Assembly (NCBI GenBank): GCA_947459185.1
Contig: CANHCU010000015.1
Location: 1-47,389 of the forward strand
Direction of reading: 5' to 3'
From: Planctomycetaceae bacterium
GTDB taxonomy: Bacteria > Planctomycetota > Planctomycetia > Pirellulales > UBA1268
DNA: 47,389 nucleotides
Shown here: in pieces, positions 1 through 47,389 of the stretch
Position numbering within the stretch: the stretch's first letter is position 1
Layout of the letters: each line of letters begins with the position of its first letter
Made by a program: the position numbers and the translations under genes
The notes under the pieces: model-generated
What the model was told of the DNA's origin: nothing
The model's database searches: none
What the model saw: only the letters and a program-made list of their open reading frames with translations

Positions 1-18
1 CCCCCCCCCCCCCCCCCC
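1..18. other. Poly-C homopolymer at window start, probable contig edge or assembly artefact
   Basis: 18 consecutive C at positions 1-18. Confidence 0.7.
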
Positions 19-146
19 AATGCCCTAGGCATCGGTCGATTCATTCTTCCCGTCTCGGACCAAGGGTGCCGCCAATCGCGTCATGATGACGCCGCGTCCG
101 GTCGCCTACCGCGTAGGCCGCAGGCACCGTCGAGGGGGAAATCTGC

Positions 147-845
147 GTGGATCATTCACAGCCGCACAGCGGGGCCATGACGACTCGCCCGGCGTCTTGT
201 GGTCGATCCTCGCCAGTCGAATCGCACCTTCTCGACTGGCAGACGACGGGCGATTCAAACTGCCTCACGCTGCTGGTGGAGACGATCCTTCCGCTCGCGG
301 GGCAGACTGCAAAATCCAGACTGCGCCGACTCGGGATTCATGATCCTTCCGCGGTCGATGAGACGATCTCGCTCCTGCTCGATCATCTCCGGCGGCTCCC
401 AAACTCTGCGTCCAACGAGCGAACGGTGGCGCGGTTCGTCCCGAGGCGCGCCACCAGCTGTTACTGCAGTCTGGTCGATTCTGGCCGAGCCTACATTGTC
501 TGGCTAACGAGGGAGCGGGCGGCCGACGTGGCCCGCGCCCGTCGCCGAAGAAGCAGACACACCACCGTCTTCTCACTTCTTGACACACGGATGACGAGCC
601 GTCTGCAAGCATGCGCAGCCTCCCCAGACGCGTCCTCCGACGAGGTGCAGTCGCAGACAGATCTCTGCCTGCGATTGCACGATGCGATCCCACACCTCCC
701 GACCCGCGAGCGACTTGTCATGGAGCTGTTGCTCGAGGGCAAAACCCAGGCGACCATTGCCCACGTGCTCGATGTCTGCGAGGGCACGGTATCACGACTC
801 CGCATGCGGGCCATCGCAACGCTCCGCGATCTCATGGCGGAGTGA
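147..845 (+). CDS. Divergent sigma-70/ECF-like RNA polymerase sigma factor
   Basis: C-terminal region-4-like HTH: LPTRERLVMELLLEGKTQATIAHVLDVCEGTVSRLRMRAIATLRDLM; start codon uncertain. Confidence 0.65.
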   Translation: MDHSQPHSGAMTTRPASCGRSSPVESHLLDWQTTGDSNCLTLLVETILPLAGQTAKSRLRRLGIHDPSAVDETISLLLDHLRRLPNSASNERTVARFVPRRATSCYCSLVDSGRAYIVWLTRERAADVARARRRRSRHTTVFSLLDTRMTSRLQACAASPDASSDEVQSQTDLCLRLHDAIPHLPTRERLVMELLLEGKTQATIAHVLDVCEGTVSRLRMRAIATLRDLMAE

Positions 846-916
846 TGCGATGCGCGTATCGCGTATCCCTCGCTCGCGCGTCGGGCTTCGATGAAAGACC
901 CGATGCGGCTCTCACG

Positions 917-1801
917 TCACTCGAACACCACCGTGCGACGGCCGTGCAGGAAGACCCGCTCCTCGAGTACCAGCCGCACAGCCTTCGCGAGCACGAGCTT
1001 CTCCACGTCGCGGCCCGCCTGCGCCATCCGCTCAGGCGTGAAGGTGTGGTCCACGTGAATCACGTCCTGCGCGATGATCGGGCCGTCGTCGAGTTCCGCC
1101 GTAACGACATGCGCGGTGGCACCGATCACCTTCACACCCCGCGCAAACGCCTGCCGGTAGGGGCTGGCGCCCGCAAACGCCGGCAGAAAGGAGTGATGAA
1201 TGTTCACGATGCGGTCGGGATACCGGCCCACGAAGTCTTCCGAAAGCACCCGCATGTAGCGGGCGAGGACAACATATTCCGGCGCGTAGCTGTCGATCAC
1301 CCGGGCCAGCTCCATCTCGTGCGTCTCCCGGGGCAGATCGCTGCCTACCGCGTCGTGATGGGGCAGATGATGAAACGGCAGGCCGAACCGTTCGACGAGT
1401 CCGCGGAGCGTGTCGTGGTTGCTGATCACCGCCACGATCCGCCCCGGCAAGTCGCCAACGGTGTCGAGCAGCAGCAGTTCACCGAGACAGTGCGGCTCGC
1501 GGGTGGCGCAGACCACGATCGGCCGTCGCTCCGCACGGGTCACCCGCACACGGGCCGCCGACGGGAGCACGCGGGTGAGCTCCTCCGCCAACGCACCGCT
1601 CGCCGGCAATACCGCCGCACCGACTGCCGGCGTCACCTCCGCGCGAAAGAAAAAGTGCCGGGCGTCGGTATCAACGAACTCGTGGTTGCTCTCGATGTTG
1701 AGCCGGTGCGCGCCGAGCACGCCCGTGATCCGGTGAATCAGCCCGACGTCGTCAGGACAGTCCACCAGCACGATCTCCCTGGCCACGGCGGAGGCGGCCA
1801 T
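917..1801 (-). CDS. purU: Formyltetrahydrofolate deformylase
   Basis: ACT-like N-terminus (VDCPDDVGLIHRITGVLGAHRLNI) plus formyltransferase-fold core (ISNHDTLRGLVERFGLPFHHLP; RIVNIHHSFLPAFAGASPYRQAFARGVKVIGATAHVV); start set at MAASAVAREIV, overlapping the upstream stop. Confidence 0.92.
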   Translation of the reverse strand: MAASAVAREIVLVDCPDDVGLIHRITGVLGAHRLNIESNHEFVDTDARHFFFRAEVTPAVGAAVLPASGALAEELTRVLPSAARVRVTRAERRPIVVCATREPHCLGELLLLDTVGDLPGRIVAVISNHDTLRGLVERFGLPFHHLPHHDAVGSDLPRETHEMELARVIDSYAPEYVVLARYMRVLSEDFVGRYPDRIVNIHHSFLPAFAGASPYRQAFARGVKVIGATAHVVTAELDDGPIIAQDVIHVDHTFTPERMAQAGRDVEKLVLAKAVRLVLEERVFLHGRRTVVFE

Positions 1802-4347
1802 CACCAGCCCCCTCTTTCCGCTCTCCGCGTTCCGCTTTCCATCGGCTCCTGCGGAACCCACGCCAGCACCACGTCGTCCACCGCGATGTCGGTCTTGCGG
1901 GCCGGGATTTCCATCTCCTCCAGCTGGATCCGCTCCGGGCTCGACTCCAGCCGAATGCGTTCCAGTTCGGCCGCCACCTCGTCCTCGAGGACTTGCCTTC
2001 GCTCCTCGAGCGTGGCGAGGCTCTCCTCCGCATGCACGACGTCGGCCTGCTGCCGCGCCGATCGGCTTGCTGTCCGCATCGACGTGGCCGCTCGGCCGAT
2101 GTTCGTGGACGTGGCCGCCTTCCGGCCCAAGAGCGCTCCGAGCACCGCCGACCCGATCGACACGTAGGTCTGCATCGACTTGTTCTTCGCCTCGGCCCGC
2201 TCGCGTTCCACCTTCTGGCGGGCCCGATCGATGCGATCGGTGAGCGACACGAGCTTGGCTGCACTGCGATCACGAACCCGATCGATTTCCGCGTCGCGCC
2301 ACTCCCTCACCTTCTGCGCGATTCGCACGCGGAAGTCGGCCTCGCTCTCGCCCGGCCGGGAAACGGCGTCCACCTCGTGGGCCGCCCAGAGCACCAGCCG
2401 CGACGTGCGGCCGAGGTGACTCTTGAGTGCGGTGGCCAGCGACGCATAGCCCTTCGCACCGGCGAGCGCCGAAGGCAGCGACGCGAAGGTGCCGGTCCGC
2501 GGCGCCGGCTCCACCTCTGGCGGGTCCGCGAACTGTTCGGCCTGCTCCCAGGCCGATTCGCCCAGTGAATCACTGGCGGGTGCCAGGCAGTACACCTCCC
2601 GGTTGATGTCGATCCGCGCGGCCGCCTTCGCGAACCGCACCCGGCCACGGCCGAGGATCGCGGGCCGATAGTGCACCACGCCGTCGAGCGGAATGGCATG
2701 CCGCGGCGGGAGAAACACCTCGCGCACGCCCGGTGGCAGCAGCGGACGGGCGCCGCCAGCAGGCCTCGCGTCGCGGTCGCCGCCTGCACCACTGCTGCCA
2801 AACGGCGACCCCTGCGCAGAGGCCGCTGCGGACGCTGGCGTGCTCGTCTGCAGCATCGAGGCCTGCGTGAGCCGCCTGATCTCCTCGCGGAGGAGCGGCC
2901 CGCGGAGGTAGGCCATCGTCCACCGCGACTGAAACACCGTTTCCTCGTCGTCATGCACGCTATGCAGCAGGAACATCCGCTGCTCCAGGCCCGACAAGAG
3001 ACGATCGACCTTGGCCCTGTCGAACGACTTCCCGGCCGACGAGGCCGCCCCTTCCAGACCATCGAGCACGCGGGCCTTGTCGCGGGCCGTCTGCAGGCGG
3101 CCGAGGAACCAGGTGCCGGCGTTCGAAAGCCCCTTGTAGTCGAGGTCAACGGGATTCTGGGTGGCGAGCACGATGCCGAGCCCATAGGCGCGGGCCTGCT
3201 TCAGGAGCGTGAGGATCGGCGTCTTGCTCGGCGGGTTGGCGGTCGGCGGCAGGTAGCCGAAGACCTCGTCCATCAGAAACATCGCCTTGAGCGACGACGT
3301 GCCCCCCTGGGATCGCATCCAGGCCACGGTCTGCCCGGCGAGCAGCGTCACAAAAGCCATGCGCTGGCTGTCGTTGAGATGCGCGATCGAGACGACGGCC
3401 ACCCGCGGCTTGCCAGCCGGCGTCCAGAGCAGGCGGCCCACGTCGAGTGGATCCCCTTCGAGCCAGGCCTCGAAGCCGGGCGCGGCAGCCACGGTGTTGA
3501 GCTTACTGGCCAACTGAAAGCGATCGCCGGCTGGATAGAAGTTCTCCAGATCGAGAAACCCGACCCGTTCGATCGGCGGCGCCGGAATCGCCCGCACCAA
3601 GGCCCCGAAGTCGAGCTTCTGTCCGCTCCGCCACATGCAATCGATGATCGTGGAGAGCAGCACGTGCTCTCGGCTCTTGCCGGGCTCCGTGTCGATGCCG
3701 ACCAGCGCCAGGATGCCCGACACGAGCGACTCGATCCGTTCGCGGCGGGCCTCGGCGTCGTCGAGCACGTGAGCCGGAGGCGGATCGAGACTTTCGAGCA
3801 TCGCCAGCGGCCGGCCCGTGCGGCTGCCCGGCGTGTAGACCGCCATGTCAACCGATTCATGCAGCCGGCGGATCCGCTCGGCCGACTGCCCGCTGGCGGC
3901 AAGACCATCAGACCATTTCTTCGCCGTCCGTTCGGCAAGCTCTTCAACCGTGATCCCGTCTCGCTTCGCGGCGTCGGCTTCGACCCACGGCAGGAAGTCG
4001 GCCGGCGCGAGCCCGGGGAACGAAAGGAGCACGTTGGCAAGGTCCCCTTTGGGATCGATGACAAGCGTTGGGATGCCGTCGATCGCCGCCTCCTCGATGA
4101 GGTCGATAAGCAGGCCCGTCTTGCCGCTGCCGGTCATGCCCACGCAGACGGCGTGAGTCGTGAACCGCCGCGCATCGATCAAAAGGGGCTGTCCGCCCAA
4201 GGAACCGCCAGCTGAGCCGCCGGCCGAACCGCCGCTGGTATCGACCTTGCGTCCCAGATAGAAGACGCCGAGGCCCTCGATATCGGTCGGCGTCTCGATC
4301 GCCCTGCCGCGTGCCGTGTCACCGCCTGCCGACTTTCGCGCTGCCAT
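1801..4347 (-). CDS. HerA-like / DUF853-type P-loop ATPase
   Basis: Walker A CVGMTGSGKTGLLIDLIEEAAIDGIPTLVIDPKGDLANVLLSFPG; SLKAMFLMDEVFGYLPP; long coiled-coil C-terminus; ORF extends to a TTG at 4416. Confidence 0.8.
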   Translation of the reverse strand: MAARKSAGGDTARGRAIETPTDIEGLGVFYLGRKVDTSGGSAGGSAGGSLGGQPLLIDARRFTTHAVCVGMTGSGKTGLLIDLIEEAAIDGIPTLVIDPKGDLANVLLSFPGLAPADFLPWVEADAAKRDGITVEELAERTAKKWSDGLAASGQSAERIRRLHESVDMAVYTPGSRTGRPLAMLESLDPPPAHVLDDAEARRERIESLVSGILALVGIDTEPGKSREHVLLSTIIDCMWRSGQKLDFGALVRAIPAPPIERVGFLDLENFYPAGDRFQLASKLNTVAAAPGFEAWLEGDPLDVGRLLWTPAGKPRVAVVSIAHLNDSQRMAFVTLLAGQTVAWMRSQGGTSSLKAMFLMDEVFGYLPPTANPPSKTPILTLLKQARAYGLGIVLATQNPVDLDYKGLSNAGTWFLGRLQTARDKARVLDGLEGAASSAGKSFDRAKVDRLLSGLEQRMFLLHSVHDDEETVFQSRWTMAYLRGPLLREEIRRLTQASMLQTSTPASAAASAQGSPFGSSGAGGDRDARPAGGARPLLPPGVREVFLPPRHAIPLDGVVHYRPAILGRGRVRFAKAAARIDINREVYCLAPASDSLGESAWEQAEQFADPPEVEPAPRTGTFASLPSALAGAKGYASLATALKSHLGRTSRLVLWAAHEVDAVSRPGESEADFRVRIAQKVREWRDAEIDRVRDRSAAKLVSLTDRIDRARQKVERERAEAKNKSMQTYVSIGSAVLGALLGRKAATSTNIGRAATSMRTASRSARQQADVVHAEESLATLEERRQVLEDEVAAELERIRLESSPERIQLEEMEIPARKTDIAVDDVVLAWVPQEPMESGTRRAERGGW

Positions 4348-4412
4348 GATGATGTCCGCTGGGAACGGAACTCCGCTGGAGATGGTGTGGATGCCGAACC
4401 GCCGGCTACCAT

Positions 4413-5873
4413 TCAACGTCCCTGTGGTAAATCCTGCAAATCCCGGTCCGCTCCCGCCGCGGACACGCCGAGCAGACGGCCCGTGGCCCGGTCGAGGGCC
4501 CGGACCAGAGGATCGGGCCAGAGGCCCAGGAGAAACAGCACTGCCAGGAGGATCGTCAACGCCAGCCGTTCGCGCGGCAGGATGGCGTGCCGGATGCCTT
4601 CGGATTCGACCGGTCCGCCAAACACATGAAACCAGCCACGCATCATGGCGATGCCGGAGAGAACGGTCGCCAGGATCACGAGCAGACCGGCGTGCAACTG
4701 CTCATCGAGGCTGCCCGACACGATCAGGTCGTCGGCCACGAACGAGAGCGTGCCGGGAAGGCCGATGCCGGCCAGTCCGAAGAGCAGGAAAAACGCCGCC
4801 AGGGCGGGTGCGTCCCAGAACCGTCCCTGGGGCGTGTCGAGCCGGATCACTCCCGCGCGGCTCTCGAGCGCCCATGACACCAGGCCGATGCCGGTCAGGG
4901 CCAGGCCACTGGAGATCCACACACAGAAGGCGCCGTTGAGCTCCATCGGGAGCGTGCCGGCGAGGCCCGCGAGCACCATCGCCGACTGGCTCATCGCCAG
5001 CGTGCCGATGAGCGATCGCAGGTCGCGTTGCACGATCGCGAGAGCCGCACCGTAAGTCGCCGTGACGAGCGCCAGTTGCGAGAGCACGACCAGTTCGGCG
5101 GCCACTCCCTCCGGATGGTCAACGTGGCCGATGAGCAGCCGCACGGCGGTGTAGGAAGCCACCTGCGGCATCGTGGCCGCGAGTGCCGTGGACATGGTCG
5201 CGCCGGAGAAGAGCGCGGGATACCAAGAGTGAAACGGAAAGATTCCCTTGCGGACCATGACAGCGATCGCCACCAGCCAGCCCCCCGCCGAGCCCACCCA
5301 GCCGGCGGCGGCGGCCCAGGGCGGATCGATGATCAGGAGCACCGTGCCGATCGTCATGCAGATCACCGCCGTGGACATCGCGATGGCAAACACGCGGGCG
5401 GCCGCATAGCCTCCCGGCGTGCTCCGCACGGAGATCCAGGTGGGCAGCGCCGTCGCACACCAGAGCGCGACCAACAGCAGCGGATGCGATGTGAGAAACA
5501 GGGCGAAGGTGGCGGCTGCGCCGAAGAGAAGGCGAGCCACGGCCGACGGCTCGAGCGCCCGCCGCGGCGCCACGAGCAGGATCGCCATTTCCACCAACGC
5601 CACGTAGGGGAGCAGCACGGCGGTGATGCCGTCGATGCAGACGAACCGCCCGCCACCGAGCCGGTCACCGAACAGCCGAGGAGCACCGTCGGTCTGGCTC
5701 CAGAGCGTTGTGACGGCCAGGCTGGCCAGGAGCGACACGAAGGCCATCGCCACCGCAAACGGGCGGGGTTTGCCACGCGTCAGGCCCATCGCAGTGACGG
5801 CGGAGCCGATGAGGGGGGCGGCCACCGTAATCGCAGCCGCGACCAAGAGGCCACGATCGTCGGGTGGGATCAT
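4413..5873 (-). CDS. NuoM/MrpD-like proton-translocating antiporter-type membrane subunit (second DabB/MpsA-like subunit)
   Basis: About 14 hydrophobic segments; antiporter motif MVRKGIFPFHSWYPALFSGATMSTALAATMPQVASYTAVRLL; ATGA overlap with the upstream gene. Confidence 0.8.
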   Translation of the reverse strand: MIPPDDRGLLVAAAITVAAPLIGSAVTAMGLTRGKPRPFAVAMAFVSLLASLAVTTLWSQTDGAPRLFGDRLGGGRFVCIDGITAVLLPYVALVEMAILLVAPRRALEPSAVARLLFGAAATFALFLTSHPLLLVALWCATALPTWISVRSTPGGYAAARVFAIAMSTAVICMTIGTVLLIIDPPWAAAAGWVGSAGGWLVAIAVMVRKGIFPFHSWYPALFSGATMSTALAATMPQVASYTAVRLLIGHVDHPEGVAAELVVLSQLALVTATYGAALAIVQRDLRSLIGTLAMSQSAMVLAGLAGTLPMELNGAFCVWISSGLALTGIGLVSWALESRAGVIRLDTPQGRFWDAPALAAFFLLFGLAGIGLPGTLSFVADDLIVSGSLDEQLHAGLLVILATVLSGIAMMRGWFHVFGGPVESEGIRHAILPRERLALTILLAVLFLLGLWPDPLVRALDRATGRLLGVSAAGADRDLQDLPQGR

Positions 5874-7219
5874 GAGCGGCCTCCGCCCGGGCCCGCATCG
5901 CCCCCCAGGAAGACGAGCCAGCGACGCTCGAGGTCGGCGGCACATTCGAGCAGCCAGAGGACCGGCACGATGAATAGCCGGCCCACCACCATCTCCTCGA
6001 AACCACGGTCAAGGGCGATGCGATAGATCCGTGACTGGAGTCCCTCCGGGAGCAGCCGGCCAAGCGCCCACCGATCGGCGCCAGGATGCCCACCGAGTGC
6101 CGCTTCCAGTTCGTGGCGGTCATGCAGGGCCGACGGCGACCGGAGGATCTGCAGGCTGCGGAGGATCGCATGGCTGATGACATGCACCAGCGGAATCACC
6201 CGCCAGCCAAAGCCGATCTCCGCGAAGATTAGTCCAGACTGCGTCATCGCGGCATAGGCGAGCATGCTCTTCAAGTCGGTCTGCACGCGGCCCACCACGT
6301 TGGCATGGAGGGCCGTGCCCAGACCGATCGCGATCAGCAGCAGCCGGGCCAGAGGCGCCTGGTCGAGCAACGCCTCGCAGCGGAGCAGCACGTAGGCACC
6401 GGCATGGATCGAGAGGGCACCGTAGAAGATGGCGCTCGACGGCGTCGGCCCCTCCATCGCCTGCGGCAGCCAGCCCGAGAAGGGCACCTGCGCGCTCTTT
6501 CCCATCGACGCAAAGACAAGCAGGAGCGACACGATCGTGGCCGTGGCCGCCGGCACGAGGCAGGTGCCATTGGGCCAGTTCTCGCCGAAGAGCCGATCGA
6601 AATCACCCGACCCGACCGCGCGGTGCACCATAACGGCCGCGGCGAGTAGACCGACGTCGCAGACCCGATAGGTCGCGAAGGCCCGCATGGCCGCCCGCAC
6701 CGCGTTGCCGCGTTCGAGGAAGAATCCGATCAGCAGCGTGGACGAGATGCCAAGCAGCTCCCAGCCGGCAAACAGCACGTCGATACTGCCCGCCAGCACC
6801 ATCAGATTCATGCCGGTGCCAAACACCGCCAACAGCAGGAAGAATCGCGTGAACCCCGGCTCACGATGAAGATATTTTCTCGCGAAGGCGTTGACGAGGC
6901 CGCACAGGCCGGTCGAGAAGCAGACGTAGGGCACGGAGAGCGCATCGGCCACGAGTTCGACGGTGGCTTCGTGGTGCCCCACCGAGAACCACGACCCAAG
7001 ATGAACAATCTCCGGGACGAAGCCACGCGCGACGAGCGAGGCGAGCGTGAGCAGGCCGGCGATGAAGCCGATAGCAAAACCGGCCCCGACGATGCGGGAC
7101 GTGGCCCGTTCTGACGGCGGCCGGCCGAGCAGTGCGGGCACACCCACGAGTGCCACCGTGGCCGCCGGGGCGGCGAGCTGACAGGTGACGAGCAGCGAGA
7201 CGATGTCGTGATTCGTCAT
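5870..7219 (-). CDS. dabB: NuoL-like subunit, probable inorganic carbon transporter subunit DabB (MpsA-like)
   Basis: LFAGWELLGISSTLLIGFF; GKSAQVPFSGWLPQAMEGPTPSSAIFYGALSIHAGAYVLLR; TDLKSMLAYAAMTQSGLIFAEIGFG; ATGA overlap with dabA. Confidence 0.85.
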   Translation of the reverse strand: MTNHDIVSLLVTCQLAAPAATVALVGVPALLGRPPSERATSRIVGAGFAIGFIAGLLTLASLVARGFVPEIVHLGSWFSVGHHEATVELVADALSVPYVCFSTGLCGLVNAFARKYLHREPGFTRFFLLLAVFGTGMNLMVLAGSIDVLFAGWELLGISSTLLIGFFLERGNAVRAAMRAFATYRVCDVGLLAAAVMVHRAVGSGDFDRLFGENWPNGTCLVPAATATIVSLLLVFASMGKSAQVPFSGWLPQAMEGPTPSSAIFYGALSIHAGAYVLLRCEALLDQAPLARLLLIAIGLGTALHANVVGRVQTDLKSMLAYAAMTQSGLIFAEIGFGWRVIPLVHVISHAILRSLQILRSPSALHDRHELEAALGGHPGADRWALGRLLPEGLQSRIYRIALDRGFEEMVVGRLFIVPVLWLLECAADLERRWLVFLGGDAGPGGGRS

Positions 7220-10200
7220 GCGCGGTGACTTCCAGCCGGGAAGGCCCGCTTGGGGAGCGCCGCCAGAACGCGGGCAGGGGCGAGGTGATCGCGCCGGCCC
7301 GCGTACCACGACACGGAGCGGTCCACCACCGGAATGTCGTTCAGTTCCGGCACATAGGGCACGAATGTACCGCGGTCATAGACCGCCAACGCCCCCGTCT
7401 GCGGATCCCATGACACCAGATGGACCCAATGATTCTCGACCAGCTGTCTCACTTCAGCCAGCGGCGCCACGGCAGCGACGATCTGCTCCGGCGTGGCGTC
7501 GATCACGACGAGCAGTCGCAGCGGCTCGTGGATCTCGACCGTCTGCCACGGCAGCCCGGTCCGCAGGTCGCTGGCCTGGCCGTCCATCACGCCGATCAGG
7601 CCCGTGATGTTGTGCGGGAGCTTCGTGTTACAGCCGTAGCCGAGCCGATCGACCGCCGAGAAGAAGTAGGCGAGATTGATCCCTGAGGCCACCGGCCCCA
7701 CGGCCGCGAGCGTTCGTGTGAGAATTGCCGAGTCGTCGTCCTCGGTCGGATCGTAGGAAACGAGAAACGCCCGGCGATCGAGAAACAGCCCGCGGGTCCG
7801 CGAACGCCGGCCGATGATGGCGGCGGCATTCGTGGCATGGCCGAGTTCCGGCCGGACCTGCGCGAGGTCCACCGATCTCGCCTCCACATGCTCGCTCGCT
7901 TCCCGGGGCGTGAGGTCGAGCGGAGCCGATTCGAACCGCCGGCACCGTTCGTGCGCGTCGGCGACGCAGGCTTGCTCACAGGCCCGCCGCAGCACGTCGG
8001 CATCACGATGATGGCTCTCGGGCAGCCGGTCCGCGTCGAACCAGGTGACCGTGTCGGCGCAGGTGTCGAGAATTCCGCCGATGAATCGGGTGTCGTCGGG
8101 GATAGGCAGCCCTTCCTCGGCCAGGTGGCCCCGCACGCGGGGGTCGTTGGCCATCATCGCGAAGGCGCGGGCATTGGCGCCGCCAGGTCCACCCCCACAG
8201 GCCCCACAGTCGTAGGCGCTTTCGTGGGGGTTATTGAGGCTCGAGGAGCCGTGCCCGATCACGGCGACCAGCCGGGAAAAACCGCTGGTGAGGCCGATGT
8301 CTTCGAGCACGCGGCGAACGATCCCGACCATCTCGGTGACGTCGAAGCCGGCGTGGGTACCGTCCGGCAGAAAGTCTTCCCCTTCTCGTTCCAGCGCCAA
8401 CCGGGTGATCACCCTGCGGCGTGTGAGTTCGGAGGCGGTCTTGCCCAGCCGGGCCGAGAGCCGCGGAAAAGCGACGCGGGCCACCAGTGGCACGGCCGCC
8501 ACCGCCCCCGCAAACGCCGTGAACAGCCCGCCGCGAAGGAGCGTGCGACTGCCGGTCGAAACACCGCCGGCAAACTGCCCCACCCGCCGCCGGAGGCTGC
8601 GATGAAACTCATGGAGCGAACGCGCGTCATCGACCGGCAACTCGACGACGGTGTGCCTGGGCCGCATCACGATCGGGCACAATGGCGCCGCATGCCAATC
8701 GTCGATGCCGCGATAGTACATCGGCACGCCAAAGAATCCGGCGGTGCCAAAGGTCTCAAAGCCGGGCCCAAGCTCCTCGAAGTGCCGTCGGAACGACTCG
8801 CACCGCTCGTCCATGCAGAACACCGTTTGAAAGAGCGGTCGCGTCTCAGCCGACGGCGTGGCGAAACGGACATGCGAGGCCAACGCGTCGAGCAACTGGA
8901 TCTGATAGCGCCGCTCGTAGGCACGGTGGAAGAGCCGCCGCCGCGAGAAGTCGTCGAAGGCCAAAATGGCGTGCTCGAACCGGAGCAGTTCGTTCTCGTC
9001 GAGGCTGCGGATATCGTGGGCCGTGAGTCCCAGCAACTGCGACACCTGGTGCAGCAAAAAGGCCCGCGCCAGGCTGCCAGGCCCCCGCGTGGGCGGATAG
9101 TGGTCGCGGAGCTCCGTCCAGAGATCGCGGAGGCGGCCGTTGGGCGGCAGGGCGGAGGGGCCGCCGGCCCCGTTGGTCCTGAAGCCGATTTGCCGCGACG
9201 CCCATTCCGCGGCCACGCGATCGCAGACAAGCCGCAGGGCGACGAAGTCGATGAGCCTCGCGGGCACCGGCTCGACAGGCGCACGGTCGGGGCGTTCCTC
9301 GAGATGGCGGATCATCCCGGCCCACCCCCGCAAGGCCAGGCAGGTACGGGTCAGATACTCGTCCCACTCGGCCTCTGGCACGCCAAGCCGGTCGAGTTCC
9401 GCGGCGATCACGTCAACTGCCGGGACGCCGCGGATGAGTCGAAACACCCGCGGAAGGCCTGCGCTCCAGGGGTCCGTCGGGCCGAAGCGGACGGAATAGA
9501 TGCGTGCGACCGCCTCCAGCAGCCCCCGCTCGCGGCCCGGCATCGGCCACGCCGCGACCCCCTGATCCAAAAACGCCGCACAGAATCGGATCAGCAGCGG
9601 ATGGACGAGGGTGTCGGTGTCGAGCGCGGGATCCACCGCCAGCATCAGGTCGCGGTGCCGCACCGGCGGCCTGGTATGGGTGATCGAGGGGCGAGTCAGG
9701 GCGACCGCCTCGACGCAGGCATGCCAGAGTTCGCTCGACGTCCGCCGTTCATCATCGAACTGGCCAACCTCGGGACTCAGGGAAAACGTTGCCCGCCGCG
9801 CAGCCTCGTCATCGACGTCGGGCAATGCCGCATCGGCGTCATCCGTGGCAGCGTCAACGCCGCCGCTGAGGATCCGCCAGCGTGCCTCGGGGCTCAAATC
9901 GTCGCGGAGGCGGTCGACGACGTCCTTTTCCGTGAGCGTCCAACGGACGGCGGCATCGTTCTCCTGACGCACGGGATGCAGCAGCAGCGCCATCCGCAGG
10001 TCGCGCATCGAGAGTCTTCCGTTGGCGAGCAGTTCGCCGGCGTCGCTACGCGTGTCGCCATCGAGAACGGCCTCCAGATCGGCGGCCCGAATGCGTCCGC
10101 GGGCGAGTTCCTCCCGGTACCGTGCCTCCGACAGATAGGGCTGGGTGCCGAACAGACTGGCCGCATGCACCACGGCGTCTTCGAACGGCTCACACTCGAA

Positions 10201-10377
10201 GGCCTGGAGCGCGTTTTGGGCGATGAACACACCGATGGGGCCCTGCGTCGGCAGGAATCTCGCCGCAGACTCAATGGCCGCCCTGATCGATTCCGTCCGG
10301 CGTGCCTGGGCTGCGTCCAGCGGGGCGGCCGTCGCGGAGTCGGGGGGCTCTCGGTGGTGGGTCATGCTGGCAGTCAA
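7216..10377 (-). CDS. dabA: Probable inorganic carbon transporter subunit DabA (DUF2309/UPF0753; MpsB-like)
   Basis: 1053 aa; putative Zn/beta-CA-like residues in [19 protein letters not shown] (C,D), [37 protein letters not shown] (H,C). Confidence 0.93.
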   Translation of the reverse strand: [1053 protein letters not shown]

Positions 10378-10563
10378 CGGGCGGGAGCGCCGCGGAAACC
10401 GTGCGGCGCCGCTTCCAGCCTATCGCGAAGCTTGCAACGGCACTGAGTCGTCCCCTTATTTAGTCCTTGCAATGCCGAAAGCCGCTCCGTGGCCAGTTCC
10501 GAGTGCGACTGGCGGCGGTGGCTGGGACCTGATGGTGGGACCTGACAATGGAGAGGAACCGGC

Positions 10564-10977
10564 TTATCTCCGGCGGCGGTCGGCAGTGCCGCCTCGACAG
10601 CGGCACTGCGGTGCCGCTGCGAGCGTGAAGACGAGCACTTCCTCTCCCGTGGTCGGGCTGATGTCGTGATGCACGCTTACGGGCTGGGAACCGGTGGCAT
10701 TGCGAACGAGCGTGTCGAGCATGGTCTTGCCGGCAAGCACGAGATGGCTGCGGAGTTGCTTGAGCAGTTCCGCCCCCCGGCCGTTCCCGTTGCCGTGCGC
10801 ATCCATGAGCCGTTGCTCCGCCGCCGTCAGCACTCCCTCCAAGTGAACAAACAGCTTGTTGTCGATGAGGTGGGTATGCACGTGCCGGGGGCCACGGCCC
10901 ATGTATTCCTGCTGAAACCGCGCCACGGCATCGCAGACCGCAGCCTCAATCTCGCCCTGCGATTTTAAAGGGTCCAT
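10564..10977 (-). CDS. MpsC/DUF2294 family protein (paralogue 1)
   Basis: MDPLKSQGEIEAAVCDAVARFQQEYMGRGPRHVHTHLIDNKLFVHLEGVLTAAEQRLM...SVHHDISPTTGEEVLVFTL; near-identical architecture to 12362..12802. Confidence 0.8.
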   Translation of the reverse strand: MDPLKSQGEIEAAVCDAVARFQQEYMGRGPRHVHTHLIDNKLFVHLEGVLTAAEQRLMDAHGNGNGRGAELLKQLRSHLVLAGKTMLDTLVRNATGSQPVSVHHDISPTTGEEVLVFTLAAAPQCRCRGGTADRRRR

Positions 10978-11004
10978 GCCAAACTCCCTCCCACCAGCAA
11001 CGAA

Positions 11005-11020
11005 CCCCACTGAGGTGGGG
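11005..11020. promoter_or_regulatory. Perfect 6-bp-stem hairpin in the presumed 5' UTR of mpsC-like gene 1
   Basis: CCCCAC-TGAG-GTGGGG palindrome about 28 bp upstream of the 10977 start codon. Confidence 0.5.
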
Positions 11021-11252
11021 ATTGCCTGCGTGAGAGTTGGCTTCGGCAGGAGTCGTCGGAGCCAATGAGTCAAACCGCACAGATACAGATAGGGAGGATG
11101 GCGAACGCGGTCCGCGGCAGACTGCCTTGTGCCGGCAACACCACTCGTAGCGCAAACACATTCCAAAGGACACGCAGACGCCACAAAGCACGCAGTTAAC
11201 GCATATTACGCAGCCCTCTTGCATTCGCTAGAACACCACCTACATTACGGGG

Positions 11253-11418
11253 GACGGACGGCCGGTTGCGATTCCGAATCGCGATGGAAGTTCGGCACGA
11301 CAGAATGTGAACGGAAGACGAGTCGAGGGGCATCCCAGCCTTGATCTGGGCGGCCCATCGCAGCGTAAGCCGGCGAGAAAGAGAGCCTTCGGGCCCTCCT
11401 TCTTGCCGGCTTTTTTTG
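11253..11418 (+). ncRNA. Candidate terminated leader RNA / sRNA upstream of the mpsC-csrA-mpsC group
   Basis: No credible + strand ORF; weak promoter-like TTGCAT-16-TACATT at 11219-11246; hairpin GCGATTccgAATCGC (11268-11282); three ANGGA motifs (11254, 11284, 11311); ends in a strong intrinsic terminator. Confidence 0.35.
11367..11418 (+). terminator. Rho-independent terminator/attenuator 5' of mpsC-like gene 2
   Basis: AAGCCGGCGAGAAAGAGAGCCTTCGGGCCCTCCTTCTTGCCGGCTTTTTTTG: long GC-rich stem followed by 7 T. Confidence 0.85.
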
Positions 11419-11525
11419 TTTTTCCACTCTGGTTTTCCCTTCGTTTTCCCAGGGCAAGTCTCGGTTCGCGACACACACACTCTCTCTGTCGCGGCCTCAA
11501 CCGCAAGCAGCAGGAGAACACCTCG

Positions 11526-11978
11526 ATGAAGAAACAGTTCGACGAACGAGTGGCAAGGCAGGTGGCGCAGGCGGCGGGCTCTTTCGAACACCTGCTTCTC
11601 GGACGCACGCCCAGGAGCGTGACCGTGGTGGCTGACGGCCGTTGGATGGTGGTCAGCATCCACGAGGCGTTCTCGCCCGTGGAGCGGCGGCTGTCAGCCG
11701 ACGAGGAGGGATTGAGCCGGGTGCAAGACTTCCACCGCTACCTGTTCGACAGCTCGCTCGACTCACTCCGCAACCATGTCCGCAGGAGCACGGGAGTCGA
11801 ACTTCGTGGCGCGATCGCGCACGTCGATGCGTCCACTGGCAGCGTGCTCAAAACATTCACGACCAATCCCGCCGTGGAGCTTTTCCTGCTCGGTCAGGGA
11901 CTGCCGACGCTGGGCGTACCGGTGAACGACCATCTGCATTCCAACGGAGCGAACGGCAATGGAGCCGTCCGCAACTGA
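11526..11978 (+). CDS. MpsC/DUF2294-like protein, divergent (paralogue 2)
   Basis: MKKQFDERVARQVAQAAGSFEHLLLGRTPRSVTVVADGRWMVVSIHEAFSPVERRLSADEEG...; RBS-like aggag upstream; same approximate domain order as the flanking paralogues. Confidence 0.65.
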   Translation: MKKQFDERVARQVAQAAGSFEHLLLGRTPRSVTVVADGRWMVVSIHEAFSPVERRLSADEEGLSRVQDFHRYLFDSSLDSLRNHVRRSTGVELRGAIAHVDASTGSVLKTFTTNPAVELFLLGQGLPTLGVPVNDHLHSNGANGNGAVRN

Positions 11979-12018
11979 ACCTACCTGGAAGGATCCACAA
12001 CCATGAAGAAGGTGAACC

Positions 12019-12267
12019 ATGTTGGTACTAACGAGGAAGAATCGCGAGAGCGTGGTGATCGGACGGGCTGAGGATCTCGAGGTGGTTCTTGAGATCACGA
12101 TCCTGGAGATCGAAGGGGGCCGCGTGCGGCTCGGATTCGAGGCCGACACCAGGATGCCGATCCATCGCCGCGAGGTCTGGGACCGGATCCGCAACGGCGA
12201 GGCCGGCCCGAATGGGAATGGGAATGGGAATGGGAACACGCGGTCGGGTCGCACGGCTGCGTCCTGA
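12019..12267 (+). CDS. csrA: Carbon storage regulator CsrA with Gly-Asn-rich C-terminal tail
   Basis: MLVLTRKNRESVVIGRAEDLEVVLEITILEIEGGRVRLGFEADTRMPIHRREVWDRI; tail GPNGNGNGNGNTRSGRTAAS. Confidence 0.93.
   Translation: MLVLTRKNRESVVIGRAEDLEVVLEITILEIEGGRVRLGFEADTRMPIHRREVWDRIRNGEAGPNGNGNGNGNTRSGRTAAS
12210..12237 (+). repeat. 6-bp microsatellite (AATGGG/GAATGG)n in the csrA 3' end
   Basis: aatgggaatgggaatgggaatgggaac encodes NGNGNGNGN. Confidence 0.85.
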
Positions 12268-12361
12268 ATCACCCCTTGTGAAAAATCCCCTGCGGGCGAT
12301 TCCGCGTCTTCACGTTGAGGGCGGCGGGCCAGCGCATACGTCAGCTTTGAAGAGGCCTACC

Positions 12362-12802
12362 ATGAAATCTCAGGGCGAAATCGAGGCGGCCGTCTGCGAC
12401 GGCATCTCGCGATTCCAGCAAGAGTTTCTCGGCAGAGGGCCGCGGGACATTCATGCTCACCTGATCGGATCGCTGCTGGTCGTGCGACTGCAGGGAGTGC
12501 TGACCCCCGCCGAGCGGCAGTTGCTCGCACCGCGTCATGATTCCGTTGCCGGCACTGCCGGTGGCGAGAACCGCGACGACACGACCAACGGGTATGAAAC
12601 CGGCAATGGAAGGGCCCTGCTCAAGCAGGTGCGGACCCACATGGTGGCCAACGGCCGCCCGCGGCTGGAGTCGATCGTGGAGGAGGCCGTGGGCGTGAAG
12701 CTCGTCAGCGTGCACCACGACATTTCCACGGTGACAGGCGAGGAAGTTCTCGTGTTTTCCCTCGTCGAGCCCCCCGCCTGCCGGCCCAAGAAAAAAGCCT
12801 GA
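12362..12802 (+). CDS. MpsC/DUF2294 family protein (paralogue 3)
   Basis: MKSQGEIEAAVCDGISRFQQEFLGRGPRDIHAHLIGSLLVVRLQGVLTPAERQLL...SVHHDISTVTGEEVLVFSLVEPP; aligns closely with 10564..10977. Confidence 0.82.
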   Translation: MKSQGEIEAAVCDGISRFQQEFLGRGPRDIHAHLIGSLLVVRLQGVLTPAERQLLAPRHDSVAGTAGGENRDDTTNGYETGNGRALLKQVRTHMVANGRPRLESIVEEAVGVKLVSVHHDISTVTGEEVLVFSLVEPPACRPKKKA

Positions 12803-12813
12803 GGGTGCTGCGG

Positions 12814-12830
12814 ATGGCATCCTGCCATGC
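12814..12830. repeat. Palindromic ATGGCATCCTGCCATGC element
   Basis: Same motif also at 32857 and 41962. Confidence 0.7.
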
Positions 12831-12859
12831 AAACCAACAAGGGTGGGCGTGCTGTCATC

Positions 12860-13000
12860 CGCTTTCCCTTGCTTGCGCTGCGGGCTTGGATGGACACGCG
12901 ATTCCCATGCAAGCCCGAAGCGCAAGCGAGAGGAATCCGCGTCCCAGCCTGTATGGCTACCAGCATTCCCTTGCTTGCGCTGTGGGCTTGGATGGAGGGG
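12860..13000. repeat. Dispersed intergenic repeat 'TTCCCTTGCTTGCGCTGYGGGCTTGGATGGA': two direct copies and one inverted copy
   Basis: ttgcttgcgctgcgggcttggatgga (~12867), ttgcttgcgctgtgggcttggatgga (~12969), inverted aagcccgaagcgcaagcgagagga (~12911). Confidence 0.8.
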
Positions 13001-13080
13001 AGCCCGCCCGGCGCCATGACCAAGATGACCAAGCGTGTGGTACGATCCCGCCTTTCTCCGTGGTTGTTGGCAGACTCGCC

Positions 13081-14274
13081 GTGGACCCCGCCGCCCCGAA
13101 AAACCCGATATCACGCGGCACGACGGTGCTGCTCGTCGACGACCAGCCGATCATCGGCGAAGCCGTCCGCCGCATGCTCGCCGGCGAAGACGGCATCGCC
13201 TTCCACTTCTGCCGCGATCCCACCATCGCCCTCGAGGTCGCAGCCACGGTCGAGCCGACCGTAATCCTGCAGGATCTCGTGATGCCCAACATCGAGGGGC
13301 TCGAACTTGTGAGGCGTTTTCGCGCCGACGAGCGGTTCCGTGACGTGCCGATCATCGTGCTCTCCACGAAGGAGGAAGCGGCCGTGAAGGCCGAGGCCTT
13401 CGCGGTTGGGGCGAATGACTACGTTGTCAAACTCCCTGACCGGCTCGAACTGCTGGCACGCCTTCGCTATCACTCCCGCGGCTACATCGCCCTGCTGGAA
13501 CGGAACGAAGCCTTTTTGGCGCTCCAAGCCAGCCGCGAGGTGCTCGCCAACGACCTCGCCACGGCGGCTCAGTATGTGCGGTCGCTGCTCCCTCCGCCGC
13601 AGCGCATCGGGCCGATCACCGCAGACTGGCGGTTCATCCCGTCGGCGGCACTCGGGGGCGACGCCTTCGGGTATCACAGCCTCGACGACGACCACATCGC
13701 CGTCTACCTGCTGGATGTCTGCGGGCATGGGGTGGGGGCGGCACTCCTGAGCGTGTCGGCGTTGAATTCGATCCGCAGCGAGGCCCTGCCGCAGACCGAC
13801 TTTCACGACCCCGGCAGCGTGCTGGCGGCGCTCAACAAAGCGTTTCCGATGGAGCGTCAAAACGATATGTTTTTCACGATCTGGTACGGCGTCTACCGGG
13901 TCGCGTCGCGAACCCTTCGCTGGGCCGGGGGGGGCCATCCGGCGGCATTGCTGCTGCCGCCAGGCGGTGGCAGCCAGCCCACGTTTCTCGAGTCGGACGG
14001 ACCGCTCATCGGCGCGGTGGAAGGTCTGGAATTCGCCTCCGGCGAGGCTACCGTGCCCGCCGGCAGTAGCCTGCTTGTTTACAGCGACGGCGCCTTCGAG
14101 GTGAGCTACCCAGACGGGGCGATGTGGCCCTTTGCCGACTTCGTCACAACACTTACCACCCCCCCTGCAGAGAGCGTCCGTCGTCTGGACGCCTTGGTTG
14201 CCAGAATTCGGACGATTTCAGCCCGGGATGACTTCAACGACGATTTCTCGATGGTGGAACTCGAGTTTTCATGA
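13081..14274 (+). CDS. Response regulator receiver + PP2C-type (RsbU/SpoIIE) serine phosphatase
   Basis: Receiver VLLVDDQPIIGEAVRR...VILQDLVMPNIEG...VLSTK...YVVKLPD; phosphatase ALGGDAFGYHSLDDDHIAVYLLDVCGHGVGAALLS...YSDGAFEV...DDFSMVELEF; likely GTG start at 13081. Confidence 0.88.
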   Translation: MDPAAPKNPISRGTTVLLVDDQPIIGEAVRRMLAGEDGIAFHFCRDPTIALEVAATVEPTVILQDLVMPNIEGLELVRRFRADERFRDVPIIVLSTKEEAAVKAEAFAVGANDYVVKLPDRLELLARLRYHSRGYIALLERNEAFLALQASREVLANDLATAAQYVRSLLPPPQRIGPITADWRFIPSAALGGDAFGYHSLDDDHIAVYLLDVCGHGVGAALLSVSALNSIRSEALPQTDFHDPGSVLAALNKAFPMERQNDMFFTIWYGVYRVASRTLRWAGGGHPAALLLPPGGGSQPTFLESDGPLIGAVEGLEFASGEATVPAGSSLLVYSDGAFEVSYPDGAMWPFADFVTTLTTPPAESVRRLDALVARIRTISARDDFNDDFSMVELEFS

Positions 14275-14407
14275 TTTCCCGTGTTTTGTCGCTTTTTTGA
14301 GCCTGGTGGCGTCGCGAGAGGGCCACTCCGGGCCGGCGAATGTGTCCGTCTTGCATGGGCTTTTCGAATCCGTACACTACGTGATTCCCCGCGGTTTGGA
14401 CCAAACC

Positions 14408-14480
14408 GCTAGCGTAGCTCAATTGGCAGAGCAGCTGATTTGTAATCAGCAGGTTGCGGGTTCAACTCCCGCCGCTAGCT
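14408..14480 (+). tRNA. tRNA-Thr (anticodon TGT)
   Basis: GCTAGCG...CGCTAGC acceptor stem, CTGATTTGTAATCAG anticodon arm, TTGCGGGTTCAACTCCCGC T-arm. Confidence 0.96.
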
Positions 14481-14671
14481 CAGCATGCCCTGCCAGCCGC
14501 CGGCGCAGGCCCGAATTCAGCACGCACCAGCCTTTCAACACTCCCCACTTGCCAGCCAGAGGTCACGTCCAGCCAACCAACACTGCCAGCGGGCAGCCAC
14601 CACGGGCTCACAACACAGGCACACAACCCAAGCATCCATCGCTGCCCCTGCCCATTCGGGCGCGAGCACGA

Positions 14672-14754
14672 GGGGAGTTTCCCGAGCGGTCAAAGGGGTC
14701 AGACTGTAAATCTGATGGATTTTTCCTTCGCAGGTTCGAATCCTGCACTCCCCA
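14672..14754 (+). tRNA. tRNA-Tyr (anticodon GTA)
   Basis: GGGGAGT...ACTCCCCA acceptor, CAGACTGTAAATCTG anticodon arm, long class II variable arm, CAGGTTCGAATCCTG. Confidence 0.96.
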
Positions 14755-14844
14755 CTGCCCAATGTGCCTTATGAAGTCGTGGCCGGGTGTTTTGACGTCG
14801 TGCCCCGGCCTCAAAATCCTGCTCAGGCCCACGTCTGCTCGTTA

Positions 14845-14876
14845 CGGGTGTAGCTCAATGCGGGTGTAGCTCAATG
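14845..14876 (+). repeat. 16-bp tandem duplication of the tRNA-Gly 5' end
   Basis: CGGGTGTAGCTCAATG at 14845-14860 and again at 14861-14876. Confidence 0.95.
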
Positions 14877-14930
14877 GTAGAGCAATAGCCTTCCAAGCTG
14901 AAGACGAGGGTTCGATTCCCTCTACCCGCT
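14860..14930 (+). tRNA. tRNA-Gly (anticodon TCC)
   Basis: GCGGGTG TA GCTC..GAGC, CTTCCAA anticodon loop, GAGGGTTCGATTCCCTC, TACCCGCT. Confidence 0.94.
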
Positions 14931-15070
14931 TCTCATTCTCCGCAGCGATTCAGCCAACCGTCTCCGCCATTTGAAAAATTCCTTCAGCCGAAAATTCCTT
15001 CGTCCACCGCCCAAAACTCTCAAGCCAACCCTTCCAACATGCCGATGGCCCGCCACATCCGCCTACTCCC

Positions 15071-15144
<74 letters not shown>

Positions 15145-15232
15145 CGACCGGCCCTGCCGCAACCCACAATCCACCGCCCAAACAGCCTCAAGACCGACGG
15201 CACAAGACAAAGCCCTTTTTATTTCGTACAAA

Positions 15233-15273
15233 ACAAGCCCGGGAATCCCCATTCTGGGATTTCTTGGGCTTGT
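15233..15273 (+). promoter_or_regulatory. Large hairpin in the trnT-tuf intergenic leader
   Basis: ACAAGCCCgGGAATCCCcattctGGGATTtCttGGGCTTGT. Confidence 0.65.
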
Positions 15274-15411
15274 TGATCCACAAGACATGTCCGGCCGGGC
15301 CGTTTCCGGCCGGGCGCTGACGGTTTTGACCACCAAACGTTGTTCAGACTCATATCCGACGCAGGCCCAGCGGCCTGTAGCCACCAGAGAGGAAGATCGA
15401 GGGAGTAAAGC

Positions 15412-16611
<1,200 letters not shown>

Positions 16612-16756
16612 TTAAGTCCGGGGTCCCAGCCCCGGAAGTGTTAAGTCCGGGGTCCCAGCCCCGGAAGTGTTAAGTCCGGGGTCCCAGCCCCGGAGGTGTT
16701 AAGTCCGGGGTCCCAGCCCCGGAAGTGTTTAGTCCGGGGTCCCAGCCCCGGAGGCG
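16612..16756. repeat. Five tandem 29-bp repeats, each encoding a GC-rich hairpin
   Basis: Unit TTAAGTCCGGGGTCCCAGCCCCGGAAGTG at 16612, 16641, 16670, 16699, 16728 (last degenerate); each contains CCGGGG-tcccag-CCCCGG. Confidence 0.97.
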
Positions 16757-16801
16757 ATTCGGTTGCCGGGCTCCGACGGCCTCGGAGCCCGGCAACAGTA
16801 C

Positions 16802-16874
16802 AGGGGCGTAGCTCAACTGGCAGAGCGCTGGTCTCCAAAACCAGAGGTTGCGAGTTCGATCCCCGCCGCCCCTG
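16802..16874 (+). tRNA. tRNA-Trp (anticodon CCA)
   Basis: AGGGGCG...CGCCCCT acceptor, CTGGTCTCCAAAACCAG anticodon arm, GCGAGTTCGATCCCCGC. Confidence 0.96.
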
Positions 16875-16941
16875 CATGAGAGTGATGATGGGCGCGACGG
16901 ACCGCACCCGGATCGGAACATAACCACGGACGTCAGGAACA

Positions 16942-17454
16942 ATGGCAGGCATTCAACACAATCAGACCGCGAGCGGCACGCTCTGGAGAGATCTCCTGAG
17001 CTTCGCCGTCTATAAGCGGAATCAGGGCAAGGTGACCCGGCAGGTCACCTTTGCTGTGCTTGCCATCACACTTGCTACCGGCGTGTGGCGGCTCGCGCAA
17101 CTGCTGCCCGCCTGGTTTGCCGGAGTCGATGGTTTTGCCGGCATCGGTGATGCCACGCTCGCCACGGGTGGTGCTGCCTATTCGCCCGACTTGGGCGTGC
17201 TCCGCTTTCTGGTGCCTGGTCTGCTGCTTGCCGCCGGGCTGTGGTTTCTGTTCCGACTTGTCAATTATCCGACATTCGCCGACTTCCTCATCGCCGTGGA
17301 AACGGAGATGACGAAGGTGTCGTGGCCCTCTGTCGACGAGGTCATCCGCAGCTCGGCCGTGGTTATCTTCCTGATCTTTGCGCTCGCGGCCATCCTCGCC
17401 GCCTACGATCTCTTCTGGTGGTTCGTGCTCCGAGCGATCCAGGGTCCGCGTTAA
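16942..17454 (+). CDS. secE: Preprotein translocase subunit SecE (extended N-terminus)
   Basis: C-terminal FADFLIAVETEMTKVSWPSVDEVIRSSAVVIFLIFALAAILAAYDLFWW; position between tuf/trnW and nusG. Confidence 0.93.
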   Translation: MAGIQHNQTASGTLWRDLLSFAVYKRNQGKVTRQVTFAVLAITLATGVWRLAQLLPAWFAGVDGFAGIGDATLATGGAAYSPDLGVLRFLVPGLLLAAGLWFLFRLVNYPTFADFLIAVETEMTKVSWPSVDEVIRSSAVVIFLIFALAAILAAYDLFWWFVLRAIQGPR

Positions 17455-17490
17455 GTCCCCAAGGGGAATCCCGAAGGCAGTCCGAAGTCC

Positions 17491-18279
17491 ATGAACGTTT
17501 CAAATCATCCGCACGACTCAGTCACGCCCGGCGACGAATCGGCCGCCATGGCTGCCGATTCGCATCGCCCTGCTGCCGACGACCACGCCGCGACCGCCGG
17601 CGGCTCCGTTGGCCACGAGCAAGCCGCCAGGGCCGATGACGATGATGATGACGGCACGCCCGCTGAACTGGCTGACCCGTTCTCGGGCAGCGAAGATGCC
17701 ACGCCGGTCTCCAGCTCCAACGATGACGCCGACCAGGAGATCGTCGGAGACCGCCATTGGTACATCCTGAAGGTCCAAAGCAATCGCGAGGATTCGATCC
17801 GCGAGACGCTTCTGCGGCGGATTCAGATGCAGGGCCTCGACAAATTTTTTGGCGAGGTGGTCGTTCCCAAGGAGCAGGTCACCGAGTTCAAGGGCGGCAA
17901 GAAGCGGGTGGTCTGGCGGAAGCTGTATCCCGGATACATCCTGGTGAACATGCTTCTCAACGACGAGACCTGGTATCTCGTGAGGGAAACCGGCGGCATC
18001 GGCGACTTCACTGGCTCAGCGGGGCGACCAAGCCCGATGCTGCCGCAGGACGTTGCCAAACTCCTCAACAAGGCCGAGGTCAAGGCCGATGAAGCGCCGC
18101 GGCTCAAGATCGCCTTCAAGAAGGGCGATCGCGTGAAGATCAACGAAGGCACCTTCGAAAATTTTGAAGGCGAGGTCGAGCAGATCGACGAGGCGAACGG
18201 GCGGGTTACGGTGATGCTCAGCATCTTCGGCCGCTCCACGCCGGTGGACATTGAATACTGGCAAATCGAGTCGGTGTAG
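17491..18279 (+). CDS. nusG: Transcription antitermination protein NusG with acidic N-terminal extension
   Basis: NGN domain HWYILKVQSNREDSIRETLLRRIQMQGLDKFFGEVVVPKEQVTEFKGGKKRVVWRKLYPGYILVNM; KOW FKKGDRVKINEGTFENFEGEVEQID. Confidence 0.96.
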   Translation: MNVSNHPHDSVTPGDESAAMAADSHRPAADDHAATAGGSVGHEQAARADDDDDDGTPAELADPFSGSEDATPVSSSNDDADQEIVGDRHWYILKVQSNREDSIRETLLRRIQMQGLDKFFGEVVVPKEQVTEFKGGKKRVVWRKLYPGYILVNMLLNDETWYLVRETGGIGDFTGSAGRPSPMLPQDVAKLLNKAEVKADEAPRLKIAFKKGDRVKINEGTFENFEGEVEQIDEANGRVTVMLSIFGRSTPVDIEYWQIESV

Positions 18280-18307
18280 GGATCGGTAGCAACGAAAGGG
18301 CAGGAAG

Positions 18308-18733
18308 ATGGCGAAGCAGATGGTTGGTCAGGCGAAGTTTCAGGTACCCGGTGGGCAGGCCACGCCGGCGCCCCCGGTCGGCACATCACTCGGCCGTTTT
18401 GGCATCAACCTTGGCCAGTTCGTCTCGCAGTTCAACGACCGCACCCGCGAGGCGGCAGGCATGCCGATCCCGGTGGTTGTCACCGTCTACAACGACCGGT
18501 CGTTTGAATTCATCACCAAGAGCCCGCCTGCAGCGGCGCTGCTGAAAAAAGCCGCAGGGCTTGCCAAGGGCTCGGGCGTGCCCAATAAGGACAAGGTCGG
18601 CAAGGTCACCAAAGCCCAACTCGACGAGATTGTCCGCCTGAAAACGCCCGATCTCAATGCCCGTGACGGCGAATATGCCCGCCGGATGATCGAGGGCACC
18701 GCTCGTAGCATGGGCATCACCGTCGAGGGTTGA
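18308..18733 (+). CDS. rplK: 50S ribosomal protein L11
   Basis: [46 protein letters not shown]. Confidence 0.98.
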
Positions 18734-18811
18734 GTAGTCCGTCTTCCGAAGTATCGTTGTCGATCGTTTTATTCTCCACGTTTTTCAAGAGCACCTTCCA
18801 GGATTTCCGCC

Positions 18812-19492
18812 GTGTCCCTCTCCAAGCGCATGCGGGCGATGCTCGCCCTGAAGCCGAAGACCGACGACCCGATCCCGCTGGCTGACGCCGTGGGCGTCAT
18901 CAAGAGCTATCCGCCGGCCAAGTTCGACCAGACCGTCGAGATCCACATGCGTCTCGGCATCGATCCCAAGCAGGCCGATCAGATCATCCGAGGTTCGCTC
19001 GTTCTTCCGCACGGTATCGGCAAGGCCAAGCGAGTGGTCGTGTTTGCCAAGGGCAACCTTGCCGAAGACGCGAAGGCGGCTGGCGCCGAGGCGGTTGGCG
19101 GCGACGAACTTGCCAAGCGGATCAAGGAGGGTTGGACCGACTTCGACGTCTGCATCGCGGCTCCCGACATGATGGGTCTGGTCGGCCCGTTGGGTAAGGT
19201 ACTCGGCCCCAGAGGCCTGATGCCCAGCCCCCGCGCCGGCACCGTTACGGCCGACATCGGCAAGACGGTCAGCGAATACAAGGCGGGAAAGGTTGAGTTT
19301 CGCAACGATCCGACGGGCATTGTTCATGCCGTCGTCGGAAAGGCGAGCTTTGATGCCACGCAACTCGTTGCGAACATCCGTGCTTTCATCGACCACATTC
19401 AGGCCCTGCAGCCGTCGAGCGTACGAGGCCAGTTCGTCCGCAGCGTCTCGATTTCGGCCACCATGACACCAGGCGTCATGGTGGCTGCGTGA
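18812..19492 (+). CDS. rplA: 50S ribosomal protein L1 (GTG start)
   Basis: [46 protein letters not shown]...[15 protein letters not shown]. Confidence 0.98.
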
Positions 19493-19579
19493 CGCCTGCC
19501 GCCCGCGGCGGCTAGAGCGTGCACGTGATTCCCGTTCAAACAGCACCCCGGTAACACCCTTGGTAAGAGCGATTTCGAC

Positions 19580-20131
19580 ATGAGCAAACTCGTCAAAGAC
19601 ATGTTGGTGGACGACCTGAAGAAGCGGCTCAACAACGTGGGCGATGTGGTCGTTGTCAGCCTCGGCAGGCTCGATGCCCAAAAAACGTCGCAGCTGCGCA
19701 ACACGCTGCGGAAGAAGAAGATTCAGCTGCAGCTGATCAAGAACAGCCTGGCACGCAGGGCCACGCTCGACACCCCTCTCGCGCCGGCTTTCTCCAAGAC
19801 CGAAGGCATGCTGGCGATCGCCTGGGGTGGAGAGGATGTCGTCGATCTCGCCAAGGAACTCGACCGGCTCTCATCCGTCAAGGACTTTGAGGGGCTCGAG
19901 TGCAAGGGTGGCGCTTTGGACGGCGCCCGCCTCGACGCTGGCGACATCAAGCGGGTCGCAAAGTGGCCCACCCGTTCGGAACAGCTCTCCATTCTCTCCG
20001 GCCAGATTTCTGGACTGGCGTCGACGCTTTCCGGCCAGATTCTGTCGGTCGGAGGCACGATCGCCGGTCAGATATCGTCTCGCGTAGAGGATCTGGAGAA
20101 GGCTTCAGGCGGAGAGGCTCCGGCTGCCTGA
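19580..20131 (+). CDS. rplJ: 50S ribosomal protein L10
   Basis: MSKLVKDMLVDDLKKRLNNVGDVVVVSLGRLDAQKTSQLRNTLRKKKIQLQLIKNSLARRA; gene order. Confidence 0.95.
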   Translation: MSKLVKDMLVDDLKKRLNNVGDVVVVSLGRLDAQKTSQLRNTLRKKKIQLQLIKNSLARRATLDTPLAPAFSKTEGMLAIAWGGEDVVDLAKELDRLSSVKDFEGLECKGGALDGARLDAGDIKRVAKWPTRSEQLSILSGQISGLASTLSGQILSVGGTIAGQISSRVEDLEKASGGEAPAA

Positions 20132-20142
20132 GCGGTCTTCCT

Positions 20143-20200
20143 GTGAGTGGCCTCAATTTCCACGGTCTATTCCGTGAATTTTGAGGTGGCCTTCACTCAC
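20143..20200 (+). promoter_or_regulatory. Long imperfect inverted repeat with nested hairpin in the rplJ-rplL spacer
   Basis: GTGAGTGgCCTCAA...CACGGtctattCCGTG...TTGAGGtggccttCACTCAC. Confidence 0.7.
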
Positions 20201-20240
20201 GCAAAGTTCATGGTATGACATTGGGTTCCCCTCAAAGCTA

Positions 20241-20283
20241 TTCAGGGCGATTCAAGGCGATTTAAGGCGATTTAAGGCGATTT
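20241..20283. repeat. 10-bp tandem repeat (about 4 copies) upstream of rplL
   Basis: ttcagggcga ttcaaggcga tttaaggcga tttaaggcga ttt. Confidence 0.9.
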
Positions 20284-20379
20284 GGGTACGGCCCCAACCC
20301 TCAATCATTCAATTCACATCACACCTGACTGGTCGTGCCTATCGACCGTCATTTTTTCGACAGAAAGGGATCTCGAGCG

Positions 20380-20799
20380 ATGGCAACGGCTGAAGCAACG
20401 CGTGAATTCACGAAGGACACCAAGGATCTCGGCGACAAGATCGTCGGCTTGACTCTGAAGGCTGCAAAGGAACTGTCGGACTACCTCGACGAGGTTCACG
20501 GCATCAAGCCGGCGGCCGGCGGCGCGGTGATGATGGCCGCTCCTGGTGCAGGTGGTGCAGGCGGTGCCGCCGAGGCCGCCGCTGAGAAGACCGAATTCGA
20601 CGTCGTTCTCGATGCCTTTGGTGACAACAAGATCGGTGTCATCAAGGTCGTCCGTGCGGCAACGGGCTTGGGCCTTAAGGAAGCCAAGGATCTGGTCGAG
20701 GGTGCTCCGGCGAAGGTCAAGGAAGGGATTTCCAAGGCCGATGCCGAGAAGCTGAAGAAGGAACTCGAGGATTCGGGCGCCAAGGTTTCCATCAAGTAA
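20380..20799 (+). CDS. rplL: 50S ribosomal protein L7/L12
   Basis: [71 protein letters not shown]. Confidence 0.98.
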
Positions 20800-20817
20800 A
20801 ACCAGCAAAAACAAGCC

Positions 20818-20853
20818 ATTGGCAGGCGGAGGCTTGGTCTTCCGCCTGCCAAT
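20818..20853 (+). terminator. Perfect 13-bp-stem hairpin 3' of rplL (attenuator/processing candidate)
   Basis: ATTGGCAGGCGGA-ggcttggtct-TCCGCCTGCCAAT; no U-tract. Confidence 0.75.
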
Positions 20854-20961
20854 TGGTATAGTATTTGCTGTTCAGTTGCCGCGCCCTCTTGCCCTGCCTA
20901 TCTGCTCTTCTCTGTCCTGTCGGTGCCGCTGCGTTCAATGGCCCCCGCTCGATAGCCATGC

Positions 20962-20995
20962 CTTGGGATTTGTTTGTCCCAAGCCAGGCTTTTTT
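20962..20995 (+). terminator. Intrinsic-terminator-like attenuator in the rpoB leader
   Basis: CTTGGGA-tttgtttg-TCCCAAG-ccaggc-TTTTTT, about 85 bp upstream of the rpoB ATG. Confidence 0.6.
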
Positions 20996-21078
20996 GAACG
21001 GTGCGGGCGTCTGACCGAGCCAGTGCCGCCTTCAGTTTACACACAGTCTCAGACGCCCCGTTCAGGAGCCTTTCCTCT

Positions 21079-24000
21079 ATGGCAACTCGCGCCGTCCGCC
21101 GTCTCCAGCCCACTGAGGTTCGTCACTTCGGCAGCCGCCGCGTCAGCCACTCCATTCCCGATCTCACCGAGATCCAGACTCGCTTCTACGATGCGTTTCT
21201 CCAATACGACGTGCCGTCGAACAAGCGGAAGGATCACGGGATCGAGGGCGTGCTCCGTGAGATTTTCCCGATTGAGAGCTATGACAAGACCGTCAAGATC
21301 GAGTACCTGCGGTACGAACTCGGAAAGCCCCGGTATGATCCAGACGAGTGCCGCCAGCTTCGACTGACTTACGGCCGCCCGCTCCGCGTCACGCTGCGCC
21401 TCACCCGGGAACAGCCGATCGAGGAAGAGGTCTATCTCGGCGACATCCCGATCATGCTCGGTGGTGGTGAGTTCATCATCAACGGTGCCGAGCGTGTCGT
21501 TGTCAGCCAGTTGCATCGCTCCCCTGGTATCGACTTCGTCGCCGACACCGAGTCGAGCGATCGCAAGACGTACAACTGCCGAATCATCCCGGAGCGTGGC
21601 AGCTGGATCGAGCTCAACGTTTCCAAGAAGGACACCCTCCAGGTACGCATCGATCAGAGCGGCAAGTTTTCAGCGCTCACGCTGTTGCGGGCCATGGACC
21701 CGAAGTTCAGCCGTGACTCCGAGATTCTCAAGCTGTTCTACAAGACGTCGGTGGAGAAGGTCGCTGGTGGCCGCAGCGTGCCGAAGCTCGAGGGCCGGAT
21801 CGCTGTCGACGACATCGTCTACCCAAAGGGAAGCGAGCGGGCTGGCGAGATCATTGTCGATGCCGGCGTGAAGATCTCGCACGACATGGCCGAGTTGATC
21901 TGCACTTCCGGCCTGAAGGCGGTCGAGGTGATGCAGGAGCAGAAGGTTCCGCTCCTGATGAACAGCCTCAAGGAAGACTCCGACGAATCGAAGAAGCGGA
22001 CGGCAGTCGCCCCCAGCCACGAAGATGCGCTGGTGCGGATCTATCAGCGGCTCCGACCGGGCAATCCGCCGGCGCTCGACAAGGCGCGGACGCTGTTCGA
22101 CGAGAAGTTCAAGGACACCAACCGGTACCGTCTCGGCAGGGTTGGTCGCTTCCGAATCAATCGCAAGCTCGGGCTGTCAGTGCCGGAAACCGAGATGACG
22201 CTGCGGCCGGATGACCTGATTGCCGCCATCAAGTACATGCTGCAACTCAGCGAAGGAGAGGGCGAGGTTGAAGTCGACGACATCGACCACCTCGGAAACC
22301 GCCGCCTTCGCACGATCGACGAACTCGCCAGCGACGAATTGCGGAAGGGCTTTCTCAAGCTCCGCCGCACTGTGCAGGAGCGAATGAGCCTCAAGGACGT
22401 GGCGGAAATGTCGCCCCGGACGCTCATCAACCCCAAGAGCATTTCGGCCGCGATCGAATACTTCTTCGGCCGGGGTGAACTTTCGCAGGTGGTTGACCAG
22501 ACGAACCCGCTCTCGATGCTCACGCACGAGCGACGCCTCTCCGCGCTCGGCCCGGGCGGCCTGAATCGGAAGCGAGCCGGCTTTGAAGTCCGCGACGTTC
22601 ATATTTCGCACTACGGCCGCATCTGCCCCATCGAAACACCGGAAGGCACGAACATCGGTCTGATCTCGAGCCTGGCCATTTACTCCGGGGTCGATTCGTA
22701 CGGCTTCCTCGTCACTCCGTACCGCAAGGTCTCGAAGTGCAAGTTGACCGACGACGTGGTCTGGCTCCGCGCCGACGAAGAGCATGACGCTCACCTTGCG
22801 CCGGCGGATGCGACGGTGGTGGACGGCAAACTGGAGGGCGACACCATCATCGCCCGGTATCGCGGTGACTTCGTCCTCGTGCCCGCCGACGCCATCGAAT
22901 ACATCGACGTCGCGCCGAGCCAAATGGTGGGCGTGTCGGCCGGCCTGATTCCGTTCCTCGAGCACGACGACGCCAATCGCGCCTTGATGGGCTCCAACAT
23001 GCAGCGGCAGGCCGTGCCGCTCCTGGTGACCGAGCCGCCGATCGTAGGCACGGGAATGGAGCGGGATGTGGCGGTCAATTCCGGCCTGATCGTTCGGGCA
23101 GCCAAGAAGGGGACTGTCTCCTACGTCGATGCCGAATCGATCGAGGTGACTCCGGCGTCCGGGTCGGTGGACAGCTACAAACTCCGGAAGTACGTCGGAC
23201 TCAATGAGCGGACGTGTCAGAATCAAAAGCCGATCGTGCAGCTCGGCCAGAAGGTGGACAAGGGCGATGTACTGGCTGACGGTGCCGCCACCTACAAGGG
23301 CGAGTTGGCCCTCGGCCGCAACGTGCTCGTCGGCTTCATGGCCTGGGACGGCTTCAACTTCGAAGACGCCATCATCATCAGCGAGGAACTGGTGGAAGAC
23401 GATGTCTACACCTCGATCCACATCGAGGAGTACGACATCGAGATTCGTGACACGAAGCTTGGTCGCGAGGAATTCACTCGCGACATACCCAATGTCGGCG
23501 AACGTGCCCTGCACAATCTCGATGAAAGCGGCATCGTCCGCATCGGCACCTATGTCAGGCCTGGTGACATCCTCGTCGGTAAGGTTTCGCCAAAGAGTAA
23601 AACTGAACTGACTCCTGAAGAGAAACTGCTGCACGCCATCTTCGGCCGTGCTGGCGAGGACGTGAAGAACGACTCGCTGGAGGTTCCCTCCGGTGTCGAA
23701 GGCATCGTGATCGCGGCCGAGAAATTCTCCCGGCGGATGAGCCTCTCCGAAGAGGAGCGCCGCGAGTTTGAGAAACAGCTCAAAGAGGCGGAGAACATCG
23801 GCAATGCGGAGATCGCCGAGGTGTTTGCCGCGATGGTCGCCGAACTGGAGAAGGTGCTCCAAAAGCCGCTGACCGCGGCAGACGGCAGCCCGCTGGTACG
23901 AAATCAGGATCATAAGGTCGTGGCCGAGCGGGCAGCCGCCTTCAAGCTCGACGACCTCGACATCCGCTCTCCTCAACGGAAGACCGAGGTCGAGAAGGTT

Positions 24001-24831
24001 GTCAAGACAATGTGGCCTGCTGTTGATGCTGCAGTGGACGCCCGCGATCGCCGTCTCAACAGCATGAAGCGCGGCGATGAGCTGCGGCCAGGTGTGCTGC
24101 AGATGGTGAAGGTCTACGTCGCTGCACGCCGCGTGATTTCGGTCGGCGACAAGATGGCCGGCCGTCACGGCAACAAGGGTGTGATCGCCAAGATCCTGCC
24201 AAAGGAGGACATGCCCTTCCTGGCTGACGGGACTCCGATCCAGATCCTGCTGAATCCCCTCGGCGTGCCAAGCCGCATGAACGTGGGACAGATTCTGGAG
24301 ACGCATCTGGGATGGGCTGGCATGAAGCTCGGTTTTCAGGCCATCACACCGGTGTTCGACGGTGCCAGCGAGGAAGACATTAACGACGTGCTGGATACCG
24401 CCGGCCTGCCGCGGCACGGCAAGGCCCAACTCTATGACGGTCGCACCGGCGAAAAGATGGAGCAGGAGACAACCGTCGGCTACATCTACATGCTCAAACT
24501 CCACCACCTCGTTGACGACAAGGTGCATGCCCGGTCGACCGGCCCCTACTCGCTCATCACGCAGCAGCCGCTGGGTGGCAAGGCCCGGTTCGGCGGTCAG
24601 CGATTTGGCGAGATGGAAGTCTGGGCCTTGGAGGCTTACGGCGCTGCCTACATCCTCCAAGAACTCCTCACCGTCAAGAGCGACGACGTGGAGGGCCGCA
24701 CCAAGATTTACGAGAGCATGGTGAAGGGCGAGAATACGCTCGAAGCGGGCACACCTGCCAGCTTCGACGTGCTCACCAACGAAATTCGCGGCCTGGCCCT
24801 CAACATGCAACTGGAAAAACGACGGGTGTAG
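21079..24831 (+). CDS. rpoB: DNA-directed RNA polymerase subunit beta
   Basis: [44 protein letters not shown]...[17 protein letters not shown]...[14 protein letters not shown]. Confidence 0.99.
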
Positions 24832-24860
24832 CAGAGAACCACGTCATCCAACGGCAGGAC

Positions 24861-24940
24861 ACCGCCGGGGCGGCAGAAGCCTCCTCGCGGTGGCCGAGGC
24901 GGCCAAAAGCTCGTCGAGCTTCAGCCGACCCCGGCTCCCC
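24861..24940. repeat. Copy of the dispersed palindromic intergenic repeat family (rpoB-rpoC spacer)
   Basis: GCCGGGGCGGCAGAAG...GCTCGTCGAGCTTCAGCCGACCCCGGCTC; resembles 32676-32839 and 41780-41952. Confidence 0.6.
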
Positions 24941-24995
24941 CGATTCAACAGCAGACGATTGATCGCAAACGGTACTGAACAAGAGGAGCATCCAC

Positions 24996-27900
24996 GTGAG
25001 CATCGGCGAATCCACCTACGATCGCGTCAATGACTATTCGGCCGTGAAGATCAGTCTGGCACGTCCGCACGACATTCGCAGTTGGTCGTTCGGCGAGGTG
25101 AAGAAGCCCGAGACGATCAATTACCGCACCTACCGTCCTGAGAAGGACGGACTGATGTGCGAAAAGATATTTGGACCCGAGAAAGACTGGGAGTGCTCCT
25201 GCGGCAAGTATCGCGGGATGAAGTACAAGGGGATGATCTGCGATCGATGCGGCGTGAAGGTGACGCACAGCCGCGTCCGTCGAAAGCGCATGGGCCACAT
25301 CGAATTGGCCGCCCCGGTGGTTCACATCTGGTTCTTCAAGGCGATGCCGAGCCGCTTGGGTGCGTTGCTCGACATGAAGACCTCGAGCCTGGAGAAGGTG
25401 ATCTACTTCCAGGACTACGTAGTGCTCGACCCCAAGGATACGCCGCTGAAGAAGCAGCAACTCCTGACTGAGGAAGAGTTCCGCGAGGCCCGCAACACCT
25501 ACGGCGAGACCGGCTTCGAGGCCGAAATGGGAGCCGAGGCGGTTCGCAAACTGCTCCTCTCGCTCGACCTCGTGACCCTCTCGAAAGACCTCCGCGTCGA
25601 ACTCGCCACGACCAACAGCAAGCAGAAGAAGAAGGATCTCGTCAATCGCCTGAAGATCGTCGAGGCGATCCGTGACAGTGAGAACAAGCCCGAGTGGATC
25701 GTGCTTGATGTGATCCCTGTCATTCCGCCTGACCTGCGGCCGCTTGTGATGCTCGACTCGGGCAACTTCGCCACCAGCGACTTGAACGATCTCTACCGCC
25801 GCATCATCAATCGCAATAACCGCCTCAAGAAACTCGTTGACTTAAACGCTCCCGAGGTGATCATTCGCAATGAGAAGCGGATGTTGCAGCAGTCTGTCGA
25901 TGCGCTCTTCGACAACAATCGCTGCAAGCGGCCGGTGCTGGCATCGAGTAACCGCCCGCTCAAGAGCCTCACCGACATGATCAAGGGCAAGCAGGGCCGC
26001 TTCCGCGAGAATCTGCTCGGCAAACGCGTTGACTACTCCGCCCGGAGCGTGATCGTGGTGGGGCCCAACCTGCGGCTCCATCAGTGCGGTCTGCCGAAGA
26101 AGATCGCCCTCGAGCTCTACCAGCCCTTCATCATCCGGCGGCTCAAGGAACTCGGCCATGCCGACACCATCAAAAGCGCCAAGAAGATGCTTGAGCGCAA
26201 GGATGCCGAGGTGTGGGACATCCTCGAAGAGGTGATCCGCAACCACCCGGTGCTGCTGAATCGCGCTCCCACCCTGCATCGCATGGGCATTCAGGCCTTC
26301 GAGCCGATGCTCGTCGAGGGCAACGCGATCAAGCTTCATCCACTGGTCTGCAAGGGCTTCAACGCTGACTTCGACGGCGACCAGATGGCCGTGCATCTGC
26401 CGCTCTCCATCGAGGCACAGGTCGAGGCCCACACGCTGATGCTGTCCACCAACAACATCTTCAGCCCTGCCAACGGCGCCCCGATCATCAGCCCGTCCCA
26501 GGACGTGGTGATGGGTTGCTACTACCTCACGATGCTGCTACTCGGCCGCAAGGGCGAGGGCATGGTCTTCAAGAACGTCGAGGAGGTGGAACTGGCACAC
26601 TCGCTTGGCAAGGTCGACACCCATGCCAAGATTCGGGTCAAGCTGCCAGCCGGTCGTCGCCTGAAGACAGACGTCGAAGCGCTCGGCAAGCCCGGCGCTG
26701 TGATTGAGACGACCGTCGGCCGCGTGTTGTTCAATTCGATCCTGCCGGAAGGGATGCTCTTCTACAACATTCCGATGCGATCGAGCGAACTCGCCCGAGT
26801 CATCTCCGACTGCTACCAGGCGCTTGGTCGCCGCAAGACGATCGATCTGCTCGACAACATGAACCGCGTCGGCTTCAGTTGGAGCACGCGGAGCGGCCTC
26901 TCCTTCGCCACGGACGACCTGATCACGCCCGCAAACAAGGGGCGGATCATCGGGAGTGCGGAGAAGGACGTTTTGAAGATCATGAAGCTCTACCAGCGTG
27001 GCGTGATCACCGACGGCGAACGCTACAACCAGGTGCTTGACGCCTGGACGCACGCCCGCGAGCAGATCACCAAGGAGATGATGGACGAACTCGAGCAAGA
27101 CACCGACGCCCGGGATACGCGTTACGCCGGCTACGTGAACCCGATCTTCCTGATGGCGCATTCCGGTGCCCGAGGCGGCGTTGAGCAGATCCGGCAACTC
27201 GCTGGCATGCGAGGCCTGATGGCCAAGCCGTCTGGCAAGATTATCGAGACGCCGATCAAGGCGAACTTCCGTGAAGGCCTCACCGTGCTCGAGTACTTCA
27301 GCTCCACGCACGGTGCCCGCAAGGGTCTCGCCGATACGGCACTCAAGACGGCCGACTCGGGATATCTCACCCGCAAGTTGGCCGACGTGGCGCAGAACGT
27401 GGTCGTGACCATGCACGACTGCGGCACCACGCAGGGCATCGACAAGACGGTCATCTATCGTGGCGAGAAGGTCGAGGTCAGCCTCGCCGACAGCATCCGC
27501 GGCCGTACCAGCCGTGCCAACATCGTGAACCCGATCACCGATGAGGTGGTCGTGCATGAGGACGAACTGATCACCCGCACCATGGCCCGGCAGATCGAGG
27601 AACTCGGGCTTGAAAAAATCCAGGTTCGCAGTGCCCTCACTTGCGAAGCGCCCCTGGGCGTCTGCCGCCTCTGTTATGGCATGGATCTCTCCACAGGCTC
27701 GATGGTGGAAGAGGGCATGGCTGTCGGCATCATCGCGGCCCAGAGCATCGGCGAACCGGGTACGCAGTTGACGATGCGAACGTTCCACATCGGTGGTGTC
27801 GGTCAGCGTGCCATCGAGGAGAACGAGAGCCGTTCCAAGCGGGCTGGAACCGTCAAATTCACGCGTCTTCGGACGGTCCAGAACGAACAGGGTGAGCAGA

Positions 27901-29330
27901 TCGTGCTCGCACGGAACGGTGAAATCGCCGTCGTTGATCCGAAGGGCCGCGAACTCGAAAAGTTTGAGATCCCGGCCGGTGCGATCCTGAAGGTCGCTGA
28001 TAATGACGAGGTCAAGGCCGGAACCGTTCTCGTGCAGTGGGACCCGCACTCGATCCCGATCCTGTCAGAAGTGGCTGGCAAGGTGCGGTACGAGGACGTC
28101 ATCGAAGGCGAGACTCTCCGCGTCGAAAAGGATCCCAGCGGGCACTTGCGGCGAATGGTGATGGAGCACAAGGGCGTCTACCATCCGCAGGTCGTGCTGG
28201 AAGATGAGTCGGGCAAGATCCTCGACTTCTACTACCTGCCCGAAAAGGCCTACATCGAAGTTTCGCCGGGCGAGAAGGTGGCTGCTGGTCACGTTCTTGC
28301 CAAGACGCCTCGCGAGGCGTCGGGCACTCAGGACATCACCGGCGGTCTCCCCCGGGTCACCGAGATCTTCGAGGCTCGGAAGCCGAAGGATCCCGCCATC
28401 ATGGCCGAGATCGACGGCAAGGTCGAACTGCTCGGCGAGAAGCGTCGCGGCAAGCGGACCATCGTTGTGAAGAACGAGAGCGGCGTCGAGCGCGAGCATC
28501 TTGTCACGCACGGCAAGCATCTTCGCGTGCACGCAGGTGACATCGTCAAGGCCGGCGAGGCGTTGGTCGATGGACCGCTGGTGCCGCACGACATTCTTCG
28601 CATCTCCGGTGAGGAAGAGGTGCAGCGGTATCTGGTGCGTGAGATTCAAAATGTCTACCGCAGCCAACGGGTGGACATCGACGACAAGCACATCGAGATC
28701 ATCGTGTCGCAGATGCTGCGGAAGGTGAAGATCGAGACGGTCGGCGACACCGACCTGCTTCCCGGCAGCGTGCTCGACAAGTTCGAGTTCAAGCAGGCCA
28801 ACGACAAGATCGCAGCCGGTCTGCGGATCACGGAGAAGGGCGACAGCGAGTTCGCGGTGGGCAGCGTTGTTCCAAAGGACGTGCTGAGCCAGGCGAATGC
28901 CCAGATCGAGGCGCTGGGAGGCACTCCTGCCAAGGGCGCGAAGCCGAAGCCTGCGTCGGCGAGCACGCAATTGCTGGGCATTACCAAGGCCAGCGTGCAG
29001 AGTTCGAGTTTCATCTCGGCTGCGAGTTTTCAGGAGACGACAAAGGTGCTCACCGAAGCGGCGCTCGCCGGCAAGGTGGACAATCTCGTCGGCCTCAAGG
29101 AGAACGTGATCCTGGGCCACCTCATCCCTGCCGGCACCGGTTTCAACACCTTCCAGTCGGCAGAGGTCCGCGTGCGTCCCGAGGCGCTCGATGCCCTGCG
29201 TATTGATCGCGACAACGTGCTGACGCGGCAGTTTCCGTTGCTGGAGGCAGCCCCCCTCGGCGGAGACGTCCTGTCGGCGGGAGACTCTGCAGGCCAGGCC
29301 GCCATTGAAAGCGGTTCGGACGCCCTGTAG
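24996..29330 (+). CDS. rpoC: DNA-directed RNA polymerase subunit beta' (GTG start)
   Basis: [61 protein letters not shown]. Confidence 0.99.
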
Positions 29331-29382
29331 CCCCCCCTTCGATCGTCGTAAGCACGGCAGCATGGAAGCGTTTTGACCGTTA

Positions 29383-29421
29383 AAAACAGCACCGCCCGCC
29401 TTTTGGCCGGCTGGCTGTTTT
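29383..29421 (+). terminator. Putative terminator of the rpl-rpo operon
   Basis: AAAACAGCaccgcccgccttttggccggctgGCTGTTTT inverted repeat 50 bp after the rpoC stop. Confidence 0.6.
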
Positions 29422-29529
29422 GATCCGGAAGGAACGCCGAAGTATCGTCGAAGGCAGGAACACGCCGGCTGTCGCCGATGAAGCCGAGGCTGTGCTTCCA
29501 CCGCCCTCCCTCCTTCCGCGGGAGTCCCG

Positions 29530-30450
29530 ATGCTACGACCTTACTCCGTTCGCCGTGCCCGCCTGCCATGGATGGTGAGGCTGCTCTCCTGTTTCATGCT
29601 CGGCGCCTGCTCCACGCCCGTGCTTGCCCAGCCCTACAATCCCTACGCCGACGGACACGATCCGCTGCCTCCCGTCGCGGCGGACGGCACCCTCCACTGG
29701 GGCACGTTCTACAAATCTGCCGCCATCCAAAAGAGCTACGAGCGGCTCTGGGGGCTGGGGGCCTGCCGCGGAACGAACAAGGCAATCACGGTGCCGGTCG
29801 AACGAAACAAAATGGTCATCGACAACCTTCCCGAGGAGTCGTTCACCGGCCGGGTGCGAGCGACAACAGGCTCGCTGGCCGGCGGCATGGTGGCCTTTAC
29901 CGAAGGCGGCTCGGTCGATCCGTCCGCGGCCGTGCTGATCGCACAACTTCACCCGGCCGGCGTCACGCTGATGCAGGTGGGAGGCCGCACATCGGTGGCC
30001 GCCATCAAGCCTGGCACGACGGTCCGTCTGCGGGCACAGGTGGATGACAAGGGCCGTGCTGCGGAGCCGATCCAGGCGATCGAAATCGTCACACCACCTC
30101 GCGACTTTACGCCCGATCCGGTTCGCGTTCGCACACTTACCACCGTCGTTGGCACGGTGGTGCAGGTTCGCAACAAAACGCTTCAAGTGAAGGTGGACGC
30201 GGGCCGCATCCGCCGTCTCACCCTGCCGCTCGCCGACGACGCGGAGGTCATGATCGTCGATGCTGCGGAGGTCGATCTCATCGCGCCGGGAGACGAGGTG
30301 GAAGTTACTGGCCGACGATGGAGCGGCGAGGGGGCCATGGGGGCCGGGACAGTCTTCACTTCTCGGATCATCGTCACCAAAGCGCCGCTGAAATCGCCGT
30401 TGCCCGCCCAGCCGGGGCCAGACCAGCTGGGTCTCAAGAAAGCTCCGTGA
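29530..30450 (+). CDS. Secreted hypothetical protein (signal peptide)
   Basis: MLRPYSVRRARLPWMVRLLSCFMLGACSTPVLAQPYNPYADG; no recognised domain. Confidence 0.75.
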   Translation: MLRPYSVRRARLPWMVRLLSCFMLGACSTPVLAQPYNPYADGHDPLPPVAADGTLHWGTFYKSAAIQKSYERLWGLGACRGTNKAITVPVERNKMVIDNLPEESFTGRVRATTGSLAGGMVAFTEGGSVDPSAAVLIAQLHPAGVTLMQVGGRTSVAAIKPGTTVRLRAQVDDKGRAAEPIQAIEIVTPPRDFTPDPVRVRTLTTVVGTVVQVRNKTLQVKVDAGRIRRLTLPLADDAEVMIVDAAEVDLIAPGDEVEVTGRRWSGEGAMGAGTVFTSRIIVTKAPLKSPLPAQPGPDQLGLKKAP

Positions 30451-30598
30451 TCCAGGCCGCCTCCCGCCAACACTTTGGCCACCCTGCTGGAACCGGGGCC
30501 CCTGAAACCGGTAGAGTGTCACCGGCGGCGCCCTCGACACGGCGTTCGTCCGGCAACAGTGCCGCGCGGCGAGTGTCGCATCGTGCGGATCGGTTCAG

Positions 30599-31504
30599 AT
30601 GGCGGCATCGAAGAAATGGCTCGTGAGCGACGACCACCGCCTGCCCGTGGGGCAGATAGCGGCCCAAACGCTCCGCACACGCTTCGATGCCGTCTGGACG
30701 GAACTCCGGGCGTCCTGCACGATGTCGGACAACGCCGACCATGTTCATCAATTACGGGTGGCGACGCGACGCACCCTGGCCGCGTTCGATGCCTTTCACG
30801 CCATACTCCCCGCCAAACGCCGCGACTGGTTCGAAAAAAGGCTCCGGCGACTGCGTCGCGCGGCCGGCGAGGCCCGCGATCTCGACGTGCTCACCGCGCG
30901 TCTGGCAAGCAACAACGCGGTTCGGGCGCGATCCCGGCTGATCGCGATGCTTTCCAAACAGCGACGCAGGTCACGCGGTCCGATTCAGGAGCAGTTCGAA
31001 AAGCTCGTTGAAGCAGGCTGGAGGTCACGGGTCGATCGACTTCTCGAGGATGTCTGCAGCCGGCGACGTCGGCTCGGCTTTCGGACCTTTGCACGCCGGC
31101 GGTTCAAGCCGATGATCGCCTCGTTCTTCCAGCGTGCCGACCACAAACTGCACGACCCGGATGAGATCCATTCGCTGCGAATCGAAGGCAAAAAGCTTCG
31201 CTACTCGCTGGAGATCTTCGCCTCAATCTTTCCAGCCCGCGCCCTCGCCCGATGCCAGGAGTCTCTCGAGCAACTCCAGAAGACGCTGGGGGAGTTCACC
31301 GACCATGCGTCCGCGGCAAACCGCTTCGAACGCTGGGCACGAACCGCCGACGCAGGCCCCAATCGCGACATGCTCATCTCATTGTATGACGATGAGAACA
31401 GGCAGGCCGATATCGCCCGCAAGGCTTTTTCGAAGTGGTGGAGTCCTGTCCGCCGCCGGTCACTCCGCCGCCGCTTCGAACGCACCCTGCGGCGTTCCGC
31501 ATGA
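30599..31504 (+). CDS. CHAD domain-containing protein
   Basis: DHVHQLRVATRRTLAAFDAFHAILPAKRRDWFEKRLRRLRRAAGEARDLDVL; IHSLRIEGKKLRYSLEIFASIF. Confidence 0.9.
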   Translation: MAASKKWLVSDDHRLPVGQIAAQTLRTRFDAVWTELRASCTMSDNADHVHQLRVATRRTLAAFDAFHAILPAKRRDWFEKRLRRLRRAAGEARDLDVLTARLASNNAVRARSRLIAMLSKQRRRSRGPIQEQFEKLVEAGWRSRVDRLLEDVCSRRRRLGFRTFARRRFKPMIASFFQRADHKLHDPDEIHSLRIEGKKLRYSLEIFASIFPARALARCQESLEQLQKTLGEFTDHASAANRFERWARTADAGPNRDMLISLYDDENRQADIARKAFSKWWSPVRRRSLRRRFERTLRRSA

Positions 31505-32658
31505 AACGACCTGCCCCCCGCGACACCCCCTCCTCCGACGTCACATTCTCGCGCCGCCTGCCTGCCGTGGCCGTGCAGATCGGAATCGCTCTGGCCGCAG
31601 CGGCGCTTGTGTGGGCGATCAGTTCGACAGCCCTCGACCGCGCCGACGGGAGGCCTCGGGCTGGCATCGGTGGGTTTCAGCCGACCGCAGCCGACTCCCA
31701 GTCGGCACCACGGGAATCGCCTGCGGATATGGCCTGGATTCCTGGAGGCGAGTTCTCGATGGGCTGCGCCGACCCACGCGGGCAGCCGTTTGGTGGCCCC
31801 GACCCGATGCGGGACGCACGTCCGATTCATCCTGTGCGTGTCGATGGCTTTTGGATGGATCGCACGGAGGTGACAAACGACCGCTTTGCTGAGTTCGTTG
31901 CCGCGACAGGCTACGTCACGGTGGCGGAACGACCGCCCAGACAAGAGGATTTTCCTGATGCACCCCCTGAAAACCTTGTCGCTGGCTCTCTGGTCTTCAC
32001 ACCACCGTCAGCCCCCGTCCCGCTGACCAATCATTACGTCTGGTGGAACTACGTGGTGGGGGCGGACTGGCGGCATCCCACCGGCCCTGCGAGTTCGATC
32101 GAGGGCCATGGCAACGATCCCGTGGTGCAGATCGCGTACGAAGACGCGACGGCGTTCGCGGCGTGGGCCGGCAAACGGCTCCCCACGGAAGCCGAGTGGG
32201 AATTCGCGTCCCGCGGCGGGCTCGCTGGCAACCTGTATCCCTGGGGCAATGCGTTCCGCCCCGGCGGCCGACACATGGCCAACACCTGGCAGGGGCGGTT
32301 TCCACTGGAGAATACCGCCGCTGACGGCTACGCCGCCGTGGCGCCGGTGGGATGTTTTCCGGCCAATGCCTACGGACTCCACGACATGTCGGGGAACGTC
32401 TGGGAGTGGTGTTCCGATTGGTATCGCCACGATGCGTATGCCACGGCCTTCGCCGCGGGCAAGCCCGAGCGAAATCCGATCGGTCCAGCCGACAGCTTCG
32501 ACCCCCAGGAACCGCACGAAAAGAAACGCATTCTACGTGGCGGTTCCTTTCTCTGCTCCGACGAATACTGCGCCCGCTACATCGTGGGCACCCGCGGCAA
32601 AGGCGAGCCCTCGAGCGGCTGCAACCACATCGGCTTCCGGTGCGTGAAGCCTCGGTAG
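31501..32658 (+). CDS. Formylglycine-generating enzyme (SUMF1/FGE-sulfatase family), membrane-anchored or exported
   Basis: MAWIPGGEFSMGCADP; MDRTEVTNDRFAEFVAATGYVT; KRLPTEAEWEFASRGG; SGNVWEWCSDWY; LCSDEYCARYIVGTRG...GCNHIGFRCVK; N-terminal TM segment; ATGA overlap with the CHAD gene. Confidence 0.92.
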   Translation: MKRPAPRDTPSSDVTFSRRLPAVAVQIGIALAAAALVWAISSTALDRADGRPRAGIGGFQPTAADSQSAPRESPADMAWIPGGEFSMGCADPRGQPFGGPDPMRDARPIHPVRVDGFWMDRTEVTNDRFAEFVAATGYVTVAERPPRQEDFPDAPPENLVAGSLVFTPPSAPVPLTNHYVWWNYVVGADWRHPTGPASSIEGHGNDPVVQIAYEDATAFAAWAGKRLPTEAEWEFASRGGLAGNLYPWGNAFRPGGRHMANTWQGRFPLENTAADGYAAVAPVGCFPANAYGLHDMSGNVWEWCSDWYRHDAYATAFAAGKPERNPIGPADSFDPQEPHEKKRILRGGSFLCSDEYCARYIVGTRGKGEPSSGCNHIGFRCVKPR

Positions 32659-32675
32659 CTCGGTGGTGCTGCGCC

Positions 32676-32871
32676 GCCGGGGACAGCAGAAGTACTTCGT
32701 CCGCCGTTCCCCGGCTACCCAAGACGGCATGGCAGGATGTCATGCGCAGCACCAGCAAACTGCGTTTGCCAAGAAAAAACGACACGATGTCGTGTTTTTC
32801 GTAGAGGCAGCTCCTCGAGCTTCCGCCGATCCCCGGCTCCCGTCTACACGCGAAACATGGCATCCTGCCAT
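32676..32871. repeat. Composite palindromic intergenic repeat element (FGE 3' region)
   Basis: GCCGGGGACAGCAGAAGTACTTCGTCCGCCG (32676-32706), ATGTCGTGTTTTTCG (32787-32801), GCTCCTCGAGCTTCCGCCGATCCCCGGCTC (32810-32839), ATGGCATCCTGCCAT (32857-32871). Confidence 0.8.
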
Positions 32872-32954
32872 TTTCGCTTGGCGGGCCTCCGCCCGCTGGT
32901 GCTAACCCGGCCCTCCGGGCCTGGCGCTGTATCGCTATGCGTCCTGCTGAATCC

Positions 32955-33091
32955 GTGAGGGGCTGCCCATGCCACGAGAGCCGGCGTTGCTGACAAGCGC
33001 AGGCAGGATGCCGGAGCGCAGTCAGCATCGAGTGAGCGAAGGCAGGATGCCGTAGCGAACGTCCGGCGACGTGGCATGGGCAGCCCCTCAC
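32955..33091. repeat. 137-bp element bounded by perfect 22-bp inverted repeats
   Basis: GTGAGGGGCTGCCCATGCCACG (32955-32976) and its exact reverse complement (33070-33091); internal direct repeats GGCAGGATGCCGGAGCG/GGCAGGATGCCGTAGCG. Confidence 0.9.
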
Positions 33092-34857
33092 CGCTTCATC
33101 AGTTTTCGGAGGCCGGCGAGGGTTCGGGTGTTGGCAACGTCGCTGGCCTCGAGGCCGGCGCGGCGGGCCTGAAGCACGCCGCACCGCATCATGTCGAGTC
33201 CCCGCGTCGAATGCGCATCGGTGGAGATCACGATCTTGACGCCCGCTTTTTTCGCGGCGGCTGCGTGATGCTCGTTGAGGTCGAGTCGCCACGGGTTGGC
33301 ATTGATCTCCAGAAACGTTCCCGTCCGCGCCGCGGCGGCGATCACCGCCTCGATATCGACGTCGTACGGCGGACGACGGTTGAGTAGCCGCCCGGTGGGA
33401 TGGCCGATCACGCTCACGTGAGGGTTCTCGATCGCCTCGATGATCCGGGCCGTGATCTGCTCCCGGGGCTGATTCTGCCCGTAATGCAGACTGGCGACCA
33501 CCCAATCCGCCTTCCCCAAAACGTCATCGGGAAGGTCGAGCCCCCCCTTCTCCAGCATGTCAACCTCGATCCCCTTCAGCACCACGATCGGCGGGCTGCC
33601 TTCCTCGGCCAGTGATTCATTGAGCCGATCGATATCGTCCCATTGTTTCAAGAGCCGACCTTTGTCGAGGCCGCGGGCCATCGTCACCCGCTGGCCATGA
33701 TCGGTGATCGCGATGTAGTGAAGCCCGCGGGCGATCGCCGCACGGACCATCTCCGCGAGCGTGTCCTCGCCGTCGGTGGCAGTGGTGTGCATGTGGAGAT
33801 CGCCGCGCAGATCGGCCAGTTCCACCAGCGCAGGCAGCGTGCCGCGTTCGGCCTCTTTGATTTCGTCGCGAGCCTCGCGAAGTTCTGGCGGCACCCATGG
33901 CAGCCCCACCGCACCGTAGACGTCCTGCTCGGTGGCACCAGCGACCAACGCTCTTTTGCTGGGCTTCGTGTCGCCCTCGGCTTCCGAGCCAAGTGTAAAG
34001 ACGCCGTATTCGTTGATCGTCAGCCCCCGGTCGCGGGCCAACGATCGTAGCCGCACATTGTGCTCCTTCGAACCGGTGAAATACTGGAGCGCCGCCCCGA
34101 ATGAGTCGTGTTCGACGACCCGTAAATCGATTTGCACGCCCCGTGGCCCGCGGACGCTCGTCTTTGTCTCCCCACGGAGCAACACCGCCGACGTCTCGTT
34201 CCAGGCGTGCAGCCTGTCCATGACGGCGACGGAGTCGTCACTGTCCACGACAAAATCGAGATCGCCCACCGTCTCCCGGCCCCGCCGCCAGCTGCCTGCC
34301 CCTTCGATCCGTCGTACCTGCGGGCACCCGCGCATCCAGACAAGCACGTCCTGCACGATCGCGTCGGCTTCCTGCCAGAGCAGCCGGGCATGCTCAGGGT
34401 CCTTGGCAAAGGCGATGTTTCCCAGAATCGCCGCTTGGGTTTTCGCCCCAAATCCTTTCACGCCCGCGACCTGTCCATCACGACAGGCTTTTTCCAACGC
34501 GTCGAGGGAGTCGATACCCAACTGATCGACCAACAGCTTCACCTTCTTAGGGCCAAGCCCAGGCACCCGCATCAGCTGAAACACCACAGCCGGCACCGCC
34601 TTTTGCAGGTCGGTCAGCAGCGGCAGCCCGCCCGTGTCCAGAAGCGTGCCGATCTTCTCCGCCAGGTCGCTTCCGACGCCCTCGAGGTCAGTCAGGGAGC
34701 GACCGGAATCGTCCCGGACGGCGGCCAGCGACTCGACCATGCCGTCGATGGTCCGGGCGGCGTTGCGGTATGCCCGCACGCGGAAGACATTGCCCCCCTG
34801 ATACTCGAGCAGATCGGCGACCTGCTCGAACGTGGCTGCGATCTCGGCATTCGTCAC
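33088..34857 (-). CDS. polX: DNA polymerase X family with PHP domain (PolX)
   Basis: MTNAEIAATFEQVADLLEYQGGNVFRVRAYRNAARTIDGM; PGLGPKKVKLL; DLRGDLHMHTTATDGEDTLAEMV; VVISTDAHSTRGLD. Confidence 0.95.
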   Translation of the reverse strand: MTNAEIAATFEQVADLLEYQGGNVFRVRAYRNAARTIDGMVESLAAVRDDSGRSLTDLEGVGSDLAEKIGTLLDTGGLPLLTDLQKAVPAVVFQLMRVPGLGPKKVKLLVDQLGIDSLDALEKACRDGQVAGVKGFGAKTQAAILGNIAFAKDPEHARLLWQEADAIVQDVLVWMRGCPQVRRIEGAGSWRRGRETVGDLDFVVDSDDSVAVMDRLHAWNETSAVLLRGETKTSVRGPRGVQIDLRVVEHDSFGAALQYFTGSKEHNVRLRSLARDRGLTINEYGVFTLGSEAEGDTKPSKRALVAGATEQDVYGAVGLPWVPPELREARDEIKEAERGTLPALVELADLRGDLHMHTTATDGEDTLAEMVRAAIARGLHYIAITDHGQRVTMARGLDKGRLLKQWDDIDRLNESLAEEGSPPIVVLKGIEVDMLEKGGLDLPDDVLGKADWVVASLHYGQNQPREQITARIIEAIENPHVSVIGHPTGRLLNRRPPYDVDIEAVIAAAARTGTFLEINANPWRLDLNEHHAAAAKKAGVKIVISTDAHSTRGLDMMRCGVLQARRAGLEASDVANTRTLAGLRKLMKR

Positions 34858-34949
34858 GGCGTGCCTCTGGACAACGATCTGGGAACCATCACCGCGGATG
34901 CGGGCGGCATCTCGCAGAGTCCCGAGTCGTCATCGTATCAGGCCAGACG

Positions 34950-36122
34950 CTACTGCACGCGGCCGGGCAGCGAGGCCGTCGGGTAGCCCGTGGGCCGTGC
35001 CATCTGCGACGGATGCCATCCAGTGGTGTGCTGCCATGATGGAGTGTGTCCGGTCGGTTCGAGCAGTTTCGGGAATGCGCCCGTGGCAGGGTTGGGGCCT
35101 CCGCCAGGGAGAACCGGCATGCCATTGCTGTCAGTGGTGCTCGTGCTGCCCGTGCCATTCCCACTCATGGGGGCCAGCGACGGAGCCGGCGTGCCGTTGG
35201 CGGGGGCCCGATACGGCTGCATCATTGGCGCGGTGATTCCCGGGCCAACGGGAGTGGTGGGTGCGGTCGAAGCTGCGGAGCCAGCTCCATTCGCTGCCGG
35301 CGTCCGCTGCAGTTCGGGAATCGGCTTCAGCGACGGTGTCGGCGAGAGCATCGGCGGGGCGGTGGGCTGAGGCTGCACAGCAGCAGGCGCGGGTGCCGCG
35401 TACGTGCCGCTCTGTGGCACGACCGGCTGCTGGAAGGTCGGCTGCTGGTAGACAGGCTGTTGCATGCCCTGCTGCGGCACCATAGCGGGCGCCATCGCCG
35501 GGGCTGCGATGTTCTGCGGCTGCCCAGGCTGGATCATTTGCTGCGGCACATCGGCTCCGGCAGCGCCCCAGGCCTGCGGAGTCGTCTGGACGGTAGAAGC
35601 GAACGGACTCGACACCGCGCCTGCGGTGGTGGGCGCCATCATCGGCGCCGTCGCCGCTCCCGGCACGCCGTAGGCACCAGGCGCCGAGTATCCAGGCTGC
35701 ATCTGCACGTACTTGGTCGAGTAGACCGCCCGATACTGCGTCACCGGCACATTCACCGGCTGCTGCACGTACTGAGTTACCTGCTCCATGCAATCCCGCG
35801 GGCATCCGGTGCAGGGATCAATTTCGCTCGACGGCTTGTAGCTGGTGACAGGCACGCACTGGTACTGCGTCCGGTAGGTGGTCTCGGGCACGTAGCTCAC
35901 CTGCTGCACCGGCACGACGACTGGCGGCGGCGGTGCCGGGATCGGAGCCGCGACGGGCGCGTAGATCGGCGCAGGGACCGGCGCCACCGCATATGCCGCC
36001 GGCGCCTTGCGGCAGCCCGCAAAAAGTTCGGAGAGGCAGCACTGTGCCTCGCACGCGGACGGCATCATGCATGCCGTACCGCCTGCCAACAGCACAATAA
36101 AGAGGGGACGCCGGATTCTCAT
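34950..36122 (-). CDS. Secreted/lipoprotein-like Pro/Gln/Ala-rich hypothetical protein
   Basis: Signal-like N-terminus MRIRRPLFIVLLAGGTACMMPSACEAQCC; repeated VTxY/VPVTQY motifs; low-complexity PAQ tail. Confidence 0.7.
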   Translation of the reverse strand: MRIRRPLFIVLLAGGTACMMPSACEAQCCLSELFAGCRKAPAAYAVAPVPAPIYAPVAAPIPAPPPPVVVPVQQVSYVPETTYRTQYQCVPVTSYKPSSEIDPCTGCPRDCMEQVTQYVQQPVNVPVTQYRAVYSTKYVQMQPGYSAPGAYGVPGAATAPMMAPTTAGAVSSPFASTVQTTPQAWGAAGADVPQQMIQPGQPQNIAAPAMAPAMVPQQGMQQPVYQQPTFQQPVVPQSGTYAAPAPAAVQPQPTAPPMLSPTPSLKPIPELQRTPAANGAGSAASTAPTTPVGPGITAPMMQPYRAPANGTPAPSLAPMSGNGTGSTSTTDSNGMPVLPGGGPNPATGAFPKLLEPTGHTPSWQHTTGWHPSQMARPTGYPTASLPGRVQ

Positions 36123-36184
36123 CTCACACTCCTGAAGCTCGGTGGGCCGACCAGCCGGTCACGCCGGCTCGATCACCATCTTCC

Positions 36185-36901
36185 CTAGCCTAGGTTGCGC
36201 TCTGGTGCGCCTGCGTAAGAAAAGCCGTCTGCGAATTCATGAATTCCGTGACGGCCGCCGTCAGAACCGTCATGGCCGTCAGGACCGGTGCCCACGACCG
36301 CACGGACGCGGCGTCGGCCCGCCTCGAACCGGTCATAGAGCGCGTAGAGCGACTCGCGAAGATTGCCGCTGTGGTTGGCAAATGCCGCATCGATGTCGGC
36401 CTCGCAGATCAGCGTCCCGTGCCAATCCGGGTAATGCGGAAGGCTGCGGACAATGGCACGCAGCAGGCTCGCACTCGTGCCGCACCGCGTGAGTTCCGGC
36501 ATGCCCACTCCACGGTGCGACGTCACAAGCAGCCCACAGCCCGAGAGGCGGGCGGCCAGTCGCAGCAGGATCCGGGTGGCAGGGCCAATGCATTCCCAAC
36601 TGTCGATGCAGATCGTCGCACCGGCCACCGACTGGCAGATCGCCCGCCAGGCCGCCAGGCCGTCCCGCCACGAACGCAGACGGAAGCGCGGCGACTGACC
36701 ACCACGGCGTTCGATCGCCTCGGCGAGATGCGCCAGCAGCGTCGACTTGCCGCTGCCGTGAGGGCCGACGATGGCCGCCGTGCCGCCGAGATCCCGGAGC
36801 CGTTCAAGCAGCCCTTCGACATCGACAGGCCGGCCCGCGTCATCGAGCTGCTCGATCCTTCCCGGCCGAGTGAATCGTGTTGAAAATGGGTTCGACACCA
36901 T
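36185..36901 (-). CDS. Small P-loop ATPase
   Basis: AAIVGPHGSGKSTLLAHLAEAIE (Walker A), ATICIDSWECI (Walker B-like). Confidence 0.7.
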   Translation of the reverse strand: MVSNPFSTRFTRPGRIEQLDDAGRPVDVEGLLERLRDLGGTAAIVGPHGSGKSTLLAHLAEAIERRGGQSPRFRLRSWRDGLAAWRAICQSVAGATICIDSWECIGPATRILLRLAARLSGCGLLVTSHRGVGMPELTRCGTSASLLRAIVRSLPHYPDWHGTLICEADIDAAFANHSGNLRESLYALYDRFEAGRRRVRAVVGTGPDGHDGSDGGRHGIHEFADGFSYAGAPERNLG

Positions 36902-36913
36902 GGCACGCTTCCG

Positions 36914-37342
36914 TCAGGCCCTCGATTCCGAAAGACGGGCGGGTGGAATCCGCCCGAGGACGAAGACGTGCTCCGACACGAAGTCGCGGGAGCCGTCAAA
37001 GAACAGCCGCACCCGGACGCACCAGCGGACCTTGACGATCAGCCCTTCGTAGGACAGCGGGCTCTGTGGCAAGGGCGTTGAGAATGCGCCGGTCGACAAT
37101 GCCGGTGGCATCATTGCACGGTCCGTGATCCGCTGGAAGAAATGCACCCCGAGATCCTCCTCGCCCTTTCCCTCGGTGTACCACAGGACGGAGTGCTCGA
37201 TCGCACGGATGCGTTCTCCATCACAGCCCTCGATGCGGTAACGGACGGCGACCTGGTCACGGGGCTCATGCTGACGATGTGGCCTGTCAAACTGCACCTC
37301 GACTCTCGGCATGGCCTGGCTGCGGTCGGCTGCGGTGTTCAT
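36914..37342 (-). CDS. Hypothetical beta-rich protein, possibly arrestin-like
   Basis: MNTAADRSQAMPRVEVQFDRPHRQHEPRDQVAVRYRIEG...; start overlaps the upstream stop (ATGA). Confidence 0.6.
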   Translation of the reverse strand: MNTAADRSQAMPRVEVQFDRPHRQHEPRDQVAVRYRIEGCDGERIRAIEHSVLWYTEGKGEEDLGVHFFQRITDRAMMPPALSTGAFSTPLPQSPLSYEGLIVKVRWCVRVRLFFDGSRDFVSEHVFVLGRIPPARLSESRA

Positions 37343-38745
37343 CGTGTCACCTCGGTCGATCGCAACGCATCGCGGGACGCCAGCGGTCGAGGCGGTGGCG
37401 CAGCCAACTCGGCATTGGGAGGAAACACGACGACCGGGAAAATCCGGGAAAACGCAGGCCAGCGTTCCGGTGTGCCGCGCACGACGAGCCGCCAACGGAC
37501 GGCGTTATGGGCTGATGTGAAGGAATGCATGGCGTCCTGGGGAACTTCGACCACCGCCCGCGCCTCGAACCGGGAATGGGGCTCCGCGCTGACATCATGA
37601 AAATCCGCCACCGGCTGTTTCCAGACCACCACGTGCTCCGTGCGGGTGTCGGTTCCCTGCCGGAACGTTGCCTGCTCTTCCAATTCGAGCGACAGGGTGA
37701 GTGATCGAATCGTACCTGTGCCTCCCTGTGCAAGGAGAACGTCATACCGCCGACCGGGGAGCATCGGATGATCCGAAATTTCGAGTTGCGTCGGACCAAT
37801 AGCCGTCGCGAAAACGAGACTTCTTGCAAAGAGGACGCCTCCACCGATGCCAACGCCCAGAAACGGCACCAGAAGAGCAAACAGCCACCAGTCAATTCTG
37901 CCCCCCAACAGGTCCAAGCCGGCCCCCACGGCGAGCACGACGACAACGGCATTCCAGAGCACGGCGAACAATCCAAAGCCCACCAATGTCCAACTCTCAG
38001 GGCTTTCGATCGGCAGCCGATACCGCAGAATCGTCCCCGGTGAATTGACCAGATCGTCCCACACGGGAACGGCTGGATAGCCGGGAGCTGCCTGCGCCGG
38101 CTGGGCCAGCGGATCGAGCAGTTCGGAAAGTCCGACGGACGCAGCCCGGTGTTCCTCCGACTTGCCCCAGGCACGCAGGCCGCGGACCAGGCCCGTTCCA
38201 CCGATGAGAACGAGGGCGCCCGGCAGCAGGAGCGACAGCAGCCAGAGCCACCAGCTATAGCCACGCTGCAGCACCACCGTCTGGGGTGCCGATGGGTCAT
38301 ACCAGCACGTCGTCTCTTCACCGAGCTTCCATTCAGCGAGCCGACGCAACGCCGCCTCTCGGTCGGGGGTGTTCTCGGCGGACGGGCCGTGGCTCCACGA
38401 TTCACGCACGGTGCCGTCGGTCAGATACCGGACGCGGAGACAGGGTCGCCAACTCGTGATCACCGTGCCGGGAGGATCGGCGACGGTCGTTCGCGCCAAT
38501 CCCTTGGCGAGGATCGTGCCTTTGCTTTCACGAAACTCGTGGTTGATCCGCCACTCCGGAGCAGCCACGCCAGACACGAGGATCGCGCCGAAACAGAGGC
38601 CGGCCACCAGCAGCGTCCCGTGGAACAGACCGTCGCCAAAGACTCCCCAGTCCCGAGAGCCAGTCCGCCGATGGCCGCGTTTTTTTGCGAAAAATCGCGG
38701 CAGCCTCACGATCGATCTCCTGCGGGCCGACATGTCTATGTCCAT
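37339..38745 (-). CDS. DUF3592-like membrane protein
   Basis: GTILAKGLA...CLRVRYLTDGTVRESWSHG...AEWKLGEETTCWYDPSAPQTVVLQRGYSWWLWLLSLLLPGALVLIGG. Confidence 0.75.
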   Translation of the reverse strand: MDIDMSARRRSIVRLPRFFAKKRGHRRTGSRDWGVFGDGLFHGTLLVAGLCFGAILVSGVAAPEWRINHEFRESKGTILAKGLARTTVADPPGTVITSWRPCLRVRYLTDGTVRESWSHGPSAENTPDREAALRRLAEWKLGEETTCWYDPSAPQTVVLQRGYSWWLWLLSLLLPGALVLIGGTGLVRGLRAWGKSEEHRAASVGLSELLDPLAQPAQAAPGYPAVPVWDDLVNSPGTILRYRLPIESPESWTLVGFGLFAVLWNAVVVVLAVGAGLDLLGGRIDWWLFALLVPFLGVGIGGGVLFARSLVFATAIGPTQLEISDHPMLPGRRYDVLLAQGGTGTIRSLTLSLELEEQATFRQGTDTRTEHVVVWKQPVADFHDVSAEPHSRFEARAVVEVPQDAMHSFTSAHNAVRWRLVVRGTPERWPAFSRIFPVVVFPPNAELAAPPPRPLASRDALRSTEVTR

Positions 38746-38806
38746 GCAACGTCACACGCGGTGCATCTCCGCGCACCCGACGCTGCCCGCCTCCGAACCG
38801 TTCTCG

Positions 38807-39178
38807 TCAGGCCTGACTGCAGCTTTCTTCACGTGTCTCTTGGCTCCCGGCAACGCTGCCGACCATGCCGCGCAGCGACCGTGGCCCAGTGGAGCCGGCC
38901 GGCGACGCGGGGCTAGTGCGATAAAAACCGATTTTTTCGAGCGCGCGATAGACCTCTTCCAACGTTTTCTCACCGAAGTTGGAAATGGAAAGAAGGTCGG
39001 CCCGGGTGCAGTTGAGCAGGTCGTGCACCGTGAAGATGCCTTTTTCCTCGAGGCAGTTGGTGGTGCGGACAGACAGTCCGATTTCAGCCGTACTCATTTC
39101 GAGCTTCTCGGCCATTTCGTCCGACTGTGTCAGGTTCTTGTAAGGAATGCGGGGCATGGGGTCCCTCCCGTGCGACAT
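38807..39178 (-). CDS. Freestanding RNA polymerase alpha-subunit C-terminal-domain-like protein
   Basis: AEIGLSVRTTNCLEEKGIFTVHDLLNCTRADLLSISNFGEKTLEEVYRALEKIGF matches the alpha-CTD (HhH) consensus; no alpha-NTD present; likely start at 39178 or 39157. Confidence 0.85.
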   Translation of the reverse strand: MSHGRDPMPRIPYKNLTQSDEMAEKLEMSTAEIGLSVRTTNCLEEKGIFTVHDLLNCTRADLLSISNFGEKTLEEVYRALEKIGFYRTSPASPAGSTGPRSLRGMVGSVAGSQETREESCSQA

Positions 39179-39216
39179 GAATTCTGCGGTCTACCGGGCG
39201 AATGTGCCCGTGACTG

Positions 39217-41745
39217 GTGAGCACTGAATATAATCCAAATGTCCGGAATCCGGCTACCTGTGGACCGTCCGAAGCGCCACGCCGTCGCCGGGGCACACGG
39301 CCCCGCCACCCCCCCGAAACTCCCGTGCCCGCCCATCCTTCACCTCTTTCTCTGGACTCGCTCAACCCGTCGCAACGGCTCGCCGCCACGCATGTCGAGG
39401 GACCGCTGCTGGTGCTAGCAGGGCCAGGGAGCGGCAAGACACGCGTCGTGACACACCGGATCGCGCACCTGATCTTTGCCGGTGTCCCGGCCGAGCAGAT
39501 CGTGGCGCTGTCGTTCACGAACAAGGCCGCAGACGAGATGCGTCGCCGTGTGTCGGAGCTCGTCGGACCGCAACCGGTCGAGATGGGAACATTCCATCGG
39601 TTCGCCGCCCGTCTCCTCCGCCGACACGCCCGGCTCGCCGGCCTCACGAGCGACTACTCGATCCTCGACCCCGACGACGCCGGCTCGTTGCTCAAGCGGG
39701 CCGCCAAGAAACTCGGACTGTCGCTCACCCACACGCCGATCGATCGTGTGGCAGGGGTGATCAGCCGGGCCAAGAACGATCTCCTCACGCCCGATTCGTT
39801 CGAGCCCCGCTGGGGCCGTCCGGTGGATGAGGTAGCCCAACGGGTTTGGCCCGTGTACCAGCAGATGCTCCTCGCGGCGAACTCGGTCGATTTCGACGAT
39901 CTGCTCGTGCACGTGGCCCGCATGCTGATGGACAATGCCGACCTGCGGCACATGCTCGACGCCCGACACCGCTGGATCCTGGTTGACGAATACCAGGACA
40001 CGAACGCGGTGCAATATTGCATTGTGCGTGGACTCTCGATCGATCACCCCAACCTCGCGGTGACAGGCGACCCCGATCAGGCGATCTACGGTTGGCGGGG
40101 GGCGAGCATCCGCAACATTCTGGAATTCGAGCGAGACTACCCCGCAGCCACGGTCGTCACGCTCGAACACAATTATCGGAGCACCTCCAATATTCTCGGC
40201 ACCGCCGACCGGCTCATCGCCCACAACAGCCGTCGGAAACCGAAGCGATTGATCACAGACGCTCCCCCGGGCCCGCCGGTTCGGATCGTGCTCGATGCAT
40301 CCAGCCACGACGAGGCTGATCGCATCGCGGATGAGATTGCCATTGCCCTGGCGGGCGGCGCCCGCACGCCCAGGGATTACGCCATCCTGTTTCGCACGAA
40401 CGCCCTGTCGCGGTCGCTCGAGGTGGCATTGCGTAGTCGCGGCGTTCCCTACGCGCTCGTGCGCGGGCTCGAGTTCTTCAAGCGTCGCGAGATCCGTGAC
40501 GTGGTCGCATGGCTGCGCCTCCTCAAGAATCCCCGCGACGACGAGGCGCTGCTGCGAGTGGTAAACGTGCCGCCGCGCGGCATCGGCAAACAATCGCTCG
40601 ACAGGTTGCTGTCGTGGGCCGGTGACCACCGGGCCAGCCTCCTGGAGGCGGCCGCCGTGGCGGCCACAATTCAAGGCATCTCGAAGCGGTCCGCCACGGC
40701 GCTGGTCCAGTTTGGACGGCTCTACGGCGAGCTGGCAGAACTGGCCGGGGGGGCGGCGAGCAGCGTGGCCGCCTTGCTCGATGCGGTGCTCGACAAGACA
40801 GGCTATCGCACGATGCTCGCGGCGGATGGGGGAGACGAGGGCGGAGAGGATCGTCTGGCCAACGTCGAGGAACTCGTGACCGCAGCCCGGCAGTGCGACG
40901 AGTCATTCCAGCCCATTGTTCCCGGCGACGACGCCCTGGGGGCGTTCCTGGAATCGACAGCCCTGGTGGCTGACACCGATGCCTGGGATGCGCAGGAAAA
41001 CCGCGTCTCGCTGATGACGCTCCATGCCGCCAAGGGTCTGGAATTCCCCGTGGTCTACCTGGTGGCGATGGAAGACGGCATCCTGCCCCACGAGCGGAGC
41101 CTCGATCATCCAGATCAGTTAGAGGAGGAACGGAGGCTGGTGTTCGTGGGCATCACGCGGGGCCGTGAGGAGGTGCACGCCAGTGCCTCCCGAATGCGTG
41201 ATTACCGCGGCACCCGCCGCATCTCGGCCCCGAGCCTGTTTCTCACCGAAATGACCGGCACCGAGACGGTGGTCACAGGTGCCGAGGCCCCGACGTTGGG
41301 CGTTCCCTGGGCCGGCCCCGGCCGGGAGCGGAGCGACGAGTATGCACAGGTCGCCGGAGATGACGAACCGGACGCCGACTCAGCCGGATTACCGGTCCGC
41401 GGCCCCACGACGCTTCGGGCGGATGGCCTCGTGCTGGAGCTGGAAGACTCGGACGCGTCGGCAGGGATCGAAATGCGGCCACGACCGCGGCAGAAGGACG
41501 CGGCCTCCCGCCGACGCGGCCTCGATGCGGCGATCGGGCGGGCGTCCGACCTCGCAAGCCGGTTGGGTGGCCTGCCGCCGGTCAAGCGAACCTACGAGGT
41601 CGGACAGCGGGTACGGCACGCCGAGTACGGCGAGGGCAGCCTCACGGGAATCAGCGGCACCGGCCCCCGCGCCGTCGGCATCGTGATCTTCGACGGCCCG
41701 GCCGGCACACGAAAATTCATCCTCGGCCATGGGGCTTTGGAGTAA
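39217..41745 (+). CDS. UvrD/PcrA-family ATP-dependent DNA helicase
   Basis: LNPSQRLAATHVEGPLLVLAGPGSGKTRVVTHRIAHLI; VDEYQDTNAVQY; GDPDQAIYGWRGA; VSLMTLHAAKGLEFPVVYLV; C-terminal VGQRVRHAEYGEGSLTGI; true start may be downstream of the GTG at 39217. Confidence 0.95.
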   Translation: MSTEYNPNVRNPATCGPSEAPRRRRGTRPRHPPETPVPAHPSPLSLDSLNPSQRLAATHVEGPLLVLAGPGSGKTRVVTHRIAHLIFAGVPAEQIVALSFTNKAADEMRRRVSELVGPQPVEMGTFHRFAARLLRRHARLAGLTSDYSILDPDDAGSLLKRAAKKLGLSLTHTPIDRVAGVISRAKNDLLTPDSFEPRWGRPVDEVAQRVWPVYQQMLLAANSVDFDDLLVHVARMLMDNADLRHMLDARHRWILVDEYQDTNAVQYCIVRGLSIDHPNLAVTGDPDQAIYGWRGASIRNILEFERDYPAATVVTLEHNYRSTSNILGTADRLIAHNSRRKPKRLITDAPPGPPVRIVLDASSHDEADRIADEIAIALAGGARTPRDYAILFRTNALSRSLEVALRSRGVPYALVRGLEFFKRREIRDVVAWLRLLKNPRDDEALLRVVNVPPRGIGKQSLDRLLSWAGDHRASLLEAAAVAATIQGISKRSATALVQFGRLYGELAELAGGAASSVAALLDAVLDKTGYRTMLAADGGDEGGEDRLANVEELVTAARQCDESFQPIVPGDDALGAFLESTALVADTDAWDAQENRVSLMTLHAAKGLEFPVVYLVAMEDGILPHERSLDHPDQLEEERRLVFVGITRGREEVHASASRMRDYRGTRRISAPSLFLTEMTGTETVVTGAEAPTLGVPWAGPGRERSDEYAQVAGDDEPDADSAGLPVRGPTTLRADGLVLELEDSDASAGIEMRPRPRQKDAASRRRGLDAAIGRASDLASRLGGLPPVKRTYEVGQRVRHAEYGEGSLTGISGTGPRAVGIVIFDGPAGTRKFILGHGALE

Positions 41746-41758
41746 GTGGCTGGCTTCA

Positions 41759-41978
41759 CGAAAAACACGACATCGCGTCGCCGGGGACGGCAGAAGTACT
41801 TTGTCCGCCGATCCGACGGCGGAAGGGCTCGTCGCGTTGGCTTTCAGGCCTCGGGCCGTGCGGCCAAGTCTCCTTCCACGACCTACGGCAGCGCAATCCT
41901 CAGAAGGTCGAAAAATCCAAAAGCTCCTCGAGCTTCCGCGGATCCCCGGCTCGTCAACCGCATGGCATCCTGCCATGC
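41759..41978. repeat. Composite palindromic intergenic repeat element (uvrD 3' region)
   Basis: CGAAAAACACGACAT (41759-41773), GCCGGGGACGGCAGAAGTACTTTGTCCGCCG (41780-41810), GCTCCTCGAGCTTCCGCGGATCCCCGGCTC (41923-41952), ATGGCATCCTGCCATGC (41962-41978). Confidence 0.8.
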
Positions 41979-41995
41979 CATCCAGATAGGGCGGG

Positions 41996-44788
<2,793 letters not shown>

Positions 44789-44846
44789 ACCATGTGCCTC
44801 AATGTCCTTGTGCGACAGGCCGGGTCGATCCGGATGATTCGAATCC

Positions 44847-47102
44847 TCACGCCGGCACCGGCAGAGCCGACCGTCGCCGCGACGGGGCAGCGGCGCCGCC
44901 GTGCACGACCACACCCAACAACCGCCCGCCGACCGACCGCAGCCGCTCGACGGCATCCGCCACCTGCGGCACGCGACTGACGTTCAGCATGGTGGACAGG
45001 ATCACCGCATCGCTCTGCTGGCCCAGCAGCAGCGGATCGGACACATCCAGCACGGGGCCCGCGTCGATCACGACATGGTCGAACGAATCACGAAATCCCT
45101 GGATGATCCTGGCCAGCTCCGGCCGCGACAACGCCGAGATCGCAGCATAGTCGCAGGTGCCGCCGGTCACGGCGAACAGGCCCTCGATGCTGGTGGGCTG
45201 AACGGCTTCGTCATTGCCAAGTTCACCGCGAAGGAGTTCCGGCAGTCCGGCACGCAACTCCAGCCCCAAGGCAAGGTGCGCTCCGGGGTGGCGCAGGTCA
45301 CCGTCGAGAAGCAGGGTGCGTTTGTCGGCGCGGGCGAGGCTGGCAGCGAGCTGGGCGGCACAGGTCGTCTTGCCCTCCCGCTCCACGGCACTGGTGACGA
45401 GGATCACCTTCGGCGCCTCGCGGCCGGTCTGGGCAATGAGGGTCCGGATCGTGTCGCCGCGCTCGGCCATCACGGCACCCGGATCCTGTCGCCTCCCCAG
45501 CCTCGAAGCCAGAGGGAACGTGCCGAGCACCCGCACGCCAACGCGTCGCAAGACATCGTCGGCCGCGTTGACGTGGTCCCTCAGATACTCCCTCAACACG
45601 ATCCCACCGCCCCCGAGCGTGACTCCAGCCATTCCCGCCAGCATCGTGAGCGCGACACGAAACAGCCTGTCGTTCCCCCGGGGCACGCCCGCCGGCTCGA
45701 CCAGGGTCACGCGATTAGGCATGTTGAGGTCGATTGCCGAGCTTTCGAGTTCGATGCCGATCTGATCGGTCACTTTCTGCAGGTGTTCGAGTTCCACCTT
45801 TCTCGCGTCCATGTCCGCATTGGCCTTGCCCAGTTCGGTCACTTCCTTGGACAGCTTGTCGAATTCCTTCGATGTGTCTTCGAGGGTTTTGACCAGCATT
45901 TCCCGACGTTTCTTGAGCACGACCGGTGTCTCCGACCGTCGGCCGATCTGGTCGATCATGAGCTGGGAGACGATCGCCGGGCGAAGCTGGCGACGCCGGT
46001 TCTCGATACGCTCGGCCAACTCCTGCCCCTGCGCCCTCAGCCTCCGCACGGCTGGTTCACTGCCTGCACGGGAGCTCCGCTGCTCCTGGAAAGAGATCGC
46101 CTCCTCGATGCCAGCGAGTCGGTCATTCAACTCGGCGATCTGGGGATCTCGCGACAGCGTCGCCTCGATCATCTCCTCTGGCAGCGATTCCTCCGGCGAG
46201 ATCTCACCGTTCTCCCGAGCCTCGGCGATCCAGAGCTCGGCGTCGATGGCGGCGATGTCCCGCTGCGTGTGGACGAGCAGCCCTCGGAGGGTGCCCACGT
46301 GATCCATCAGCAAACCGCGCTGGGTGGCGACCTCTGAGCTGTCCCGTGTGCCCAACGTCCGCGCCAGGTTGTTGAGCGTCTCGCGACGGCTCCGCAACTC
46401 CGACATATTTTCCTTGAATTTTTTCTCGAGCGCATCGCGACGGCCGAGACGCTCGGTCCGCTCCTTGTTGACCACGTCATCGAGAAACGACGTTGTCACT
46501 GCGTTGAGAATCTTGGCGACGTCTTCCGCTTTCTTGCCCCGCAGCCTGACCTGCACGACCTCCGACTCCGGCGAAGCGGAAACGATCAACCCTCGCGAGA
46601 GCCAGCCGATCGGATCGCCCCCCGCCTCGCGGAGCGTTTCCAGGTCCTCAATCCCCGGCTTTCGCAGCGCCGCCTGCAACACATACGGGCTCTTCATCAG
46701 CTGCAGCTGAGTCTTCTTATACGATTCGTATTCGGCACTGTCGCGGCCGCGGCTGAGCATGCCCCCCTTGTCCCGCACCCGGAGCCAGGCCACCGCCTCG
46801 TATCCCCGGGGCATGAAGATCCACGCCGGCACGGCTGTCATCAGCCCCAGAAGCAGTCCCAATGCCGCAGCTGGCAGCCAACGCCGACGAAACGCATGAA
46901 CCAGACGGACATAATCGACTCCGACAGACGCGTGCTCGCCTCCGCCCTGAGGCGGGAGCAGCATCGGGCCCATCTGCGGCTGGAGCGGCGCAATCCCACC
47001 GTCCCTGCCGTCCCTGACAACGAGCGCTCCCGCCAACGCCCTCGCCGCGGCGGGTGCCTGTTGCTCGTCCACGGCTGTGTTCGGATCGCTCATTTGGTCC
47101 AT
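44847..47102 (-). CDS. Wzc/CpsD-like polysaccharide biosynthesis chain-length determinant and tyrosine-kinase-like ATPase
   Basis: Wzz-type N-terminal TM region and long coiled coil; KVILVTSAVEREGKTTCAAQLAASLARADKRTLLLDGDLRHPGAH; FDHVVIDAGPVLDVSDPLLLG. Confidence 0.9.
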   Translation of the reverse strand: MDQMSDPNTAVDEQQAPAAARALAGALVVRDGRDGGIAPLQPQMGPMLLPPQGGGEHASVGVDYVRLVHAFRRRWLPAAALGLLLGLMTAVPAWIFMPRGYEAVAWLRVRDKGGMLSRGRDSAEYESYKKTQLQLMKSPYVLQAALRKPGIEDLETLREAGGDPIGWLSRGLIVSASPESEVVQVRLRGKKAEDVAKILNAVTTSFLDDVVNKERTERLGRRDALEKKFKENMSELRSRRETLNNLARTLGTRDSSEVATQRGLLMDHVGTLRGLLVHTQRDIAAIDAELWIAEARENGEISPEESLPEEMIEATLSRDPQIAELNDRLAGIEEAISFQEQRSSRAGSEPAVRRLRAQGQELAERIENRRRQLRPAIVSQLMIDQIGRRSETPVVLKKRREMLVKTLEDTSKEFDKLSKEVTELGKANADMDARKVELEHLQKVTDQIGIELESSAIDLNMPNRVTLVEPAGVPRGNDRLFRVALTMLAGMAGVTLGGGGIVLREYLRDHVNAADDVLRRVGVRVLGTFPLASRLGRRQDPGAVMAERGDTIRTLIAQTGREAPKVILVTSAVEREGKTTCAAQLAASLARADKRTLLLDGDLRHPGAHLALGLELRAGLPELLRGELGNDEAVQPTSIEGLFAVTGGTCDYAAISALSRPELARIIQGFRDSFDHVVIDAGPVLDVSDPLLLGQQSDAVILSTMLNVSRVPQVADAVERLRSVGGRLLGVVVHGGAAAPSRRRSALPVPA

Positions 47103-47316
47103 TCGCCCGTGCTGAGGCACCACACCGTCGCAAGACAGTGGCATGTGCACCACGCCTCGCAACAACGCAGCCGCCGGTCAGAACCGATTCTAACCTGTCT
47201 TGTCGTTCCCATGGCCGGCAGCGTCACTCTTTCGACCAGACATGAGCATCCCGGCCTGAAACACCGGGCCCGCCGCAGCCTGACCACTCGGTCGATGGCG
47301 GCCGCCCCCGTCAACC

Positions 47317-47389
47317 GTTGTTCCCAGCGTTGTTCCCAGCGTTGTTCCCAGCGTTGTTCCCAGCGTTGTTCCCAGCGTTGTTCCCAGCG
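47317..47389. repeat. 12-bp tandem repeat (GTTGTTCCCAGC), at least 6 copies, truncated by window end
   Basis: 73 bp = 6 x 12 + 1, uninterrupted. Confidence 0.98.

Follow-up and report, generated by a model that had tools for sequence, protein, structure and literature searches.

BglG/LicT RAT antiterminators are imperfect hairpins with internal loops, the foot of which shares bases with the 5' arm of a terminator. Compared at the level of architecture, the planctomycete RNA described here appears to have the same hairpin layout, although its hairpin is much longer and the downstream genes are not those of a sugar PTS. Terminator-embedded riboswitches such as the HMP-PP riboswitch (thiS motif; PMC6478431) are similar in that a conserved structured element of the 5' leader overlaps or abuts an intrinsic terminator. 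They differ in that the planctomycete RNA has no Rfam match and is associated with stress and surface genes rather than with one metabolic pathway. The CsrB/CsrC/RsmX-Y-Z sponges share with it the general description of a terminated RNA near csrA that contains GGA, whereas the planctomycete RNA shows no GGA enrichment, occupies a leader position and mostly has one conserved GGA. A further candidate is the Rhodopirellula-1 motif, listed in Table 1 of Weinberg 2010 (PMC2864571) as probably cis-regulatory, found in Planctomycetes and Proteobacteria and without an Rfam number. According to that table entry, it is likewise a candidate cis-regulatory RNA from Planctomycetes, but it is rated ambiguous as an RNA and reported from Proteobacteria too. 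Going by this description only, our RNA may be the Rhodopirellula-1 motif.

Terminator leaders as such are thus already known, but the RNA family is uncatalogued in Rfam, where we found no relevant match either at the gathering threshold or at E<=10, and hence no known riboswitch class. Literature searches on planctomycete leaders and on MpsC/DUF2294 with csrA returned nothing relevant, and neither they nor Rfam yielded a characterised cis-acting regulatory RNA of such kind in planctomycetes.

A conserved structured RNA upstream of mpsC2-csrA-mpsC3

The DNA that we analysed (47,389 nt, hereafter the window) makes up contig C15 in a draft planctomycete genome of 4.1 Mb. Its plus strand carries mpsC2 (11526-11978; MpsC/DUF2294 domain, PF10057, E 9.4e-12; ATG at 11526), csrA (12019-12267; PF02599, E 4.1e-17) and mpsC3 (12362-12802; PF10057, E 1.3e-31). 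The first gene 3' of the region of interest (11219-11525) is mpsC2, and the gene order is the same in relatives. We consider it probable that this region is the 5' leader of an mpsC2-csrA-mpsC3 operon and a copy of a widespread planctomycete family of cis-regulatory RNAs that act as transcription attenuators.

An earlier note on this DNA had pointed to an intrinsic terminator at 11367 to about 11418, 108 nt 5' of the mpsC2 ATG, with no plus-strand coding gene for it to end. Both observations hold: the plus strand has no conserved coding gene ahead of it, and the terminator is real. It consists of a long stem (11367-11412) with a UUCG loop and a T7 tract (11411-11417), followed by GTTTTT, and its fold of -34.9 kcal/mol corresponds to z = -5.05, with none of 200 shuffles equally stable. 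It was missing from the list of a simple terminator scan, perhaps because the stem is interrupted. The GCGATT/AATCGC hairpin of the same note is present too, as the apical part of a longer 5' hairpin (11255-11294) recognised by folding and by-eye comparison of related leaders, but on its own it is no more stable than expected by chance (z about 0). In related leaders, inspection by eye places a hairpin of different sequence at this position, and the mean folding z of the 5' domain is -1.5 (n=197).

The most conserved element is a hairpin that the earlier note had not singled out, located 3' of the last GGA and 5' of the terminator. This imperfect hairpin (P1-P4, 11318-11366) abuts the terminator and is conserved in the alignment, with a mean folding z of -2.8 (n=197 copies). 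In a nucleotide search of 39 relatives, the conserved stretch comprised ~110 nt and reached to the T tract (11311-11421), and the DNA flanking it was conserved only in the closest genome. A structure predicted with RNAalifold was turned into covariance model R1, which matches the window at 11307-11417 with 122 bits, and 61 copies were used to build model R2. In the alignment of these 61 copies, 95.2% of cells are paired over 31 base pairs, 24 of the 31 pairs show compensatory (both-sided) changes, and the covariation score is 0.402 against 0.170 after shuffling; this alignment was fitted to the structure and thus favours it, but the compensatory changes are plain in an unfitted MAFFT alignment too. 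When the partners were slid as a control, pairing dropped to 32-50%. By this covariance analysis in related genomes, which the earlier note had proposed, the ~110 nt ending in the terminator (11307-11417) are a conserved structured RNA, with the kind of covarying domain that riboswitches have.

Distribution and associated genes

Model R1 detected the RNA in 39 of the family's 72 genomes, often with 2-8 copies each; some of the matches counted are weak antisense signals from the palindromic terminator. In several members of the family, this search of 72 genomes detected no copy, which we counted against the idea of an attenuator family. Model R2 detected it across the order (96 of 397 genomes, belonging to 53 of 145 genera), the class (68 of 298 genomes) and the phylum (8 of 294 genomes), with as many as 12 matches in one genome; since the filters were strict, these counts are lower bounds. 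Outside the family of the window's genome, the RNA most often takes the form GUCGGAUGACUAGAUAAAGAGCAACCCGG..CCGGGGGGCUCGUUAACGAGUAAGCCGACGUGG...CCACGUCGGCUUUUUUU. No match to the RNA was found in plasmids. Non-planctomycete matches of the DNA pattern were rejected as chance, none exceeding 14.2 bits with the covariance model; a contig from Phycisphaerae (L128) reached 16.8.

A nucleotide search revealed a second, diverged copy elsewhere in the window's own genome, in which the RNA occurs at three sites overall: in the window, at C2:15060 before another mpsC-csrA pair, and at C79:14881 before a giant surface protein with DUF11 repeats. Among the copies from the nucleotide search with readable flanks, all stand immediately before an mpsC2-csrA unit except for L016, which precedes a giant surface protein. 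In L003, mpsC2 is almost deleted and the RNA is kept, 102 nt before csrA. Within the bacterial family of the window's genome, the copies that are not linked to csrA precede PEP-CTERM/XDD4 exosortase-dependent proteins and giant proteins with an LE-R-LA-type N-terminus. For copies from the order and class, 72 downstream proteins had domain matches, including MpsC (19), BON (8), response regulator (6) and the YflT stress domain (3); PAS/histidine kinase, CsbD, transglycosylase-associated, Hsp20, acetate kinase, KaiC, fasciclin, ice-binding and PEP-CTERM domains were also represented. General stress and biofilms are the contexts in which many of these families are known. Since up to 12 copies per genome stand before stress, csrA and cell-surface genes, one signal may coordinate all of them by means of premature termination.

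Leader position and promoters

To describe the gene context, we used a simple codon-based gene caller at 198 distinct sites. At 160 of 167 sites, the RNA shares its strand with the gene that follows, at a median distance of 76 nt; the sites come from related and therefore not independent genomes but span many genera. In contrast, the upstream gene shows no strand bias (74 same, 92 opposite). In other words, an intrinsic terminator sits in a leader ahead of a co-directional gene, which is the arrangement expected of an attenuator.

In the window, a candidate sigma-70-type promoter can be read directly at 11219-11246, with TTGCAT (11219-11224) and TACATT (11241-11246) separated by 16 nt. The window's own -10 element is weak, and the closest relative has TTGCGT...TATAAT at this place. 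Across 194 leaders, promoter-like hexamers scoring at least 9 of 12 occur upstream of the RNA in 49, compared to 42 of 970 shuffles, and most of these have the -10 element about 45-64 nt before the core. Between terminator and gene, such hexamers (score >=8) are rarer than in shuffles (2/81 vs 34/405), and at 37 sites the called start follows the core by 0-45 nt, which leaves no room for a separate promoter. Moreover, two complete leader RNAs stand in tandem before a single gene at L165:4188-4415 (a gene for an Hsp20-like or secreted small protein) and L173:3060-3449 (a PEP-CTERM gene), as is seen with tandem riboswitches. Taken together, these sequence features suggest that transcription of the downstream genes most likely begins 5' of the RNA and has to pass its terminator.

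The same data bear on whether the family might instead consist of free-standing trans-acting sRNAs, the genes of which lie upstream of stress genes by chance. Promoter-like sequence of its own, the strong terminator, several paralogues per genome and the ~165-nt RNA that termination would release all fit such a view. It is nevertheless improbable given the co-directional next gene, the short gaps devoid of promoter-like sequence and the tandem copies before one gene. At roughly 50 of the 160 co-directional sites, the called start is more than 250 nt away, and some of these copies could be separate RNAs, although heuristic calls may miss short genes or starts. A dual role, as cis leader and trans sRNA, is also possible.

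Candidate antiterminator and switch model

The reading of the region as a transcription attenuator, one of two that the earlier note had offered, is thus favoured by a conserved structured RNA, a built-in terminator and an almost invariable leader position. It is also favoured by a candidate antiterminator, P0, mutually exclusive with the terminator, in which CGG (11312-11314) would pair with CCG (11370-11372), the latter being part of the terminator 5' arm as well. Standard base pairs occur at the three P0 positions in 161, 164 and 164 of 165 copies; in 11 copies a C to U change leaves a wobble pair, and one copy (L074) is compensated. A fourth pair holds in 128 of 165 copies, and in most relatives outside the family P0 is extended to GUCGG/CCGAC. 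The predicted probability of P0 before the terminator 3' arm is made averages 0.80-0.92 in three copy sets and is 0.79 in the window's own copy, falling to about 0 in the full RNA. With the 3' arm absent, the terminator CCG pairs to the first 11 nt with a probability of 0.86, and shuffling this segment lowers the value to 0.41. P0 is a short helix (3-5 bp; in the window's subfamily, 3 bp plus chance extensions), and because its bases are nearly invariant, covariation hardly tests it and cannot prove it. A longer antiterminator involving GGCCGG of the window's 5' hairpin was rejected, since by eye it occurs only in the two closest genomes.

Such a switch may work as follows. Transcription would start near 11253, and the nascent RNA would first fold into an extended imperfect hairpin, the base of which, P0, would borrow the foot of the terminator 5' arm. 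Once the terminator 3' arm emerges, P0 would be displaced, transcription would stop and an RNA of ~165 nt would be released. A bound factor, be it a small molecule or a protein, might use the conserved internal loops (GAWGAC / GUAAG) to stabilise P0-P1 and thereby let polymerase continue into the gene that follows, whether for stress, csrA or a surface protein. The alternative that requires no regulation at all, namely a constitutive terminator or insulator, or a leaky leader, would account for a terminator that is very strong and conserved. For plain termination, however, the strictly conserved hairpin 5' of the terminator and the retained P0 complementarity would be superfluous, and we give this alternative only a slim chance.

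If the attenuator reading is correct, the csrA operon is placed under RNA control. A broader proposal, which we advance tentatively and with somewhat less than even confidence, is that the family represents an orphan class of riboswitch-like (or protein-sensing) RNAs. In a large part of the class Planctomycetia and also beyond it, one terminator/antiterminator switch would then gate a whole regulon of general-stress genes (MpsC, BON, CsbD, YflT, Hsp20), csrA, and surface proteins that are exosortase-sorted or giant. As an orphan candidate switch, the RNA comes with a ready gene list and many natural variants. In one leader subtype, found mostly before PEP-CTERM genes (L069:1967-2000; also L063, L070, L077, L080 and L082), a second hairpin, GCGCCGA...TCGGCGC, lies directly 3' of the terminator and is partially complementary to the terminator 5' arm.

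GGA motifs and CsrA

The second reading in the earlier note was that of a CsrB/RsmZ-like RNA that sponges CsrA, based on three ANGGA motifs at 11254, 11284 and 11311 in an RNA adjoining csrA. The positions are right, but the number of motifs is chance-like and two of the three are not conserved, only the GGA inside 11311-11315 falling within the conserved core. Among 194 leaders, there are 0.58 ANGGA per leader compared to 0.73 in dinucleotide shuffles and 3.1 GGA compared to 3.6 expected; 107 of the 194 have no ANGGA. This absence of enrichment makes a sponge very unlikely, to the point that we assign it next to no probability. Nor does the RNA resemble the separate intergenic unit that a sponge gene would be, as the next gene is nearly always co-directional, the gap lacks promoter-like sequence and many copies precede genes other than csrA.

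A different involvement of CsrA is conceivable, in which CsrA bound to the conserved GGA (11313-11315), overlapping the 5' strand of P0, would block the antiterminator and cause termination, providing negative feedback at csrA. The RNA does precede csrA-containing operons in most type A/B copies, and in L078 and L084 it stands directly before csrA. The GGA itself is present in 177 of 194 copies. Its A, however, is lost in 14 copies while GG is retained (the second G in 190 of 194 copies), a pattern more in line with pairing than with recognition by CsrA. There is also just this single conserved site, with ANGGA not enriched, and many copies lie before genes unrelated to csrA. The presence of csrA in all 397 genomes of the order would allow for such regulation, but it extends to genomes without the RNA and makes the co-occurrence of the two uninformative. 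On balance, a CsrA-responsive attenuator seems rather unlikely, though CsrA may regulate the switch, more so where the RNA precedes csrA.

Several features of the neighbourhood are worth pointing out. The CsrA C-terminus has a low-complexity GNGNGN tail (12204-12240), encoded by GGGAAT repeats and much longer in L003. After mpsC3, positions 12840-12995 contain a REP-like palindromic repeat made of repeated CTTGCTTGCGCTGCGGGCTTGGATGG and its inverse CAAGCCCGAAGCGCAAGCGAG. Further on lies a gene for a response-regulator/SpoIIE phosphatase (RsbU-like, 13081-14274), and its position is kept in several relatives, hinting that the csrA operon is part of a stress-signalling unit. On the minus strand (5870-10977), divergent from the leader, a DabA gene and an NADH-dehydrogenase-like gene, together a DabAB-type carbon transporter pair, are located downstream of mpsC1.
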